Assembly (NCBI GenBank): GCA_026394555.1
Contig: JAPKXZ010000074.1
Span: 1-64,000, forward strand
Length of the DNA stretch: 64,000 nucleotides
Reading direction: 5' to 3'
Source of the DNA: Methanothrix sp.
Lineage (GTDB): Archaea > Halobacteriota > Methanosarcinia > Methanotrichales > Methanotrichaceae
The notes below the pieces were generated by a model. The model worked only from the letters and a program-made list of their open reading frames with translations, did no database searches and was not told the origin of the DNA. Positions within the stretch are counted from its first letter, which is position 1. Each line of letters starts with the position of its first letter. The position numbers and the translations under genes are program-made. Below, piece after piece: positions 1 to 64,000 of the stretch.

Positions 1-6
1 GCAAAA

Positions 7-660
7 ATGCCAGGAATAGTAGTCTTCCTAGGACCAAGTCTCTCCCGGGATAAGGCGGAGAGGGTTTTAGAGGCTGACTATCGGCCACCGGCCAAACGGG
101 GCGACCTTTACTTGGCTGCCAGGGAAGGGGCAGAGATCATTCTGCTCATCGATGGCGTCTTCTTTCAGGAATGCTCTGTAGCTCACAAGGAGGTGATCTA
201 TGCCCTGGAAGCGGGGGCGAAGGTCTTGGGCGCCTCCAGCATGGGAGCCTTGCGCGCCTCGGAGCTGGACATTTACGGCATGGAAGGCATAGGCAAGATC
301 TATCAGGCTTACAAGAGCGGCCATCTGGTCTCGGATGACGAAGTGGCCCTCACCTTCGATCCATTCTCCTATGAGCCCAGTTCCGAGCCGCTGGTGAACA
401 TTCGCTTCAATTTGGATTTGGCCTGGCAGATGGGTGTAATTAGCGCTTCCTGCAAAGATCGGCTCTTTCATTTTGCACAGGCCCAGTACTTTCCCGATCG
501 AACCTATGAGCGCATGCTTTCTGATGCATCCGGCCTGGTGAAGGAAAAGGAGCTGCTGCGTTTTCGCGAATTTCTGGCCAAAGATAAACGCGACTTCAAG
601 ATGGAGGATGCGCTGCTGGCCCTGGAGCGGGTAAAGAGAATGGCGGATGAAGGTGATTAA
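7..660 (+). CDS. tfuA: TfuA-like protein, McrA-glycine thioamidation partner
   Basis: The 217-residue protein begins with a short strand and the GPSLSRDKAE segment and carries the GASSMGALRASEL stretch near residues 75-87, both typical of the TfuA family. In methanogens TfuA works with a YcaO enzyme to convert the conserved glycine of methyl-coenzyme M reductase subunit McrA to thioglycine; TfuA is thought to help deliver sulfur. A YcaO gene would be expected just upstream, which lies outside the window, so the pairing is inferred. The start at base 7 is the first ATG and length is normal for the family. It is followed by a roughly 100-base AT-rich gap before nadA, so the two genes probably have separate promoters. 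Confidence 0.85.
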   Translation: MPGIVVFLGPSLSRDKAERVLEADYRPPAKRGDLYLAAREGAEIILLIDGVFFQECSVAHKEVIYALEAGAKVLGASSMGALRASELDIYGMEGIGKIYQAYKSGHLVSDDEVALTFDPFSYEPSSEPLVNIRFNLDLAWQMGVISASCKDRLFHFAQAQYFPDRTYERMLSDASGLVKEKELLRFREFLAKDKRDFKMEDALLALERVKRMADEGD

Positions 661-766
661 TCAAATCTACATCTAAATCAATTTTGCTTTAATTGAGGCA
701 ATACTATTTAGTATATCTATTTAAAAAGATTGAAATAATAGTTTATCAGACAAGGGGGCCAATTCC

Positions 767-1669
767 ATGACGATGATACAAGATATTCTCGCTTTAAAAA
801 AGGAGCGCCAAGCGACCATTCTGGCCCATAACTACCAGATACCTGAGGTGCAGGATGTAGCCGACTTGGTTGGCGACTCCCTGGAGCTCTCCCGGGCGGC
901 TGCCCGTCTGGACGCAAAGGTCATTATCTTTTGCGGAGTGGACTTCATGGCGGAGACCGCGGCCATCCTCTCCCCGCAAAAGAAGGTCGTTCTGCCGGAG
1001 AAGGGTGCCTGGTGCCCCATGGCCCACATGATCACCCCCGAACAGCTTTGTGATCTCAAAATCATCCATCCGGAAGCTGCCGTGGTTTGCTACGTGAACT
1101 CCACAGCAGAGATAAAAGCGGAGAGCGATGTCTGCTGTACTTCTGCTAATGGCGTGCAGGTGGTAAACTCACTCTCCGAGAAGGAGGTCATCTTTGTACC
1201 GGATCGGAATCTGGCCGCCTACGTGGCCCGCCATACCGATAAGAAGATCATTCCCTGGAACGGCTACTGCTATGTGCACGATCACCTCACCGCAGAAGAG
1301 GTGCAGGCCGCTCGGGCGGAGCATCCACGAGCGGAAGTCCTGGTGCACCCGGAGTGCCGGCCAGAAGTCATCGATCAGGCCGATTTCACCTACAGCACAG
1401 CCGGAATGGGCAAACATGCCAAAGCCAGCTCTGCCAAGGAGTTTATCATCGGCACGGAGGTGGGCATGATCTACCGGCTGAAGAAAGAAAATCCGGAGAA
1501 GGAGTTCTATCCGCTCAGCAAGAATGCCATCTGCCAGAATATGAAGAAGACCGACCTCTCCAAGGTCTTGCGGGCGCTGCAAACCTTGCAGCCGCAGGTC
1601 ACGGTGCCAGAGGAGATCGCGGTGAAGGCGCGCTTGTCGATTGAGAGGATGCTGGCGGTCAAAATTTGA
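767..1669 (+). CDS. nadA: Quinolinate synthase
   Basis: NadA condenses iminoaspartate with dihydroxyacetone phosphate to quinolinate in de novo NAD synthesis and holds a [4Fe-4S] cluster. At 300 residues it has the usual length. The cysteines in the AWCPMAH, NGYC and ICQNMK segments fall at about residues 83, 168 and 256, the spacing of the three cluster ligands in this family. The family motifs CYVNSTAEIKA, CTSANGV and VHPEC are also present. The ATG at 767 follows a purine-rich site (AAGGGGG, 752-758). No nadB or nadC is adjacent. Confidence 0.96.
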   Translation: MTMIQDILALKKERQATILAHNYQIPEVQDVADLVGDSLELSRAAARLDAKVIIFCGVDFMAETAAILSPQKKVVLPEKGAWCPMAHMITPEQLCDLKIIHPEAAVVCYVNSTAEIKAESDVCCTSANGVQVVNSLSEKEVIFVPDRNLAAYVARHTDKKIIPWNGYCYVHDHLTAEEVQAARAEHPRAEVLVHPECRPEVIDQADFTYSTAGMGKHAKASSAKEFIIGTEVGMIYRLKKENPEKEFYPLSKNAICQNMKKTDLSKVLRALQTLQPQVTVPEEIAVKARLSIERMLAVKI

Positions 1670-1679
1670 CTAAAAATCA

Positions 1680-2105
1680 CTAAACATCAATCTTTATGCC
1701 GAAGAGCTTCTCGAATTTCTCATACTTGGCCCGGGCCCGATAGAGGTTTTGCCGGGTATAGGGCGCGCTCTGCTCATAGGCCAACATGTCTCTGATCTCG
1801 GCCTGGGTGAAGACCGTTTCTAGCTTCTCTTTGGCAATTGAGGATACACTCACTTTTTCCGTGCCTATCTCCAGATCATAGTCGCCTTGCCAGTTCCACT
1901 GCCGGTCATAACGCATCAGAATAAGGTGCTCATTCCTGCAATGAGCACAGACCAGCCAGTTCGATTCTGTAGAGTGATATGCCAGGCTCTCCAGATCCAG
2001 ATCACACTTGCTGCAAAATCCCACCATATTACAATCTAATGAGACCGGTTCCAGCCTTTTTCCTTCAAAAATGAGATTATGACTAGTCTCATCAAGTTGG
2101 TTCAT
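1680..2105 (-). CDS. Zinc-ribbon hypothetical protein downstream of dapB
   Basis: A 141-residue protein I do not recognise by name. Residues about 31-60 hold two CxxC pairs (FCSKC and CAHC), consistent with a zinc ribbon. The rest is charged, with a predicted helical C-terminus rich in Arg, Tyr and Lys. Its ATG overlaps the dapB stop in an ATGA arrangement, so it is probably translated with dapB at the end of the rps17e-dapA-dapB series. It converges with nadA, only about 10 bases away. A role in lysine synthesis cannot be inferred from position alone. Confidence 0.7.
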   Translation of the reverse strand: MNQLDETSHNLIFEGKRLEPVSLDCNMVGFCSKCDLDLESLAYHSTESNWLVCAHCRNEHLILMRYDRQWNWQGDYDLEIGTEKVSVSSIAKEKLETVFTQAEIRDMLAYEQSAPYTRQNLYRARAKYEKFEKLFGIKIDV

Positions 2106-2872
2106 CTTGACTTTAAGACGTCCGCCATGCTGTAAATTCCTGGCTCCTTACCGACTACCCACTCTGCCGCCCGCACGGCGCCGCTGGCAAATGCAGTTCT
2201 GCTGTGGGCCTGATGTTTTATCTCGAGGCGCTCGCCTGCTCCCGCCAGGAGCACAGTGTGATCTCCTACAATGTCTCCACCGCGTACGGCATGCACTCCA
2301 ATCTCTTTTCCTCGCGGCATGACGCCTTCCCGGCCATACACGACCTGCCTTTCGCCCAGTGCCATCTTTATGGCCTGCACTGTGGCCAGAGCCGTACCGC
2401 TGGGTGCATCTTTCTTCTGATTATGATGGGCTTCAATGATCTCGATGTCGTAGTCCTTGAGAGCCACCGCCGCATCGGCTACCAGCTTCCAGAATACATT
2501 TACGCCTAAGGAGAAGTTGGGCGTTATGACGGCAGCTACATGGCCTTCTATGGCTTTTTTCATCAAAGAATGCTGCTCTGTTGAAAAGCCCGTGGTTCCC
2601 ACCACAAGATCAATTCCAAGACTTGCAGCCGTGCATACGTTATTTACCGCCGCCTTGGCAATGGTAAAGTCGATGAGCACATCCGGTTTGCTCTCCCTTA
2701 AGACCGACTCCAGCGCCGCCGCGTCTTTGACGATGATGCCGCCTGGGAGAGCCGCTCCCGCCCCAACCGCATCCAATCCGGCCACAAGCTGCATGTCTTT
2801 TACCTTGGCCGCCTCCTGGATGACCAGAGTGCCCATGCGCCCCAGAGCACCGGTAATGGCTATGCGCGTCAT
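2102..2872 (-). CDS. dapB: 4-hydroxy-tetrahydrodipicolinate reductase
   Basis: DapB reduces the product of DapA to tetrahydrodipicolinate with NAD(P)H, in lysine/diaminopimelate synthesis. At 256 residues it has family length. The N-terminal Rossmann segment contains GALGRMG, and the catalytic stretch EAHHNQKKDAPSGTAL supplies the conserved histidines, lysine and PSGTA loop. The start codon overlaps the dapA stop (ATGA) and its own stop overlaps the next gene, so dapA, dapB and the zinc-ribbon gene form a tightly coupled unit. Confidence 0.97.
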   Translation of the reverse strand: MTRIAITGALGRMGTLVIQEAAKVKDMQLVAGLDAVGAGAALPGGIIVKDAAALESVLRESKPDVLIDFTIAKAAVNNVCTAASLGIDLVVGTTGFSTEQHSLMKKAIEGHVAAVITPNFSLGVNVFWKLVADAAVALKDYDIEIIEAHHNQKKDAPSGTALATVQAIKMALGERQVVYGREGVMPRGKEIGVHAVRGGDIVGDHTVLLAGAGERLEIKHQAHSRTAFASGAVRAAEWVVGKEPGIYSMADVLKSR

Positions 2873-3747
2873 GCTCTCTCGCCCAGCCTTTCCAGTATCT
2901 CCTTTAAGAAGAGCTCTTTCTCAGGAGCCATTGCTGCCAGAGGTAGACGCATTGGTCCGCCGGCCCGACCCAGATATTTTTGAGCAGTCTTCACAGGAAT
3001 CGGATTCGTTTCCAGGAACATGGCTCGCACCAGGGGGGCAAGCTCATAGTGCAGTGCTCTTGCTTTCTCGAAGTCGCCCTTCAAAATGGCGTCCACCATG
3101 GCCACTGTCTTTCTAGGAGCTACATTGGCCACCACGGAAACCACACCTTTGGCGCCCAGAGACATGGTAGGCAGGGTCAAATCATCATCTCCCGAGAGAA
3201 CGACAAAATCGCTGTCACGAGTCAGCTCTATGATCTGAGATTGCTGAGAGAGGCTCCCACTGGCCTCCTTTATGGCCACGATGTTCTTTACCTTGGACAG
3301 TTTCGCGACCAATTCCGGCTTGAGATCGATTCCGGTTCTCTTGGGAACATTATAGAGCACAATTGGGATGTCGCACTTCTCGGCGATCGTCCTGAAATGC
3401 TCGAACATACCCCGATCATTGGGCTTGTTGTAGTACGGCGTGATCAACAAAGCGGCATATGCACCGGCTTTAGCCGCATGGCGCGTCAGCTCCAAAGCCT
3501 CACGGGTATTGTTCGAGCCCGTGCCTGCAATAACCGGCACCTTGGAAGATTCCACGGCAATCTCCACTACCCTTTTATGCTCCTCAAAGGTTAATGTGGC
3601 CGACTCACCAGTTGTACCGCAGGGAACAATGCCAGATATGCCCGTTTTATTCAGGTACTCAATGTTCTTCCTCAGTCCCTCCTCATCCAGGCTCTCATCT
3701 TCTAAAAACGGCGTAATTAAAGCGGGAAACACGCCTTTAAGCAGCAT
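2869..3747 (-). CDS. dapA: 4-hydroxy-tetrahydrodipicolinate synthase
   Basis: DapA condenses pyruvate with aspartate semialdehyde, the first committed step to lysine. The 292-residue TIM-barrel protein shows the GTTGESATL loop, LYNVPKRTG with the catalytic tyrosine near residue 132, and VAIKEASG with the Schiff-base lysine near residue 160. Its start overlaps the end of rps17e by about 11 bases and its end overlaps dapB. The substrate-forming gene asd lies about 54 kb away on the same strand. Confidence 0.97.
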   Translation of the reverse strand: MLLKGVFPALITPFLEDESLDEEGLRKNIEYLNKTGISGIVPCGTTGESATLTFEEHKRVVEIAVESSKVPVIAGTGSNNTREALELTRHAAKAGAYAALLITPYYNKPNDRGMFEHFRTIAEKCDIPIVLYNVPKRTGIDLKPELVAKLSKVKNIVAIKEASGSLSQQSQIIELTRDSDFVVLSGDDDLTLPTMSLGAKGVVSVVANVAPRKTVAMVDAILKGDFEKARALHYELAPLVRAMFLETNPIPVKTAQKYLGRAGGPMRLPLAAMAPEKELFLKEILERLGERA

Positions 3748-3958
3748 CGATCTCGACCTCGCCTCGGCGAGTGCGTCTCTGCCGCATTACATTGGAAATA
3801 TATCCTGCCACACGATTTCGTATGGTCTTATTTTTGATGTCGGTGTACTCTGATACCACCAGTTTATTTTGTTCAAAGTCAGGGCTAAATGAGCTTTCGT
3901 AGGTTCTCAACAGATCCATCGCGAAATTCTTGATATAACTAGGTTTTACGCTTCCCAT
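3737..3958 (-). CDS. rps17e: 30S ribosomal protein S17e
   Basis: A small basic protein with the S17e signature (KPSYIKN near the N-terminus, then FEQNKLVV and RNRVAGYI). An in-frame ATG exists nine bases upstream, but the family begins MGxxxPSYIK, so I place the start at 3958, giving 73 residues. S17e is found in archaea and eukaryotes and not in bacteria, which supports the archaeal assignment. It is the first gene of the dapA-dapB series and overlaps the dapA start. Confidence 0.93.
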   Translation of the reverse strand: MGSVKPSYIKNFAMDLLRTYESSFSPDFEQNKLVVSEYTDIKNKTIRNRVAGYISNVMRQRRTRRGEVEIDAA

Positions 3959-4048
3959 AATCAACACTCCAGCTAGAGCAATTCGTTGAGCTTCCTTGCC
4001 CCACCAATTTATATCTTCCCGTCCCCCAGGTCCTTTCCAATCGCTTCT

Positions 4049-4858
4049 TTATCGCTTGCCGAAACGAAGTTCATGGCCACGGCAATTCGCCGCTGCCGCT
4101 GCCTGGTTGACCGGCCCCACGCCCTTTCCCACCCGCATGCTGCCGAGAAGCGCCCCTTCTACGAACCTCTTGGCCTGGCGGGCCGACCCTTTCAGGGTGA
4201 GGCCCTGGGCCAGAAATGATGTTAATGCGGCAGAGTAGGTGCATCCTACGCCATGGTTGCCCCCCGCCACCCTTCTCCCCGGCAAAAGGATGACCTCATC
4301 ACCTTCCATGAGGAGATCGGTGCAGTCCAAGTGTCCGCCCTTAACGATTACCGCTTTCGGCCCAAGCTCTAAGATCTCATGTGCGGCGAGGAGGGCACTG
4401 TCTCTATCGCGAACCTCTATTCCTGTCAGAGCCTGGGCCTCGAAGATATTGGGAGTTACTACCGTTGCCAGTGGAATGAGATATGCTTTTAGCGCCTCTA
4501 CCGCCTCAGGTCGAAGCAGCCTGCCGCCCGCTTCCGCCTCGATCACCGGGTCTAAGACGAAGGGGATACCTGTCATCCGCAGGTGCTGGGCCACCGCAGT
4601 CACAATCTTATCGGAGTGGAGCATGCCCGTTTTGGCAAAGGCAATGGAGAAATCATCGGTGATCGACCTCATCTGCGCCGTTACGATCTCGGGTTCCAGG
4701 CCATAGACCCGTTGCACTCCCAGGGTGTTTTGGGCCGTAATGGCGGTGACGGCGCAGGTTCCATGCAGTCCCAGGACAGAGAAGGTCTTAAGGTCCGCCT
4801 GGATGCCGGCCCCGCCCCCCGAGTCAGAGCCGCCTATGGTAAGCACGACTTGTGGCAT
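4049..4858 (-). CDS. thiD: Hydroxymethylpyrimidine (phosphate) kinase
   Basis: ThiD phosphorylates HMP and HMP-P for thiamine synthesis. The 269-residue ribokinase-fold protein has the family N-terminus with [16 protein letters not shown], an [10 protein letters not shown] stretch and the C-terminal [10 protein letters not shown] anion-hole motif (usual form GTGC or similar). In some archaea ThiD is fused to a ThiN domain; this one ends at normal ThiD length without it. Its ATG shares one base with the stop of the preceding helical-repeat gene (TAATG), suggesting coupling. Confidence 0.94.
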
Positions 4859-5409
4859 TACGAGATCTTCTTCTCGGCTGCTGCCGCCATTTCCGGCGGA
4901 AGCTTGTACTTTTGCGCGATCTTCAAAGCCTTGCGGTAGAGGCCAGCTTGCATATGCAGCTCATAGGACTTAGTGGCCGCTTGCAGCAGCATCTCTGGGG
5001 GAAGCTCAAATTCCTCGGCGATCTTTGCTGCGTTGTTGACTAGACCAAAGCTCATGCTCTTATTGAAACCTTGGACCGCCGCCTGCCGGACCAGATCCTG
5101 GGGAAGGCCATATTCCTTGGCATAATCGGCAGCCGCATGATAAAACTCGCTATCAATTTTTCGGTTGAATGACCGCTCGGCTGCTTCCAGGCGGAGATTC
5201 GCAGGAAGGTCGTACTTCCTGGCCAGATCGGCAGCCAAGGAGTAGTCGCCTTTCTTCATATTGGCATCGTAGGCTTTGCGGACAGCCTCCATTAGCAGAT
5301 CATTTGGCAAACCAAAGTCGGACTTGATCTTTGCCGCCTCCTGGTAGGCACCCAGGTTCATCTTTATGGTAAACTGCCTCGCAGCTTCGGCCAGACTACT
5401 ATCAGCCAT
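4858..5409 (-). CDS. Helical-repeat protein of unknown function
   Basis: A 183-residue protein made of about five degenerate repeats of 33-34 residues, each with the pattern A-x2-Y-x2-P/LP-x3-L-x-A-A, for example [26 protein letters not shown] and [13 protein letters not shown]. This periodicity points to an all-helical solenoid, possibly for protein-protein contacts. There is no signal peptide, membrane segment or cysteine motif. It sits directly upstream of thiD with a one-base overlap. I do not recognise a named family, and no link to thiamine synthesis is shown. Confidence 0.72.
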
Positions 5410-5479
5410 AGAAATCCTCCCTAACGGTTATTAACAATATTATTACAATTACTATTATTGTCCCAGGAATAAGAACCTA

Positions 5480-5932
5480 TCAGTCCTCTATCCTCTCCCG
5501 GAGATTGGCTACAAAAGCATACTGGGTGGTGGTGGGAAGCTTTCGTCTTAGCTCCCTTACCTCTGCAAGATAGATTATTATCTGTTTTGTCTGGGCTTGC
5601 GGCCTAACTTTTCCTAAGACCTTGGCTACAAGCTCCACCTCCGGCTCGCCCTGCACCCGGGCGGCGCCGCTGCCGTAGTCGGGAGACATCTCAATTAGCA
5701 TGGGCAGTCGCAGGCGGCTCCAGAGAAATCTGGGCAGGCTCTCTGAGATCAGATTCAGTTCGGCCCTGTCCATGATGAAAAAAGTATTATCCTTTCCCTT
5801 GACGCCGGGCTTTTCCATGGTCAAAAGTTCGGTCAAATTGGTTCGCTTACTGGGCAGGTGCTGGTTCATGGTCTGAATGGTCTTGACCAGGATGTTCTTG
5901 TTCATCGCCGGTCCATCATCGGAAAATGCCAT
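5480..5932 (-). CDS. DUF61 / UPF0216 family protein
   Basis: The 150-residue protein carries the pattern of the archaeal UPF0216 (DUF61) family: an N-terminal NQHLPSKRTNLTELL segment, then a glycine-rich turn with FIMDRAEL, and LPRFLWSRLRLPMLIE in the middle. The function of the family is unknown. A second ATG at 5905 (MNKNILVK) is an alternative start; the purine-rich site just before 5932 is very close to that ATG, so the choice is open. It is transcribed away from the island beginning at 6 kb. Confidence 0.8.
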   Translation of the reverse strand: MAFSDDGPAMNKNILVKTIQTMNQHLPSKRTNLTELLTMEKPGVKGKDNTFFIMDRAELNLISESLPRFLWSRLRLPMLIEMSPDYGSGAARVQGEPEVELVAKVLGKVRPQAQTKQIIIYLAEVRELRRKLPTTTQYAFVANLRERIED

Positions 5933-6006
5933 TCCTTCCTGTTATGCTCTCTTGCGACTTAAAGGTAACCGTTATCGAGTATCTTTTGCGTCGCATTCAA
6001 ATTCAG

Positions 6007-6642
6007 CTATCTCCCCCATCTAACCATCTCTCGCAGGCCGTCTCTAAATACTCGAAAGCTTTTGGAATTATTTCTTTCCGGTTCCATGAATGCAGAAATA
6101 GTCTTTGCAGCCTCTATTTTGCGCAGACCGCCGGGAAAATAGCCTCTTTTATTGCTATTAAGCACACGCTCTAGCGCCTCCCATGTCCCGCCTTTTATTG
6201 AATCAGGATCATGATATTTCGATCTGCTTCCGAGAGTCTTAGGAACTTTAGGGTAAGCCTGATTGATTGCGCTTACATCTCCGAAGAACCACGCCTCCAG
6301 CTCCTCTACTGCGATCCTGTTCATAACCTGATATCTTGAGCAAATACTTGCTTTATCGGACATAGTACGGGTAATCAGCCCAGCATCTTTCGCTGCGTTC
6401 TCCAGTCGATCTTTGAGTGATTTGCAATTGCTCCGATCTTCATCGACCAAGACAACAATGCGCCAGTCGTTAGGCAACCGTTTGGCATAGGCCCGCATAA
6501 CCTGTGGTAGTTTTGAGAGCAGATCGTCTTTGCATTGATAAGGATGAATCTCAAAAGATGCGCTTGCACCCAAAATCTTCGGTACAAGATTGAGCAAAGC
6601 GGCTTCTGCAGAGAGCTCTTCCACTAAAAATACAATATGCAT
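6007..6642 (-). CDS. DUF4276-like protein, partner of AAA ATPase
   Basis: A soluble protein beginning MHIVFLVEELSAEAAL at my chosen start (the longer ORF to 6672 would overlap the ATPase gene). The early acidic VEELSAEA motif and the later VVLVDEDRS motif fit a TOPRIM-like fold as proposed for DUF4276 proteins. Such proteins are commonly encoded next to an AAA_21-type ATPase, exactly as here, where the gene follows the ATPase stop by a few bases. The arrangement resembles two-gene ATPase/TOPRIM defence systems such as PARIS (AriA/AriB) and OLD-type nucleases, but an effector activity is inferred only. Confidence 0.75.
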   Translation of the reverse strand: MHIVFLVEELSAEAALLNLVPKILGASASFEIHPYQCKDDLLSKLPQVMRAYAKRLPNDWRIVVLVDEDRSNCKSLKDRLENAAKDAGLITRTMSDKASICSRYQVMNRIAVEELEAWFFGDVSAINQAYPKVPKTLGSRSKYHDPDSIKGGTWEALERVLNSNKRGYFPGGLRKIEAAKTISAFMEPERNNSKSFRVFRDGLREMVRWGR

Positions 6643-6649
6643 GAGATCA

Positions 6650-7909
6650 TTACTCCGCTTGGTGTCTTGCAACCTGGCTTAATGACGGGCGCTTTGGGCC
6701 GCCTGATGCCGTCAAAGGGTCGCCTACCTCAAAGTGACCCTCCATCCAGAGGTAACCAAGCTGTGCGCCTTCATCCATGAACTCTTTGATGCCTTGCATA
6801 TCCGCAGCACGCCGCGCCTGCGTGTAACCCTGTTCATCTCTGTAGAGCACCCAAAGCTCCTCCGGCCGGAGACCATTTACAAAAAAAGGCGAATGGGTTG
6901 TGACCATAAGCTGAGTCCTGGCCGTGGCCTGTCTGCACTCTTCTGCCAGTTCCGGCAAGAGCCTGGGATGAAGCTGATTTTCCGGCTCTTCAATTCCTAT
7001 GAGCTGAGGCGGCTGTGGATCATAGAGCAAAGTCAAGTAGGCCAGCATTTTAAGGGTGCCGTCAGATGCGAATTTCGCTAGTATCGGCTGCTCAAAAGGA
7101 GCATCCTTAATCTGCAAGAGAAGCCGACCGTCAGGCATGAATTCTGACTCAACTTTCTCCAATCTTGGAACACGATGAGATAATGTATTCAAAATCTGGT
7201 TCAAACGGTCCTCATGCTGTTCTTTTAGATACTGAATTACATTAGGCAGGTTATCGCCGTTTGCCGATAGCCGCTCCTGAGGACCCGCCTCAGAGAATCC
7301 CCGCGTGCTATCTGCGGTAAGATATGAAAGATACCATCCGGTTATGAACTGGCGCAGAGCACTAACTCTTGGATTTTTGGCAAGCTGGCCCAATGCGTTG
7401 ACGGCAAGCATATCAGAAGAAGTCAGCATCTCATGAATCCTCTCGCCCATCTCTACCGGCTTTTCTCCGGCAATTACCTGTCCCTCTCCATTTTTAAAAT
7501 CGAGAAACTTAAAGGGTTTTCCTTGCTGTCTTCTCCTCCATTGCAGCCATTCCTCGGCTACATAAGGGCCGCTGATGCCTTCGTCAAGGGAGAGGTGATA
7601 GGTGATGAGGGGCATGTCGCTTCTCTCGCGGTACTTCAGCTCGATCTCAATAGGACCGCTGGAGCCCCGGGTGCGAAGCTCTTTGAACCGACCCCGTTTA
7701 TCCAGAGCTTTGCGCAGGCCCACTGAAAAACATTCTGAGAGGAAGGCAAAAACATCGAAGATGGTCGATTTTCCGCTGCCGTTAGGCCCAAGGAAGACCG
7801 TCAACGGGGTGATGCCTCTCAGCTCAAGGTTACGAAGGGCTCTATAGTTCTTTATTTTCAAATACTCGATTCTTGGAACCGATTGCTTCACGCGGTCTCC
7901 TTCAGTCAT
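6650..7909 (-). CDS. AAA family ATPase (AAA_21, RecF/OLD-like)
   Basis: A 419-residue ABC-type ATPase of the RecF/SMC-like class. The Walker A motif GPNGSGKST is at residues 41-49, the Walker [14 protein letters not shown] near 303-315, and a switch histidine in TTHSPF follows. Long insertions lie between them. It is the first gene of a two-gene unit with the DUF4276-like gene. The ATG overlaps the stop of a broken hsdR N-terminal reading frame, so the pair seems to have been inserted into, or left beside, a restriction gene. A decayed relative lies near 38.8-39.05 kb. A defence role is likely by context and unproven. Confidence 0.85.
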
Positions 7910-8098
7910 TTTTTGATCTCCGACGAATTTTTCGCATTATTTATAGTAATCTCACAGGAAATAAACTCTGGCAGTGGCCCGAGATAGAAGGCGTTGGGCT
8001 CGCCATGAGGCGATGTAGGGGCCGGGGGTGACAGTGTAGCCGAGGGAGGCGAGCCTGGAGAGTGCGGCTTCTTCTATATCGGATTCTGTGAGGGTCAA
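7906..8098 (-). pseudogene. hsdR: hsdR N-terminal remnant (type I restriction subunit)
   Basis: Reading the minus strand from a TTG at 8098 gives MTLTESDIEEAALSRLASLG followed by YTVTPGPYIA, which matches the start of type I restriction HsdR subunits. Near 8013 the match jumps by one frame to HGEPNAFYLGPLPEFIS and then runs to a stop at 7906-7908 that overlaps the ATPase ATG. Only about 60 of the roughly 1000 residues of a full HsdR remain. A ribosome-binding-like stretch (AAGGAT) precedes the TTG. Confidence 0.75.
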
Positions 8099-8188
8099 TA
8101 TAGATCCTTCTCAATATATATATTTATTTTGAGCGCGTCCCGCACGAGTACGGGCATGCGCGCGCGACCAGGCTAGTTTCGCTTCATT

Positions 8189-9373
8189 TTAAAACGTATT
8201 TATATATCGATAAATCAATCTATTTTTCTTGAGATTCAGACACCTGCGGGCCGCCTGGGCCACATTCTCTCGGTCTTCCTCCCGACAGTAGATGCCGAAG
8301 CGCCAGGTAGCCCGGTGCGCCCTTTCCAGGATGCTGACCAGAGGCGACACCTCCCGCAGGGGTCTCACCTCACCCTCGACGAGAGCCGGAAAGTTGCCCT
8401 CCGGCGTATCCGGAAGCGTGGGGTTGTCCACCAGAATGTAGTCTGCCTCTACTCCCGCCTCACGGGCAATCTCCTGGGCCAGCATCTTTTCGCTTACCTT
8501 GAGAACGGAAGGGTCCAGGCACTCCAGGCCGACGTAAACGGCGCGCTTAAAAATTCTCCGAGATTTGATGCGGGAAGCCATCTCAGCCGCATAGCCGCCC
8601 GACCTTTCCAGGGAGTTGAATAGCTGGATGTCGTCCATCTCTTTTACGGCTGGAGCACTGGCTCCGTCCTCAATCATGCGCCGGATTGCGGCGGAGATCA
8701 TGCACTCCGAGATGCGGCAGACATGATGATAATAAACGGATGGATGCATGAGCAGCCGGGAGATGAGCAAGGAAGTCGCCGCCTGCACGCCTCCTGCCTC
8801 CACCACCAGCTCTCCCTGGTGAAGGGTCATCTTCTGCAATAGACGCAATCGATCGATCACTCCGTAGGCTACGCCCGTGTAGTGAGCATCCCGGATCAGG
8901 TAGTCCATCCTATCCACATCTATCTCGCCGCTCACGATCTGCCCCAGACCGACCCCATTTATGGCGGCCTGGATATCGGAGGCCTTCAGGCCGTAATTGT
9001 CTAAAACCGCCCGAAGCTCACCCTTCTTCAGTAGATCAATGATGCTCTCGTGATCCTTGCGCAGGTATGGAGCAAGGGCTGACTCTGTGGCATGGGAGAG
9101 CGGCCCGTGGCCCACGTCGTGCAGAAGCGCTGCCGCGCCTACCAGCACCTTATCCTCTTCTGGCAGGCCGAGATGGTTCGCGAGAAGATCAGCCAGATGG
9201 TAGGCCCCCAGGCTGTGCTCGAAGCGAGTATGATTGGCACCGGGATAGACTAAGCTCGCCAGGCCGAGCTGCTTGATCCAGCGCAGCCGCTGCATCTGGG
9301 GTGTGTCCGCGATTTCCAGGGCCAGGCCCTCCAGCAAAACATAGCCGTGCACGGGGTCTCGGATCTCGGTCAT
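8189..9373 (-). CDS. HD-domain phosphohydrolase (dNTPase/SAMHD1-like)
   Basis: A 394-residue protein starting MTEIRDPVHGYVLLE with the order of motifs of the dGTPase/SAMHD1/YwfO class: QRLRWIKQLG, RFEHSLGAYHLA, the metal-binding LLHDVGHGPLSH, and EIDVDRMDYLIRDAHYTGVAYG. These supply the H, HD and D ligands. Such enzymes hydrolyse dNTPs to nucleosides and triphosphate. It lies between hsdR and hsdS remnants and 300 bases from a second, broken HD gene of the same class on the other strand, so a defence-related role is possible. Confidence 0.88.
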   Translation of the reverse strand: MTEIRDPVHGYVLLEGLALEIADTPQMQRLRWIKQLGLASLVYPGANHTRFEHSLGAYHLADLLANHLGLPEEDKVLVGAAALLHDVGHGPLSHATESALAPYLRKDHESIIDLLKKGELRAVLDNYGLKASDIQAAINGVGLGQIVSGEIDVDRMDYLIRDAHYTGVAYGVIDRLRLLQKMTLHQGELVVEAGGVQAATSLLISRLLMHPSVYYHHVCRISECMISAAIRRMIEDGASAPAVKEMDDIQLFNSLERSGGYAAEMASRIKSRRIFKRAVYVGLECLDPSVLKVSEKMLAQEIAREAGVEADYILVDNPTLPDTPEGNFPALVEGEVRPLREVSPLVSILERAHRATWRFGIYCREEDRENVAQAARRCLNLKKNRLIYRYINTF

Positions 9374-9415
9374 CGGGCTAAACCCTGGAGCCTCCTACAT
9401 TAAATATTGTTCTGG

Positions 9416-9556
9416 ATGGGCAATCAAATCATTATGTACCTCGATGCGCTACAAGCCAAGCTCGACGCCCTCAAGCGTCACCAGACGGAGACCGCCGCAA
9501 AGCTTGACGCGCTCCTTCCGGCTGTGCTGGAGCGGGCCTTGCGGGGCGAGCTTTGA
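9416..9556 (+). pseudogene. hsdS: hsdS C-terminal remnant (type I specificity subunit)
   Basis: A 46-codon stretch ends YLDALQAKLDALKR...LLPAVLERALRGEL then TGA. This coiled-coil and terminal FRGEL-like ending is characteristic of the last residues of HsdS specificity subunits. No target-recognition domain is present upstream, where the divergent HD gene begins. Together with the hsdR remnant it shows that a type I restriction-modification locus once lay here. Confidence 0.7.
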
Positions 9557-9684
9557 GGGGATTGCCAAGCTTCTGGAGCGTATCCGGGATTTCTGCAGGG
9601 AAAATACTTTCGCCTCGCATGGGTGAGCTTTAATAATGAAAAATGCCTATTTAATTTTTGAAAGTTCTGCGATAGGAGCAGAAG

Positions 9685-11004
9685 ATGTCAAATCAGGAGA
9701 TACGCGATCCGATCCATAATTTTATCCGTCTGGAGCCAGGAGAGAAACAGGTTCTTGATAGTGCTCCTTTCCAGAGGCTTCGGCATATCCACCAGCTCGC
9801 TTTGACCTATTTGCTCTATCCATGCGCCACTCATCGTCGGTTCGAGCATTCTCTTGGTGTCATGGAGCTTGCCAGCTGAGTCTTCGATGTTGTAACAGAT
9901 CCGGAAAACATCCACCACGAATCGGTCAGAGAAATAATTCCAAAGAAATTCGACCTTGAATATTGGAAAAGAACATTACGCATGGCAGCTTTATGTCACG
10001 ACCTCGGACACCTTCCCTTCTCTCATGCCGCAGAGACCGAGCTTTTGCCCAGCGGATGGGACCATGAGCGTTTCACAACAGAATTGATTTGCAGCGATGA
10101 AATGAGACTGATTTGGAGCCGGATGAAATTAGACTGCGTAGATGTGGCAAAGCTGGCTGTTGGCCCAAAGCATTACAGAGACCGCAGATTCACCGATTGG
10201 GAGGCGATCCTCTCCGAGATAATAGTAGGTGATGCTTTCGGAGTGGACCGGATGGACTACTTGCTTAGAGACTCTCATCACATAGGCGTTGCCTACGGGC
10301 GCTTCGACCACTACCGGTTGATCGATACTCTCTGCATCCTGCCCAAGATTGACAAAGCCGCAGATGATGAGCTTGGATCTCAGGAGCTGGCTTTGGGCAT
10401 AGAAGTGGGAGGCCTGCATTCTGCGGAAGCGTTGCTTTTAGCGAGATACTTTATGTTCTCGCAGGTCTATTGCCACCATGTTCGCCGCATTTACGACATT
10501 CATCTCAAGGACTTTCTAAAGAAATGGCTTTTAAATGGCATGTTCACGACAGCAATAGAAGACCTACTTCAGATCACGGATAACGAGATAATGTCTGAGC
10601 TTTCCAAGGCAGTACGTGATAAAGAGCATCCTGGCCATGATCCTGCTCGCCGCATCGCCAGAAGAGAGCATTTCAGGCTGCTCTACCAGAGGACTCGGGA
10701 GGATCTCGAAATAAATCGTGAAGCAGGTAAAGCTGTCTTTGATGCGGCATGTATGGAATTTGGTGATTCGGAGGTCAGACACGATTACTACGTACAGAAA
10801 GAAGTCGGTCTCAATTATCCACTACTTTCCAGAGACAATCGCATCTGTTCTTCGTTCACTGAATCGGAGACGTTAGAAAAGGTGCCTTTGGTAGCAATTG
10901 ATTATGTTTATATAAGCCCAGAGTGCAGGAAAAGAGCTGAGAAATGGCGTGACAAGAATCTGAAGAGGATTATAACTTTAAAGGAGGGTGAGGAAGAATG
11001 CTAA
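9685..11004 (+). pseudogene. HD-domain phosphohydrolase interrupted by in-frame TGA
   Basis: A second SAMHD1/YwfO-like HD protein. Codons 1-64 (9685-9876) encode RDPIHNFIRLE, QRLRHIHQLAL and RFEHSLGVMELAS, then comes TGA at 9877-9879, and the same frame continues without another stop to 11004, with VFDVVTD, ALCHDLGHLPFSH and FGVDRMDYLLRDSHHIGVAYG. The frame is continuous and all HD motifs lie on either side of the TGA, so one C-to-T change in an Arg codon (CGA) would explain it. Restart at the ATG at 9982 would give a 340-residue protein lacking the first histidine motif. It overlaps the next gene by 7 bases. Confidence 0.8.
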
Positions 11005-11552
11005 AACAAATGCAGCGAGACGCCATTTTGCTCTCGCTGATGAATGAGATGAGAGCAAAAGGCAGTTGGTGCGGCGAGACTCACATCCAGAAATCTGTAT
11101 ATTTCCTGCAAGAACTGCTGGAAGTCCCGATGAATCTCGAGTTCATACTCTACAAGCATGGACCTTACTCATTCGATCTAGCCGATACAGTCACTGCCAT
11201 GCGGGCGGATAGCTTGCTCGAATATAAATCACGCCGCCCCTACGGGCCAAGCCTTCTCCCCACAAAAACCGGCCAGGATTTCCTGAATCGATATCCAAAG
11301 ACGCGAGGGAAATATGCCGAAAGAATGCAGTTTGTAGCCGAAAAGATTGGGAAAATGGGTGTTGCAGAGCTGGAGCGTCAGGCTACTGCCCTTTACGTTA
11401 CCCTTAACGAAAAATGTGCCGGAAATTCACGGGCAATCTTGATTACAGAGCTGAAACCTCATATCAAAATCGACCAGGCCGAAAAAGCTCTGGAAAGCGT
11501 AGACGCCATGATAAAAGAGGCTGCTGAAAAAGGACTGGGCAGTGGGCTGTAA
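10998..11552 (+). CDS. YwgA/Panacea-like protein paired with HD phosphohydrolase
   Basis: A 184-residue protein whose N-terminal region (about residues 8-75) has the pattern IQKSVYFLQELL... then KHGPYSFDLADTV, resembling YwgA and the Panacea/DUF4065 group, where a conserved LQKLxYF and YGPxS motif recur. In Bacillus, ywgA lies beside the HD gene ywfO, and the same pairing is seen here with a 7-base overlap (ATGCTAA). The C-terminal half is helical and basic. Partner regulation of the HD enzyme is a guess from this conserved neighbourhood. Confidence 0.62.
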   Translation: MLKQMQRDAILLSLMNEMRAKGSWCGETHIQKSVYFLQELLEVPMNLEFILYKHGPYSFDLADTVTAMRADSLLEYKSRRPYGPSLLPTKTGQDFLNRYPKTRGKYAERMQFVAEKIGKMGVAELERQATALYVTLNEKCAGNSRAILITELKPHIKIDQAEKALESVDAMIKEAAEKGLGSGL

Positions 11553-11555
11553 ATA

Positions 11556-11750
11556 ATGAATTTCAAAGTCGTTCTTGTGCAAGACGTGGATGGCGGCTAC
11601 ATCGTGAGCTGCCCGGCGCTTCCTGGATGCCACTCCCAGGGCGACAGCGCAAAGGAAGCTCGTGAGAACATAAAGGAGGCGATAGAAGGCTGCATGCAGT
11701 CTCTGGCAGAAGAGCGGATGAAATCGGGCGCTCCTGGATTGGTTTGTTGA
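11556..11750 (+). CDS. HicB-like antitoxin, apparently orphan
   Basis: A 64-residue protein with the HicB/UPF0150 pattern: a strand, then DVDGGYIVSCPALPGCHSQGDSAKEARENIKEAIEGC. The partial RNase-H-like fold of this family binds and neutralises the HicA ribonuclease. It starts four bases after the YwgA-like gene. I could not find an intact HicA of about 60-85 residues on either side; the short basic reading frame after it (from about 11751) is not convincing. It could be a free-standing HicB or a remnant. Confidence 0.72.
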   Translation: MNFKVVLVQDVDGGYIVSCPALPGCHSQGDSAKEARENIKEAIEGCMQSLAEERMKSGAPGLVC

Positions 11751-11812
11751 AGTGACCGTCCGATTTCGGATGCGAAAAACGGCGGGCGATGGTTTTCAGA
11801 AATTGGTATTGA

Positions 11813-11950
11813 CTACAGACTGTATTTCTTTCGCGTCTCGCTCCATGCCTTCTCTCTTGCGGTCTCCAGCTCCATCAGGTCATCCTCGGTCAGGGAAAGC
11901 TCCTCCTTGCATCTCCGAAATAAAGCCCACTTCAACTCTTCTTCATCCAT
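11813..11950 (-). CDS. Possible 45-residue protein
   Basis: A short minus-strand frame from an ATG at 11950 to TAG at 11813 encodes a highly charged, helical peptide (MDEEELKWALFRR at the start, RKKYSL at the end). Codon use is like nearby genes, but there is no clear ribosome-binding site and no recognised family. It lies in the gap between the HicB gene and kdpA. Confidence 0.3.
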   Translation of the reverse strand: MDEEELKWALFRRCKEELSLTEDDLMELETAREKAWSETRKKYSL

Positions 11951-11982
11951 TCAAATCGTAGAAATATTGCATCTGAAATGTA

Positions 11983-12231
11983 TTAGAGCTTTCTGATTTG
12001 CTGCGATTCATGCTGTGTAGTCCCGAATGTCGAGATATCTTTATATACCAATGCCGGAATGTTCTGTCCTCTTATGGAGAACGACCGGGAGTAAGTAAGA
12101 AATATCTCCGTTCTTCTCCAGTAAGAGGGATCAATAATGCAGTCAATTCCTGGCATGGCACAGAGAGATCCGAGGGTCTCCAGCTGGCTGACGACGGTAG
12201 CGGCAGGGACCGCTATGGTCAAGATCGGCAA
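11983..12231 (-). CDS. Possible small protein or gene fragment upstream of kdpA
   Basis: A minus-strand frame, open from a TAG near 12316 to the stop at 11983, with only TTG or CTG starts (TTG at 12231 gives 82 residues). It contains TIAVPAATVV and SYSRSF-like segments and a composition that looks coding. I recognise no family. It may be the decayed 3' part of a gene, or chance. The surrounding 11751-12371 stretch otherwise holds only the 45-residue frame above and the kdpA leader. Confidence 0.25.
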   Translation of the reverse strand: MPILTIAVPAATVVSQLETLGSLCAMPGIDCIIDPSYWRRTEIFLTYSRSFSIRGQNIPALVYKDISTFGTTQHESQQIRKL

Positions 12232-12371
12232 GAAAGGTGTCTTTGTGAGGATTTGCAGACATTCTTCAAGGTCAAGCGATTTTGTATCTGGCCAGCGTGC
12301 CAGATAGATTTAGAAACTATTAAGTTTGATAAGATTATCTCCTTAAGATAATTCATTCGAAGGCGACATAA

Positions 12372-14075
12372 ATGTCAATGGAATTTGTATACATAGCCCT
12401 GTTGTTAGGCACCCTGATAGTTCTGGCGTTGCCTACGGGAAGATATATTGCGAAAGTTTTCAATGGCGAGCCTACCCGAGTAACACCTCTCTTCCGGCCC
12501 TTCGAACGAGCGTTTTACAGGATGGCGGGTGTGGACGAGACGAGAGAGATGTCCTGGAAGAGCTACGTTTCCGCCCTCTTGATCTTCAATGCCCTTGGTC
12601 TGGCAGCCGTCTTTTTGCTGCAGGAACTGCAAGGCTTTCTTCCGTTAAATCCTCAGAGCCTGGGAGCGGTTCGCTGGGATACGGCCCTCAATACCGCCGT
12701 CTCCTTCACCACCAACACCAACTGGCAGTCTTACAGCGGCGAGCAGACAATGAGCCACCTCACCCAGATGCTGGGCTTGACTGTGCAAAATTTCCTCTCT
12801 GCCGCGGTGGGGCTATCTGCAGCCATGGCCGTCATTCGAGGCTTCACCCGCAAGAATGCCGCCACCCTGGGGAATTTCTGGGTCGACCTCACCCGGTCGG
12901 TGCTCTATCTGCTGCTGCCCCTGGCCCTCATCTGGGCTCTCTTATTTGCGTCCCAGGGCGTGATTCAGACCCTGGGCCCCAATGTCATGGCCCATACCCT
13001 TGAGGGTGGAGAGCAGGTCATCTCAATCGGGCCCGTGGCTTCCCAGGAGGCCATCAAGCTCCTGGGAACCAATGGAGGCGGCTTCTTCAATGCCAACTCC
13101 GCCCATCCTTTTGAGAACCCCACGCCCCTCACTGATTTCCTGCAGGTGTTGGCCATGCTGCTCATAGCGGCATCGCTCCCCTTCGCCTTTGGCGCACTGG
13201 TCAATAACCCCAGACAGGGCTTTGCCATATTTGCAGCCATGTTCATTCTCTACCTGATGGGTTTAGGCTTCGCCCTCTGGGCAGAAGGACAGGGGAGCCC
13301 CCTGCTGGAGAAGCTGGGCGTGGCTGACGGAGTTAATATGGAAGGCAAAGAGGTGCGCTTCGGCATAGTGCCATCGGTGCTCTTTGCACAGTCTACTACA
13401 GTTACCTCCGATGGAGCCGTGAACAGCATGCACGACAGCATGATGCCTCTAGCCGGCCTGGTTCTGCTCTTCAACATGGTCATCGGCGAGGTGATCTTCG
13501 GCGGAGTCGGGGTGGGACTGATAGGCATTTTCTTCTATGCCATAATGACTATGTTCTTAGCCGGCCTCATGATCGGCCGCACTCCTGAGCTCTTCGGCAA
13601 AAAACTGGAGCCCTTCGAGATGAGAATGGCAGTCATCGGTTTGCTGGCACCTTCCATAGTTCTGCTGATGCTGGCTGGCCTTGCCATAGTGCTGCCCCAG
13701 GGCCTCTTTAGCCTGAACAACGGCGGACCGCACGCACTCACCGAGATCCTCTATGCCTTCGCCTCGGCCTGCGGCAATAACGGGTCCGCCTTTGCCGGCC
13801 TGAATGCCAACACCGCCTTCTACAACCTGACACTGGCTCTGGCGATGCTGGTGGGCAGATTTGCTACGATATTGCCGGCGCTGGCCATAGCCGGCTCCCT
13901 GGCGGCAAAGAGGATAGTGCCTGCCAACACGGCCACTTTTCCTGTCGCCAGTCCGCTCTTTGTGATCATGCTGGTCGGCACGATCATCATAGTCGGGGCT
14001 CTGACCTTCTTCCCCGTCTTTGTGCTTGGCCCCATACTCGAGCACCTGATGATGCAGACGGGCAGGACCTTTTGA
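12372..14075 (+). CDS. kdpA: Potassium-transporting ATPase, subunit A
   Basis: KdpA is the K+-selective channel-like subunit of the high-affinity KdpFABC pump. The 567-residue membrane protein has about ten transmembrane segments and the four degenerate selectivity loops: [49 protein letters not shown] and [12 protein letters not shown]. It starts the kdpABC-kdpD series and its stop lies 11 bases before the kdpB ATG. A small kdpF was not seen. Kdp is usual in bacteria and present in some archaea. Confidence 0.97.
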
Positions 14076-14086
14076 GGAGGGATAAT

Positions 14087-16123
14087 ATGCACATCAATAA
14101 GTCCGATTTATGGCAGACGTCCCAGATAAAACAGGCCATTTTAGATTCTATCCCCAAGCTGGACCCGCGCCGCCTCTGGCGTAGCCCGGTGATGCTCGCC
14201 GTGGAGATAGGCGCCATCCTGACTACTCTGATCACGGCGCGCGATTTGATCTGGGGAGGGAATGCGGGATTCGACGGCCAGATCAGCCTCTGGCTGTGGT
14301 TCACCATACTCTTCGCCAATTTCGCTGAGGCTCTGGCGGAAGGACGGGGCCGGGCTCAGGCTGAGACCCTTCGCCAGGCGAAGAGCGAGGCCATAGCTCA
14401 AAGATTGTTGGCCAATGGCAGCATTGAGCAGGTATCGGCCCTGCTGCTTGTCAAAGGCGATCTTGTCCTGGCAAAGGACGGCGAGACCATCCCCAGCGAC
14501 GGCGAGATCGTGGAGGGGGTCGCACTGGTGGACGAATCAGCCATCACGGGCGAATCTGCACCAGTAGTTCGTGAGGCTGGAGGCGACCTCTGCGGCGTCA
14601 CTGGCGGAACCAAAGTCCTCTCCGGGAAGATCAAGATCCTCATCACTGCGGACCCAGGCAAGACCTTCCTGGACCAGATGATAGGAATGGTGGAGAGCGC
14701 CAAGCGCCAGAAGACACCCAATGAGCAGGCCCTGGAGATATTGCTCATTGGTCTCACCGGGCTATTCATGGTGGTGGTAATCACCCTGGATGTCTTTGCA
14801 GGGTACATGGGTATCATCGTTCCCGTGCCTGTGCTGGTGGCGCTGCTGGTCTGCCTGATGCCCACCACTATCGGCGGCCTGCTGCCTGCCATCGGCATCG
14901 CCGGCATGGACAGGCTGCTTTCGCATAATGTCATCGCCATGAGCGGCAGGGCAGTGGAGGCCTCGGGCGACGTGGATGTAGTGCTCATGGACAAGACCGG
15001 CACCATCACCCTGGGAAACAGAATGGCCACACAGTTCCTGCCAGCCGAGGGAGTGACGAAAGAAGAGCTAGCTTATGCAGCAATGTACTCCTCACTGGCG
15101 GACGTGACGCCGGAAGGGCGCAGCATAGTGGATCTGTGCAAGGAGACGCTGGGCATCCGCGGCAGAGATATCCGGGCGCCGGAGGGCTCTTCCTTCATCC
15201 CCTTTAGCGCCGAGACCCGCATGAGCGGCATAGACTGGAGCAGGGGGGAGATTCGCAAAGGTGCCCATGACGCCATCGAGGAATATGTGAAAAATAAGGG
15301 CGGCGCAATGCCTGAGGGCATCAGAATTGCAGTTGACAGCATTGCCAGAGATGGCGGCACACCTCTGGTGGTCGCCGATGGCGCCAGGATTTTGGGGGCC
15401 GTCCGTCTCAAGGATGTGCTCAAGGAGAATATCAAGGAGCGCCTATCTCGCCTGCGATTGGTTGGCATTCGCTCCGTCATGATCACGGGAGACAATCCCA
15501 TGACGGCAGCTGCCATCGCCGCGGAGGCTGGAATAGATGACTTCATCGGCCAGGCCCGTCCCGAGGTCAAGCTGGAGGCGATTCGAAAATATCAGAGGGA
15601 AGGGCACCTGGTGGCAATGATTGGTGACGGCACCAACGATGCTCCGGCTCTGGCCCAGGCCGATGTGGCCGTGGCCATGAATGCAGGAACACAGGCCGCC
15701 AGGGAAGCGGCCAACATGGTGGATCTGGACTCCAATCCGGCCAAGCTGCTGGATATAGTGGAGATAGGCAAACAGATATTGATCACCAGAGGGGCGCTGA
15801 CCACATTTAGCGTGGCCAATGATGTCTCCAAGTACTTTGCCATCATCCCCGCCATATTTGCGGCCCAGTATCCCATGCTGAGTGTGCTCAACATCATGCA
15901 TCTTGCTACGCCGAGCAGCGCGGTGCTTTCTGCGATTATCTTCAATGCCATCATCATCCCGCTATTGATACCGCTATCATTGCGGGGTGTGCGCTACACA
16001 CCCACGACGGCCTCACAGCTGCTGCGACGCAATTTGCTCTTCTATGGCCTGGGCGGACTGGCCGTGCCTTTCATCGGCATCAAGCTGATCGATATGCTGG
16101 TTATTTTCCTGCATTTGGAGTGA
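14087..16123 (+). CDS. kdpB: Potassium-transporting P-type ATPase, subunit B
   Basis: The catalytic P-type ATPase subunit. The phosphorylated aspartate lies in [11 protein letters not shown] (D302 with my start). Other family marks are [10 protein letters not shown] in the actuator domain, the [19 protein letters not shown] membrane segment, and [12 protein letters not shown] in the P domain. I choose the ATG at 14087 because GAGGAGGGAT lies just before it; a TTG at 14072 would overlap kdpA. The 678-residue length is normal for KdpB. Confidence 0.97.
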
Positions 16124-16128
16124 GGAAG

Positions 16129-16713
16129 ATGTTCGAATTTGCAAAAGAAATACGGCCTGCAGTGATTCTGTTTATGGCCTTCACTCTGCTCACAGGTATT
16201 GCCTATCCTCTGTTCATAACCGGCATAGTCCAGACTACCATGCCGGCCAAGGCCGAGGGAAGCCTGATTGTAGTTGACGGCAAAATCGTGGGCTCAGAGC
16301 TCATCGGCCAGACTTTCCAGAGCCCTGGCTATTTCCATGGACGGCCTTCCTATGTCAATTACAGCGCCAACGGCTCAGGTGCCAGCAACCTCGGGCCAAC
16401 CAGTGCCAGGCTTATGGAAGAGGTGAGCCGAAGGATAGATCAAGTCCGGCACGAGAATAGACTATCGACTGATCAGAGCTTGCCCGCGGATCTGGTCCTG
16501 GCCTCAGGCAGCGGCCTGGACCCGCACATAAGTCGGCAGGGAGCAATAGAGCAGGTAGCGCGCGTGGCCGGGGCGAGAGGGCTCACTCATTCTGCGGTGC
16601 TGGCGCTGGTTGATCAGAATGTTGAGCCTGCCATGCTAGGCATACTGGGGCAAGAGAGGGTGAATGTGCTCAGGCTTAACCTGGCCCTGGATGAGGCAAC
16701 AAGGGAGAGTTAG
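16129..16713 (+). CDS. kdpC: Potassium-transporting ATPase, subunit C
   Basis: KdpC has one N-terminal membrane helix (VILFMAFTLLTGIAYPLFI) and an extracytoplasmic domain with GSELIGQTFQSPGYFHGRPS, the conserved first motif, and the SGSGLDPHIS motif further on. It stabilises the complex. The ATG at 16129 follows GAGGAAG; the GTG at 16120 overlaps the kdpB stop and is the less likely start. The length of 194 residues matches the family. Confidence 0.95.
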   Translation: MFEFAKEIRPAVILFMAFTLLTGIAYPLFITGIVQTTMPAKAEGSLIVVDGKIVGSELIGQTFQSPGYFHGRPSYVNYSANGSGASNLGPTSARLMEEVSRRIDQVRHENRLSTDQSLPADLVLASGSGLDPHISRQGAIEQVARVAGARGLTHSAVLALVDQNVEPAMLGILGQERVNVLRLNLALDEATRES

Positions 16714-16716
16714 ACA

Positions 16717-18681
16717 ATGGAGAAGGATTGCCGTCCGGATCCGGATCAATTATTGCAACGGATTCAACATGAGGAAAGCGTGGCCATCAGCAGCCGTGGA
16801 CATCTCAAGATTCTCCTTGGCGCGGCGGCAGGCGTCGGCAAGACCTATCAAATGCTCGATGAGGCGCAGCAACTAAAAAAGAGCTGTGTGGATGTCGTTG
16901 TCGCACTGGTGGAGACGCATGGACGGCCTGAGACCGCGGTCCTGCTGGAGGGACTGGAGGAGATTCCTCGCTGCCGCCTCGATCGAGGCGGACTGGATGT
17001 AGAGGAGATGGATCTGGACGCAGTCCTGGCACGCCATCCGGCCATCGCCCTGGTGGATGAGCTGGCTCATACCAATGCACCCAACCTTCGTCATGCCAAG
17101 CGCTACCAGGATGTAGAAGAGCTGCTGGATGCGGGCATCAGCGTCTACACAACCCTGAACGTCCAGCACATTGAGAGCCTCAACGATATCATATTTCAGA
17201 TCACGGGCGTGAGGGTTCGAGAGACTCTGCCGGACAGGATACTAGAGAAGGCGGATGAGATCGAAGTAGTAGACCTGACTCCTGAGGATCTGCTACAGCG
17301 GTTTAAGGATGGCAAAGTGTACATGCCCTCCCAGGCAGAGCAAGCCGTGCAGCGCTTTTTCCGCAAAGGCAACCTGCTGGGACTACGAGAGATAGCTCTG
17401 AGATATGCTGCCCGCATGGTGGATGAGGACATGCGCTCCTACATGGAGAGACATGGCATCCTGGGCCCCTGGCCAGCCGGATCGAGGTTGTTGGTCTGCA
17501 TCACCGCCAGTACCTTCTCCGAGCGGCTGGTACGCATAGGGCAGCGCATGGCCGCAGACCAGGATGGCGAGTGGTTTGCGGTTTATGTAGAATCTCCAGA
17601 AGAGACCTCATCTACACAGATCGCGCGGGATCAGCTGGCGCATAACTTGACACTGGCAAGGGAGCTGGGGGCAAAGGTTCAGATTCTGAGCGCACAGAAT
17701 ATCGCCGAGGAGGTCATGGCCTTCTCCAGAGAGCGTAATATCACGGTAATCGTCGTCGGACTGCCGCGTCGTCGTTCGTGGAACCGATGGTGGAGAGGAT
17801 CAGTGGTAAACGAGATTATAAAACGAAGCGGACAGATCCATGTGCTCGTCATAGGCGGCGCAGAGGCCGATCCGGCTAAACATGAGGCAGCGTCGCTTGC
17901 AGGCGACATGAACTGGCGGCAGCTCTCCGGCAGCCTCTTAATCGTGGCGGCAACGGTCGCCTTTTGCTGGCTGCTGCAAAGCCAGCTTGGCCTCATTAAC
18001 ATCGCCATGATCCTGCTTTTGCCTGTGATCTACAGTGGAATGACCTGGGGGCGGCGCTCCGGTCTGATCACATCGCTCCTGGCCGTAGTCGCCCTGGATT
18101 TTTTCTTCGTGCCACCCAGAATGACATTGGCAGTTGAAGATCTGCACTATCTGCCCGTGTTCATCGTCTTCGTAATAGTTGGAATAATAACCAGCTTTCT
18201 GGCGGATCTGGTGAGATGGCAGGGAGAGGGCGCCCGTCGAAGGGAGCGTTTTGTCTCCAATCTTTATTCCTTCAGTCGCAACCTCATGGCTGCCGGGAAC
18301 GGGGAGGAGCTTTTGAGCTGTGCCGCCCGAGAGATCGCACAGGCCTTCGAGTGTGAAGTGATGATCCTGCTGCCCGATGAAACCGGACGTCTCAAGGAAC
18401 GGGCCAAGATGGGAGAACACCTGATATTTGATGAGCGTAAGCTGGGTGTGGCCACCTGGGTCCTCAGACACGGCCAGGAAGCAGGACACGGCACACAGAC
18501 TCTTTCCTCCGCGACGCTCTTTTACCTGCCCCTCAAGACCAAAGAAGTCACCATTGGAGTGCTGGGTGTGGGACTAGGCAAGGCGGAACAGCTCTTGCTG
18601 CCTGAGCAGAAGAGGTTGCTGGAAGCATTCACGAACATCCTGGCCTTGGCTTTAGACCGGAGCCCCGAATTCGTCATGTAA
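16717..18681 (+). CDS. kdpD: KdpD-like sensor lacking the histidine kinase
   Basis: A 654-residue KdpD homologue. Residues 1-230 form the KdpD N-terminal domain with Walker A GAAAGVGKT (about 35-43), VDELAHTNAPNLRHAKRYQD and YTTLNVQHIESLND. A USP-like domain follows (about 250-375), then four membrane segments (about 400-490) and a GAF domain (about 510-645). It stops there: no H-box or ATPase domain of a histidine kinase and no kdpE response regulator nearby. It begins three bases after kdpC, so it is co-transcribed with the pump. It may sense K+ or act directly on the pump or on other proteins; signalling output is unknown. Confidence 0.9.
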   Translation: MEKDCRPDPDQLLQRIQHEESVAISSRGHLKILLGAAAGVGKTYQMLDEAQQLKKSCVDVVVALVETHGRPETAVLLEGLEEIPRCRLDRGGLDVEEMDLDAVLARHPAIALVDELAHTNAPNLRHAKRYQDVEELLDAGISVYTTLNVQHIESLNDIIFQITGVRVRETLPDRILEKADEIEVVDLTPEDLLQRFKDGKVYMPSQAEQAVQRFFRKGNLLGLREIALRYAARMVDEDMRSYMERHGILGPWPAGSRLLVCITASTFSERLVRIGQRMAADQDGEWFAVYVESPEETSSTQIARDQLAHNLTLARELGAKVQILSAQNIAEEVMAFSRERNITVIVVGLPRRRSWNRWWRGSVVNEIIKRSGQIHVLVIGGAEADPAKHEAASLAGDMNWRQLSGSLLIVAATVAFCWLLQSQLGLINIAMILLLPVIYSGMTWGRRSGLITSLLAVVALDFFFVPPRMTLAVEDLHYLPVFIVFVIVGIITSFLADLVRWQGEGARRRERFVSNLYSFSRNLMAAGNGEELLSCAAREIAQAFECEVMILLPDETGRLKERAKMGEHLIFDERKLGVATWVLRHGQEAGHGTQTLSSATLFYLPLKTKEVTIGVLGVGLGKAEQLLLPEQKRLLEAFTNILALALDRSPEFVM

Positions 18682-18712
18682 TATAAATTTAACGGAAACA
18701 TTTATATCCATA

Positions 18713-18731
18713 GCTCGCCACTACGGCGAGC
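18713..18731. other. Strong hairpin after kdpD
   Basis: A 7-base-pair perfect stem (GCTCGCC / GGCGAGC) with a 5-base loop lies about 30 bases after the kdpD stop. There is no T-run directly after it, so a role as a terminator is uncertain; a processing or insertion remnant is possible. Confidence 0.4.
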
Positions 18732-18840
18732 TTCAGATGGAATCAACTGCACTTTGGAGGGATGTCATTCTCAGCTAATGCCAGGATGCCAATTTACCAC
18801 AGCAAGACACGTCTCCAATGGGAAGTTGAAAGAGGTTTGA

Positions 18841-18987
18841 AACCTTGAAAAAATTCAACGACCATTTTAGCTTGGCAAAAGACATTGGCGGCAAGTCCAT
18901 CCCCGCCAGGATGAACGCCGTAGGATGCTGCGATGAGACGCTCGAACCTTGCGCTCCACTCTTGAAGCCTGGACCTTGGGCTTGAAT
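18841..18987 (+). pseudogene. Possible C-terminal remnant of a transposase (TnpB-like)
   Basis: Between kdpD and trkH an open stretch encodes KFNDHFSLAKDIGGKSIP then ARMNAVGCCDETLEP and ends at TGA near 18985. The VGCCDE-type tail resembles variable C-termini of IS200/IS605 TnpB proteins, but there is no RuvC or zinc-finger segment left. The assignment is weak. The remaining 18682-19001 gap shows only the hairpin at 18713 and a purine-rich site before trkH. Confidence 0.25.
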
Positions 18988-19001
18988 TAGGGGGGAGGGA
19001 G

Positions 19002-20564
19002 ATGAAGCTCGGAATCGTCTTTGATGTTATCGGCACCGTGCTGAAGATCATGGGGTTGTTGCTCTTAGTGCCGGGATTGGTCTCGGCTTACTACCATGAA
19101 ACTAGTGGAATTGCCGCCTTTGCCCTGACCTCCCTGCTCTCCATAGGCACGGGCATCATCCTCAGTAGGCTGGGGACAAAAGGAGATGTAGGCAATAAAG
19201 AGGCCTTCGCCGCCGTCTCTTTGGGATGGCTCTCTGCCACTTTCTTCGGAGCTTTGCCCTTTGTATTTCAGGGCCTGAGATTGGTCGATGCTCTCTTTGA
19301 ATCCATATCAGGCTTCTCGGCAACCGGAGCTACGATTCTTGTAGAGTCAAACGCCAAAGGGTACTACATTGTCAATTCCACTCTGGTCAATAATAGTATC
19401 TGTACCGCTCTTATTAATGGAGTGACCGGCGACTTGGCGGGCTACAGTATCGCCTTCCAGGCCATGAATAGCCAAACATTCTATGGCCTGCTCTTCTGGC
19501 GCTCTTTCCAGCAGCTTATCGGGGGTCTGGGCATAATTTTGATGGTGGTGGCCATTTTCCCGCAACTGCGCGTGGCAGGCCGCCAGCTTTTTCGGGCGGA
19601 GACGGTGGGACCATCCAAGGAGACCATCACGCCGCGTGCTACGGCTACGGCCAGGATCCTCTGGAAGGTTTATCTGCTCTTCAATGCCCTGGAGATCGTC
19701 CTGCTGATCGCTGTAGGAATGCCGATTTACGATGCGGTCTGCACCGCATTCTCGACTCTGGCGACAGGCGGGTTCTCTCCCCAAGCATCCAGTCTGGTCG
19801 CCTACCACAGCCCTCTCATAGAGGCCATAGTCGCCGTCTTTATCATCCTAGGCATGTCCAGCTTCACCCTGCACTACAAGGTGCTGACCTCAGATCGTTT
19901 AGCCTGGTTCAAAGATGCAGAGTTCAGGTTCATGATCGCAATCCTTGCCATCACCACCACAGTCCTGCTTTTCTTTGGCGGAATAGACGGAGGCCTGTTG
20001 GAGCGCTTCCGGTATGCCGCCTTCCAGGTTGTTTCTATGATGGGCACGACCGGTTTCGTTAATACCCTGGATTATGATAAATGGTCCACAGCCGCCAAGC
20101 TGGCTTTGGTCATGGTCATGCTCATCGGAGGCTGCATCGGCTCGACTGCCGGAGGCATAAAGGTGGGACGGCTTCTGGTGGACCTGAAGTATGCCTACAA
20201 TGAACTTCGCCATATGATTCATCCCCATGCAGTGATGTCGGTCCGCCTGGGAGAAGCTCGTGTGCAGGAAGAGATTCTCCGGCCCATGCTCTTCTACTCT
20301 TTCTTCTACCTCGCAACCTGGCTGGCTCTATCTCTGGTCCTGGCCATGGTCTCCGTCGGCGATTCGCGGGTGGACCTCATGGTGGTGGCCTCGGGAATTG
20401 CCTCCTGCATGGGCGGCGTGGGTCCGGGCTTTGGCATTATCACCTTTGATTGGTCGCAAATGTCGGATGCGAGCAAGATGATCGGCTTCTTTGCCATGTA
20501 CATCGGCAGGCTGGAGCTGATGCCCATATTCTTATTATTTATTCCAGAACTATGGAGGAAATAA
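19002..20564 (+). CDS. trkH: Trk-type potassium uptake membrane protein
   Basis: TrkH forms the K+-conducting pore of the Trk/Ktr system. The 520-residue polytopic protein has the four pore-loop repeats, for example SGFSATGAT, STLATGGFSP, GTTGFVN and the last MGGVGPGFG, and the GGCIGSTAGGIKVGR stretch before the C-terminal pair of helices. The ATG is preceded by a strong GGGGGGAGGGAG site. It is followed one base later by trkA. Together with kdpABC it makes a potassium transport block. Confidence 0.95.
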   Translation: MKLGIVFDVIGTVLKIMGLLLLVPGLVSAYYHETSGIAAFALTSLLSIGTGIILSRLGTKGDVGNKEAFAAVSLGWLSATFFGALPFVFQGLRLVDALFESISGFSATGATILVESNAKGYYIVNSTLVNNSICTALINGVTGDLAGYSIAFQAMNSQTFYGLLFWRSFQQLIGGLGIILMVVAIFPQLRVAGRQLFRAETVGPSKETITPRATATARILWKVYLLFNALEIVLLIAVGMPIYDAVCTAFSTLATGGFSPQASSLVAYHSPLIEAIVAVFIILGMSSFTLHYKVLTSDRLAWFKDAEFRFMIAILAITTTVLLFFGGIDGGLLERFRYAAFQVVSMMGTTGFVNTLDYDKWSTAAKLALVMVMLIGGCIGSTAGGIKVGRLLVDLKYAYNELRHMIHPHAVMSVRLGEARVQEEILRPMLFYSFFYLATWLALSLVLAMVSVGDSRVDLMVVASGIASCMGGVGPGFGIITFDWSQMSDASKMIGFFAMYIGRLELMPIFLLFIPELWRK

Positions 20565-20565
20565 C

Positions 20566-21885
20566 ATGCGTATCTTGATCACCGGAGCTGGCGAGGTAGG
20601 TTTTCTCATAGCCAGCGAGCTTTACGCGGATCATGATGTAACCGTCATAGACAAGGACCCGGCTGCCTGTGCCAGGCTGCAGGACATGGACGTGAAGGTC
20701 TTGCAGGGCAATTCCGCCAATGCCCGTCTGCTCATTATGGCCGGCATCAATAAAGCGGACATAGTAGCGGCCGTGACCGGCAACGATGAGGTGAATGTGA
20801 TCACCTGCATCATAGCCAGCCATCTAGGCGTGCGCCAGACTATTGCCAGAGTCAGCAATCCAGAATATATTGATCAGCCGGTCCAGGATCGAAAAGAGAT
20901 AGGTATCAGCTTCATGATCTGTCCGGAGCTGGCCATGGCTGAGGATATGGCGAGATCTCTGTATTTTCCATCCATGCTCCTGGATAGGGAGCTGGCAGGG
21001 GGGAAAGTCGAGCTGATCGAGTTCAAGGTCACCGAAGAAATGCCCCTGCAAGGGCCGGTGGGTGAGGTCAAGGTCAACCTTCCGGATGGCTGCAAAATCA
21101 TGGCCATAAACCGAAAGGGGGATATCAGCATACCTTTGCAAGGAGATCCGATCATTTCCGGTGATCACCTCTTCCTCCTTTGCGACCCTAAATCGCTTCC
21201 CAAACTGAGAAGAATGCTTCACGAAGAGTCCTCACCACATAAGGCCCTGATTGTTGGAGGTGGAATGGTTGGATTTTACCTGGCGAGCCGGCTGGAGAAG
21301 ATGGGACTGGATGTGAAACTGATCGAAGTAAATACAGAGCGATGCATAGAGATCGCAGACAAGCTCTCCAGTACAATGATTCTCAATGGAGACGGAACTG
21401 ATATCTCGCTTTTGAAAGAAGAGGGTGCTGAATACATGGATGTGGTCTTCGCTGTCACCGGCCTGGATGAAAAGAACCTGCTCTGCTCACTGCTTGCCAA
21501 GCAACTGGGTGCAAAAAAAATCCTCTCCCGGGTGAACAGATATGATTACATCAAGCTCTTCGAGCTGGTAGGTGTGGACAGAGCGGTCAGCCCTGGGCAG
21601 GTAACTGCGGATGCCGTGCTGCAGAGGGTGAGCGGAGGAGAAGAGGTGATCACTCTCAGCGACGAGAGGATGGAGCTGGTGGATTTCATAGCCAAGGCTG
21701 GAGCCAAAATCATAGGAAAGAGCGTCTCCAAAGAGCTGCCCAAGGACTCCATGGTGGGCATGATCTTGAGAGACGGAAGACCGATAATGCCCGAGGAAGG
21801 CTTCAAGGTCAAGGAGGGAGACCGCGTCTTTGTGATGTCCATGCCGGAGGTCGTCTCCAAGGTAAAGAAGCTCTTCGTATCCTGA
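20566..21885 (+). CDS. trkA: Trk potassium uptake regulatory subunit, two RCK domains
   Basis: TrkA binds NAD(H) or nucleotides and gates TrkH. The 439-residue protein is a duplicated RCK unit: first nucleotide-binding motif GAGEVGFLIA at residues 7-16, second GGGMVGFYLASRLE near residue 228, each followed by a TrkA-C domain. The start lies one base past the trkH stop, a typical coupled pair. Just after its stop a second, decayed trkH tail follows. Confidence 0.95.
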   Translation: MRILITGAGEVGFLIASELYADHDVTVIDKDPAACARLQDMDVKVLQGNSANARLLIMAGINKADIVAAVTGNDEVNVITCIIASHLGVRQTIARVSNPEYIDQPVQDRKEIGISFMICPELAMAEDMARSLYFPSMLLDRELAGGKVELIEFKVTEEMPLQGPVGEVKVNLPDGCKIMAINRKGDISIPLQGDPIISGDHLFLLCDPKSLPKLRRMLHEESSPHKALIVGGGMVGFYLASRLEKMGLDVKLIEVNTERCIEIADKLSSTMILNGDGTDISLLKEEGAEYMDVVFAVTGLDEKNLLCSLLAKQLGAKKILSRVNRYDYIKLFELVGVDRAVSPGQVTADAVLQRVSGGEEVITLSDERMELVDFIAKAGAKIIGKSVSKELPKDSMVGMILRDGRPIMPEEGFKVKEGDRVFVMSMPEVVSKVKKLFVS

Positions 21886-22077
21886 TTCAATCCAGGCACA
21901 GCTGTCGCCACCACACTCGGCAACGTGGGGCCGGGCTTTGGCCTGGTAGGGCCGACATTCAGCTTCGCAGAGGTCCATCCAGCGGGAAAGATGCTGCTCT
22001 TCTTTTGCATGTGGATCGGGCGATTGGAGATAGTGACGGCTCTGGTGCTGCTGTTGCCGGAGTTCTGGAAAAAGTGA
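21886..22077 (+). pseudogene. trkH: Remnant of a second trkH C-terminus
   Basis: Directly after the trkA stop an open stretch of 63 codons with no start encodes TTLGNVGPGFGLVGPTFSF, AGKMLLFFCMWIGRLEI and LLLPEFWKK before TGA at 22075-22077. These match the fourth pore loop and last helices of TrkH (compare MGGVGPGFGIITFDW and MYIGRLELMPI in the intact gene). It differs from the upstream trkH, so it comes from a divergent trkH copy that was mostly deleted. Confidence 0.85.
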
Positions 22078-22193
22078 TTTTCTGGCAACCATAGCATCTG
22101 CATTAGAAATATGATAAATACGGAAGATTATTCTCCATGACATAATATGTATTTAAATATGTATTTAAATATGTATTAAATTATCGCTTTAAT

Positions 22194-22928
22194 TTAATCA
22201 TCTGGAAGTGGAGGTAATATTTTCAGGACTATTTTATTGTATTCATCTTTGATTTTTTGTGTTTGCTCAAATTCTTCACTGTATAATTCATTTTGTCTCC
22301 TCTGAAACCAATCGAAGAAATTAATTACCAATGATTCATACGCAACTATAATTTCGTAAAGATTAATATGATCTTTGGCATTATTTAAATATTCCTTGCT
22401 TTTTGCTTTCCAACCGTCCCATGATCTTAGAGAGGACAGATCTAGAAGTATTGAATTGGTCTCCTCAGATTCTTTGGATTTCATTTGAGCGAGCATGACT
22501 GGAATCCCTTTATGAAGTATGTAATTGCGTAGATCTTGAACGAAACGAGCTAGCGAAGAATTTGCAAATACATCTTTAATCTTTAAGATATATTCTTTTG
22601 AAAAATCGTTGTTTCCATACACTTCATTTACCATAATGCGTGTGTGATCAATGAGAGATTTAACAGAAGCGAGATAGTTATGAAAAAGACGGATAACTTC
22701 AATTTGAAATTGATTTAGATTATCTCGATTTTTAATAGCCCATATATTGGAACTTACCTCTTTACGATTAAAAAGTTCAAGACTGTTTTTGAGTTGATTA
22801 TAATTTGACATGAATATATAATGACTTACTCTCAAATTTCTGTTACCTTTTTCTATTTTCCATCCTGTGCTCGATTCAATTTGTTTTTTTAATTGCTCCA
22901 TCGTCTCAATATCCTCAACAGCTATCAT
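22194..22928 (-). CDS. AT-rich hypothetical protein with a HEPN-like motif
   Basis: A 244-residue soluble, mostly helical protein of unknown family. It is much richer in A+T than its neighbours (many Lys, Asn, Ile codons ending in A or T), a sign of recent transfer. Residues about 134-139 read RNYILH, which fits the Rx4-6H motif of HEPN ribonucleases, in the sequence context of a helix (VQDLRNYILHKG). Two short AT-rich repeats (TATTTAAATATG) precede its 3' side at 22148-22175. A HEPN role is inference from one motif. Confidence 0.65.
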   Translation of the reverse strand: MIAVEDIETMEQLKKQIESSTGWKIEKGNRNLRVSHYIFMSNYNQLKNSLELFNRKEVSSNIWAIKNRDNLNQFQIEVIRLFHNYLASVKSLIDHTRIMVNEVYGNNDFSKEYILKIKDVFANSSLARFVQDLRNYILHKGIPVMLAQMKSKESEETNSILLDLSSLRSWDGWKAKSKEYLNNAKDHINLYEIIVAYESLVINFFDWFQRRQNELYSEEFEQTQKIKDEYNKIVLKILPPLPDD

Positions 22929-23042
22929 GAGAAATTGTTTGTTTATATGGTATTATAATTTTTGGAACTACTATTGCCCAAAATTTTATTTAATAGAAAG
23001 AAATCGGAGCCGAGGACCATTAAAGTCAAACGGCTGCGGTGC

Positions 23043-23065
23043 ACCCCGCAGCAGAGCTGCAGGGT
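23043..23065. other. GC-rich hairpin (ACCCCGCAG/CTGCAGGGT)
   Basis: Two 9-base arms with one imperfect pair and a 5-base loop. It begins a GC-rich, apparently non-coding block running to about 23290, which differs in composition from the AT-rich gene on its left. It may be the edge of an inserted element. Nothing else between 22929 and 23411 is supported. Confidence 0.4.
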
Positions 23066-23411
23066 ATTCAAAATAATAATGCAGGAACGACCCTAGAGCT
23101 TTAGTCCAAAATGATTGTGCCCGGGCCGCAGGCCCGAAATTGCCGCAGCCTGGAGGGTGACGGCAAGGTAGGCCAGGAAGGCCTCATGCATTCCCGACTC
23201 AAAAGCAGGCAAGTATCCAAGCCTGCCCGGCGTTGAGGGCGCCCCACCAGGCCCGCGCGTTTCACCGCGCGCGGCGTCCACTACAAAAAGAGGTCGAGTA
23301 GACCAAGTACAACCATATCTGCAAATAAGACCCATAAAATAATCCGTGAATCAAGGCTTCTTTCTCTTACCCACCAATTCATTTTTAACAACATGGCGAA
23401 TTAGTCTGTCC

Positions 23412-24614
23412 ATGAAAGTTCTCCTCTTCGACCCAAGCGCCGGAGCCTCCGGAGATATGATCATGGCCTCTCTCCTGGACCTGGGGGCGGATGTCGACGT
23501 TGTTCGCCGGGCCGTAGAGTCCGTGGGCTGCACCCTGGAGGTCTCCCGCCAGGTGAAGAGCCACATCATGGCCTGCCGGGCCAGGGTGATCTCGGACCGA
23601 AGATACCAATCCCTGGAAGAAGCCAAATCCATTCTGCAGGGCTCCAGCCTGAGAGGAAAAGCCCTGGAAGATGCCCTTGTCACTTTGCGCACCCTGGCCG
23701 AAGCAGAGGGCCAGGTGCACGGCGTGGCCGCGCAGCAGGTCCGGTTTCATGAGATTGGCGCTCTGGATGCACTGGCCGATATCGCCGGATCCTCTGCCGC
23801 GCGGCATAGCCTTTCCGTAGAGCACGTTTTTTCCCGACCGGTATCTGTGGGCGGTGGCTACGTACCGTCGGCGCACGGCCTGCTTGCCGTGCCTGGGCCG
23901 GCGGCACTGGAAATCTTGCGATCTCACGAAATCCCCTGGAAAGGGGGGCCGGTAGAGGAGGAGCTGCTAACGCCAACGGGCGCGGCCCTGCTGGCAACAC
24001 TGGTCGACGAATTTGTGCCGGACTTCCCACTCATCCGGGCAGAGAAGGTGGGCTACGGAGCCGGAAAAAGGGAGCTCGTCCTGCCCAATGTGCTGCGGGC
24101 CATAGCTGCAGAAACGCTCCCGGCGAAGGCAGGGCCAAATCACGGAGAACACGGGAATCGCATTGTGCAGCTGGAGACCAATGTGGATGATGTAACCGGC
24201 GAGGTGCTGGGCCACTTGATTGATAAACTCATGCAGGCCGGGGCCCTGGATGTGTCCATTCTTCCTGCCCTGATGAAGAAGGGGCGCGCCGGATCTGTGA
24301 TCAGGGCCATTGCCGGGGCAGAGGGTACAGAAGTGCTGGCTAAAGTTATGATCCGGGAGACGGGCTCCCTGGGCGTGCGCGTTTTTCCCAGCATTCACCG
24401 CCTGGTAGCAGAGCGAGAACAAAGAGATGTGCAGGTGGAGATATGCGGCCGCATCTACCAGGCTCAAGTGAAGGTGAGCCGCATGGATGGCGAGCTTTTA
24501 AGCGTCAAGCCCGAGTATGAAGACTGCAAGAAAATAGCTGACGAGACAGATCAGCCGCTACGCATGGTTATCAAAAAAGTGGAAGAGGCGGGGTGGCAGG
24601 CAGCAAACCCCTAA
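23412..24614 (+). CDS. larC: Nickel insertion protein LarC (P2TMN nickel chelatase)
   Basis: LarC inserts nickel into pyridinium-3,5-bisthiocarboxylate mononucleotide to form the nickel-pincer cofactor. The family start LLFDPSAGASGDMIMASLLDLG is at the ATG at 23412 (an upstream in-frame start at 23346 would add an unlikely leader). Further marks are RFHEIGALDALADI, LTPTGAALLATL, LETNVDDVTGEVLG and MKKGRAGSVI. The 400-residue length is typical. larB and larE are not adjacent, so the cofactor's user here, if any, is unknown. Confidence 0.93.
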   Translation: MKVLLFDPSAGASGDMIMASLLDLGADVDVVRRAVESVGCTLEVSRQVKSHIMACRARVISDRRYQSLEEAKSILQGSSLRGKALEDALVTLRTLAEAEGQVHGVAAQQVRFHEIGALDALADIAGSSAARHSLSVEHVFSRPVSVGGGYVPSAHGLLAVPGPAALEILRSHEIPWKGGPVEEELLTPTGAALLATLVDEFVPDFPLIRAEKVGYGAGKRELVLPNVLRAIAAETLPAKAGPNHGEHGNRIVQLETNVDDVTGEVLGHLIDKLMQAGALDVSILPALMKKGRAGSVIRAIAGAEGTEVLAKVMIRETGSLGVRVFPSIHRLVAEREQRDVQVEICGRIYQAQVKVSRMDGELLSVKPEYEDCKKIADETDQPLRMVIKKVEEAGWQAANP

Positions 24615-24826
24615 TTCGTGCCATCCCTTCTAACATATATCTTATTTTATTACTATGCCACCGGACCAACTCGCCCCTTAAGCCACATCAATTCTTATCA
24701 CATACTTATAATACTAATATAGTTAAGATTGTAGTTGATATTATATATACTTTTCGTAAATAATAATAGTAGCGGCATGAACGGCTCGCAAGTTTGATTA
24801 ATCTGCCCCGCAGGGTAGCACTTCTC

Positions 24827-26095
24827 ATGCATCTTAATTCTTCCATCCGGCTCTTTGATTGCGCCAAAAAGCTGATGCCCGGCGGCGTATCCAGCCCCGT
24901 GCGCGCCATCTCACCCTGCCCCTTTTACACGGCCCGAGCAGATGGCCCTTATTTGTGGGATGCGGACGATAACCGGTTCATCGATTACTGCTTAGCATAC
25001 GGACCCATGATCTTAGGCCACCGCCATCCTGCCATTGTCCGGGCCGTGACCGATCAGATGACCCGTGGCTGGCTTTATGGAACCCCCTCCCAGCTGGAGG
25101 TTGCCGCAGCCGAGAGAATCACCCGGCTTTACCCCAGCATGGAAATGCTCCGCTTCGTCAGCTCCGGCACGGAGGCCACCATGGCGGCCATTCGCGTGGC
25201 ACGCGGCGCTACGGGCCGGGATAAAATCATCAAAATAGAGGGCGGCTTTCACGGGGCACATGACAGCGTCCTGGTGAAGGCCGGCTCGGGAGCTACGACT
25301 CTAGGCATTCCCGATTCAAGAGGCGTGCCTGTGGACACGGCCAAGAACACTCTGCAGGTGCCCTACAATGATCTGGAGGCCCTGGAGAGCGTGCTGCGGA
25401 GCCATCCCGGCCAGATCGCCTGCCTGATCATGGAGCCCGTCCTGGGCAACATCGGTCCGGTGCTGCCGGAGCCGGGCTACCTGGAGGGCGTGCGGCGACT
25501 TACAGAGGAGCATGATGTGCTTCTCATCTTCGACGAGGTCATAACCGGCTTCCGGTTATCCCTGGGCGGTGCGCAAGAGCACTTTAGCATAAAGCCTGAT
25601 CTCACCACTTTGGGCAAGATCATCGGGGGGGGATTTCCGGTGGGCATCTTTGGCGGCCGGCGCGATCTAATGGAGCAGGTGGCGCCCGGCGGCGGCATCT
25701 ACCAGGCAGGAACCTTCAACGGCAGTCCAGTCTCTTTAGCCGCCGGCATGGCCACCCTGGACATCATGGAGAAGGAGAATGTTCTAAAGAAGCTCAATGA
25801 CACAGGAATGCAGATGAGAAAGGGGCTACAAGAGATTGTAGACGACCTGCGGCTGGGCTACAGCGTTGTCGGCATCGCCTCCATGTTCAAGATATTCTTT
25901 GGAGAGGAGCCTCATAATTACGCCCAGGCCCTGAAATGCGACAAGACTGGCTATCTGGCCTTTTTCCGTCGCATGCTCGATGCCGGCATCTTCCTTACCC
26001 CCAGCCAGTATGAAACTGATTTCATATCGGCAGCGCACAGTGGGGAAGTCATACAAACCACCCTGGAGGCGATTAAGTCCTGTCTGAAAAGCTGA
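24827..26095 (+). CDS. hemL: Glutamate-1-semialdehyde 2,1-aminomutase
   Basis: HemL turns glutamate-1-semialdehyde into 5-aminolevulinate, the start of tetrapyrrole synthesis. The 422-residue class III aminotransferase has [13 protein letters not shown] at its N-terminus, [28 protein letters not shown] with the PLP-binding aspartate, and the PLP lysine K264 in [15 protein letters not shown] place the start at the ATG at 24827 by comparison with the family; a TTG at 24794 is also open. It opens the hemL-hemC-cobA/hemD-ahbC cluster. Confidence 0.95.
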
Positions 26096-26097
26096 TC

Positions 26098-27015
26098 GTG
26101 GGCAGCCGGGGCAGCCCCCTGGCACTTCGCCAGACAGAGATTGTGCAAGATAAGCTTCAATCCCAGGGCATAGAGACGGAATTGATCTTGGTCAAGACGA
26201 GCGGGGATGTCTTCCTGGACAAGCCTTTGCACCAGCTCACCGGCTTTGGCGTCTTCGTGGCAGAGATTGACGAACGCATGCTCAGCGGCGAGATCGATTT
26301 AGCCGTGCACAGCATGAAAGACCTGCCCACAAAAAGACCGGAAGAGCTGACGATCTCTGCGATCTTGAAACGAGACTCGCCCTATGACATAATGCTCTGC
26401 AGGAACGGCTCGACGAAAAGTTTAGAAGAGCTAAAGAAAGGGGCAACCGTAGGCACCTCCAGCATGCGGCGCACGGCGCAGCTACGCCGGGCCAGGCCCG
26501 ATCTGAAGATAATAAACTTGCGAGGAAATCTGCATACTAGAATGCGCAAACTTGATGAGGGAGAGTACGATGCCATAGTCTTGGCCAAGGCTGGTCTGGA
26601 GAGGATGGGGCTGGAGAGGGATTATGTGCCGCTGGATGGTGAGAGGTTCGTTCCCTCCGCCAACCAGGGAACGATAATAGTCGTAGCCAGGAAGGGATCG
26701 AAGGCCGAATTCTATTCCCGAACGCTGGATGATGCGCACAGCAGAGCTGAGACCATGATCGAGCGCAAGATCCTGGAGACGGTAGGAGGCGGCTGCGTGG
26801 TGCCTATGGCAGTGCACGCCATTGTTTCCAACGGCCAGGCACGTGTCCTGGCTGAGGTTCTCTCCTTAGACGGCAAGAGGTTTGTGCGATTGGATGAAAA
26901 TATCTCATTGCATGAAGATCCCCTGGTCGGGGCAGAGGATATGGGGATTAGGCTCATGAAGAATGGTGGAAGAGAGCTGGTAGACGAGGCGGTGAAGGAA
27001 TTTGGCACGCGGTAA
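26098..27015 (+). CDS. hemC: Hydroxymethylbilane synthase (porphobilinogen deaminase)
   Basis: HemC polymerises four porphobilinogens. The 305-residue protein has GSRGSPLALRQTE, the VHSMKDLPT catalytic stretch, SSMRR and LRGNLHTRMRKL, and the dipyrromethane-binding cysteine (about C233) in VGGGCVVPM. The only conventional start is the GTG at 26098, two bases after hemL ends. It leaves out the residues KLIV normally ahead of GSRGS; these are encoded in frame upstream, so a CTG start inside the end of hemL is possible. Confidence 0.95.
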   Translation: MGSRGSPLALRQTEIVQDKLQSQGIETELILVKTSGDVFLDKPLHQLTGFGVFVAEIDERMLSGEIDLAVHSMKDLPTKRPEELTISAILKRDSPYDIMLCRNGSTKSLEELKKGATVGTSSMRRTAQLRRARPDLKIINLRGNLHTRMRKLDEGEYDAIVLAKAGLERMGLERDYVPLDGERFVPSANQGTIIVVARKGSKAEFYSRTLDDAHSRAETMIERKILETVGGGCVVPMAVHAIVSNGQARVLAEVLSLDGKRFVRLDENISLHEDPLVGAEDMGIRLMKNGGRELVDEAVKEFGTR

Positions 27016-28456
27016 GGTTTATCTGGTGGGAGCGGGACCCGGCGATCCCGAGCTCATGACCTTGAAGGCGAAAAGGCTGCTTGGCCTTGCGGATGTGGTC
27101 TTATTCGATCGGCTGCTTGACCCCAGGATGCTGGAAGGGATTAAAGCGGAATTGATCGACGTGGGCAAGAATGCGGGCCGACACAAGCTGACTCAGGAGG
27201 GCATCAACCAGCTTCTCATCGAGAAAGCGGAAGAGGGAAACATTGTGGTGCGGCTTAAGGGGGGAGATCCCTACCTCTTTGGCCGGGGCGGAGAGGAGGC
27301 GCTGGCCTTGCAGGAAAAAGGCATACCCTTTGAGGTTGTGCCAGGCGTTACCTCCTCCATTGCCGCTCCCGAGCTGGCCGGAATTCCCGTAACCCACCGG
27401 GGTGTGGCCTCTTCGCTGATCATTGTGACCGGCCACGAGGAACCGGGAAAGGAGACGCCACTGGACTGGGGGGCCATTGCCGCCCTGGGCGGAACTTTAG
27501 TAGTACTGATGGGCGTCTCCCGCCTGGAGCACAATGTAGCGGCCCTGATCAAAGCCGGAAAATCGCCGCTAACCCCGGCGGCCATGGTTGAAAAGGGAGG
27601 CTGGCCGGAGCAAAGGATGATCTCAGCAACGCTGGCCGATATAGCCGAAAAGGCTAAAGAGGCGAGGATCGAGTCGCCGGCCATACTGGTAGTAGGCGAG
27701 GTGGTCTTGCTGGCGAAGAAGTTGGGGCAAAAGAAGATCGCTATTCTTCGGCCCGCTGCCCAGCAGAAGGAGTCGGCGGCCCTGGCCGAGAGCTACGGCT
27801 TCGCACCGATCCAGGCTCCGGCCATCACTCTGCTGGAAAAGCCTTTGCCCGAAGATCTGCTGGAGCGGCTGAAAAGAGCAGAATGCGTGGCTTTTACCAG
27901 CGCCAATGGTGTGAAGATGGCACTGCATAGCCCGGCCATCGGCAAGGCATTGGCGGAAAAGATGATCGTGGCCATTGGGCCCAAGACTGCCCAGGCATTG
28001 GCCGAGCAGGGCTTAGTGGCAGCGGTGCCGGAGGAGTACAGCTCGGCAGGAATGGAGAAGATGCTACGGGGAAAATGCCGGAGCATTCTCTTCCTGCGCA
28101 GTGCGCAGGGTAGCTTGTACCTCTCAGAAGGATTGAGGGCGGCGGGCCTCTTTGTGGATGACATCGCCCTTTATGAGGTTGTGCCCTCTGGGGACACCCG
28201 CCTGGACGAACTGATAAAGAGGGCGAGAAGCGTGGACATCTTTGCCTTTACCAGCTCCTCTACCGCTCGTTATCTGATGGAGAGAGCCAGAGCCATGGGA
28301 CTGGAAAAGGAGCTACGACTGGCGCTCGCCGCCGGCATAGTCGCTGTCATCGGCAAGCCCACCGCAGAAGAGCTGACGAGGATTGGCGTGGAAGTGGACG
28401 TGATGCCGGACAAATTCACATTTGAGGCGATGCTTGCCGTTTTGCAGGAGAAGTAG
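27002..28456 (+). CDS. cobA-hemD: Fused uroporphyrinogen-III methyltransferase / uroporphyrinogen-III synthase
   Basis: A 484-residue fusion. Residues 1-235 are the SUMT (CobA) domain: VYLVGAGPGDPELMTLKA, VVRLKGGDPYLFGRGGEEA and VVPGVTSSIAAPELAGIPVTHR. Residues about 245-484 are a HemD-type synthase with VAFTSANGV, IGPKTAQAL, SILFLRSAQG and FTSSSTARYL. The enzyme makes uroporphyrinogen III and converts it to precorrin-2, the branch to siroheme, cobamide, F430 and Ahb heme. It starts with TTG at 27002, overlapping hemC by 14 bases. Confidence 0.94.
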   Translation: MARGKVYLVGAGPGDPELMTLKAKRLLGLADVVLFDRLLDPRMLEGIKAELIDVGKNAGRHKLTQEGINQLLIEKAEEGNIVVRLKGGDPYLFGRGGEEALALQEKGIPFEVVPGVTSSIAAPELAGIPVTHRGVASSLIIVTGHEEPGKETPLDWGAIAALGGTLVVLMGVSRLEHNVAALIKAGKSPLTPAAMVEKGGWPEQRMISATLADIAEKAKEARIESPAILVVGEVVLLAKKLGQKKIAILRPAAQQKESAALAESYGFAPIQAPAITLLEKPLPEDLLERLKRAECVAFTSANGVKMALHSPAIGKALAEKMIVAIGPKTAQALAEQGLVAAVPEEYSSAGMEKMLRGKCRSILFLRSAQGSLYLSEGLRAAGLFVDDIALYEVVPSGDTRLDELIKRARSVDIFAFTSSSTARYLMERARAMGLEKELRLALAAGIVAVIGKPTAEELTRIGVEVDVMPDKFTFEAMLAVLQEK

Positions 28457-28463
28457 AAGTAAA

Positions 28464-29624
28464 ATGATCATATTTTCCAAAGCTCTGGCGGATCAAGCCA
28501 CGGTTTGGGAGGCTCTGCGCGCTTCCGAGTCATGCCAGAATCTGCCGCCTGATTTGCTCAGGTTTTCGGCCCAGAAGAGGCCGGTCGTGATGTGGAATTT
28601 AACCACGCATTGCAACCTGGCCTGCCAGCACTGCTACATGGATGCCGGCCGCGAAGCGCGAACGGAAATGTCTCTGGAAGAAGGCATACATCTGGTGGAT
28701 GAACTGGCCGAGATGAAGGTGCCCATCCTCATCTTCACCGGCGGCGAGCCTCTTCTCAGTCGCAATTTCTATGCACTGGCCTTCCACGCCCGCGAGGTGG
28801 GCCTAGCAACAGTCATCTCCACCAATGGAACCCTGATTACCCCGGAGGTGGCCAGGATTCTGGCGGAAGCCCAGATCAGATACGTAGGGGTAAGTTTGGA
28901 CGCGGCGAAGCCGGAGCAGCACGACGCCTTCCGGGGCGTGGCCGGGGCGCATGCCCGAGCCTTGCAGGGACTGAAGAACGCCCGCGACGCCGGCCTGAAG
29001 ACGGGGTTGCGCCTCACGCTCACCCGCGACAACTGGCAGGATGTTCCGGCTCTGTTAAGCCTGGCAGTGCAAGAGAACATCCCCCGATTCTGTCTCTACC
29101 ACCTGGTGCCCACGGGCCGGGGGGCGGGCATGGCCGACAGGGACGTCACGCCCGAGCAGCGGCGCAGCGTTATCCGCCTGCTGGCCGAAGCGGCCGAGGA
29201 GCTGAAAGGCGAGAACATTGAGATTCTGACCACGGACTCGCCCATGGATGGCGCCTATCTGCTGGAGCTATTAAAGGACGATCCCCGGCGGGAGAACGTG
29301 CGAAAGTTGCTGACCAATGCAGGCGGCTGCTCCACGGGAGTGAAGGTGGCCAACATCAATCAGCGAGGGGATGTGCACCCCTGTCACTTCATGCCCCAGG
29401 TGGTGGTGGGCAATGTGCGGGAGCGCTCCTTCCGGGATATCTGGATCGATCACCCTTGTGCGGAGCTACTGGCGCTGCGGGACATCAAGTCTAACCTGAA
29501 AGGTGCCTGCGGAAGGTGCGAATACCTGGATCTGTGCGGAGGATGCCGCCAGAAAGCCTACCATTATCATGGAGACATATTGGCAGAGGATCCCACCTGC
29601 ATTATCGCGCAAAAGAGCCTCTGA
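28464..29624 (+). CDS. ahbC: Radical SAM protein AhbC-like (12,18-didecarboxysiroheme deacetylase)
   Basis: A 386-residue radical SAM/SPASM protein. After a short N-terminal domain comes KRPVVMWNLTTHCNLACQHCYMDAG with the CxxxCxxC cluster motif, then FTGGEPLL and the C-terminal cysteine set CGRCEYLDLCGGC for extra clusters. The PVVxWN lead-in matches AhbC, which removes acetate groups from didecarboxysiroheme to give Fe-coproporphyrin III. Position directly after cobA-hemD (ATG eight bases past its stop, after GGAGAAG) supports this. AhbD function cannot be excluded, but a better AhbD candidate is at 56.2-57.1 kb. Confidence 0.8.
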   Translation: MIIFSKALADQATVWEALRASESCQNLPPDLLRFSAQKRPVVMWNLTTHCNLACQHCYMDAGREARTEMSLEEGIHLVDELAEMKVPILIFTGGEPLLSRNFYALAFHAREVGLATVISTNGTLITPEVARILAEAQIRYVGVSLDAAKPEQHDAFRGVAGAHARALQGLKNARDAGLKTGLRLTLTRDNWQDVPALLSLAVQENIPRFCLYHLVPTGRGAGMADRDVTPEQRRSVIRLLAEAAEELKGENIEILTTDSPMDGAYLLELLKDDPRRENVRKLLTNAGGCSTGVKVANINQRGDVHPCHFMPQVVVGNVRERSFRDIWIDHPCAELLALRDIKSNLKGACGRCEYLDLCGGCRQKAYHYHGDILAEDPTCIIAQKSL

Positions 29625-29627
29625 ACA

Positions 29628-29640
29628 ATTTTTTTCCCGG
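29628..29640 (+). terminator. T-run after ahbC
   Basis: A run of seven T follows the ahbC stop within about ten bases, consistent with an archaeal oligo-T termination site for the tetrapyrrole series. Confidence 0.45.
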
Positions 29641-29728
29641 TGCGATACAACACATTGTGGTTTTTCCAATATTGTCCACCGGAAGTTATAATTAAGATCA
29701 GATGCAAGAATAAAATGAGGTAGGCAAA

Positions 29729-29851
29729 ATGACACACCACGAAAAAAAGGAAGTAGAGAAGAAAGAAGAGCCGGTTGCAAAAGTTGAGCCCATCAAACTC
29801 GGTGACAAGAGAAGCGGCAAGAAGAAGAGCCTGCTCGATACCTGCGAGTAA
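29729..29851 (+). CDS. Small charged protein (40 residues)
   Basis: An ATG at 29729 with a purine-rich site (GAGGTAGG) eight bases upstream opens a 40-residue frame: MTHHEKKEVEKKEEPVAK, a lysine/glutamate-rich stretch, then GDKRSGKKKSLLDTCE. No membrane segment; one cysteine at the penultimate residue. The good translation signal and the ordered composition suggest a real small protein. I recognise no family. Confidence 0.55.
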   Translation: MTHHEKKEVEKKEEPVAKVEPIKLGDKRSGKKKSLLDTCE

Positions 29852-30010
29852 ACGCTCCTGTATAAATAATCTTTTTTAATATTTCAATTTTATATCCTTA
29901 AAATAATTGGATCACAGCCATTCGGCTCCGTTAGCTTCAGAGTTTTTATCGGCAAATATTTTTTCTAAATGATATGTTCCTCCGAAAAATAGGTTGCATC
30001 CAACAAGGAT

Positions 30011-30277
30011 TTACGCTTCGATCTCATCGACCAGCAGATGTGCATTAGGCAAGAAATCTTGCACCTTGTCATTTCCCCTTATATTCTCCACATCGTAGCC
30101 GGTTTCTTTTGGGATCTTTGATTTCTGAGTCCATCTAATTTTCACTGGTTCGTATGTTTCTCCTGTCGAATAACACCGAACCATCGGAGCACCTATAAAT
30201 TCTACCCGTAAATCGCACAGAGGGCATATCGCTACCTCAGCTTCTCCCATTTCATTCTTCCGTTCAGTATTAAACAC
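30011..30277 (-). CDS. Small hypothetical protein with CPLC motif
   Basis: An 88-residue frame with one CPLC pair (AICPLCDLRVEFIG) and a later single cysteine. It could begin at an internal ATG (30250, MGEAEVAICPLC). No recognised family; perhaps half of a zinc ribbon. It stands alone between two AT-rich gaps (29852-30010 and 30278-30573), in which I see nothing further. Confidence 0.5.
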   Translation of the reverse strand: MFNTERKNEMGEAEVAICPLCDLRVEFIGAPMVRCYSTGETYEPVKIRWTQKSKIPKETGYDVENIRGNDKVQDFLPNAHLLVDEIEA

Positions 30278-30573
30278 GTTTTATTCTCCATAAAGCGTCA
30301 TTAGATGCATTCAACCTGAATCCACCATAACCATAAGGATTTAATCTTTAATGTATATTCGATATATTTTCTATTTAAATTTGTTTAAGAAAAGTTCATA
30401 ACAATTCATAACGCTCGGATGCTACGTGTTTACGTCCCGTAATTGCTCGCTAGATTCTGATTAGCATAGCCCTTCATATTGCGGTCATCGCTTGAAACTA
30501 ATTTTCGTTAAAAAGTAGAACTATGGCGGCGCACCCACGCGGCCCAAATTTTATTAGCCTTGACTCTAGCGCA

Positions 30574-31005
30574 TCATCCCACAACACTAAATGCACCTAC
30601 CTGGTCAACTTGATCCAGCTGTTCGGACAGCTCCCCTGTGTTGCTATCATAATAACTATACAAATATAAATCCGCCTGGTAGCTGCCAAGCTCTGCATCA
30701 TCAGGAATATGCCAAACCGGGTCAACAAAATATGTGCTGCTGCCCGGTTCCGCATATACCGGCTCTGGAGGCGCACTGTACCACTGGCCCCTTCTATCCA
30801 TCACTTCGTAGGAGACCCAAAATAGATGGCCTACATCACCAGTATTTTTTATCCAGGCATTGACGCCACCCTGATTGGACCCTCGGTACCAGTCTCCCGA
30901 GGGAAAATCGAACGAGTCTATCTGGGCCGAGATTGTGTCTGCACTTACACAATCCACACATATCCATAGTAGTGATAAAATAATGCATACCAAAACTCTT
31001 TTCAT
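30574..31005 (-). CDS. Exported hypothetical protein
   Basis: With the start at 31005 the 143-residue protein begins MKRVLVCIILSLLWICVDCVSA, a clear signal peptide, and continues as a beta-rich domain with YRGSNQGGVNAWIKNTGDVGH and WHIPDDAELGSYQADLYLY, a pattern like CARDB/Ig-type domains found in archaeal surface proteins. A longer frame to 31041 would weaken the signal peptide. No catalytic motif is seen. The 31006-31361 gap holds inverted, CTCTG-rich repeat sequence and no gene. Confidence 0.65.
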   Translation of the reverse strand: MKRVLVCIILSLLWICVDCVSADTISAQIDSFDFPSGDWYRGSNQGGVNAWIKNTGDVGHLFWVSYEVMDRRGQWYSAPPEPVYAEPGSSTYFVDPVWHIPDDAELGSYQADLYLYSYYDSNTGELSEQLDQVDQVGAFSVVG

Positions 31006-31361
31006 GCCAATAACCACCAAATATTTTTTTGTAATTGTCAATAATTTGGACGTTATTACTATTTAAGGATTTTTAATCATGCGTCATCGGTTAAGGCGGA
31101 AATCAATAATGGCGCGGCAAGAATTGTCCTTCTCTCACGACCTCAAGCACAAAATTGATTGAATTATGGAGATGATGATTACACCTGGGGTTTACGAAAT
31201 TATACCACAGAGTCGCAGAGCGCGCAAAGGACGAACGAACGGAGACGACTACTACTATAGTGCTGGTAATAAGGTAAATTTCACATCTCTGCGAACTGTG
31301 CGTCTCTGCAGTTGATAATATCGGCAATTATAAAATGAAAACGGTGGGCTCTGCCGCGGCT

Positions 31362-32867
31362 CTAAGCTATTTTGCCAAGAGACGTAAGGAACAGCACGAA
31401 GAAGACCCATCCCAGCAGCCTGAGAATCACGACCACGTATCTCGATCTGCCCAGGGGGCTGAACTCCTGGGGAACGGAGGAGATGATGGCGCTGGCCCCG
31501 GAGGTGAAGTAGGTGGCGCTGAGCAAGAGGGCCTCCCAGAAGGAGACATCGCTTACGCTCTGCTGGCTGTCTTTGCTGCGAATGGCGCGCAATCTTTTTC
31601 CGGAGGGCTCTGAGTCTTTCGATCTGCTGATGCTTTTCGTAAAGAAGAAGAATGCGCCGCCCAGCAGGATGAACAGCACAGACCAGCCCAGGGGCCTCAC
31701 CGGGCGCAGGCCGTAGCCGTAGGCTGCCCAGGCCAGGAGATCGAAGAACCAGCTATCGATTTTGCCCTGGCGGAAAAGCTCCTCTCGGTGCTTGCAGCGA
31801 TAGGAGTAGTAGCATTCGCTGGCGTCGTCGGTGAAGCCCAGCTTTTTGAAGTTCTCAATCAAGAGATAATAAGCGGTGTCGTCGTAGGCCAGGTCGTGGA
31901 TGCTCGACCAGCGGATATTGAGCTTGTCATACTTTGTCCGGTAAAGGGAGAGAGTGCCGTTGATCTGTACCCCCTCGAATTCGGCCTGATTGGAGAAATC
32001 TGAGTGATCGAAAGATGCATTGAATAGGTGCGCTTCCTTGAAGAAGGCAGATTGGTCGAAATTGGCTCCTGTAAAGTCCGCATCCTCATCGAACTGCGAC
32101 TTGTAAAAGTAGCCCAATTTGAATTGCGCCCCCATGAAGGAGGCGTGCTGCCTGAACAGCGTCCCTTCGAAAACTGCATCTTCATTGAATTGTGCCCATC
32201 TGAAGTCGGTCTGGCTGAAATGCGCACCTCTGAAGTCTACAGTCTGGTTGAACTGCGTCAACTTGAAATCTGCCGTCTGGTTGAACCACGCCCAAACGAA
32301 GTTGGCGTTCTGGTTGAACTGTGCACTCGTGAAGTACACATCTCCATCGAAATGCGCCATGGCAAAGTTGGTCTGATTGAAACCCACTTCCCTGAATAGG
32401 GCGCTCTGGCTGAACCACGTCCCTTCGAAATCTGCATCCTTGTTAAATTGCGCCATGTAGAAGTCGGTCTGACTAAATCTGGAACCTCTCAGCAAAACAG
32501 CCCCCTCAAACTTCGTTTTTGTAAAGTTTGTGGCATTTTGCAGGATAATATCCTTCAAATTTAGCTCGCCATTGATCTTAGAATTGATGATCTTTATTGG
32601 GGAAGCTACGATCTTTGCATCTTCCGATAGACGAAAAAATGCATCAAGTGATGTCCGTTTGATACGAATAACCGACAGATTGAGCGCGCTCACGTCCAAG
32701 TCCCCTACCACTGTGACACCATCATACTCCACCGGCTCCCCCAGTTCGATCTTATTGAGGATCTCCTCAGCCTGAACCACGCGAGAAGGCTCCGCCTGCA
32801 CTGCCAGCGCCAGAAACAAAAGTGCAATCAGTGATAGAACCAGAATCCGCCCGCGCAGCCTTGCCAA
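31362..32867 (-). CDS. Pentapeptide-repeat membrane protein with two-helix pore-like C-terminus
   Basis: After a signal-anchor (VLSLIALLFLALAVQA) residues about 90-330 are pentapeptide-type repeats of the form A(D/N)F, e.g. FNQTADFKLTQFNQTVDF and ADFEGTWFSQSA, expected to make a right-handed beta helix outside the membrane. The C-terminal 150 residues have two or three membrane segments with ATYFTSGASAIISSVP between them, placed like the pore loop of 2-TM ion channels but without TVGYG. I choose a TTG at 32867, which follows GAGGGA; an ATG at 32933 is also open but adds a tyrosine-rich, repeat-like leader. Confidence 0.75.
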   Translation of the reverse strand: MARLRGRILVLSLIALLFLALAVQAEPSRVVQAEEILNKIELGEPVEYDGVTVVGDLDVSALNLSVIRIKRTSLDAFFRLSEDAKIVASPIKIINSKINGELNLKDIILQNATNFTKTKFEGAVLLRGSRFSQTDFYMAQFNKDADFEGTWFSQSALFREVGFNQTNFAMAHFDGDVYFTSAQFNQNANFVWAWFNQTADFKLTQFNQTVDFRGAHFSQTDFRWAQFNEDAVFEGTLFRQHASFMGAQFKLGYFYKSQFDEDADFTGANFDQSAFFKEAHLFNASFDHSDFSNQAEFEGVQINGTLSLYRTKYDKLNIRWSSIHDLAYDDTAYYLLIENFKKLGFTDDASECYYSYRCKHREELFRQGKIDSWFFDLLAWAAYGYGLRPVRPLGWSVLFILLGGAFFFFTKSISRSKDSEPSGKRLRAIRSKDSQQSVSDVSFWEALLLSATYFTSGASAIISSVPQEFSPLGRSRYVVVILRLLGWVFFVLFLTSLGKIA

Positions 32868-32960
32868 CGTCGCATCTCCCTCACGCTTTACAAGATAATA
32901 GTGGTAGTAATAGGTAATATCTCTGCTGGGCATGGCGTTGAAAAAGAGGATGATGTCGAT

Positions 32961-33467
32961 CTATTCGACCTTCTTGAACATCGATCCCTTCACGCCGCAG
33001 ACCGGGCACTTCTCGGGAGCTTCCTTCTCCACAGTCATGCCGCAGACCGGGCAGACGAAGTAGGGATAGCTCTCCTTTTTGGTCTCCAGGCTCTCCAGCA
33101 TATCATGATAGAGCCGGGCGTGGTACTCCTCCACGGCATTGGCGTAATTGAAGCTTCGCTCGGCGTCCCTGGCACCCTCGGCCTTGGCGGCGGCGATCAT
33201 CTCCGGGTACATCTCCTTGAACTCGTGCGTTTCCCCGGCGATGGCCTCGCGCAGGTTCTCCTTGCTGCTCTTGATGGCTTTTAAGGCGCGCAGGTGGTTG
33301 GCAGCGTGCACGGCCTCCGCCTCGGCGGCAGCCCGAAAGAGCTTGGCGGCCTGGGGAAAGCCTTCTTTATCGGCCTGGGCGGCAAAAGCGGTGTACTTCC
33401 TGTTCGCCTGCGACTCTCCGGCAAAAGCCTCCATCAAGAAATCCTCAGTCTTGGTCAATTCGATCAC
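32961..33467 (-). CDS. rbr: Rubrerythrin
   Basis: A 168-residue rubrerythrin that reduces hydrogen peroxide in anaerobes. The N-terminal ferritin-like di-iron domain has the ExxxH-type ligands in MEAFAGESQANRKY, AEAEAVHAANHL, GETHEFKEMYP and EEYHARLY. The C-terminal rubredoxin-like domain has FVCPVCGMTV and KCPVCGVKGSMF. It is a single gene, fitting an oxygen-sensitive methanogen. Confidence 0.96.
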   Translation of the reverse strand: MIELTKTEDFLMEAFAGESQANRKYTAFAAQADKEGFPQAAKLFRAAAEAEAVHAANHLRALKAIKSSKENLREAIAGETHEFKEMYPEMIAAAKAEGARDAERSFNYANAVEEYHARLYHDMLESLETKKESYPYFVCPVCGMTVEKEAPEKCPVCGVKGSMFKKVE

Positions 33468-33554
33468 TCCATTTTATGGCATTGTCTTTTTTGGCTGTGC
33501 TACGGGCATAGTTTGGCGAGCAAATAAGTTAAGACTTTTGGCTCTTCGCAATTT

Positions 33555-33660
33555 ACCAGTGGCTAACTTCAGGTTACTATGGTTTTCCCGGTGTTTGTCG
33601 CTCTGTGCGTTCTCTGTGAGCTTTGTGAGCTCTGTGGTTGAAAAGTCGTTAGCCACTGGT
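33555..33660. repeat. MITE-like element with 13-base terminal inverted repeats
   Basis: ACCAGTGGCTAAC at 33555-33567 and its exact reverse complement GTTAGCCACTGGT at 33648-33660 bracket a block rich in TCTCTGTG units. A related block lies at 53290-53376. It holds no ORF. It sits in the gap 33468-33850, between divergent rubrerythrin and ABC transporter genes. Further repeat-like sequence (CTTCGCGGCTTCGCGCC at about 33785) follows. Confidence 0.6.
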
Positions 33661-33850
33661 TATAACCAAACGGCTACGTACTACCACCACCGTAGACACA
33701 GAACGCACGGAGGACTAACAGATTACTTAATTATTATATTAACAACTTGAAACCGCGAGGGACCATTGTCCTTCTCTCATCAGGACTTCGCGGCTTCGCG
33801 CCTTCGCGTGAACCTGTCATCTATAAATTCTCAGAGGTGGAAAGACCGCC

Positions 33851-34840
33851 TTGCAAATGAGCGAGAGAATCATAGAGGTCAAGGATCTCGAATACAAATA
33901 CGGCGACTTCAAAGCCGTTGACGGCGTCTGCTTCTTCGTGCGAGAGGGCGAAATCTTCTCCTTCCTGGGGCCCAACGGCGCAGGAAAGAGCACGGTCATC
34001 AATATTCTCACCACGCTTCTGCCCGTGCAAAAGGGCAGCGTCACTATTGCCGGATACGACCTGGCCAAAGAGCCGCAAGAGGTGCGCCGCTCCATCGGCA
34101 TCGTCTTTCAGGATGAGACACTGGACCGCGACCTCACCGTCTGGGAGACCCTGGAGCTGCACGGCCGCATCTATTCCATGCCCAAATCGGAACGAAAAGA
34201 GAGAATTGACGAGATCATTAAGCTGGTGGAGCTGGAGGAGAAGAGGAATGTGCGCACCCGCTTTCTCTCCGGCGGCATGAAGCGAAGGCTCGAGATTGGC
34301 CGGGGGCTGATGACCCGACCCAAGGTGCTCTTCCTGGATGAGCCCACTATCGGCCTGGACACCCAAACTCGGCGCCGTCTGTGGGACTACATCAAAAAGG
34401 TTAACGATTCCGGCACGACCATCTTTCTTACCACCCACTACATGGATGAAGCAGACCAGGTCAGCAACTGGATAGATATCCTGGACCACGGCAAGATCAT
34501 CGCTTCCGGCGATCCGACCAAGCTCAAAGATGCCCTGGGAAATGATATGATCTACCTGGACACCAGCGACAACGTCGCGACAGAAGAGATGCTGCGGGGC
34601 ATGAAGGCCGTTTCGAACGTCAAGGCCGCAGCCGTCGGCCTGGCCGTTACCATAAACGCGGACGGCACCCACTGCCTTCCCATCATCATGAACAAACTGA
34701 GGGAAAGGGGCATCGATATCGTCAGCGTCAACCTGAAAAAACCCACATTGGATGACGTCTTCGTGCATTACACAGGACGCGATATCAGAGAGGCGGGGGC
34801 GGGCAAGCTGCCTCGCATTTCGCCCAAAGGAGGCCGGTGA
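33851..34840 (+). CDS. ABC transporter ATP-binding protein (DrrA/CcmA type)
   Basis: A 329-residue ATPase with Walker A GPNGAGKS, Q-loop FQDETLDRDLTV, signature LSGGMKRRLEIGRGL, Walker B VLFLDEPTIGLD and switch H in LTTHYMDEADQ. The C-terminal extension after the ATPase core is usual for drug-resistance type exporters. A TTG at 33851 is nine bases past GAGGTGG; an ATG at 33857 is the other option. It overlaps the permease gene by four bases. Confidence 0.93.
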   Translation: MQMSERIIEVKDLEYKYGDFKAVDGVCFFVREGEIFSFLGPNGAGKSTVINILTTLLPVQKGSVTIAGYDLAKEPQEVRRSIGIVFQDETLDRDLTVWETLELHGRIYSMPKSERKERIDEIIKLVELEEKRNVRTRFLSGGMKRRLEIGRGLMTRPKVLFLDEPTIGLDTQTRRRLWDYIKKVNDSGTTIFLTTHYMDEADQVSNWIDILDHGKIIASGDPTKLKDALGNDMIYLDTSDNVATEEMLRGMKAVSNVKAAAVGLAVTINADGTHCLPIIMNKLRERGIDIVSVNLKKPTLDDVFVHYTGRDIREAGAGKLPRISPKGGR

Positions 34841-35679
34841 AAATGAGCTGGGAATTTCTGACTATCTACTGGCGCGATATGCTTCGCTTCGTGCGCTTTA
34901 GAATTGCTCTCGTCGTCTCTCTCATCCAGCCGGCTCTGTGGATGGCGCTTTACGGGGCGGCCATGTCCAGCAACTTCTCACGGCTTAGCTCAGGTATGAC
35001 CGTGCCCGAGGGCGCAGTCGCTGTCTCCTACCTGACCTTCATGGGAGCGGGAGTGATTGCTCTGACCACCCTATTTACCAGCCTCTTTGGCGGCATCACT
35101 CTGCTATTCGACAAGAACTGGGGGCTGATGAGAGAGCTTTTGGCCAGCCCCATGCCCCGCAATCACATCATCCTGGGCGTCGGCCTCTCCGGCGTCACCA
35201 AGTCCTTTATCCAGGTGATGGTCATCATGGGCTTTGGCCTTCTCATCGGGGTGCGCTTCTTTCCCGGCTACACCTTAGTGGAGACGGCAGTTGCCATTTT
35301 GGGAGTATTGCTCTTTGTGGGCGTCTTCTCCTTAGGATTTCTCTTTCTCTCCTCGGCCATATCCATGAGCATGGACACTCCGGAGGGGCTGCAGGCCGTC
35401 ATAACCCTTCTCACCCTGCCTCTGTTCTTCGCCAGCAATGCTCTCTACCCCATTGATGCCTTCCCGGGAGTGATGAGAACGCTCGCCCAGTTCAATCCGC
35501 TCACCCATCTGGTGAACGGGGTGCGCTACTTTGCCGTAGGAAAGGACTTTTACGCCATCGGCATTCATTATGTCTACAGCAGCACCGACATCATCATCTC
35601 CTTTCTGGCGCTGACGGGCTTTACCGCGGTTATGTTCCTGGTGGCCTGGCGGGTTTTCAAGAATGCAGTGGTAACTTGA
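34837..35679 (+). CDS. ABC-2 type transporter permease
   Basis: A 280-residue permease with about six membrane helices and the ABC-2 pattern near the end, NALYPIDAFPGVMRTLAQFNPLTHLVNGVRY. It starts with GTG overlapping the stop of the ATPase gene (GTGA), so the two make one exporter. Substrate is unknown; such pairs export antibiotics, lipids or polysaccharides. Confidence 0.92.
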   Translation: MKMSWEFLTIYWRDMLRFVRFRIALVVSLIQPALWMALYGAAMSSNFSRLSSGMTVPEGAVAVSYLTFMGAGVIALTTLFTSLFGGITLLFDKNWGLMRELLASPMPRNHIILGVGLSGVTKSFIQVMVIMGFGLLIGVRFFPGYTLVETAVAILGVLLFVGVFSLGFLFLSSAISMSMDTPEGLQAVITLLTLPLFFASNALYPIDAFPGVMRTLAQFNPLTHLVNGVRYFAVGKDFYAIGIHYVYSSTDIIISFLALTGFTAVMFLVAWRVFKNAVVT

Positions 35680-35725
35680 ATCAAAATTTCAATGACTATC
35701 ATGATAAGTTAATGGAGGAAAAGAT

Positions 35726-36388
35726 ATGAAGGTCTTAGGAATTTGCGCCAGCCCGCGGGGCTCCAAGAGCACGACCCTGCGACTGGTTCAGGCCGTCCTG
35801 GATGGGGCGAAGGCCTCTGGTGCTGATGTGGAAATGGTGGACGTCTGTGATCTGGAGATCAAGTACTGCAACGCCTGCACCGTTTGCTTCAAGGAAGGAA
35901 AATGCGTGCACAAAGACGACTTCCAGGGGCTTTACGACAAAATCCTGGCTGCGGACGGCCTGGTCTGGGGCTCGCCCAACTACTTCGACACAGTCACCGC
36001 CCAGATGAAGACGCTCATCGACCGCATGGCAGACGCCATTCACTGCCAGCTTCTCCGGGGCAAGTACTGCGTGAGTGTGGCCAGCGGCGGCAACAACTAC
36101 GATCAGGTCACCACCTACCTGGACGGCCTGATGATCCACTTCGGAGCCTTTGTCACCGGAAACGTGGGGGCGACCATGTCCCAGGGGCAGGCGGCTCTAG
36201 AGGGCGCGGAGAAGAAGGCCGTCGTGCTCGGCAAATCTCTAGCCGAGGATATCAGGACCAAGCGTGACTATATCGAGCAAAGGGAGATGCAAGAGGAGAT
36301 CAGGGAGTACTTCAAGAAACTCGTGAAGATGAACAAAGAGAATTGGGAGCACGAGTACGAGTTCTGGAATAAACTAAACTGGAACTGA
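35726..36388 (+). CDS. Iron-sulfur flavoprotein-like NAD(P)H/FMN reductase
   Basis: A 220-residue flavodoxin-fold protein with the FMN-binding start GICASPRGSKSTTLRL. Cysteines at about 48, 51, 54 and 60 form CxxCxxCx5C, the compact cluster motif of Isf iron-sulfur flavoproteins of methanogens. GSPNYFDTVTAQMKTLIDR is the second FMN loop. It is followed 14 bases later by an AMMECR1 gene. Isf is thought to pass electrons in oxidative-stress defence. Confidence 0.85.
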   Translation: MKVLGICASPRGSKSTTLRLVQAVLDGAKASGADVEMVDVCDLEIKYCNACTVCFKEGKCVHKDDFQGLYDKILAADGLVWGSPNYFDTVTAQMKTLIDRMADAIHCQLLRGKYCVSVASGGNNYDQVTTYLDGLMIHFGAFVTGNVGATMSQGQAALEGAEKKAVVLGKSLAEDIRTKRDYIEQREMQEEIREYFKKLVKMNKENWEHEYEFWNKLNWN

Positions 36389-36402
36389 GAGGAGATGCAT
36401 TT

Positions 36403-37017
36403 ATGCTGACACTGGAAGAGGGCCGCCAGGCCGTACATCTGGCCAGGCAGGCTTTGACCGACTACATTGAGACGAAAAAGATCATCGAGCCCCAGGATCT
36501 TCCGCCTGTATTCTTGGAGAAGCGGGGTGTCTTTGTGACATTGCACGAGGACGGCGACCTGCGTGGCTGCATCGGTTATCCTCAGCCCGTCATGGCGCTT
36601 GGCAAAGCCATCGTGGACTCGGCCATCAATGCTGGCTCACGCGACCCGCGTTTTCCCTCTGTGCGCCCGGGGGAGCTAGGGAGAATTGAGGTGGAGGTGA
36701 CCATCCTCACCAGGCCCAAAATCTACACCGCTCCCAAAAAAGAACTGCCAGAGCTGGTGCTGGTGGGCCGGGACGGTCTGATCGTGACCAGAGGTCCTTA
36801 TTCCGGCCTGCTCCTGCCCCAGGTGGCCCCGGAGTGGGGCTTCGACTCACGAGAGTTCCTCTCCCAGACCTGCGTCAAGGCCGGGCTAACAGCGGATGCC
36901 TGGCTGGATGAGGATACAAAGGTGCAGCACTTCCAGGCGCAGATCTTCGCCGAGGTGGCGCCGGATAGAGAGGTCTTCGAGAAGAGCTTCCCAGAGAGCG
37001 GATGCGGGACGGTGTAA
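36403..37017 (+). CDS. AMMECR1 domain protein
   Basis: A 204-residue AMMECR1-family protein with the hallmark LRGCIGYP (RGCIG), then RDPRFPSV, and RGPYSGLLLPQVAPEWG. The family is conserved from archaea to humans; a link to redox or radical-SAM partners in archaea has been suggested, but its reaction is not settled. It lies close behind an Isf-like gene and likely shares its transcript. The following gap (37018-37299) shows no supported feature. Confidence 0.92.
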   Translation: MLTLEEGRQAVHLARQALTDYIETKKIIEPQDLPPVFLEKRGVFVTLHEDGDLRGCIGYPQPVMALGKAIVDSAINAGSRDPRFPSVRPGELGRIEVEVTILTRPKIYTAPKKELPELVLVGRDGLIVTRGPYSGLLLPQVAPEWGFDSREFLSQTCVKAGLTADAWLDEDTKVQHFQAQIFAEVAPDREVFEKSFPESGCGTV

Positions 37018-37299
37018 CGAGGGCTGGCAATCAAATATGCAATAAAACCGAAGGAATCGCAGGGATGCGTTATTGCAAAAAGCGGCAGTCACAGGGCGCA
37101 AAGCATCACGCTATTAGAGAATGCTGAAGCGATATTCTCCAGAAGCTGAGATGGATTCCAGAGCAGGATTAATGAATATCCAATCATCTCGATCGCTTCG
37201 CTTTTGCCATATACTTCCCTCCATGAGTCTGAATTTCTCAACTCGTTGTACACTCAGAGGGATTCACTCCAGAAGAGAATGACGCAAAGGTGATAGTTA

Positions 37300-37986
37300 A
37301 TGGGAACAGTCATCGCAATCAATGGAAGTCCGCGGAAATCGTGGAATACTGCAACGTTGCTAGAATATGCACTCAAAGGCGCTGAATCTGCAGGAGCAAA
37401 AACTGGGTTGGTTCACCTCTACGATCTGGACTACAAGGGATGCACTAGCTGCTTTTCCTGCAAGCTCAAAGACGGGAAGAGCTACGGAAAATGCGCCATG
37501 AAGGACGATCTCACCCCGGTCCTTGAAAGGATCGCCGGAGCAGACGCATTCATCCTTGGCTCTCCTGTCTACATCGGAACGGCAACGGGTGAGATGCGGT
37601 CATTCCTGGAGCGATTGGTCTTTCCGTATCTCGTTTATGACCGCGAACGTTCCACCCTTTTCCCCAAAAAGATCCCGACTGCATTCATCCATACGATGGG
37701 CGCAGATGAGAGCTCGGCAAAAGTGATGGGATTTGACGTGCCGATCCGGCTGACGGAACTTGTTCTTGGACGGATTTTTGGCTCATCTGAGACTCTTGTG
37801 GCCACTGATACTCTGCAATTTGATGATTATGCGAAATATGTTTCATCGGGGCATAACCCGGCAGAAAAGGCACGAAGACACCGTGAGGTCTTCCCGGAAG
37901 ACTGTGGGAAGGCCTACGACCTCGGCATGAGGATAGCACAGGCTGGGAGACAACAGCGCGATGAACAAGAGAGCGAATCGCATTAG
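37300..37986 (+). CDS. Second iron-sulfur flavoprotein-like FMN reductase
   Basis: A 228-residue flavodoxin-fold protein beginning VIAINGSPRKSWNTATLLEYAL. Cysteines at about 48, 51 and 54 and a further one at 65 give a CxxCxxCx10C variant of the Isf motif, with a longer last spacing than the gene at 35.7 kb. GSPVYIGTATGEMRSFLERL is the second FMN-contact loop. It stands alone. Confidence 0.85.
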   Translation: MGTVIAINGSPRKSWNTATLLEYALKGAESAGAKTGLVHLYDLDYKGCTSCFSCKLKDGKSYGKCAMKDDLTPVLERIAGADAFILGSPVYIGTATGEMRSFLERLVFPYLVYDRERSTLFPKKIPTAFIHTMGADESSAKVMGFDVPIRLTELVLGRIFGSSETLVATDTLQFDDYAKYVSSGHNPAEKARRHREVFPEDCGKAYDLGMRIAQAGRQQRDEQESESH

Positions 37987-38078
37987 CTGTGCTGCTGCAT
38001 TAAGGGGTGGCGACATTGAAAATCACTATCTTTGAACCACCTTTTTTGACCAAACACCCCTATTGCAGCAGAACTTAC

Positions 38079-38687
38079 TTACTTAGCACCCTTCGCGGGG
38101 GCATGCACAGATGATGCAGATGATGCCGCTTCAGCTTGCAGCCTCTTTTTATGGGCCCAAGAGGAATAAGCTGTGGTGAAGGCAACACCTCCCAACATGA
38201 CGAGCCACCCTGCGGCGGTGAAGATCATCTCGTTCATGCCACTATGTTCGTGTCTGTATATGCTTATTCCAAGGTTTGCCAGGAACAGAACACCCCAGAC
38301 CGCGGTAATCAATCTGTTGGAATGGATGAAGGCCGGGGAATCCCAGAGTGATCTGTCGACCTCCTCCTTAGCGTACTGCATAGTGAAAGGCATGCCAAGG
38401 AGAATGGAACCCCAAGTGATAACAGCCAGGGCGACATAGGATAGAGCATTCATATTGGTTGCCACCCATACGTTTTTCATCAGGCCTACCGCTATAAGGC
38501 AAAAGACGAAGAACAGAAGAGTTCCCCATGTCAGAAGATACCTTTTCCTTAGCTGTTTGTAGCCGAGAAGAACGGTAAGGGCAGTACATATAAAAATGGC
38601 TGTTTCTAGGCTGCTCATTGTATTGCCAGCAATAAGCGCGAAGAGCAGCCAGGGAGCAAAGCTCAACAATAGCACTATAGGATTCAT
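38079..38687 (-). CDS. Multi-pass membrane protein of unknown function
   Basis: A 202-residue protein with about six hydrophobic segments, starting MNPIVLLLSFAPWLLFALIAG, and an alanine/serine/lysine-rich cytoplasmic tail (HKKRLQAEAASSASS). The layout resembles septation-protein A/IspZ-type membrane proteins, but I see no diagnostic motif. A TATA-like stretch (TATAAATATATG, 38740-38751) lies upstream. Confidence 0.7.
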   Translation of the reverse strand: MNPIVLLLSFAPWLLFALIAGNTMSSLETAIFICTALTVLLGYKQLRKRYLLTWGTLLFFVFCLIAVGLMKNVWVATNMNALSYVALAVITWGSILLGMPFTMQYAKEEVDRSLWDSPAFIHSNRLITAVWGVLFLANLGISIYRHEHSGMNEMIFTAAGWLVMLGGVAFTTAYSSWAHKKRLQAEAASSASSVHAPAKGAK

Positions 38688-38804
38688 AATAAGCCCTTTG
38701 TCATAAGTTGTGTAATGTTTCTCTAGGCAGCTTTGTTGGTATAAATATATGCTGTGTCGCAGGGATTCCTAAAACCTTCGTTTTAAAAAAACCAGCTACG
38801 AGTC

Positions 38805-39050
38805 AATCGGCTTTCGATCAGCTCCGGCGGGATGTGATCATAGAGCAGGGTCAAGTAGGCCTGCATCATTCAGGATGCCTTCGGAGGTAAATTTAGCCAG
38901 GATGGGCTGCTCAAAGGGAGCATCTTTGATCTGCAAGAGGAGCCGACCATCAGCCAGGAACTGGGAGTCTACCCTATCCAACCTGGGCACACGTTCCGAG
39001 GGTGTCTTGAGGATCTCGGCCATCCGCCCGCTGTGCTGCTCTTATTTCTA
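38805..39050 (-). pseudogene. AAA ATPase fragment related to the 6.6-7.9 kb ATPase
   Basis: The minus strand encodes EQHSGRMAEILKTPSERVPR then [19 protein letters not shown], nearly the same as residues about 232-285 of the ATPase at 6650-7909. A one-base frame change near 38860 continues the match as [16 protein letters not shown]. No Walker A or B is left. Confidence 0.82.
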
Positions 39051-39545
39051 TCGATACAGGACACCCAGCACCGAGAAAGAGACCTATGCGCATTTTATCT
39101 GTAGCAAGGCTTTGTCGCAGGTAACCGGCTTGTCGGATGGGATCGTGAACTTGATTCATTTCTTTGACAAGGGTGATGGGCGAAATCTTGAGGTGAGTCC
39201 TGCTGCACTCGTAGATGTCGCGGGAAATGATGCAGGTCAGGTCAGCGGTGCAAAAGCGAATCATGGGCAATGCTTCCTCGCGTTTGCGGGGGTGAAGACC
39301 ATCTCATAATGATATTCTCGGCCAAAGACAAAAGAGTCGTCCGCTTCGCCCTGCGTCTGTATTTCGACCTACGCCTTCTTGAATGCCATGTTAATGGCGT
39401 CGTTCCTCAAACATCCCTCGGGCCCGGTGCCCTTCCCGGCCAAGACTCTTCTTTCCACCCGGCTTTGACGGCGTCATCCGGCGGAATGCTGCGATATCGA
39501 CGGTCGATGTTCTCCCACAGAGCGCAGGTGGCGCATCAGTGCAAA
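39045..39545 (-). pseudogene. Gene debris with a SIR2-like start segment
   Basis: Immediately upstream of the ATPase fragment the minus strand gives YLRQSLATDKMRIGLFLGAG then CPVSI (about 39045-39123), which resembles the GAGxS NAD-binding start of SIR2-like defence proteins. Farther upstream, coding-like pieces such as FVFGREYHYEMVFTPANAR (about 39285-39345) and LWENIDRRYRSIPPDDAVK (about 39465-39525) appear in different frames. At least three frame changes separate them. Only the SIR2 likeness can be suggested. Confidence 0.45.
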
Positions 39546-39706
39546 TCTGCTTAAACGATTAGCGAATGGTTATCTGATTCAGTTAATCTGCCAATTATGT
39601 TCTAATTAATCAATTTTTTTGCCGAATATTTTTCATGATTTGCAAAAGCGTTTGCGGCAAAGTCCCAGCCCTCTTCCACCCTTTTTTGGGGTACTTTTGG
39701 ATTAAA

Positions 39707-39714
39707 TTAATATA
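39707..39714 (+). promoter_or_regulatory. TATA box of the MC1 gene
   Basis: TTAATATA lies about 45-50 bases ahead of the MC1 start codon, at a distance that would put transcription initiation near 39737 and leave a short leader with AGGAGG at 39746-39751. Confidence 0.5.
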
Positions 39715-39757
39715 CCGAATCAGAGAGGCTTATTCATATCCACGAAGGAGGAAAAAT

Positions 39758-40024
39758 ATGGCTGAGATGAGAAATTTCGCCCTGCGCGATGCTGAGGGAA
39801 ATGAGATTGGAGTTTTTACAGGAAAATCACCCAGACAGGCCGCTCTAAAGGCAGCCAACCGGGGCTTCACCGAGATCAAGCTGCGCGAACGCGGTACCAA
39901 GAAGGTGCATGTGTTTACAGGAGAGAGAGTGCAGGTGGACAAGCCCGCGGGTGCACCGGCCTGGATGCCTGACAAGATCTGGAAGCCAAAGGTAAAGAAG
40001 GTCGGCATCGAGAAGCTGGAATAG
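39758..40024 (+). CDS. Chromosomal protein MC1
   Basis: MC1 is a small DNA-bending chromatin protein of Methanosarcinales and haloarchaea. The 88-residue protein reads RNFALRDAEGNEIGVFTGKSPRQAALKAANRGF, with LRERGTKKVHVFTGE and PAWMPDKIWKPKVKK later, a close match to the family. The central loop is shorter than in Methanosarcina MC1. The ATG at 39758 follows AGGAGG; longer frames upstream are not needed. Confidence 0.95.
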   Translation: MAEMRNFALRDAEGNEIGVFTGKSPRQAALKAANRGFTEIKLRERGTKKVHVFTGERVQVDKPAGAPAWMPDKIWKPKVKKVGIEKLE

Positions 40025-40111
40025 GCGAAATTCGGTATCTGAAGCCTAAAGAAATGGGATGATGAGGCTAGGGTCGGCCTCATCACCGCATCCTTGCCCA
40101 ATAGCGGGAAA

Positions 40112-41284
40112 TTATCCCATCCTGGCTTTTTTCGCGTCCGTACCAGGCTTAAAGGCGCATATTGTTTCGAAATACCTCCAGCCACTCCAGCCGGTCCCAT
40201 CAGGATCATATGGATAGGCATCGTTGTTGGCTTGCACGCGCCAGTAGTAAACGGGATCTTCGTCCGGCAGGGGTCCCAATGAACCTGAGCATCTGGATCC
40301 TTTTGTCACCTTATCTGCATCAAAATCCCCCTCCATCACAGGTACGTCCACGTCGTTTTGGTAGTTGATCAACTCCAGATGGTACGTTGTGGCTGCAGAG
40401 GCTGCTGTCCAGATAAAGGTTGGCGAGTCGGAGGAGATGAGGCCCCGAGGGGCTACAGGAGTCGATTTGCCAGGAGGCACATTCATGTATCTGAAGTCCT
40501 TATAATAGCTCCAAGGCCCTTCTCCCCTGCAATTGATGGTCTGAATCCACCACCTGTAATAGGAATTCTCTTCGAGATCCTGCGAGAGGACGGGCCCAAC
40601 TGAGCAAATCTGATCCGTGATTGAGAACACATCTTCGGCATTATAGACCTCATCAAAGATGGGCACATTTGGATCGCTGGCCATGGCCACCTTTAGGCGG
40701 TACTGAGTTGCTCCGGACAGGGGCATCCATACAAAAGTCGGATTCTTGCTAGCTATGGAAGACTTAGGCGAGACAAGGGTCGCCTTGCCTGGTAAGGAAT
40801 TGCATACGGTAAATTCCATCAGTTCGCTCAACTGATAATGGCCGATGTTCCGGCATAATATGCTCCAGGTATAGACTCCGGAAGCTAGGCTTTTGCTGGG
40901 GGTTTTAGAGTATATCGTTTTAGCTGGCAAGGCATTATACAATTGCTTTATGACGACATTATTGTGATCATCCCTCACCTCCAGGCAGTAGCTCCGGCTT
41001 GCATCCACACCCCTCCAGATGTAGGTTAGCCTACCGGTATTCTGGATTCCTGAAGGCGACACAAGTTCTGGTGCTTCAAGATCCTGACGGATCGATGAAG
41101 TTGATAAATCAGTCTCATCCAAGCCCGGCGAACTGGAAACATTGTCATTGCAGTTTGTGCAGTTCTCCTGTCCACTCATATTCAATGCTGTCTGGGCGAC
41201 ACATGATGCCGCCAATAGCAGCACCAGCATCCCTGCCATTGCCGCAATGGCCAGCTTCTTATGCAGTGATTCTCGTTTAATCAT
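40112..41284 (-). CDS. Secreted protein with three Ig/FN3-like repeats
   Basis: A 390-residue protein with a signal peptide (KKLAIAAMAGMLVLLLAASC) and a cysteine-containing linker (NCTNCND). Three repeats of about 95 residues follow, each with a proline-rich start (LVSPSGI, LVSPKSSI, PVAPRGLI), a TFxW strand (TYIWRG, TFVWMP, TFIWTA) and a YYWRV-like strand (YTWSIL, YYRWWI, YYWRVQ), a fibronectin-III-like pattern. Probably an envelope or extracellular protein; binding partner unknown. Confidence 0.75.
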   Translation of the reverse strand: MIKRESLHKKLAIAAMAGMLVLLLAASCVAQTALNMSGQENCTNCNDNVSSSPGLDETDLSTSSIRQDLEAPELVSPSGIQNTGRLTYIWRGVDASRSYCLEVRDDHNNVVIKQLYNALPAKTIYSKTPSKSLASGVYTWSILCRNIGHYQLSELMEFTVCNSLPGKATLVSPKSSIASKNPTFVWMPLSGATQYRLKVAMASDPNVPIFDEVYNAEDVFSITDQICSVGPVLSQDLEENSYYRWWIQTINCRGEGPWSYYKDFRYMNVPPGKSTPVAPRGLISSDSPTFIWTAASAATTYHLELINYQNDVDVPVMEGDFDADKVTKGSRCSGSLGPLPDEDPVYYWRVQANNDAYPYDPDGTGWSGWRYFETICAFKPGTDAKKARMG

Positions 41285-41524
41285 GAGACCATCTCTTTTA
41301 TTGTGAAGTAATTTGTAGACAGGTAATATATATTTTTTTCTTAAAGAATTATAATTCGTTGAAACCGGTGTACCAAAAAAGGATCATATCATCGTATAAA
41401 TATTATCAGTAAAACAATTTTATTTTCGCAGACTGAACAGCAAAATCGCTCCCAAAGGGTCGGGATAGCTCATAAGTAATTAAAAAAAGACGAAACAAAG
41501 GCCGTTAGAATAACAGCCCGTGCT

Positions 41525-42829
41525 CTAGGGCACCAGCCGCCTTCGGTCACGCGGGAAGAGTACCGCATCGCGGATATTCTCCAATTTAAGCATGGTCATG
41601 ACCAAACGGGAGAGGCCCAGCCCCCAGCCGGCATGAGGCGGCATGCCGTAGCGGAAAGCATTCAGGTAGAACTCGAATCCATCCGGGTCCAAGCCTTTGC
41701 CTTTTATGCGCTCGACAAGCTGGCTATAGTCGTGCACTCTTTGCGCTCCACTGGCCAGCTCCATGCGCGGATGCATGAGGTCAAAACCCCGGCAAACCTC
41801 GGGCCGGTCCTCATAAGGCAAGGTGTAGTAGGGCTTTATGGAGGACGGCCAGTCGGTTAAGAAGTAGTGCTCGCCGATAGTTTCACCAAGGAACCTCTCA
41901 GTTTCTGTATCCAGATCATCACCCCACTGCATCTTGACGCCGGCCTTCTCTGCCGCCAGCTCCAGCGCCTCAGAATAGGTGATTCTCTTAAAGGGAAGCT
42001 TGGGGACTTGCAGGTCCAGGCCCAATACCTCCAACTGGTAGCGGCAGTTCTCGGCCACATACCTGTAAGCCCCGGCCACTGCCTCCTCTAAAATCTCCAT
42101 AACGTCCTTGTCATCGACAAAGCTAAACTCAATATCGATGGAGATGGCCTCATTGAGGTGACGACGGGTGTCATGCTCCTCTGCCCGGAAGATGGGACCT
42201 ATCTCAAAAACCCGGTCCATGCCCGCACTCATGAGCATCTGTTTGTAGAGCTGCGGACTCTGATTAAGGAAAGCCTCTTTCTCGAAGTAGCTGATGGGGA
42301 AGAGATCCGTCCCTCCCTCCGTGGCCGCAGCCACAATCTTGGGAGTGAAGACTTCGGTTACTCCTTTTTGGTAAAAGTAGCTTCTCAGACTCTGCAAAAC
42401 CGCGCTCTCGATCTCGAAAGCAGCCAGAACAGAGGGCCTTCTGATGTCCATGAACCTGGCATCAAGACGTGTGTCCAGCTCGCACTCCACCTTCTCCGTG
42501 GGGTCCAGGGGCAAAGGCACCTGAGCTGCATTCAACACCTGAATTTCCGTGGGAAGGATCTCATATCCGCGAGGAGCTTTCGCCTCTGCCTTGACATTTC
42601 CTCGTACCATTACCACGCTCTCCCTGCTGATGGAGCGCGCGCTCTTGAACATCTCTTTTCCCAGCAGCTTCTTGACCAAAGTCACCTGAGCCAGTCCTTT
42701 TCTGTCCCGCAGTACCAGGAAGGCTATGCCCCCCAGGTCGCGCATCTCGTGGGCAAAGCCGGTTAAAATAACCTCTTTGCCATCCAATTCTGCGTTAATA
42801 TCGCCGGAATAATGAGTTCTAAGGATCAA
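41525..42829 (-). CDS. aspS: Aspartyl-tRNA synthetase (archaeal type)
   Basis: A 434-residue class IIb synthetase: N-terminal OB-fold anticodon-binding domain ([22 protein letters not shown]), motif 2 [15 protein letters not shown] and motif 3 [14 protein letters not shown] at the C-terminus. It is the shorter archaeal/eukaryal kind without the bacterial insertion domain. Such enzymes are often non-discriminating and also charge tRNA-Asn; whether this one is depends on residues and on the presence of AsnRS elsewhere. Confidence 0.96.
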
Positions 42830-42941
42830 GTCGTCTCACGTCAGCGAGATTGGATTCATGATATAAAAACCGTCTGGATAAGATAAAGACAAATAAGATG
42901 AGTGGCTACATTTCTTAAGTTGTTTATCAGGGTTTATAGAT

Positions 42942-43151
42942 ATGGCATTATCCTTGCAGGGTTTCCTGGGCCAGAAGGAATTCTGGATTTTTCTCTTCAT
43001 CTTAGGGTGGGTGCTGCTCAACTGGCCCTTAATTGAACTGACCAGCGGCTACGTTATATTGGGTACGCCTGCCATCTTGATTTATATTGCCTCGATCTGG
43101 CTATTTTTCATCCTGGCTCTGTATCTCTTCGATCGGGGGAATTTTGATTGA
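42942..43151 (+). CDS. Small two-helix membrane protein upstream of symporter
   Basis: A 69-residue protein with two hydrophobic segments (FLFILGWVLLNWPLIEL and ILIYIASIWLFFILALYL) and a short acidic tail. Its TGA overlaps the TTG start of the following symporter by four bases, so the two are translated together. Similar small partners precede acetate/solute symporters in bacteria, but it is not clearly of that family. Confidence 0.7.
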   Translation: MALSLQGFLGQKEFWIFLFILGWVLLNWPLIELTSGYVILGTPAILIYIASIWLFFILALYLFDRGNFD

Positions 43152-46100
43152 TTGGACAGAATGTCGCCCTGGTCGTAATGGTCCTTTACCTGCTGCTGCT
43201 CTTTGGCATCGCCAGGTATGCCGACCGCCAAAAACACTTAGGAAAGAGCATCGTGGCCAATCCCTATGTTTATGCTCTCTCTCTATGCGTATACGTCTCG
43301 GCATGGACCTTCTATGGTTCCATCGGAAGGGCGGCATCCACTGGTCTCGAGTTCTTGCCTATCTACCTGGGACCCGTCTTGGCCATGACTGCTGGCTGGA
43401 TAATAATCCGAAAGATGATTCGCGTCTCAAAAGAACACAGGCTCACATCCATCAGTGACTTTATCAGCTTTCGCTATGGGCGAAGCTACGCCATAGGTGC
43501 CGTGGTGGCAGCATTGAGCTTGATCATGGTAACGCCTTATGTGGCATTGCAGCTCATTGCCATCTCCACATCTCTCGATATATTGAGCGGCTCGAACATC
43601 ATATTACTGGGATTTAATGTGGAAAGCAAAATGGTAGTGGCCGTTCTCCTGGGGGCCTTTGCCGTAATATTCGGGGCACGCCATCTCGATCCTATGGAGC
43701 GCCATGAGGGCCTTATCGCTGTGGTGGCCTTTGAATCTCTGGTGAAGATCGTGGCCTTTCTTCTCGTGGGACTTTATGTCACCTATGGCGTCTTTTCAGG
43801 ATACGGAGATATTATGAGCCGGACGATCGACCTGGCCTCAAACAACCAGACATATGAGACACTCATGGATGTCGAGCCGACGCTCTGGTTCACTTTAACT
43901 TTAGTATCCTTCTTTGCCATTCTTTTTTTGCCCAGGCAGTTTCATGTCATGGTGGTGGAAAACTCCGATGAGTTGCATCTCAAGAAGGCCATGTGGCTCT
44001 TTCCCCTTTATCTTTTATTGATCAATATATTCGTTCCCGCTATTGCCTGGGGTGGGGTGCTCCTGAATACTCCGGGCCTGAAGGATGCCTTCGTAATAAC
44101 CATACCTTACACGACTGGCCAGGATGCTCTCTCGCTCTTCGTGTTCATAGGAGGTACTTCAGCAGCCACGGCCATGATTCTGGTTGAATCCGTCGCCGTG
44201 GGCACAATGCTGCTCAACGATCTGGAGATGCCTTATATTTTGAGCCATATAAAGAAGGACAAAAACCTGGCCAATACGCTTCTCAATACCAGAAGGCTGA
44301 ACATACTTCTGGTCGTGCTCTTAGGATATCTCTACTCACGTGCTGTGGCTTACCAGACACTGGCAGATATTGGAGTCGTCTCATTTCTCGCGGCCAGTCA
44401 ATTAGCTCCTGCCGCCTTGGGTGGCCTATACTGGAAGAAAGGCAACAGGAAAGGGGCCATGGCAGGCCTGATGTCAGGCTTTTTGCTCTGGGCCTACACC
44501 GCCCTCATTCCCACGGTTGCGAAAGGAAATGTCTGGCTGGTTGATTTAGTCCGGGATGGACCGTTCGGCATAGCTGCTCTTAGGCCCACCAATCTCTTCG
44601 GGCTTGATCAGGACATCTGGACCAACTCCGTATTCTGGACACTTCTCGTCAACTGCAGCCTGTATATCCTCGTATCTTTGGCAAGCAAGCCAAGTTTGGA
44701 TGAAGAGAGCAATGCGAATTGCTTCGTGGATGCCTTCCTGCAAGATAGAGCGCCCCACGACCAGGAGAAGGGAGCGATACACCAGGGGACGGTTGAGGAG
44801 CTGGAGGCAACGCTGGCGCACTATATCGGTGAGACGCCGGCCAGGATCGAGGTCGATGCCTACCTTGAGCTTCTCGGCACCAGCCGGGAGAAGATCGAGG
44901 CAGGACAGCTTCGGATGTTATGGGGCCAATTTGAGAAGACGCTTACCGGTTTTGTGGGATCCTCGGCCACCAGGATGATTGTGGAAGATCAGGTAACTGT
45001 GAAGCCGGTGATGGAAGCTGTCAAGGAAACCCTTCCCGCATATGATTTAGTGCGAGGAAAGATCTATGTCGTGCCTGAGATTGCCTATGAGGTCTTCACC
45101 GATCAGATCACCCATGGCGTGGAGGGACTGTGCATTACGCATGATGCCCCGGAGGAGGTGAGGCGACGCTGGGGCTTTAAAGAGACACCCATCATAAAAC
45201 TCTCCGATGAGAAAGGAAGCGATCGTTATATCTCTCCCAGAAATCTGCCACTCCTCTATGTGACCATAAAGTCATTCGTTGAGTCCAGCAAGAACAGCAT
45301 AATTCTCATAGACAGCATCGAGCAACTCATCAAAGAGAACGAGGGCAAAATCCCGCAAAGGGAGATACTCGACTATGTCTACCAGATGGAGCTCTTGAGC
45401 CATAAGTCACATTTGATACTGGCGGAAAGGCCAGATTTTGTCCATACGAGCATAACTATGAGCATAAATGAGGTCAAAGAGCTGCTTTTCTCTTTAGGCC
45501 CCCTTTCTACCTATCTCTTCCGGGCCTTCTCCGATGCATTGCTCGCAAAGCTTGTCGATGACGTGAGAAGAGAGGCAGTTATGCAGGCCAATGAGCTAAT
45601 AGCCTCCGGGGAATTCTTTGAGACAGGCAATCAGATGACGCCGCTCTCAGATGATTCCGTTGCCGCCTGCGAGCCGGATATGAAAGGCGCTCTGCAGTCC
45701 AGTATATCTCTTGATATCCCCCTGGACCAGGTGCTGACTAGGCGCAGCTTCTTTGTGGCAGTGAGAAGACTGGCCAGGATCATTAAGACATACGATCCTG
45801 CCTTCGACCTCACGGCGACACTGGCAGAGCTCATGAAGAGCTATGGACGAAGTCCCTATGAGATCTCCCTCATTCCTGGGACCACTTACATTATTGCCGA
45901 GGAAAAGCCACAAAAGAGCCTGGAGCTCTTCAGCGAACTGGTGAGTCACGGCATGGAAGGGCTGTGCTTGAGCCGCTACAATCCAAAAACCCTTAATGAA
46001 AGGTATAATGTGCCGGAAGATGCAGTTATATGGCTTACGCAAAAGAGTGAGCCGGGATATAGGACAGTGGACCCGACGAACTTCCCCCGGCTCTCCAGCA

Positions 46101-46327
46101 TGATCTCCGATTTCCTGGGCAAGGCCAGCTATCCCATCATCTTGCTGGAAGGAATGGGATATCTCATCACCCAGAGCAACTACGAAACTGTGCTCCGGTT
46201 TGTCCAGTCCCAGAGAGATGAGATCGCCCTGAAGAACGCTATAATGCTGGTGCATATCGATCCACTTTCCCTGGACACAAAGGAGCTGCATCGTTTGGGA
46301 AGCGAAATGGAGACCTTTAATAGTTAG
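43148..46327 (+). CDS. Sodium:solute symporter fused to two DUF835 domains
   Basis: A 1059-residue protein. Residues 1-510 form an SSS-family transporter of about 13 membrane helices (early HLGKSIVANPYVYALSLCVY, SDFISFRYGRSYAIGAVV, LPRQFHVMVVENSDELHLKKA). A linker follows, then two DUF835 domains (about 630-765 and 905-1050), each with a YVV/YII strand and HGxEGLCL/I segment and an ILxxExxY/IILIDSIE-like motif. This layout resembles SSS-domain sensors such as CbrA in having a cytoplasmic extension, but there is no kinase. Start is TTG at 43148, coupled to the small gene before it. Substrate unknown. Confidence 0.85.
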   Translation: MIGQNVALVVMVLYLLLLFGIARYADRQKHLGKSIVANPYVYALSLCVYVSAWTFYGSIGRAASTGLEFLPIYLGPVLAMTAGWIIIRKMIRVSKEHRLTSISDFISFRYGRSYAIGAVVAALSLIMVTPYVALQLIAISTSLDILSGSNIILLGFNVESKMVVAVLLGAFAVIFGARHLDPMERHEGLIAVVAFESLVKIVAFLLVGLYVTYGVFSGYGDIMSRTIDLASNNQTYETLMDVEPTLWFTLTLVSFFAILFLPRQFHVMVVENSDELHLKKAMWLFPLYLLLINIFVPAIAWGGVLLNTPGLKDAFVITIPYTTGQDALSLFVFIGGTSAATAMILVESVAVGTMLLNDLEMPYILSHIKKDKNLANTLLNTRRLNILLVVLLGYLYSRAVAYQTLADIGVVSFLAASQLAPAALGGLYWKKGNRKGAMAGLMSGFLLWAYTALIPTVAKGNVWLVDLVRDGPFGIAALRPTNLFGLDQDIWTNSVFWTLLVNCSLYILVSLASKPSLDEESNANCFVDAFLQDRAPHDQEKGAIHQGTVEELEATLAHYIGETPARIEVDAYLELLGTSREKIEAGQLRMLWGQFEKTLTGFVGSSATRMIVEDQVTVKPVMEAVKETLPAYDLVRGKIYVVPEIAYEVFTDQITHGVEGLCITHDAPEEVRRRWGFKETPIIKLSDEKGSDRYISPRNLPLLYVTIKSFVESSKNSIILIDSIEQLIKENEGKIPQREILDYVYQMELLSHKSHLILAERPDFVHTSITMSINEVKELLFSLGPLSTYLFRAFSDALLAKLVDDVRREAVMQANELIASGEFFETGNQMTPLSDDSVAACEPDMKGALQSSISLDIPLDQVLTRRSFFVAVRRLARIIKTYDPAFDLTATLAELMKSYGRSPYEISLIPGTTYIIAEEKPQKSLELFSELVSHGMEGLCLSRYNPKTLNERYNVPEDAVIWLTQKSEPGYRTVDPTNFPRLSSMISDFLGKASYPIILLEGMGYLITQSNYETVLRFVQSQRDEIALKNAIMLVHIDPLSLDTKELHRLGSEMETFNS

Positions 46328-46346
46328 CGTGCCCTAATTTGATGCT

Positions 46347-46589
46347 ATGAGCGATGCAGGACTTATATTATTATTCATAGTCTTAGTCTTTGGCGCATTC
46401 TTGATCGTGAGATCCCTCAAGAATTTCGTGGTTAATGCCATAATGGGCCTGGTGATACTCATTCTTGCCAATGCCGTAGCGAGTCTGGACATTGGCTATA
46501 GCTGGCTGGTGATCTTGATCTGCGGTATCGGCGGAGTCTTGGGCGCATTCCTGGTGATACTGCTCCATTTCCTAGGCTTTGGATTTTAA
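46347..46589 (+). CDS. BofA-like small membrane protein
   Basis: An 80-residue protein with two to three hydrophobic helices and the LKNFVVNAIMGLVILILAN stretch typical of the SigmaK-factor processing regulator BofA family (PF07441-type), which occurs in methanogens that have no sporulation. Its role there is unknown. It overlaps the 3' end of the next, convergent gene by four bases. Confidence 0.8.
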   Translation: MSDAGLILLFIVLVFGAFLIVRSLKNFVVNAIMGLVILILANAVASLDIGYSWLVILICGIGGVLGAFLVILLHFLGFGF

Positions 46590-46873
46590 AGAGAATCCAA
46601 TTTTTCATCCTTCGCTAAAACGCTCTCGAGATCATCATTTATTGCAGAATTAATATTATTGAGATTATGCAGCAGCTCATGACCGGAAGACGTGGTCTTG
46701 TATAGCCGTTCTTCTTTTACCAGATACCCGTGCGAAGTTAACCATTCGAGGTATAATCCTGCATTTTTAAAATTAAGGTTTACCTGGTAGACTATTTTGG
46801 TCTTGCTTGAGCCATCCGTTTTGCAGATATTGAGAATACAGCCAAGTATCTCCAGCTTATTTCTTCGCGTCAT
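46586..46873 (-). CDS. Winged-helix DNA-binding protein (ArnR1-like)
   Basis: A 95-residue protein beginning RRNKLEILGCILNICK, with the order KTKIVYQVNLNFKNAGLYLEWL and GYLVKEERLYKTTSSGHELL, the usual pattern of small archaeal winged-helix regulators. It is likely a transcription factor; target unknown. Confidence 0.85.
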   Translation of the reverse strand: MTRRNKLEILGCILNICKTDGSSKTKIVYQVNLNFKNAGLYLEWLTSHGYLVKEERLYKTTSSGHELLHNLNNINSAINDDLESVLAKDEKLDSL

Positions 46874-47003
46874 CTCCTATTTCCCCACTGTTTGTCGGCC
46901 TCCGTTAACTATATCATATTAGATACTGATAAAACTTTCGTAACTTTAATATTATGTATTTTTCGGCAAAAAATGTATATAATTATAAGAATGATTGTTA
47001 CTT

Positions 47004-47020
47004 AAAAAAAAAAATAAAAA
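47004..47020 (-). terminator. Oligo-T terminator after the MarR-like gene
   Basis: On the minus strand 17 positions downstream of the stop at 47024 read almost only T (11 T in a row after five), a classic archaeal termination signal. Confidence 0.6.
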
Positions 47021-47023
47021 GGA

Positions 47024-47479
47024 TTATCCGCACACAATGGATGCAATCATCGTATCCAGTTCTTCTGCATCCCTCTCCAGCAGTCCGTCTCCCTGGCTCT
47101 TGAGCTTTGCCAGATCCCGGCGCAAGGGTCCCAGGCGTAAGCCTTCGTTTTGTCCCTTTGCATGGCATGCCAGTTGCCGCAGCCTCTCCAGCCTCTGCCT
47201 CATGGCATCCGGCCTTTTCAGCAATTCCGACAGCCCTTGCAGGGCCTTGACGACGTTCTTGCCGCGCGCTGTCAGCTCCAGGTAATTGATCCTTCCCTCC
47301 GAGTGCGACTTGATCAAACCCTGCGCTTCCAGCTCCCGAAAGATGCTGCAGGTATGGGGAAAGGTAGAGTCTATGCGTTTGGCGACCAGGGCGGCATAGG
47401 CGTGCTCGATCCCACCCACGGCGATTATTGCTAAAACGGGCTTTTCCCGGAGGAAAAGCCGCTCTAGTGGTTCACTCAT
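47024..47479 (-). CDS. Winged-helix regulator, MarR-like
   Basis: A 151-residue protein with an N-terminal winged helix: LAIIAVGGIEHAYAALVAKR, then FPHTCSIFRELEAQGLIKSHSEGRINYLELTARGKNVV, followed by a long helical, dimerising C-terminus. It follows the lipoprotein gene upstream by 15 bases and probably shares its transcript. Confidence 0.82.
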   Translation of the reverse strand: MSEPLERLFLREKPVLAIIAVGGIEHAYAALVAKRIDSTFPHTCSIFRELEAQGLIKSHSEGRINYLELTARGKNVVKALQGLSELLKRPDAMRQRLERLRQLACHAKGQNEGLRLGPLRRDLAKLKSQGDGLLERDAEELDTMIASIVCG

Positions 47480-47494
47480 TCATTCTCAAACTTT

Positions 47495-48457
47495 TCAGGC
47501 CTGCACAGCTGCGTTTGCTTGCATCTGGGTGGGAGTGACGGCCGGGGCGGAAAGAGCCTGCTCCGGCGGGGTTATGTCTGTCGGCTTGTCAAAGTCATAA
47601 TACAGATCAGTCGTCTCTATGCGGACCGATATTTCGCCCAGCCGAATCGATTGATTGAACATCTTCATCTGGCCGGTATTGGTATCCATGGCACCTATGA
47701 TCTCCGGCGTCATGGAAAAGCTCATGAGGCTTTGATATTTCACAGGCAAGTAGGACTTCTTGGAGATCCAGACCGTCTTTTCTATCTTGCCAGTCTCATT
47801 CAGCTCGGTTCTGTTGACAGAGGGCAAATACATGGGATACTGAGTCACTTTAGCTGCTATGGCAAAAGCGGCGTTTTGGAGATTGATCTTATCTCCACTC
47901 CCTGTTACAATCTTCAATTTGTAGGCATCCTCGCCACTGATAGCCTCCGTGCCGAGATCCTGTGTAATGGAAAGATTAAACGTCTTTGCTATGGATTTTA
48001 CCTGATTATTTTTGTCAGGGCCCCAAACCTCTTGCTTAGAGCGCGGATCAACAAGATGAGTCCAATTGCCACTCTCATCATTTACATAGGTTGAGTTTCC
48101 TATCTGGTAAACATCGGCACTTGTGGTGCTGGTGTTCGCAGGCTGGCCGGCCATCTCCATCTGGTTCTTGGTCGAGCCATTGGCATGAGCCGCTAAGCTA
48201 GACATGTTTACAACAGCAACCGTCTCCGCGTTTTCCGTTACGGTGGTTGACTTCTCAGTAGTTGCATTGGCCCCAGAATTGAGCTTTAGCGTCTGAGTCA
48301 CTGAACTCTTGATGCTGTAACTGGTCAGGTTTTCGGCTGCTGCAATGGATAAATTCTTGAGCTCTGCTGCACTCTTATCCGTAACACTCGGACCTTTCTC
48401 CGTGCAACCGGATATGGCCACGGCAATCAACATAAGGACTAGTAATAATCTCTTCAT
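47495..48457 (-). CDS. Lipoprotein (LolA-like outer-surface protein)
   Basis: With the start at 48457 the protein begins MKRLLLVLMLIAVAISGC, a lipoprotein signal with ISGC lipobox. The rest is threonine, serine and asparagine-rich with many NxT/S sites, then a beta-rich domain with GNSTYVNDESGNWTHL and TVWISKKSYLPVKYQS, the kind of outer-curved fold seen in LolA/LppX-like archaeal lipoproteins. Function unknown. It lies between purC and the MarR-like gene, in the same direction. Confidence 0.72.
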   Translation of the reverse strand: MKRLLLVLMLIAVAISGCTEKGPSVTDKSAAELKNLSIAAAENLTSYSIKSSVTQTLKLNSGANATTEKSTTVTENAETVAVVNMSSLAAHANGSTKNQMEMAGQPANTSTTSADVYQIGNSTYVNDESGNWTHLVDPRSKQEVWGPDKNNQVKSIAKTFNLSITQDLGTEAISGEDAYKLKIVTGSGDKINLQNAAFAIAAKVTQYPMYLPSVNRTELNETGKIEKTVWISKKSYLPVKYQSLMSFSMTPEIIGAMDTNTGQMKMFNQSIRLGEISVRIETTDLYYDFDKPTDITPPEQALSAPAVTPTQMQANAAVQA

Positions 48458-48487
48458 ATTTGATGCTCCAATCTTAGTCATTCAAGC

Positions 48488-49408
48488 CTAATTTTGCCCG
48501 GCGGGCAAAAACTTTTCGCCTGTGATCATCTGGAATAGTTTGATGTAGATCCGGCTCGTCTCCTGCACCACAACAGGTGGTAGAGCTGGGATATTCGGCT
48601 CATTTTGGCCGGCGTCTCGGGCTTTATAGAGTTGATCTTTGTAGCCCGTCTGGCGATAGTACTGGCGCACATACTCCTTGGATAAGTCCACGAACTCACC
48701 CTGCTCATAGCAGGCCTTGTCCCAGAAACGATCCTCATCTGCGGTTCCGTAGACATCGATCACCATGATCTGTCTTCCCTCGTCAAAGGCCAGCTCCTTT
48801 TTGCCGTCCACGTGAATCAGGCCTCGCGAGGCAACGCTCTTGCCGATGTCCTCATCGATCTTGAGCACAACTTCCCTGGCATCCTCATATTCCTGAGAGG
48901 AAAGACCGGAGATGTGCAGGGCTTCCTCTTTTTTCAGCAACCGATCGGTCTTCTCTAGCTTTGTGGAGACCTCGATAAAGGGCTCAGGCAGAGGCTCGCC
49001 GTAGATGACCTTGTGACCGGTTGGAAAGCCCAGGGACTGTGCCGAGACCTTGCCCTCTTCTACACGGTCGTAAAGGGACCCGGCCACATACCAGCGGCAG
49101 ATCCACTCCAGAGGAATGAGGTAGTTCTTGGACTGGGATGTAATCTGCTGCGGCTGGAGTATGTCCACTTTTTTGCAGATCATGCCTGCCGGGGCCTGGT
49201 ACTCCAAAAAGTGGGTCTTGATGCCCATCCTGGCCGCTCTCTCAAACCAATAAACGCCCTCGCGACTGAGGGTCTCACCCTTGAAGGGAATCAGGCTGGG
49301 AATAACCTTGTCGAAGACGGAGATGTTGTCTGTAAAGAGAAACTCAAGTCGGTCCCCGAGGTCGTAGGCTTCTTTGACCTTGCCCTTTATCAAAAGCTTG
49401 CGCTGCAT
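48488..49408 (-). CDS. purC: SAICAR synthetase
   Basis: PurC joins CAIR with aspartate in purine synthesis. The 306-residue protein has KGKVKEAYDLGDRLEFLFTD, WICRWYVAGS (usual VVRNxxAGS), HVDGKKELAFDEG and the VYGTADEDRFWDK stretch (the usual E/D-TPDSSRxW motif). It is of the longer type (about 300 residues, with a C-terminal extension). purF lies about 13 kb to the right. Confidence 0.93.
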   Translation of the reverse strand: MQRKLLIKGKVKEAYDLGDRLEFLFTDNISVFDKVIPSLIPFKGETLSREGVYWFERAARMGIKTHFLEYQAPAGMICKKVDILQPQQITSQSKNYLIPLEWICRWYVAGSLYDRVEEGKVSAQSLGFPTGHKVIYGEPLPEPFIEVSTKLEKTDRLLKKEEALHISGLSSQEYEDAREVVLKIDEDIGKSVASRGLIHVDGKKELAFDEGRQIMVIDVYGTADEDRFWDKACYEQGEFVDLSKEYVRQYYRQTGYKDQLYKARDAGQNEPNIPALPPVVVQETSRIYIKLFQMITGEKFLPAGQN

Positions 49409-49478
49409 CGCAGCCTATCTGACCGGGAAAGATGATAACACTTTTGGTTTTGATGCAAAAAATGAGGATAAGAGAGGC

Positions 49479-51128
49479 CTATTCCTCTCCGCCCATACCG
49501 CCCATGCCCGGTGGCATGCCGCCCATACCGCCAGGCATACCGCCCGATCCGCCGGACTTGGAGGCGATGACATCGTCTATCCGGAGAATCATGACTGCGG
49601 CCTCAGTGGCACTGTTGATGGCCTGGGTCTTGACCCGCAGGGGTTCGACCACGCCAAGCTTTAGCATGTCCACCGGCTCGCCGGTGTCCATGTCCAGGCC
49701 GGCGCTCTTGATGCCCTTCTCATGCTGGCTTCTCAGAGAGACCAGGGAATCGATCTGATCGAGGCCAGCGTTCTCGGCCAAGGTCTTGGGAATGACTTCC
49801 ATGGAGTCCGCGAAGGCCTCAATGGCCAGCTGCTCGCGACCGCCCACGGTTGCTGCGTACTCGCGCAGGCGCAGGGCCAGCTCTACCTCAGGGGCACCGC
49901 CGCCGGGCACAATCTGTTTGTCTTCTACGACTACGCCCACAACGCGCAGTGCGTCTTCCATGGCCCGGCTGAGCTCATCGACCACGTGTTCGGTTCCGCC
50001 TCTTAGGATGATGGATACGGACTTGGGGTTCTCGCACTCTACTACGAAGGTCATCTTCTCGTCGCCAATCTTCCTCTCTTCGACAATGCCCGCTTTGCCC
50101 AGGTCGTTCTTGGTCAGATCGTGGATGCTGGTGACAACCCTCCCGCTAGTAGCGCGGCCCAGCTTCTCCATATCGCTCTTCTTGACGCGGCGAACCGTGT
50201 AGATGCCGGCCTTGGCCAGGAAGTGCTGGGCCAGGTCATCGATGCCCTTCTGGCAGAAGACGACGTTAGCGCCGGTGGCCATGATGTCATCCACCATGCC
50301 CTTGAGCATGGTCTCTTCCTGGTCCAGGAAGGCCTGCAGTTGATCGGGCGAGGTGATCTCTATCTTGGCATCGACCTCTGTCTTCTCGATCTCGATGGCG
50401 GCGTTGAGCAGAGCAATCTTTGCGCCCGTGACCTTCTTGGGCATGTTGGGATGCAGCCGGTCCTTGTCGATGACCATGCCGTGTACCAGCTCGGAATCGG
50501 TAATTCCGCCGCCCACCTTCTTCTCCACGGTGATGTTGTCGGTGTCAACAGACCCGTCCTCATCCACTACGGCCTTGACTGCCTCAACAGCCAGGTTGGC
50601 AAGCTCCTCTCGAGCTGTGCCCGAGCCCTTGCCGGTCATGGCGGTGATGGCGATCCTGGTTAAAAGCTCAGTATCCTTAACAGAAACATCCACGGCAATG
50701 GTCTTCAGAATTTCCAGGGACTTGTCGGCAGCAGCCCGGTAGCCGGCAGCGATAACCGTGGGATGAATCTCCTGATCAAGCAAAGACTCGGCCTGTTTGA
50801 GCAGTTCCCCGGCAAGAACCACGGCGGTAGTGGTTCCGTCTCCAACTTCAGCATCCTGGGTCTTGGCAATCTCCACCATCATCTTGGCGGCGGGGTGCTC
50901 GATGTCCATCTCTTTAAGAATGGTAACACCATCGTTGGTTATTACTACGTCGCCCAGAGTATCGACCAGCATCTTGTCCATGCCCTTGGGGCCGAGTGTG
51001 GTTCTAACGGCTCCTGCCACGGCCTTGGCGGCCATGATGTTCGACCTCTGTGCTTCCCGGCCAGCCGTTCTTTGGCTGCCTTCCTTGAGAATAACTACTT
51101 GCGCTCCACCAAATTGTCCTGCTGCCAT
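49479..51128 (-). CDS. thsA: Thermosome subunit (group II chaperonin)
   Basis: A 549-residue group II chaperonin with [45 protein letters not shown] (ATP-binding GDGTT), and the C-terminal glycine-methionine tail [13 protein letters not shown]. It folds proteins in the cytosol as a double ring. The ATG follows GGAGGT. A single thermosome gene is seen in the window. The upstream 51129-51460 region carries its promoter and no other gene I can support. Confidence 0.97.
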
Positions 51129-51460
51129 TTAATACCTCCAATTGCGATTTAGATCAAATTAAGGCATCGGATGTTTGAACGTCTATATGAAGGTTGCGAG
51201 AAGAGGAGAAGAGATACTGTTGATTCCCGGGTGTCCATTTTTGGTGGTGCGGGTGTGGTGGTGAGTTACATTGGGAGAATCAATTGACTATCCTTGACAC
51301 ATGCAGAAAGCAAGGAGTTAGCTATTTCGAGTATATTCTGGATATAATAATATCTTGGAGCTACTCGATGCCAAGGTTGTCCCAACTCCTTATGCGGAGC
51401 AAGTCCTCCACAGCCTATTGAGCATATTCCGGGGAATGGGCGAGTATCCCTGGTCTATGA

Positions 51461-52303
51461 TCAATAACCCATCCTTTCCCGTGCCGCCTTCTGCACGCTC
51501 TGGTCCTGATCCTCGGCCAGCCGTTTCAATGTCTCGACCAGAATATTGGGATTCTCAGCCACTGCTGCTCGCACCATCCAGGACCAGTGGCCGGACAGCT
51601 CATCCAGAATCTTTCCCTCTAGCGATTCATTGCGGGCCAGCGCTTCTCTAACCTCCCAGCTCCGGTCGGTAGCGAGAACGGCCAGCGCCGCCGCGGGCGT
51701 GCGGGGATTTTGCGCCGCCGTGGCCCGCACATCCATGATCCTGTCGGCAGAGAGGTAGGTAAGCAGATCCATCGAGGTGGACGGGTTCTTAGCGATGTTG
51801 TTTCGCACCTCCCAGAACACATCCTTGACCATCTTGTTCATCGATTCCACAGATAGAAGGGGATTGGATGCCGCCGCGGCTCGAACATGCTCCTCGGAGT
51901 CACGGGCGAGAAAGGCCAGGGTCGATGGATTGATGTTCGGGCTCTTTGCCGTCGCTTCCTTTACAAGATAGCGATTCTTCTGCAAAGTGCAATCGTAGTC
52001 CACCATCTCATCTGCCGCCAGCATCTCCAAAATCTCGCCTGGGGCGCGGCGATTCAAAGCCACCGCCGCCCGCACATATCCGGAGCTGTCCTCGGCCAGA
52101 CGGGCCAGTGCCGACGGCGAGGCGCGGGCATTGCCGGCTACCGCTTCCCTCACCCATTGCACCTTGTCCCGGGATAAGAATTCCAGGATATTCTCGGGCA
52201 CATCAGCACTCCCGGCCACTTTTCTTCGTACGTGCCAGTCCCAGGAGCGGGAGAGCTCATCCTGATCGTCCTGCCCTTTTTTGTCCTCTTGTGACGCGCT
52301 CAT
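51461..52303 (-). CDS. LRV/HEAT-like repeat protein
   Basis: A 280-residue protein of about ten repeats of 24 residues, each like LARLAEDSSGYVRAAVALNRRAP or FLARDSEEHVRAAAASNP, i.e. a variant leucine-rich (LRV) solenoid. There is no CxxC N-terminal cluster as in nitrogen-fixation LRV proteins. It starts three bases after the stop of the Vms1-like gene, so a shared transcript and a physical partnership are plausible. Confidence 0.82.
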   Translation of the reverse strand: MSASQEDKKGQDDQDELSRSWDWHVRRKVAGSADVPENILEFLSRDKVQWVREAVAGNARASPSALARLAEDSSGYVRAAVALNRRAPGEILEMLAADEMVDYDCTLQKNRYLVKEATAKSPNINPSTLAFLARDSEEHVRAAAASNPLLSVESMNKMVKDVFWEVRNNIAKNPSTSMDLLTYLSADRIMDVRATAAQNPRTPAAALAVLATDRSWEVREALARNESLEGKILDELSGHWSWMVRAAVAENPNILVETLKRLAEDQDQSVQKAARERMGY

Positions 52304-52306
52304 TTT

Positions 52307-53251
52307 TTATATCTCAATTCGGTAGCAGGTAAAGCCATAAACCTCTTGTAAAAGCTCCTTTGTCTTTCGTTCCTCGTGCCGCTCCAGCCTTCTCTCTACC
52401 AAGGGAAGATCGATTGCGGGAGCGATCTGGCGGATGAGGCTCTCTTCGCCGGAAAGAACGGCATACTTGAGGAGGGTTTTATACTTACCCATCAGCTTGG
52501 CCAGTTTTTCCGACACAAGATCTACGTGGCTCTTGATATCCTCCTCACGTAGCCTCTCAAACCTTTTCTGGCTCCAGCCGCCTTTGGAGTGCTTGCCCAT
52601 TACCGAGCTATCCACAGGCTCCTCTGCCTCGAAGCCCTCCCGGGAAAGGGCCACCCCCAGGAAGGTCTCTCCGGCATGGGCAGAGACGACCAAGACGGGC
52701 GTGTCCATCATCTCCTCCAGTGGATCGAGTGCAAAGGCGCTCCCTTCCCGAGAATAGCTCTCCGAGATAGGAAAAGGTGGAATGAGTTGCAGAGAGAAGA
52801 GCTGGGGACTATGCAGGATTATTCCGCCCCGCTGGGACTTGATGGCCGAAGCTGCCTTTCTAATTTGCTGGGGAAGCCCGGCGTCCTCTGGAACGGAGCC
52901 AGGGTAATAGGCAACCAGGAGATCATCCCGGGATGAGCGGCAGGCCTTGAGCCTCTCCATGAGCAGAGCCATCTCCCGCAAGCTCAGCTTTCTTGCCTTT
53001 GGCTTTTGCTCTTCACACCTCTCCATCGCAGCCGGCGCAGGGGTGGTGAGGGCGGCGGCCTTTTGCTCGGCGGCTTTGAGGGCTAAATTGGCCTCCTGGT
53101 TGGCGCTGGTTAGCCTACGCATCTTCTCCTCCCGCTTCTCTAAAGTGCGCAGGAGTTCCACTTTTTCGTCCTCCAGCTTGGCCAGGGCCGTCTCCAGCTC
53201 CAAAATGCGATCGTCCAGCTTCTTTTTGCCGAAGAGGTCTACCAATGACAC
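52307..53251 (-). CDS. Vms1/VLRF1-like release factor homologue
   Basis: A 314-residue protein with a coiled-coil start (residues 10-70, EDEKVELLRTLEKREEK), then an eRF1-like domain with VLVVSAHAGETFLGVALS and MGKHSKGGWSQKRFERLREE, the Vms1/Ankzf1-type GxxxKGGxSQ motif with its catalytic glutamine. Vms1 cleaves peptidyl-tRNA on stalled ribosomes in eukaryotes; archaeal relatives are thought to act similarly. It is coupled with the LRV-repeat gene downstream. Confidence 0.8.
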   Translation of the reverse strand: MSLVDLFGKKKLDDRILELETALAKLEDEKVELLRTLEKREEKMRRLTSANQEANLALKAAEQKAAALTTPAPAAMERCEEQKPKARKLSLREMALLMERLKACRSSRDDLLVAYYPGSVPEDAGLPQQIRKAASAIKSQRGGIILHSPQLFSLQLIPPFPISESYSREGSAFALDPLEEMMDTPVLVVSAHAGETFLGVALSREGFEAEEPVDSSVMGKHSKGGWSQKRFERLREEDIKSHVDLVSEKLAKLMGKYKTLLKYAVLSGEESLIRQIAPAIDLPLVERRLERHEERKTKELLQEVYGFTCYRIEI

Positions 53252-53289
53252 GTCCTCCTAATTTTACCAGGCCCCTCTGGTTTTCTAGT

Positions 53290-53376
53290 TGTTAGTTCGT
53301 CTCTGTGCGTTCTCTGTGCGTTCTCTGTGAACTCTGTGCCTCTGTGGTGGAAAACGTCGTTAGCTGCTGGTTAACC
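53290..53376. repeat. CTCTGTG-rich intergenic repeat
   Basis: Units such as TCTCTGTGCGTTCTCTGTG and CTCTGTGCCTCTGTGGT, then GTCGTTAGCTGCTGGTTA, closely parallel the block at 33598-33662. It lies between the Vms1-like gene and the nuclease gene, ending at the 3' boundary of the latter. Confidence 0.6.
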
Positions 53377-53377
53377 C

Positions 53378-54355
53378 TCATCGCACAAATTTCTCAATCA
53401 GGTCTAACGACGTCGTCTCCAGGCCGCACTCCTGCAAATGGTGCGCCAGAAGGCTGGCCCTCTCTCCTTGGGGGTGGTAGACCAGTACTTCCCGGGGTGA
53501 GACATGTTCGATCATCTTCATCAGGCCACGAAAGTCCAGATGATCGGAGAGTTGAATGGTGGGATAAGACGTATCCCTTCTTCCCGTGAGGAAATACTTG
53601 TTGCGACTCTGCACCTGGTACAGATTCCAGGGCGTGACCACATTGGATATGCCCCCGTTCACCTCTGTGAGCGGCCCGGCAGCTTCTTTCATCAGCTCTC
53701 GCGTCAGGATCAGGCTCTTCTCATCCATGCCGATCTCATCTTTGTAGCCCATGGCCCTCATGAGACCCACCGCCCGCTGGGCTTTGCCAAAAGCATAGGC
53801 ACCAAAGCTGGCTCCCGACTCTAAAGCCTCGAAAAAGCCGGCCAGATCGTCCTCAAAGATGCAGGAGGGATCATAGGGATCGCCGTAGTTGGCTTCAGAG
53901 ACCAGAAAATCGCATTTTGGCAGATGACTGTAGTCTTTTACGTCTCCAGTTACCAGCACCCTTTCACCCGTCTCCGTCTGCCAGGAGAAAGCAGTCGATC
54001 CGATGGTGTGGCCGGTAGTATGCGTGTCCACTCGCACATCATCGACCACAATGCTTCTCCCCACCTCAAAGGTGCGGCCCTTGTACTCCCGCTCGTAACG
54101 AATCTCTAAAGCGCGTGCCGTCTGTACGGAGGCGATAGCCCGCGGGGAGTTCATGGCCGATTTCCCATAATGATCGCTATGGGCATGAGTGATGAGATAG
54201 GCATCAGGCTGCACGCTGGCTTTGGGTGCGCGGCTGGTATCTATGGAAAAGAGGTGAGAGTCGAAACGCAGGGCGAGATGAGGCGCACAACCTCCTCGGC
54301 TGTTGATCCTTCGCACCGCCTCCAGGCAATCGTCCCCGCCCGTTGTCTCTCCCAC
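53378..54355 (-). CDS. Metallo-beta-lactamase fold nuclease (exonuclease-like)
   Basis: A 325-residue MBL-fold protein with LITHAHSDHYGKS (HxHxDH), TGHTIGSTAFSW, VTGDVKD and a C-terminal HLDFRGLMKMI and VYHPQGER of the beta-CASP/SNM1-like group. Archaeal relatives are annotated as mRNA 3'-end processing or DNA repair exonucleases. It follows thioredoxin by 28 bases. Confidence 0.82.
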   Translation of the reverse strand: MGETTGGDDCLEAVRRINSRGGCAPHLALRFDSHLFSIDTSRAPKASVQPDAYLITHAHSDHYGKSAMNSPRAIASVQTARALEIRYEREYKGRTFEVGRSIVVDDVRVDTHTTGHTIGSTAFSWQTETGERVLVTGDVKDYSHLPKCDFLVSEANYGDPYDPSCIFEDDLAGFFEALESGASFGAYAFGKAQRAVGLMRAMGYKDEIGMDEKSLILTRELMKEAAGPLTEVNGGISNVVTPWNLYQVQSRNKYFLTGRRDTSYPTIQLSDHLDFRGLMKMIEHVSPREVLVYHPQGERASLLAHHLQECGLETTSLDLIEKFVR

Positions 54356-54383
54356 GCCTCTTTCCTCTCCTAGCTTTTTTGTC

Positions 54384-54656
54384 TCACTTCAAGGCCATGT
54401 TGATGGCTTTTATCAGCTCTTCTTTGGAGGTGACGCCCATCCACTTCTGTACTTCCACGCCGTCCTTCTCCAGGATGATGGTGGGCACAACCGTGATGCC
54501 CTTCTCGAGAGCCAGGTCCCCCTCCTTGTCTACATTGATCTTGTGAAATTCCACCTTATCGCTGAAATCCTTGGCCAGATCCTCGAAGATGGGGGCCTGC
54601 ATCTTGCAGGGTCCGCACCAGTCTGCATAAAAGTCCATAAGTTTGAGTTTAGCCAT
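54384..54656 (-). CDS. Thioredoxin
   Basis: A 90-residue thioredoxin with the redox site WCGPCK at residues 13-18 and the cis-proline segment GITVVPTIILEKDG. It is shorter than typical bacterial thioredoxin but usual for methanogens. First gene of the minus-strand set with the nuclease. Confidence 0.95.
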   Translation of the reverse strand: MAKLKLMDFYADWCGPCKMQAPIFEDLAKDFSDKVEFHKINVDKEGDLALEKGITVVPTIILEKDGVEVQKWMGVTSKEELIKAINMALK

Positions 54657-54700
54657 AATCTAACCGATGCACTTCCTGGTATATCAAATTGTGACTTCCT

Positions 54701-54720
54701 CCCTGGCCTAAAGACCAGGG
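54701..54720. other. Terminal hairpin of the IS200/IS605-type element (right side)
   Basis: CCCTGG-8-CCAGGG, 6-base-pair stem with loop CCTAAAGA. It mirrors the hairpin at 55663-55684 in stem type and loop (CCTGAAGA), as expected for subterminal palindromes of this group. Confidence 0.65.
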
Positions 54721-54729
54721 CTTCCTACT

Positions 54730-55635
54730 TCATTGACCGGCTGATTCTTTTGCCGTATCTCGATAGGCTCTTCCCCTCAGTCCGAGGGTGCGAATGTTCA
54801 GGCTGGCATTGATGTCTCTGTCCATCTCCAGCCCACAATTAGGGCAAATATGGACTCTTTCTGCCAGCGTCTTAGGAACCATTATGCTGCATTGGGAGCA
54901 TTTCTGCGAAGTGTATCTCGCATCTACCAGTTCTACCACTTTGCCAGCCTTTGCAGCTTTGCTCTGAGTGAACTGAATTAGTTTGCCCCAAGCATGGTCT
55001 TGAATATGCTTTGCTAGATGGTGATTCTTGAGCATACCGGAAATATTAAGGCACTCAAATACAATTAGGTCGGCTGAATCTACGAGCATCTTGGATAATT
55101 GATGCAAGAACTCATCCCTATGGTGTTGAACATCTTGACTGATCTTAGCGACCTTCGCTTTGGCTTTCCGTCTATTGGCCGAACCCTTCTTTTTTCGAGA
55201 GAGGTTCCTTTGGGCTACTGAAAGCTTCTTTTCTGCCATGACGTAGTACCGTGGATATTCAACCGTCTCACCACCGGAAAGAGCAACCAGACTCTTCAAG
55301 CCCACATCTACACCAATAGCGGTCTTTGGCTCAATCGGAGATACATCTTCAACCTCGGATATCAAGATCGCATACCAGTGACCTAGATTATCCTTTTTGA
55401 TGGTGCTGGTCTTGATCTTGCCTTCAACTTCCCTATGCTTGAATATTCGGATAGAACCTATCTTGGAGAGCGTCAGCTTTGATCCGGCATAATCTCTAAG
55501 CTGAGTATCTCTACATCCTTTTTCTGCAATTGTATGCAAGATGTCTGATAGGTGAGTGGCGACCTCTCCGGCAAGTACAGGATGCCTATATTTAGGAATC
55601 CAAACTAGATGATAGTTTAGGTTATACTTATCCAT
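54730..55635 (-). CDS. tnpB: IS200/IS605 chimera: TnpA start joined to TnpB body
   Basis: A 301-residue ORF. Residues 1-40 (NYHLVWIPKYRHPVLAGEVA) are the start of an IS200-type Y1 transposase TnpA. From about residue 53 it is TnpB: KLTLSKIGSIRIFKHREVEGKIK, catalytic D110 in IGVDVGLKSL, E194 in VFECLNISG, zinc cysteines 246, 249, 264 and 267, and D274 in MDRDINASLN. The TnpA HUH motif and catalytic tyrosine and the TnpB N-terminal region are absent, so an in-frame deletion of a tnpA-tnpB pair is the simplest origin. The element is framed by two like hairpins. Confidence 0.85.
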   Translation of the reverse strand: MDKYNLNYHLVWIPKYRHPVLAGEVATHLSDILHTIAEKGCRDTQLRDYAGSKLTLSKIGSIRIFKHREVEGKIKTSTIKKDNLGHWYAILISEVEDVSPIEPKTAIGVDVGLKSLVALSGGETVEYPRYYVMAEKKLSVAQRNLSRKKKGSANRRKAKAKVAKISQDVQHHRDEFLHQLSKMLVDSADLIVFECLNISGMLKNHHLAKHIQDHAWGKLIQFTQSKAAKAGKVVELVDARYTSQKCSQCSIMVPKTLAERVHICPNCGLEMDRDINASLNIRTLGLRGRAYRDTAKESAGQ

Positions 55636-55662
55636 AGCTGATTATAGGCATTGAAACTATAT

Positions 55663-55684
55663 ACTCCGGCCTGAAGACCGGAGT
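55663..55684. other. Terminal hairpin of the IS200/IS605-type element (left side)
   Basis: ACTCCGG-8-CCGGAGT, a perfect 7-base-pair stem with loop CCTGAAGA, about 30 bases ahead of the chimeric ORF start. Confidence 0.65.
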
Positions 55685-55704
55685 TTGCGACCTGTATTTT
55701 TCTA

Positions 55705-56154
55705 TCAAACTATGTCGAACTTAACGCCGATCTTAAATATCCTGAGGGTAGGCAAAACCAGCATTTTTCGTCCCGTCTTAGTCTTGATATCCTGCAATAT
55801 TTCCTGGATTCGCTCCTCGGTGGCCGACACAGTGAACCACAGATTGTAGCCGCTCTCATCGGGACGCAGATAGTTGTGCGAGACCTCAGTGTACTCATTA
55901 ATGACCTCTGCCGCCCTATCCGCCTCTTCCCGGGATACTTCTAGGGCCGCCAAAATTCCGCTGCGACCCAATTTACGAAGATCAAGTACCGGTCCGATCC
56001 TGCGCACCAGTCCCTCCTTCTGCAGGCAAGAGAGCCGGGTTATTACCTCTTCTTCATCCAGTCCCAGAGCCTGGCCTAAATCCCGGAAAGGTCGAGGCGT
56101 TATGGGAAAGCCGTCTTGCACGGCAGAAAGCAGTTCTAAGTCGATCTCATCCAT
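55705..56154 (-). CDS. ahbB: Siroheme decarboxylase subunit (AhbA/AhbB type)
   Basis: A 149-residue Lrp/AsnC-like protein: winged helix with FPITPRPFRDLGQALGL, EGLVRRIGPVLDLRKLG, and a ligand-binding half with VSHNYLRPDESGYNLWFTVSA, where the histidine of HNYLR is the conserved siroheme-decarboxylase residue. AhbA and AhbB together decarboxylate siroheme. Only one such subunit lies here, directly downstream of the ahbD gene; whether it is A or B is not settled. Confidence 0.82.
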   Translation of the reverse strand: MDEIDLELLSAVQDGFPITPRPFRDLGQALGLDEEEVITRLSCLQKEGLVRRIGPVLDLRKLGRSGILAALEVSREEADRAAEVINEYTEVSHNYLRPDESGYNLWFTVSATEERIQEILQDIKTKTGRKMLVLPTLRIFKIGVKFDIV

Positions 56155-56156
56155 AG

Positions 56157-57119
56157 CTACACCTCCAGACAGCAGGCGGGGTCCGGCCCCAGGAAATCAC
56201 CCGTTTTTGCATAGGCCCGCGCCCGGCAGCCTCCGCAGGTCCCGGAAAAACTGCACCGTCCGCACTTTCCTTTAAGAACCCTATCTCGCAACGCCCGCAG
56301 CTCAGTGGCATTCTCCCATATCTCTATAAAATTCTTTTCCCTGATGTTCCCGACTCGCAGAGGAAAATAGCCGCAGGGATAGACATCGCCCTTTCGGGAG
56401 ACAAAGACGAAGCTTTTGCCCGCCAGGCAGCCGCCGGCGCGCCCCTTCCCGGGCCTGGCTATGCGAGCATACTGGGGTGCACAGGTGACCTGCACCTCCA
56501 GAGAGCGAAATTCTCGCTCCCGGTCGATCTCGATGAGAAGCTGCTCCTGCCGCTGTGGCGAGATGAGATCCGCCTCCCGGCCCCGGCCCGTGGCCACCAG
56601 GAAAAAGAAGTGCAGGGCACGAGCCCCCACTCTTTGGGCCAGATCGAAGATTGAAGCTACGTCGGACTCATTCTTGCTGGTGAGGGTGTTGTTGATCTGA
56701 AAATCGACCTTGCCGCAGAGGTTGTCTATTCCTTGCATGGCCGCTTGAAAGCTTCCCCTGCCGCGAATCAGATCATGCTTCTCAGGCGTTGCCCCGTCCA
56801 AGCTGATGCTGACTCGCGAGATGCCAGAGGCTGCAATCTCGTTCGCAACCTTTGCTGTGAGCAGCGTTCCGTTGCTGGCCAAAGAGACACGCATGCCCAA
56901 AGCGGTGCCATGACGCGCTATTTGGAAGATATCGGGCCGCAGCAAGGGCTCACCGCCGCTTAAGATAAGCATGGGCTCTAAGGAGGCAATGCTGTCTAAA
57001 AAAGAAAGCGCCTCCTTTGTGGAAAGCTCATCCGGATCGGGCAAAAAAGAAGCAGAGGCGCGGCAGTAGCCGCAGGACAGATTGCAGGCTGCCGTCACCT
57101 CCCAAGCAACAATCAGCAT
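56157..57119 (-). CDS. ahbD: Radical SAM heme synthase AhbD-like
   Basis: A 320-residue radical SAM/SPASM protein with LIVAWEVTAACNLSCGYCRAS (CxxxCxxC), LSGGEPLLRPDIF and C-terminal CGRCSFSGTCGGCRARAY. The WEVTxxCNLxCxxCR lead is typical of AhbD/NirJ-type enzymes; AhbD oxidatively decarboxylates Fe-coproporphyrin III to heme. The neighbouring siroheme decarboxylase subunit supports this. The ATG at 57119 shares a base with the asd stop (TGATG). Confidence 0.83.
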   Translation of the reverse strand: MLIVAWEVTAACNLSCGYCRASASFLPDPDELSTKEALSFLDSIASLEPMLILSGGEPLLRPDIFQIARHGTALGMRVSLASNGTLLTAKVANEIAASGISRVSISLDGATPEKHDLIRGRGSFQAAMQGIDNLCGKVDFQINNTLTSKNESDVASIFDLAQRVGARALHFFFLVATGRGREADLISPQRQEQLLIEIDREREFRSLEVQVTCAPQYARIARPGKGRAGGCLAGKSFVFVSRKGDVYPCGYFPLRVGNIREKNFIEIWENATELRALRDRVLKGKCGRCSFSGTCGGCRARAYAKTGDFLGPDPACCLEV

Positions 57120-58147
57120 CAAAGCAGGCCTTTTTTCACCAGCAATTCGGCATTGAGAATGCTGGCACCCGCTGCGCCACGCACGGTGTTGTGGCCCATG
57201 CAGATGAACCTGATTCCAGACCGGATCCGTCCCACGGAAACGGACATGCCGTTACCCCTGTCGCGATCGAGCCGGGGCTGAGGTCGATCGGGCTCATCCT
57301 TGACGATGATCGCCTTTTTGGGCGAGGTGGGCAGATCTCCCAGGCCCGCATCGAAGTTTTGCATGGCCTTCCTTACCTCCTCGGGCGTGGGATTGTCCCT
57401 CATGGTCACCCAGACAGCTTCCGTGTGCCCGTCCATGACCGGCACGCGATGGCAGCTGGCGCTTACGGAGAAATCCGCATACACGATTTTTTCGCCGTCA
57501 AAGCGCCCCAGGATCTTCTGCGGCTCTGTCTCCACCTTCTCCTCCTCGCCGCCGATGTAGGGAATGACGTTGCCAAGGATGGCCATGGAGGGCACACCCT
57601 CATAGCCTGCCCCACTTACGGCCTGCATGGAGGCCACATGCACGCTCTTGATACCGAACTTCATGAGCGGCTTTAGTGGCAGGGTGAACATGACCGTGGT
57701 ACAGTTGGGGTTAGTGGTGAGATACCCCTCCCACCCCCGCTTTTCTCGCTGCACTTTGATGAGATCCAGGTGGTCGTAATTGCACTCCGGTATGAGCAGA
57801 GGCACATCTTCCACCATGCGATAAGAGCTGGTATTGCTGGCTACCGCAAAGCCTGCCGCCGCGAAGGCCGGCTCAACGGTTTGGGCATCTGCCGCGGGAA
57901 GCGCGGAAAATACAATATCCGCATCTACTTCTCGCGGATCGACGTTGACCACGGTCATCTCCGCGATGTCGTCGGGAAGCTCACTTTCCAGGCGCCACTT
58001 GGCAGCGTCTTTGTACTTCTTGCCCGCGCTCCTCTCGGAAGCGGCTAGGCTCGTCAACTCAAACCAGGGATGGTTCTTCAATCCTTCAATGAAGCGCTGT
58101 CCCACGGCACCGGTGGCACCTAAGACGCCAGCTTTGATCTTGGCCAT
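57119..58147 (-). CDS. asd: Aspartate-semialdehyde dehydrogenase
   Basis: Asd reduces aspartyl phosphate to aspartate semialdehyde for lysine, threonine and methionine. The 342-residue protein has GVLGATGAVGQRFI, the catalytic cysteine in TTNPNCTTVMF, and the SCHRVPVMDGHTEAVWV stretch. I start it at the ATG at 58147 (MAKIKAGVLGATG); a TTG six bases upstream is also in frame. Its product feeds dapA at the left end of the window. Confidence 0.95.
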   Translation of the reverse strand: MAKIKAGVLGATGAVGQRFIEGLKNHPWFELTSLAASERSAGKKYKDAAKWRLESELPDDIAEMTVVNVDPREVDADIVFSALPAADAQTVEPAFAAAGFAVASNTSSYRMVEDVPLLIPECNYDHLDLIKVQREKRGWEGYLTTNPNCTTVMFTLPLKPLMKFGIKSVHVASMQAVSGAGYEGVPSMAILGNVIPYIGGEEEKVETEPQKILGRFDGEKIVYADFSVSASCHRVPVMDGHTEAVWVTMRDNPTPEEVRKAMQNFDAGLGDLPTSPKKAIIVKDEPDRPQPRLDRDRGNGMSVSVGRIRSGIRFICMGHNTVRGAAGASILNAELLVKKGLL

Positions 58148-58257
58148 TATCAATCACCTAAAGCTAGAGTGGGGCTTAATGCTAGGGGTGTATATATTTC
58201 TTGTCCGAAGGGAACCGATAAAAAAATGATTGAGATTTGTGGATTATTACTCGGCTG

Positions 58258-58782
58258 TTACTCTCCTACACAGGATTTCTTCCGAACTCTGTAGCTTTTC
58301 GCGAATTCGCGATTAACCTCGACCACTTCCTCATTGAAGTGCTTGAGGCTTTCGGGGACATGCCCCAGCGCATCGGCCTTCTCCTGCGTATCAACCAGGG
58401 CGCCATGCGGCACGAACTTGCCGTCGGCAAGCTTCACACCAATGACCGTCGCCGCGTGGCCGACAAAGCACTTCTTGCCCAGAGTTGAGGCATGAACTAC
58501 AGAGTTGAAGCCCACAAAGCTCTCATCCTCGATCTTCATGGGTCCGTGAATTACGGCACCATGGGCGATAGATATCTTTTTTTCGAGTTGTATGGAGCTG
58601 CCCATCAGGCCGTGGAAGACAACGCCGTCCTGGATGTTGCACTTATCGCCGATGATGATGGGGTTGGCCTCGTCCGCCCGCAGGGATACGCACGGGCCCA
58701 CATAAACCTCCTCTCCGATGCGAACATCGCCGATAACCATAGCTGATTCGTCCACGTAAGCCGTTGCTGCAACCGTTGGCAT
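58258..58782 (-). CDS. Gamma-class carbonic anhydrase (CamH-like)
   Basis: A 174-residue left-handed beta-helix protein with hexapeptide repeats. Three putative metal ligands are H57 (VVFHGL), H74 and H79 (IAHGAVIHGP), with the family's 5-residue spacing between the last two. It lacks the acidic loop and signal peptide of the prototype Cam, so it is of the CamH type. In acetate-using methanogens carbonic anhydrase helps remove or supply CO2 outside or inside the cell. No leader peptide, so cytosolic. Confidence 0.85.
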   Translation of the reverse strand: MPTVAATAYVDESAMVIGDVRIGEEVYVGPCVSLRADEANPIIIGDKCNIQDGVVFHGLMGSSIQLEKKISIAHGAVIHGPMKIEDESFVGFNSVVHASTLGKKCFVGHAATVIGVKLADGKFVPHGALVDTQEKADALGHVPESLKHFNEEVVEVNREFAKSYRVRKKSCVGE

Positions 58783-58863
58783 GCATTCATTGCTGTTCCA
58801 TGATGTCTTGGGGTTGGCTTTAAGAATATTAGCACCACCTCCCCTGGCATTGGCCGTTCACCT

Positions 58864-59150
58864 TAAAAGAGATTGCCATAAACGATGATTTACAAAGGGA
58901 CTTATTCACTATTGTCGATCGCGATAGATAATCTAATTTAATCAAGGCAGCTTTTTTGGATTGGCGGGGTGAGCATCGAATACTAATGTAAATTAACTAC
59001 AGAATTTTTGTGATATGTATAAAATTATAATCTATAATCGCCATAATTGTTATAATTGCCGCTAAATTTAAATATATGTGAGACAAAATTGGGTCCAAGC
59101 CATTGAATAATTCTTCAAGGGCGATGAAGGGATACGGGGGGATTAATAGA
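58864..59150 (+). promoter_or_regulatory. Long conserved leader of OFA transporter gene 1
   Basis: A 280-base non-coding stretch almost repeated at 60562-60842. It includes a 25-base identical run (58908-58932) with the palindrome ATCGCGAT and a TATA box TTTAAATATAT at 59067-59077, then another conserved piece (GTCCAAGCCATTGAATAAT). The first part is upstream of the TATA box (an operator-like region), the last part would be transcribed leader. Confidence 0.7.
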
Positions 59151-59222
59151 AGTAAACTTATTATATTATATTAATTTTATGTATTGATTAAAAACACTCT
59201 GATATACGAAGGTTTGTAACTT

Positions 59223-60515
59223 ATGGCAGATGATGTGAAGATATTGGGCATGCCACCTGAATCAGGGCGATGGCTGCTGATTATTATTGGAACAATTATC
59301 GAGCTTTGTCTCGGCGCAGTGTATGCTTATAGTATTATTAGCGTTCCTTTGAAAAAGGTATTTACGGCTCCCGTCGCTGATGGAGGCTTTGGATTAACCG
59401 TTAGCGCCATGCAGATGTCGCTTCCTTACATCGCATCCCTGGCGTTCTTTGCCCTGACCATGCCATTGGTCGGCAAATACATTGAAAAATATGGACCGAG
59501 AAAAGTAGGAACGCTGGGCGGCGTCATCGTCGGCCTGGGCTGGATCTTGGGTTCCACAGCCACCTCTCCTACGATGCTTATGATTCTGTACGGCGTTATC
59601 GCCGGCATTGGCGTGGGCATCGCCTACAACTGTCCCATCACCACTGCAGCCAGATGGTTCCCTGACAAGCGCGGCCTGGCTGTGGGATTGACCCTTTTAG
59701 GGTTCGGATTCTCCGCATACATCACCGGCAAAATGTCGGAGATAATCTCTGCGAGCTTCGGCGGAGTTTTCGGCTCCATGCGCATCTTAGGCATAGCTTT
59801 TTTGATCATAATCGTGGTCCTCTCCATGTTCCTGGTCTTCCCACCCGCTGGCTGGACCCCCCGTGGCTGGAAACCGCCGGTAGCGGCTGCCGGAGGCAAG
59901 AAGACCGATTACACGAGAGATGAGATGTCAAAGAACAAGGCCTTCTATGGCCTCTGGATCTGCTATGTGATCGGTGCACTGGCCGGACTGATGGCCATCG
60001 GAGTTGCCAAGCCTGCTGGCCTGGAAGTGGCAGCAAATGCCATGATTGCAGAGGCTGACATAACCCAGAAACTAACGGATCTCACTTTGATCTTCGCACT
60101 CTGCAATGCCGTAGGCAGGCCGCTATTCGGCACTCTGACCGATAAGCTCACACCACCTAGGACGGCGATTCTGTCCTATGTGATCATCATCGCGGCTTCC
60201 CTGCTGATGTACACTAATCCGGCATCAATCACCATGTACACGGTTGCCTTCGCCTTGCTCTGGCTGTGCCTGGGCGGCTGGCTGGCCATAGCGCCGGCTA
60301 CAACCGCGAGCTACTTCGGCACCAAGGACTATGCCCGAAATTATGGCCTGGTCTACACCGCATATGGTGTCGGCGCCATCATTGGAAATTTAATGGCAGG
60401 AGCTGCCAAGGACATGCTGGGCGGCTATGTCAATGTCTTCCCATATGTGGCCGTGCTGGCAGCAGTGGGCATTGTCGTGGCCTATGTAATGGTAAAACCA
60501 CCAAATGCAGCTTAA
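59223..60515 (+). CDS. OFA-family MFS transporter 1
   Basis: A 430-residue MFS carrier with 12 membrane segments. The start GRWLLIIIGTIIELCLGAVYAYS and the WFPDKRGLAVGLTLLGFGFSAY motif mark the oxalate/formate antiporter (OFA) group. Relatives are abundant in acetoclastic methanogens; a monocarboxylate such as acetate is a possible substrate, not shown. Its near-duplicate follows in tandem at 60935. Confidence 0.88.
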   Translation: MADDVKILGMPPESGRWLLIIIGTIIELCLGAVYAYSIISVPLKKVFTAPVADGGFGLTVSAMQMSLPYIASLAFFALTMPLVGKYIEKYGPRKVGTLGGVIVGLGWILGSTATSPTMLMILYGVIAGIGVGIAYNCPITTAARWFPDKRGLAVGLTLLGFGFSAYITGKMSEIISASFGGVFGSMRILGIAFLIIIVVLSMFLVFPPAGWTPRGWKPPVAAAGGKKTDYTRDEMSKNKAFYGLWICYVIGALAGLMAIGVAKPAGLEVAANAMIAEADITQKLTDLTLIFALCNAVGRPLFGTLTDKLTPPRTAILSYVIIIAASLLMYTNPASITMYTVAFALLWLCLGGWLAIAPATTASYFGTKDYARNYGLVYTAYGVGAIIGNLMAGAAKDMLGGYVNVFPYVAVLAAVGIVVAYVMVKPPNAA

Positions 60516-60523
60516 ATAAAATT

Positions 60524-60540
60524 ATATTTTTTTTCTTATT
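60524..60540 (+). terminator. T-rich terminator after OFA gene 1
   Basis: A stretch of TTTTTTTT followed by CTTATT about ten bases after the stop codon suits archaeal termination, and separates the two OFA transcription units. Confidence 0.5.
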
Positions 60541-60561
60541 AGTATTTTGCATAGGGATTAT

Positions 60562-60842
60562 TTAAGAGATTGCCATTAACGATGATTAGCAAAGGACTTA
60601 TCTACTATTGTCGATCGCGATAGATAATTTTGCTCTATCAAGGCTGCTTTTTTGGATTGACCGGGCGTGCATCGAATACTAATGTAAATTGACCACGATA
60701 TTTTTGCGATATGTGTAATATTATAATCTATAATCGCTATAATTGCCGCCAAATTTAAATATATGGGAGATGAAATTAGGTCCAAGCCATTGAATAATAT
60801 CTCAAGGGTGAGGGAGGGGATAAGGAGGGATCTAATAAAAAT
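60562..60842 (+). promoter_or_regulatory. Long conserved leader of OFA transporter gene 2
   Basis: Second copy of the leader at 58864-59150. The identical 25-base run is at 60604-60628, the TATA box TTTAAATATAT at 60754-60764. Changes are mostly scattered substitutions and a few small gaps. An apparent minus-strand frame (60576-60917) over this area is a by-product of the AT-rich sequence. Confidence 0.7.
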
Positions 60843-60934
60843 AGACTCATGGAAACTTTCATCCTTAATGCATATTATATTTATTGAATGTATTGAATGA
60901 GAATAAATCGTTATCATCGAAAGGTGTTAAACTT

Positions 60935-62260
60935 ATGGCTGGAAATTCAGCATCACAGGAACCGCCCGGCGGGCGGTGGATGATGGTAGTAGTAGGCATC
61001 ATAATTCAGCTTTGTCTGGGTGCCATTTATGCTTACGGAGCAGTGAGGGGTGACATATCAGGTTACTTCAAGTCCATAATGGCCATAGCAGACCCGGCCA
61101 CAAAAGGCCCAAGTGCATTTGATATGACCTGGCCTTTTATCACATTTCTGGCATTGTTTGCGTTAACAATGCCGCTGGCTGGGCCTTACATCCAGAAGAT
61201 GGGCCCCAAGAAGGTAAGTATGATTGGTGGAGCGCTCTGCGGCCTGGGTTGGCTAGCGGCCTCGTATGCTACTTCGCCTTCAATGCTCATTCCATTATAT
61301 GGCATTATCGGCGGATTGGGCGTAGGCATAGCTTACGGCGTGCCAATCGCGGTATCGGCGCAATGGTTCCCGGATAAACGCGGCCTTGCCGTGGGACTCA
61401 CTGTGCTGGGCTTCGGCTTCTCTTCCGCCGTGATCTCATATGCCACGCTATTCATGAAATCGGCGGGCCTCCAAATAATGAACATCCTGCAGGTCTATGG
61501 TATCGCATTCATCATCATCACAGTAGTCGCATCTATGTTCCTGAGGTTCCCGCCAACTGGCTGGAAACCGACCGGCTGGGCCCCACCAACTCCTGTGGCC
61601 GGAGCTGCCCAGAAGGTTGACTTCATGCGAAGCGAGATGACCAAGACCGGAACCTTCAAGGGTCTCTGGCTATGTTATACCATCGGAGCTCTAGCCGGGC
61701 TGACCGCCATAGGAATAGTCGGACCGGTAGGCAAAGAAGTAATGACAAATGCCGGCATGAGTGCAGCAGCATCGACTGCTCTGGTATTCCAACTGATCCT
61801 TCCCTTCGCCATATTCAACGGACTGGGAAGACCGATCTTCGGCACTCTGACGGATAAGCTGACCCCAAAGAATGCGGCAATGCTTACTTATGTGCTCATA
61901 ATAGGGGCATGCTTGCTGATGTACTCGAGCTATTCCTCTGTTCTTGCATTCGAGATCAGCTTCGCCATACTCTGGGGATGCCTAGGTGCCTGGCTGGCTA
62001 TAGCGCCAACCGCCACAGCAAGCTTCTTTGGAATGAAAGACAACGCCAAGAACTACGGACTGGTCTTCACAGCCTATGGTGTTGGAGCGGTGGTCGGAGG
62101 CATTATCGCGGCTGAGATCGCAGCCACTACTAAGGTCGCAGCCGGCGCTACATTCCTGGATGCTTATAGGCCGTTTTTCCTGGTTGTAGCTGCCTTGGCT
62201 GCAATAGGACTTGTCGTGGCCTTCATGCTATTGAAGCCGCCAGTCAAGAAAACCGCATAG
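60935..62260 (+). CDS. OFA-family MFS transporter 2
   Basis: A 441-residue MFS carrier clearly paralogous to the gene at 59223: GGRWMMVVVGIIIQLCLGAIYAYG, WFPDKRGLAVGLTVLGFGFSS, and a matching C-terminal YGLVFTAYGVGAVVGG. I place the start at the ATG at 60935, preceded by AACTT as in copy 1; a longer frame from 60884 has no parallel. Extra residues before the last helices (TTKVAAGATFLDAYR) are specific to this copy. Confidence 0.88.
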   Translation: MAGNSASQEPPGGRWMMVVVGIIIQLCLGAIYAYGAVRGDISGYFKSIMAIADPATKGPSAFDMTWPFITFLALFALTMPLAGPYIQKMGPKKVSMIGGALCGLGWLAASYATSPSMLIPLYGIIGGLGVGIAYGVPIAVSAQWFPDKRGLAVGLTVLGFGFSSAVISYATLFMKSAGLQIMNILQVYGIAFIIITVVASMFLRFPPTGWKPTGWAPPTPVAGAAQKVDFMRSEMTKTGTFKGLWLCYTIGALAGLTAIGIVGPVGKEVMTNAGMSAAASTALVFQLILPFAIFNGLGRPIFGTLTDKLTPKNAAMLTYVLIIGACLLMYSSYSSVLAFEISFAILWGCLGAWLAIAPTATASFFGMKDNAKNYGLVFTAYGVGAVVGGIIAAEIAATTKVAAGATFLDAYRPFFLVVAALAAIGLVVAFMLLKPPVKKTA

Positions 62261-62269
62261 AGAAACTGC

Positions 62270-62290
62270 TTTATTTTATATTTTTTTATT
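62270..62290 (+). terminator. T-rich terminator after OFA gene 2
   Basis: TTTATTTTATA followed by seven T directly after the stop region. Confidence 0.5.
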
Positions 62291-62362
62291 CAGCTCAATG
62301 ATAGCCCCATTATAGTGGTTTAAAAAGATTTTTTCAACTGATCCCATAAGCCCGGGTCTGAT

Positions 62363-63769
62363 TCAACGGTATTCCGAGAGCTTGGTCTGCGCTGCCATAC
62401 ACTTCTCGCCCGGTATCTCCACAGGATACAGTCCGGTCAGACAGCCCATGCAAAGGTTCTCCTTGGGTATGCCCACTGCATCCACCAGGCCCTTGTGGCT
62501 CACGTATCCCAGGGAATCGGCATTGATCACCGCTTCCACGCCAGCTACGGTCTTGTAGGCGGCAATCAGCTCCTCGCGACTGGCCATGTCGATGCCCAGA
62601 TAGCAGGGCGCCATGATGGGCGGGCTGCCTATGCGCACGTGCACCTTTTCGGCCCCGGCCTTTCGGACCATGTCCACGATCCGGCGGCTGGTGGTACCGC
62701 GCACGATGGAGTCGTCCACCAAGACCAGCTTATGTCCTTCGATATTGGGCCGGATGGTATTCATCTTCAGGCGGACAGCCGTCTCTCGCATGTTCTGATC
62801 GGGCATGATGAAGGTTCGGCCGATGTAGCGGTTCTTCATCAGGCACTCCCGGTAGCTGATCCCTGAGTACTGGTGGTAGCCTACAGCCAGAGTAATCCCT
62901 GAGTCGGGAATGGGCGTGACGGTGTCCGCATCAGCCGGATGCTCGCGGGCTAAATTGGCTCCGATGTTCACCCGCACCTCGTAAATCAGGCGACCGTCCA
63001 TGATGCTGTCCGGCCGGGCGAAGTAAATGTACTCGAATATGCAGTGCGCCTGATGGGGGAGATGGGCCAGTTGATACGACTTCATCTCGCCGTGCCTGAT
63101 AACCACCAGCTCGCCGGGCATAACATCGCGAATAAGCCGTCCATTCAGAGTATCTATGGCGGCACTCTCCGAGGCCACCATAATACCGGAATCGATCTCG
63201 CCTATGCACAGGGGCTTTATGCCCAGAGGGTCGCGCACGGCGAGGACTGTGTCCCCCCAGAGAAAGACAAGCGAGTAGGAGCCCACTAGCTTACGCATCA
63301 GGGCCCGAACGGCTTCCTGCAGATCATAGCGCAGAAGCTCTTTTACAAAAAGGTGAGCTATAACCTCGGTGTCCGAGGTAGAATAGAAGATGTCTCCTGC
63401 CTGCTCCAGGTTCTCCCGGAGCTGGCAGGAATTCACCAGATTACCATTATGAGCTATGGCAATAGCTCCATCTTTGAATTTTACCAGCAGAGGCTGGCTG
63501 TTTTCTATGCACGATCGGCCGGACGTGGGATATCGGACATGACCGATGCCCACCTGACCGCGCAGCAGCGCGATTTGGGCATCGTCGAATACCTCGGAGA
63601 CAAGGCCCATGCCCCGATGGGTGCGTATGGCCTTGCCGTCATGCACCGATATGCCGGCTGCCTCTTGTCCCCGGTGTTGCAGGGCATAGAGGGCATAGTA
63701 AATGGATTTAGCTACATTATTGCCCGACTCATTGAAGGAAATCCCGACAACGCCGCAGGCATCGTGCAA
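62363..63769 (-). CDS. purF: Amidophosphoribosyltransferase
   Basis: PurF makes phosphoribosylamine from PRPP and glutamine. The 468-residue protein begins HDACGVVGISFNESG, with the Ntn nucleophile cysteine at residue 5, so a short propeptide is removed. Glutaminase motifs HVRYPTSG and NGNLVNS, and the PRPP-binding VLVDDSIVRGTTSRRIV follow. It starts with TTG at 63769, ten bases after the rpl37e stop, behind AGGGG, so the two genes form a unit. Confidence 0.95.
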   Translation of the reverse strand: MHDACGVVGISFNESGNNVAKSIYYALYALQHRGQEAAGISVHDGKAIRTHRGMGLVSEVFDDAQIALLRGQVGIGHVRYPTSGRSCIENSQPLLVKFKDGAIAIAHNGNLVNSCQLRENLEQAGDIFYSTSDTEVIAHLFVKELLRYDLQEAVRALMRKLVGSYSLVFLWGDTVLAVRDPLGIKPLCIGEIDSGIMVASESAAIDTLNGRLIRDVMPGELVVIRHGEMKSYQLAHLPHQAHCIFEYIYFARPDSIMDGRLIYEVRVNIGANLAREHPADADTVTPIPDSGITLAVGYHQYSGISYRECLMKNRYIGRTFIMPDQNMRETAVRLKMNTIRPNIEGHKLVLVDDSIVRGTTSRRIVDMVRKAGAEKVHVRIGSPPIMAPCYLGIDMASREELIAAYKTVAGVEAVINADSLGYVSHKGLVDAVGIPKENLCMGCLTGLYPVEIPGEKCMAAQTKLSEYR

Positions 63770-63779
63770 CTTTAAACCC

Positions 63780-63956
63780 CTAGTAATCAGCCTTTCTCAT
63801 CCACTTGTGACTTCCCATCCGTAGCTTGGCCGAATTACCAAAGCCGCAGTGAACACATACTTTTCTCTTGAAGTTGAACGATATGCTGCCACAACGTCTA
63901 CATCGGATATGCGAACTCTTGTGGCGCTTGCCCATAGAAGGAGTACCTTTTGTCAT
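63780..63956 (-). CDS. rpl37e: 50S ribosomal protein L37e
   Basis: A 58-residue zinc-ribbon ribosomal protein: [20 protein letters not shown], the two cysteine pairs in CRRCG and CVHCGFG, and a basic tail [14 protein letters not shown]. This is the L37e signature of archaea and eukaryotes. The ATG at 63956 follows GAGGTG; TATATAT upstream near 63975-63985 may be its promoter. It leads into purF. Confidence 0.92.
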
Positions 63957-64000
63957 CTAGAACACCTCAAGGTGAAATATATACTACGTTATCTCCTCGC

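What the first reader, a model, noticed from the sequence alone, without database searches (positions are those of the whole stretch)
54693..55690. Chimeric TnpA-TnpB ORF in an IS200/IS605-type element
One ORF has the first 40 residues of a Y1 transposase followed in frame by the RuvC and zinc-finger part of TnpB with all three acidic residues and four cysteines. TnpA catalysis and the TnpB guide-binding N-terminus are missing. Two matching hairpins still frame the element. TnpB is the ancestor of Cas12, so a start-swapped TnpB with an intact RuvC core is unusual.
Basis: partly seen in the sequence, partly recalled or inferred. Interest (0 to 1): 0.62.

Follow-up and report, generated by a model that had tools for sequence, protein, structure and literature searches.

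The report
Internally deleted IS200/IS605 jumping gene
A small archaeal jumping gene has lost its middle, so the front of its transposase now reads into the back of its RNA-guided nuclease; this looks like a recent one-off decay product, most likely dead as an enzyme, rather than a new kind of protein.

Summary
A 301-codon ORF (54730-55635, minus) starts with 39 residues of a Y1 transposase (TnpA) and continues from about residue 50 as the C-terminal two thirds of TnpB, with the RuvC triad D110/E194/D274 and cysteines C246/C249/C264/C267. It lies in a complete 1013-bp IS200/IS605-type element (54691-55703). The closest relative, a Methanothrix genome, has the uninterrupted site; insertion was 3' of TTGAT with no duplication. 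The reading as a 'start-swapped TnpB' is only partly right. DNA comparison shows two lesions: a ~570-576-nt deletion joining GGATCA-like sequences in tnpA and tnpB, and a 2-nt loss in tnpA. The deletion alone would end in a stop; the frames meet only because of the 2-nt loss. Residues ~40-49 are out-of-frame tnpA whose original frame still reads VEILSLEIMPD, so the damage is recent. The fusion occurs once among 80 matches to this TnpA N-terminus in 237 genomes of the class. Internal deletions are common in this element family and in print for Haloquadratum. The lost segment covers the TnpB REC domain and part of WED, so RNA-guided cleavage is predicted dead. Most likely a non-autonomous, decaying deletion derivative.

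The parts
54691..55703 (-). Whole IS200/IS605-type element, 1013 bp, LE at the high-coordinate end (boundaries ambiguous by one A)
   Evidence: Uninterrupted site TTCGACATAGTTTGAT|AATTTGATATACC in L109 (G013); coordinates; same end structures in relatives
55704..55708 (-). Target/TAM pentamer TTGAT, overlapping the TGA stop of the upstream gene
   Evidence: the L106 element is also preceded by TTTGAT
55664..55683 (-). LE hairpin CTCCGGTCTTCAGGCCGGAG
   Evidence: near-identical in L083, L085, L106, L146
54701..54720 (-). RE hairpin CCCTGGTCTTTAGGCCAGGG, followed by the GAGGAAGTCAC end
54730..55635 (-). Chimeric 301-aa ORF
55519..55635 (-). In-frame TnpA N-terminus (residues 1-39)
   Evidence: 87% identical to TnpA of G047
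55486..55518 (-). tnpA DNA read in a shifted frame (ORF residues ~40-50); original frame still reads VEILSLEIMPD, ending just before the HUH motif
55514..55527 (-). A-rich run GCAGAAAAAGGATG where 2 nt are missing relative to L083 and L085
55480..55485 (-). Deletion junction GGATCA, shared (or nearly so) by the tnpA and tnpB sides
54730..55485 (-). tnpB remnant (second part of WED, RuvC, TNB zinc finger, C-terminus)
54678..54791 (-). Candidate omega-RNA 3' scaffold region; sub-threshold full-length match to Rfam HgcC (RF00062), 25.2 bits against a gathering score of 50
55705..56154 (-). Flanking upstream gene, AsnC/Lrp-like 149 aa (name from recall), coding sequence intact
54384..54656 (-). 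Flanking downstream thioredoxin-like gene (name from recall, motif WCGPC)

Best explanation
This is a non-autonomous, decaying internal-deletion derivative of a Methanothrix IS200/IS605 element. An element with tnpA upstream of tnpB inserted 3' of TTGAT between two genes (shown by the uninterrupted site in the closest relative). Replication slippage or repeat-mediated deletion between short GGATCA-like sequences removed ~570-576 nt, from just before the TnpA HUH motif to TnpB residue ~131 in ISDra2 numbering (shown by alignment; the slippage mechanism, and whether the deletion came before or after the insertion at this site, are not shown). A separate 2-nt loss in tnpA happens to bring the two frames together. 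The ORF has neither TnpA catalysis (no HUH, no tyrosine) nor the TnpB REC domain and first WED strand, so it should be dead both as transposase and as RNA-guided nuclease (inferred by homology). The two ends are intact, so a matching TnpA could in principle still move it in trans (inferred); the one other Y1 gene found in this genome is only about 30% identical.
For: Uninterrupted target site in G013/L109. tnpA homology continues at the DNA level past residue 39 in a shifted frame up to GGATCA; in the old frame that stretch is identical in protein to L083, 0 of 11 residues changed with 7 nt differences. Junction positions give 570 nt missing relative to L106 and 576 nt relative to L048 and L049. 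Original-frame reading of the junction gives ...MPDQS and then TGA, read from the printed sequence. TnpA part pS 0.77, pN 0.05 against L085; TnpB part omega 0.15 on its branch against 0.117 elsewhere: both parts evolved as two normal genes until recently. Of 9 distinct elements found with both ends, 5 carry internal deletions (window, L018, L019, L066, L146), 3 have the full layout (L048, L049, L106) and 1 has insertions (L083). Two further TnpB genes with internal deletions: L138 (G013) and L139 (own genome). Precedent: core and internal deletions of IS605-type elements by repeat-mediated deletion in Haloquadratum (PMC3119063, passages seen).
Against: No stop has appeared in 301 codons, a 15-21-nt difference at the tnpA start is also in frame, and the TnpB part shows no relaxed selection, so retention of the ORF is not excluded. 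The immediate parent (same TnpA subtype plus a >95% identical TnpB, both intact) was not found. Raw reads could not be checked.
Confidence: 0.88

Rival explanations
1. The chimeric ORF is retained as a working protein, for example a guide-RNA-binding or dominant-negative regulator that uses the RuvC/TNB core and omega-RNA without REC.
For: ORF intact; RuvC triad and zinc finger complete; no relaxation of selection on the TnpB part; RE/omega-RNA-like region intact; ISDra2 RuvC and WED bind the omega-RNA scaffold (PMC10097598).
Against: Single copy, 1 of 80 matches in 237 genomes; the linker is out-of-frame tnpA that still matches TnpA in its old frame; residues equivalent to the TAM-contacting Y52, K76, Q80 and T123 are deleted.
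Confidence: 0.05
2. Assembly or sequencing artefact: either the 2-nt difference in the A-rich run or the whole junction is an error in a metagenome assembly.
For: The 2-nt difference lies in an A-rich run; the genome is a draft in 75 contigs.
Against: No other near copy was found in the genome to mis-join with: next TnpB match 56% identical, next Y1 gene about 30% identical. Both ends are of the same subtype, the site is interior to a 156-kb contig, and the outer joints fit the empty site exactly.
Confidence: 0.07
3. Recombination between two different IS copies rather than an internal deletion within one copy (a variant of the best explanation: same outcome, other route).
For: The closest TnpB, L046 (92%), sits in an element with the other end type, so ends, tnpA and tnpB do get reshuffled in this family.
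Against: L146, the next closest TnpB (90%), has the same end type as the window element, so one parent with matching parts is plausible; the junction has only ~6 nt of shared sequence.
Confidence: 0.2

Closest known systems
Methanothrix-group IS200/IS605 elements with tnpA+tnpB (L106, L048, L049; L083 in an interrupted form)
   Same: End hairpins, GAAGTCAC right end, tnpA-then-tnpB order, TTGAT or NTGAT target in the same end subtype
   Different: The window element lacks ~570-576 nt covering the 3' part of tnpA and 5' part of tnpB, plus 2 nt in tnpA and ~20 nt after the LE hairpin
ISDra2 TnpB (8bf8; PMC10097598)
   Same: RuvC triad, CCCC zinc finger, TTGAT TAM/target
   Different: No WED residues 1-12, no REC 13-116, no WED 117 to ~130
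Core-deleted IS605-type elements and PATEs of Haloquadratum (PMC3119063)
   Same: IS605-type ends kept, coding core lost by deletion at direct repeats
   Different: PATEs are treated there as transposase-free; here a long ORF remains open across the junction
tnpA-less relatives L046/L018, L047/L019 and L146 (the last on a viral contig; its TnpB matches the window's as closely as that of BK063673, host Methanosarcinales)
   Same: Internal deletion of tnpA with both ends kept
   Different: There tnpB is complete

Membership tests
IS200/IS605 element | Subterminal hairpins at both ends | tested here: met
IS200/IS605 element | Insertion 3' of a short fixed target with no target duplication | tested here: met
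   Uninterrupted site in L109
IS200/IS605 element | Complete Y1 TnpA with HUH motif and catalytic tyrosine (autonomous element) | tested here: not met
   Pfam match covers positions 2-38 of 121; homology ends just before the HUH motif
TnpB RNA-guided nuclease | RuvC triad and CCCC zinc finger | tested here: met
TnpB RNA-guided nuclease | Complete WED and REC domains for TAM and guide-target binding | tested here: not met
   Homology starts at residue 132 of 8bf8_A; domain limits from PMC10097598
TnpB RNA-guided nuclease | omega-RNA scaffold at the 3' end | tested here: inconclusive
   Sub-threshold full-length HgcC match at the expected place; expression not testable
Conserved TnpA-TnpB fusion family | Same junction in more than one genome or copy | tested here: not met
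   1 of 80 matches in 237 class genomes has a long open frame;
PATE/MITE-like derivative | Ends kept, no functional transposase, evidence of movement in trans | tested here: inconclusive
   First two met; only one copy seen, so no evidence of movement after the deletion

The most novel reading that the evidence does not exclude
The chimeric ORF is expressed and kept: a RuvC/zinc-finger core with a TnpA-derived start binds the element's own omega-RNA and acts without TAM recognition, for example as a regulator or as a competitor of intact TnpB.
Probability: 0.04. Interest if true: 0.6.

Novelty: new member of a known kind. Interest (0 to 1): 0.13.

Why it matters
As it stands, it is a clean, roughly datable example of how IS200/IS605 elements decay by short-repeat deletion, with the uninterrupted site, ends and junction all defined. 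It also warns that an in-frame domain fusion in such elements can arise by two chance lesions.

Tried and rejected
Conserved fusion family: rejected, the junction was not found again. add little: I saw 25 of 3540 plasmid records, 25 of 568 phage records and all 7 viral loci; no listed row starts before query residue 13, and rows starting at 13-45 were not opened one by one.

Structure prediction gave nothing usable: the chimera reached mean pLDDT 50.1 with residues 1-122 below 50, but the control, the complete TnpB of L146, reached only 39.9, so shallow alignments limit both. No fold search was run.

Selection test: the two-ratio codon model (13 sequences, 243 codons, my own script) gave omega 0.152 on the window branch against 0.117 elsewhere, LRT 0.41; omega fixed at 1 on that branch is worse by LRT 19.9. 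This cannot separate a recent deletion from retention, and it counts against long neutral decay. Private residues in the window sequence (9, of which 4 at otherwise invariant columns) are ordinary among the 13 sequences.

The idea that HgcC is the omega-RNA was followed only far enough to note it: 12 of 30 loci support it, and the 4 loci above Rfam's cut-off do not. Of the 30 loci, Pfam was run on 19 same-strand ORFs (plus one opposite-strand ORF, L180); the other 11 loci had no same-strand ORF or one that I judged too short or too far, and count here as not supporting. A first motif scan for TnpB beside HgcC used a pattern that was too strict (0 of 30) and was replaced by the Pfam scans.

The first search for complete elements used an LE pattern that missed one end type; one search replaced it. 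28 further right-end matches without a recognised left end (some of them duplicate loci) were not classified.

Full report
What is there. The minus strand carries a 301-codon ORF at 54730-55635. Residues 3-39 match Y1_Tnp (33.5 bits), 96-204 OrfB_IS605 and 216-281 the TNB zinc finger. Residues 52-296 align with residues 132-383 of a solved TnpB, 8bf8_A, while residues 3-43 or 4-39 align with Y1 transposases. D110, E194, D274 and C246, C249, C264, C267 are present.

The element. Its closest genome, G013, has the upstream gene at 97% identity followed directly by TTCGACATAGTTTGAT-AATTTGATATACC, where the window has 1013 bp between the two halves. All 24 loci printed carry the upstream gene; the window's own (L108) has the element, and of the other 23 none showed it directly after that gene in the 130 nt printed (22 of these 23 also gave a thioredoxin match). 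The element is therefore 54691-55703, inserted 3' of TTGAT without duplication, with LE at the high end. The pentamer overlaps the upstream stop codon and leaves that gene intact. The host is a Methanothrix: the named relatives are mostly Methanothrix records; the window genome itself is unnamed, and the label 'GP6' that I used for G001 in scripts and notes is a recollection from its size.

How the chimera arose. Aligned with relatives, tnpA homology does not stop at residue 39 but continues as DNA to GGATCA at 55480-55485, 2 nt short relative to L083 and L085, hence in a shifted frame. The tnpB side starts at the same six letters or a near match. The distance between these points is 570 nt in L106 and 576 nt in L048 and L049 (from the positions). 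In tnpA's own frame the junction reads ...IMPDQS and then stops; only the 2-nt loss carries the frame into tnpB. In the shifted stretch the old frame still reads VEILSLEIMPD, identical to L083 despite 7 nt differences, whereas the present frame shows 5 differences out of 10. So for nearly all of its history this DNA was selected as ordinary tnpA, and the frameshift and deletion are recent. The in-frame TnpA part tells the same: pS 0.77 and pN 0.05 against L085. The TnpB part shows omega 0.15 on its own branch, not different from 0.117 elsewhere.

How special it is. The first 39 residues found 80 matches in 51 of 237 class genomes; only the window's copy lies in an open frame longer than 181 codons. 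In the 50 genomes of the family (the order holds the same 50) the result is the same. Its own genome holds 16 other TnpB matches, the best 56% identical, and one other Y1 gene. Internal deletion as such is common here: 5 of 9 distinct elements with both ends have one, and L138 and L139 are TnpB genes with internal deletions, L138 in frame. For Haloquadratum, repeat-mediated core deletions and other internal deletions of IS605-type elements are described (PMC3119063, passages seen). My paper searches for a TnpA-TnpB fusion found no such case (search listings; passages of PMC3119063 and PMC9956272).

What it does. In ISDra2 TnpB the WED domain is residues 1-12 and 117-176, REC 13-116, RuvC 185-326 and 360-375; Y52A, K76A, Q80A and T123A abolish cleavage (PMC10097598, passages seen). 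By the alignment all four positions are deleted here. TnpA lacks its HUH motif and tyrosine. I therefore infer that the ORF has no transposase or guided nuclease activity. The ends remain, so movement by a matching TnpA in trans is possible but not shown. Structure prediction was uninformative, also for the control.

Verdict. A recent, so far unique, internal-deletion derivative of a known kind of element; low interest as a new system. The only thread of wider interest is a side observation: the candidate omega-RNA region of this and other TnpB genes weakly matches the old archaeal RNA family HgcC.

Noticed in passing
window 54678-54791 (-); G000 contigs C48, C38, C22, C24, C25, C66, C63, C39; loci L183, L184, L187, L194, L195, L197, L200, L202, L203, L206, L207, L208: Rfam HgcC (RF00062, an archaeal RNA family) matches, below the curated cut-off, at the 3' ends of TnpB genes: 9 of 13 matches in this genome and 12 of 30 loci from a phylum sample. 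HgcC may be, at least in part, TnpB omega-RNA. Against it: the 4 loci above the cut-off (L179-L182) showed no same-strand TnpB ending there. T. kodakarensis HgcC1-3 are transcribed from transposase genes (PMC4247193, passages seen); no held paper contains both HgcC and TnpB.
   Followed up: partly
L146; L158 (BK063673, Caudoviricetes sp. vir525, host Methanosarcinales): A tnpA-less element of the same end subtype with a complete TnpB 90% identical to the window's sits on a viral contig (L146); in the tailed-virus record BK063673 an equally close TnpB lies between virion genes.
   Followed up: partly
L138 (G013 C121, 845-1747 +): A 301-codon TnpB with an in-frame internal deletion that removes roughly 76 residues of the RuvC region.
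   Followed up: no
L083 (G001 C1 2791500-2796500): A relative with the same TnpA subtype is interrupted twice, once inside tnpA and once inside tnpB.
   Followed up: no
L046 and L047 against the window: Closely related TnpBs (92% and 88%) occur between two different types of element ends, suggesting exchange of tnpB between element lineages.
   Followed up: no

Follow-up and report, generated by a model that had tools for sequence, protein, structure and literature searches.

Copies of one control region precede two distantly related monocarboxylate-type transporters at the carbonic anhydrase locus of a Methanothrix genome

Archaea of the genus Methanothrix live on acetate and are the source of much of the methane that comes from digesters and wetlands; to our knowledge, how they take up acetate when it is scarce is not well defined. 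Growth on acetate only has been described for this genus (PMC12918732). In Methanotrichaceae such as M. harundinacea and Methanocrinis, the genes encoding the carbonic anhydrase Cam and AceP are clustered (PMC10598746). A role of Cam in aiding acetate-proton symport has been suggested, as has a Cam/AceP partnership in Methanosarcina (PMC7399021).

The window analysed here, a 64,000-nucleotide stretch of a Methanothrix genome (G000) with Methanothrix/Methanosaeta assemblies as its nearest named relatives, contains a cam gene of gamma class (58258..58827, minus strand), which is divergent from the gene of an MFS monocarboxylate-type transporter of the SfMCT/oxalate-formate superfamily (transporter A, A-type, 430 aa; 59223..60515, plus strand). 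A second transporter gene of the same superfamily (transporter B, B-type, 441 aa; 60935..62260, plus strand) follows in tandem. The order of genes at the locus is asd, cam, leader, transporter(s), purF, with the aspartate-semialdehyde dehydrogenase gene asd (57119..58147, minus strand; included in the reference tree) and the amidophosphoribosyltransferase gene purF (62363..63769, minus strand; on the far side of the transporters) as syntenic flanks. This order is conserved genus-wide in Methanothrix and in two other genera of the family, usually with one transporter, and among the compared genomes two transporters at the cam locus are found only in G000 and its sister genome G021. The leader, that is the intergenic region between cam and the transporter gene, is found genus-wide and in relatives.

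The true start of cam (58825-58827, minus strand) lies 15 codons 5' of the listed ATG. The start codon is ATT in this genome and ATG in 24 of 24 compared relatives (MLKANPKTSWN...); here, either a rare start codon is used, the protein is shorter, or the sequence contains an error. Methanothrix cam has only this 15-residue extension, in which a signal peptide is not evident. Elsewhere in the window, an open reading frame on the minus strand (54730-55635) joins the N-terminal 39 residues of an IS200-type Y1 transposase to the C-terminal portion of a TnpB (OrfB_IS605 and a Cas12f1-like zinc domain), and is apparently an IS605 element with an internal in-frame deletion.

The best local alignment of leader A (58867-59161) with leader B (60564-60850) comprises 248 matches, 35 mismatches and 16 gap columns, so that 248 of 283 ungapped positions (87.6%) are identical, and its score of 335 compares with a maximum of 36 in 300 shuffles. 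The original observation of near-identical leaders is borne out, and more strongly than it was put. The 25-base identical run (ACTATTGTCGATCGCGATAGATAAT) with the palindrome ATCGCGAT inside it is present in both leaders, as is the common TATA box AAATTTAAATATATG. The leaders had been judged at least as similar as the coding regions; in fact they exceed them by far, as the two transporter genes are identical at 57.8% of nucleotides, 52% of amino acids and 37.5% of fourfold sites (dS ~2.0, NG86). The proposed comparison of leader identity with that at synonymous sites thus comes out clearly in favour of the leaders. No tract of high identity that would hint at conversion was found between the coding sequences in 40-codon windows, and a genome-wide search returned exactly two copies of the leader.

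The alignment of 26 leader regions, from which all conservation means given here derive, allowed us to divide the leader into several parts. Immediately upstream of cam is a block (TTAAAAGAGATTGCCAT; 58866..58887, minus strand; genus mean identity 0.88) that is a probable promoter/5'UTR element of cam and is kept as far as other genera and Methanosarcina. The idea that this block is coding is not supported, since indels break its frame in relatives, e.g., in G001. Leader B (60564..60850, plus strand) begins inside the corresponding block, the cam coding fossil having been lost there. Next to the block is a fast-drifting spacer (58904..59005), which contains the ATCGCGAT palindrome; although present in both leaders, the palindrome is a poor operator candidate and was rejected as such, as most relatives do not have it, nor does the A copy of the sister genome. 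Beyond the spacer lies an operator-like element with repeated ATAAT motifs (also written TATAATCTATAATCGC; genus mean 0.82), which in copy A reads ATTATAATCTATAATCGC(CATAATTGT)TATAATTGCC (59022..59052, plus strand), with one 9-bp unit more than in copy B (TATAATCTATAATCGCTATAATTGCC; 60722..60747, plus strand). It is followed by the BRE/TATA box (CCGCTAAATTTAAATATATG, 59058..59080, and CCAAATTTAAATATATGG, 60749..60766, both on the plus strand; genus mean 0.89), in which AAATTTAAATATATG aligns in 26 of 26 regions with few changes and holds a constant position ahead of the gene, as expected of an archaeal BRE/TATA promoter. The consensus of the promoter and terminator scan is bacterial and thus uninformative for this archaeal locus.

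The 5'UTR of transporter A, with a transcription start predicted from the TATA box, begins with a conserved part (59097..59147, plus strand) made of a hairpin (59099-59122) and a purine-rich stretch, and ends with a type-specific part (59148..59222, plus strand) that likely moves with the gene cassette; the genus mean is 0.73 for the first 50 nt and 0.48 for the type-specific end. In leader B, the putative hairpin segment is at 60786..60809 (plus strand), in the predicted 5'UTR. The operator-like element and BRE/TATA are indeed under selection as regulatory DNA, with identities across the genus from 0.82 (operator) to 0.89 (BRE/TATA) against 0.49 at fourfold sites. No operator copy beyond the two leaders was found in a search of the same genome, and none is shared with AceP genes of other species (30 AceP loci, up to 4 mismatches). 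In the genome G012, the operator/TATA/UTR module and a transporter gene are located on another contig, away from cam, which indicates that this module belongs to the transporter; the operator-like element is there in tandem upstream of the relocated gene, as two copies of AATATAATGTATAATAGCAATGAATT and a partial one (L085:150-235). In leader A of G021 (L042:7040-7077), most of the conserved 5'UTR has been lost, hairpin and purine-rich stretch included, and the gene downstream is intact.

Results of our sliding analysis indicate that the leader is a mosaic at the sequence level. Leader distances track those of flanking genes (rho ~0.5-0.6) and not those of the transporter (~0) until ~59140, a zone that covers the greater part of the spacer, the TATA region and the first part of the UTR, and in the last 60 to 25 nt they track the transporter (rho 0.46-0.48). 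Leader B resembles the leader of G001, but its last 45 nt (60890..60934, plus strand; 93% identical to G009 and G013) and its gene match the B-type units of other species, which places a recombination breakpoint, as read from these alignments, upstream of 60890..60934 and inside the 5'UTR. The similarity between the G013 and B units runs shortly past the stop codon and then ends. In the case of G001 and G002, the UTR ends are alike and the transporter types differ, so the breakpoints appear to vary.

The transporter tree conflicts with that of the flanking genes. In the former, A-type transporters are those of G000 (A), G021 (A), G024, G002, G003, G020 and G019; B-type those of G000 (B), G021 (B), G013 and G009; C-type those of G001 and G010; and D-type those of G007, G018, G023, G012, G004, G017 and G025, with further types beyond D. 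In the flank tree, G007 groups with G020 and G019, G003 with G017 and G025, and G000/G021 are placed near G001/G010. The transporter tree rejects three forced flank clades (AU p 2e-65 to 2e-80), and the flank tree, which was built from neighbouring genes of one locus and has short rows (G007, G022, Msarc) and several weak nodes, rejects two forced transporter types (AU p<1e-50). On the flank tree, the transporter type changes at least 10 times, where 7 types need a minimum of 6 changes. Most of the sequences are metagenome-assembled, and near-identical leaders could cause chimeric joins; against this, the tandem recurs in G021, which was assembled separately, and several assemblies share each transporter type. 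A contig binned as Candidatus Aenigmatarchaeota (L040:4001-5281) encodes a transporter 67% identical to A, possibly owing to misbinning or transfer.

The origin of the tandem is suggested by a fossil in the sister genome. Directly upstream of leader B, G021 retains a 42-codon cam remnant, which by alignment score is nearest to cam of G001 (84%), then to that of G010 (83%), and 80% identical to its own cam. In G000 the remnant is gone and the cam-proximal block is kept at leader B. The second unit thus appears to have been a piece comprising part of cam, the leader and a transporter gene. As leader B is nearest to that of G001 (0.93) and yet grouping A with B as one clade is compatible with the data (AU p 0.106), duplication in the own lineage and import from a neighbour are inseparable, and either may have given rise to the leader B unit.

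We consider it probable that a unit of partial cam, promoter and transporter gene was duplicated or imported, and that transporter cassettes were exchanged through crossovers in the 5'UTR. Both leaders would then be copies of one divergent region, in which the cam promoter block, spacer, operator, BRE/TATA and 5'UTR lie between cam on one side and the transporter gene on the other. The second such unit would have been added in tandem at about the time of the split between this species and its closest relatives, either as a duplicate or as an import from a G001-like neighbour, and its cam part would have decayed afterwards. As a separate process, homologous recombination may repeatedly have moved the transporter gene, together with the last 45-75 nt of the 5'UTR, from one Methanothrix lineage to another, through crossovers within the conserved 5'UTR and just past the stop codon, so that an old promoter would by now drive transporter alleles that differ widely (types A to F). 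Two distantly related transporters behind copies of one control region are what would be expected if the promoter was duplicated or imported while gene versions were swapped beneath it. Both transporters, and cam with them, would be under the same operator/TATA, and one regulator presumably controls both copies via the operator-like element.

Selection on an operator had been proposed as a source of the similarity, and the conservation of the operator, TATA and UTR start across the genus (0.73-0.89 vs. 0.49 at fourfold sites), extending in part to Methanosarcina, shows that this proposal holds for the regulatory DNA itself. It does not account for the match between A and B, as the two leaders are equally alike in the neutral spacer. 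The spacer drifts at the pace of fourfold sites in the genus (means of 0.46 and 0.49, respectively) and is nevertheless at 0.83 between A and B, about equal to the 0.84 between the spacers of G000 and G001 and above the fourfold-site identity of the latter pair (0.69; 0.81 for G000 and G021). The leaders therefore share a recent ancestor. The spacer of B is at 0.89 to that of G001 and only at 0.49 and 0.40 to those of G013 and G009, though both carry a B-type transporter, and hence leaders A and B parted long after genes A and B. Purifying selection on a promoter common to two old paralogues, with no recent shared ancestry, is disfavoured also by the cam fossil of G021, and we regard this reading as quite unlikely. 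A simple recent tandem duplication, followed by fast divergence of the coding part under selection, would fit the tandem order and the common leader. It is refuted by the transporter tree and so can hardly be true: there, B is joined by the genes of G013/G009 and A by those of G024/G020/G019/G002/G003, in two distinct and well-supported clades, and an A+B grouping is rejected (AU p 5e-6).

Gene conversion that keeps both leaders alike within a genome, another explanation offered originally, would suit a tandem whose copies are 1.7 kb apart and resemble each other in non-coding DNA only. However, leaders of the same copy are closer between G000 and G021 (A vs. A 0.93, B vs. B 0.92) than A and B are within a genome (0.82-0.85), so that conversion since these two genomes split is not supported; an older event may have occurred, and on the whole this explanation is unlikely. 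A leader acting as a structured RNA (a riboswitch or attenuator) that senses a metabolite is very improbable. Of the suggestion of a structured leader, one small hairpin near the expected transcript start is left as a lead: 89.6% of its pairs are kept and 3 of 8 show compensatory changes, in a comparison whose shuffle control overstates support when sequences are related. The leaders match no Rfam family and fold no better than shuffles (z ~0), the similarity of A and B reaches far upstream of the TATA box, and copy A of G021 is devoid of the UTR segment with the hairpin. The duplicated or imported promoter unit with exchanged transporter cassettes thus stays our preferred reading.

By curated cut-offs, A and B are not oxalate/formate antiporters, as both score far below those of TIGR04259 (178.6 and 149.2; cut-off 335 bits) and TIGR00890 (201.0 and 165.4; cut-off 374.85 bits). 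In the L-lactate SfMCT model NF049980 (cut-off 320 bits), A is above (351.3) and B below (304.0) the threshold. Of Arg272 and Lys355, which we take to be the two positive pocket residues of the oxalate/formate antiporter OxlT, the position of the former is kept as Arg in all transporters, and that of the latter is Tyr in A, B and nearly all cam-linked relatives. No match to AceP (PF01184) was found anywhere in G000 (96.5% complete), G021 or G018 (all at least 93% complete), as far as these assemblies reach, and no ActP-type acetate symporter was recognised, the sodium/solute symporters (SSF) of the genome being far below ActP cut-offs. With AceP absent, no ActP recognised, and a suggested role of Cam in acetate symport, acetate or a similar monocarboxylate is our best guess, somewhat better than an even one, for the cargo, which would most likely be acetate carried by proton symport. 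Against acetate, most other Methanothrix species hold AceP alongside the cam-linked transporter. A link of this transporter to acetate in Methanothrix was not found in the searched literature. In the presumed Methanosarcina sp. Ant1 (G064), cam, a transporter of the cam-linked type and AceP occur together (L039:2798-5296); its cam/transporter unit, with a Methanothrix-like operator and proteins 75-76% identical, was likely transferred between the two families.

If the reading set out above is true, the acetate carrier of some lineages is an MFS protein unrelated to AceP, whose gene passes from species to species while the promoter ahead of it is conserved, and this protein offers a concrete candidate explanation of why Methanothrix species differ in their affinity for acetate. 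More tentatively, and with somewhat less than an even chance of being right, the cam-linked promoter may be a fixed landing site for repeatedly swapped carriers of the SfMCT kind, which in the clade that includes this genome would have taken over from AceP as sole importers of acetate, the tandem providing two carriers with different properties under one control.

Exchange of alleles or cassettes at a fixed locus, via homologous recombination in shared flanks, is known from bacterial surface and transporter loci. The Methanothrix locus resembles these in its conserved flanks and promoter, the divergent swapped gene and crossovers in a shared flank, and differs from them in that it serves core metabolism in an archaeon obligately dependent on acetate and has one of its crossover zones in the 5'UTR. 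As to the carriers themselves, the closest solved structures are those of SfMCT (PDB 6g9x, 6hcl), with E-values of 1.5e-43 and 3e-41, and the similarity to OxlT (PDB 8hpj) concerns the conserved Arg, whereas the Tyr in place of Lys355 and the low antiporter scores set the cam-linked copies apart. A transporter near cam in an aceticlastic methanogen is reminiscent of the AceP clusters (PMC10598746); in our comparison, several g9 genomes have AceP at ~1.5 kb from cam. At the present locus, by contrast, the gene directly divergent from cam encodes an unrelated MFS protein, in a genome in which AceP is absent. The pairing of a carbonic anhydrase with a monocarboxylate-type carrier is likewise shared with the Methanosarcina Cam/AceP partnership and with the mammalian pair of carbonic anhydrase and lactate transporter (PMC7399021), although in Methanothrix the link is known from the genome alone.
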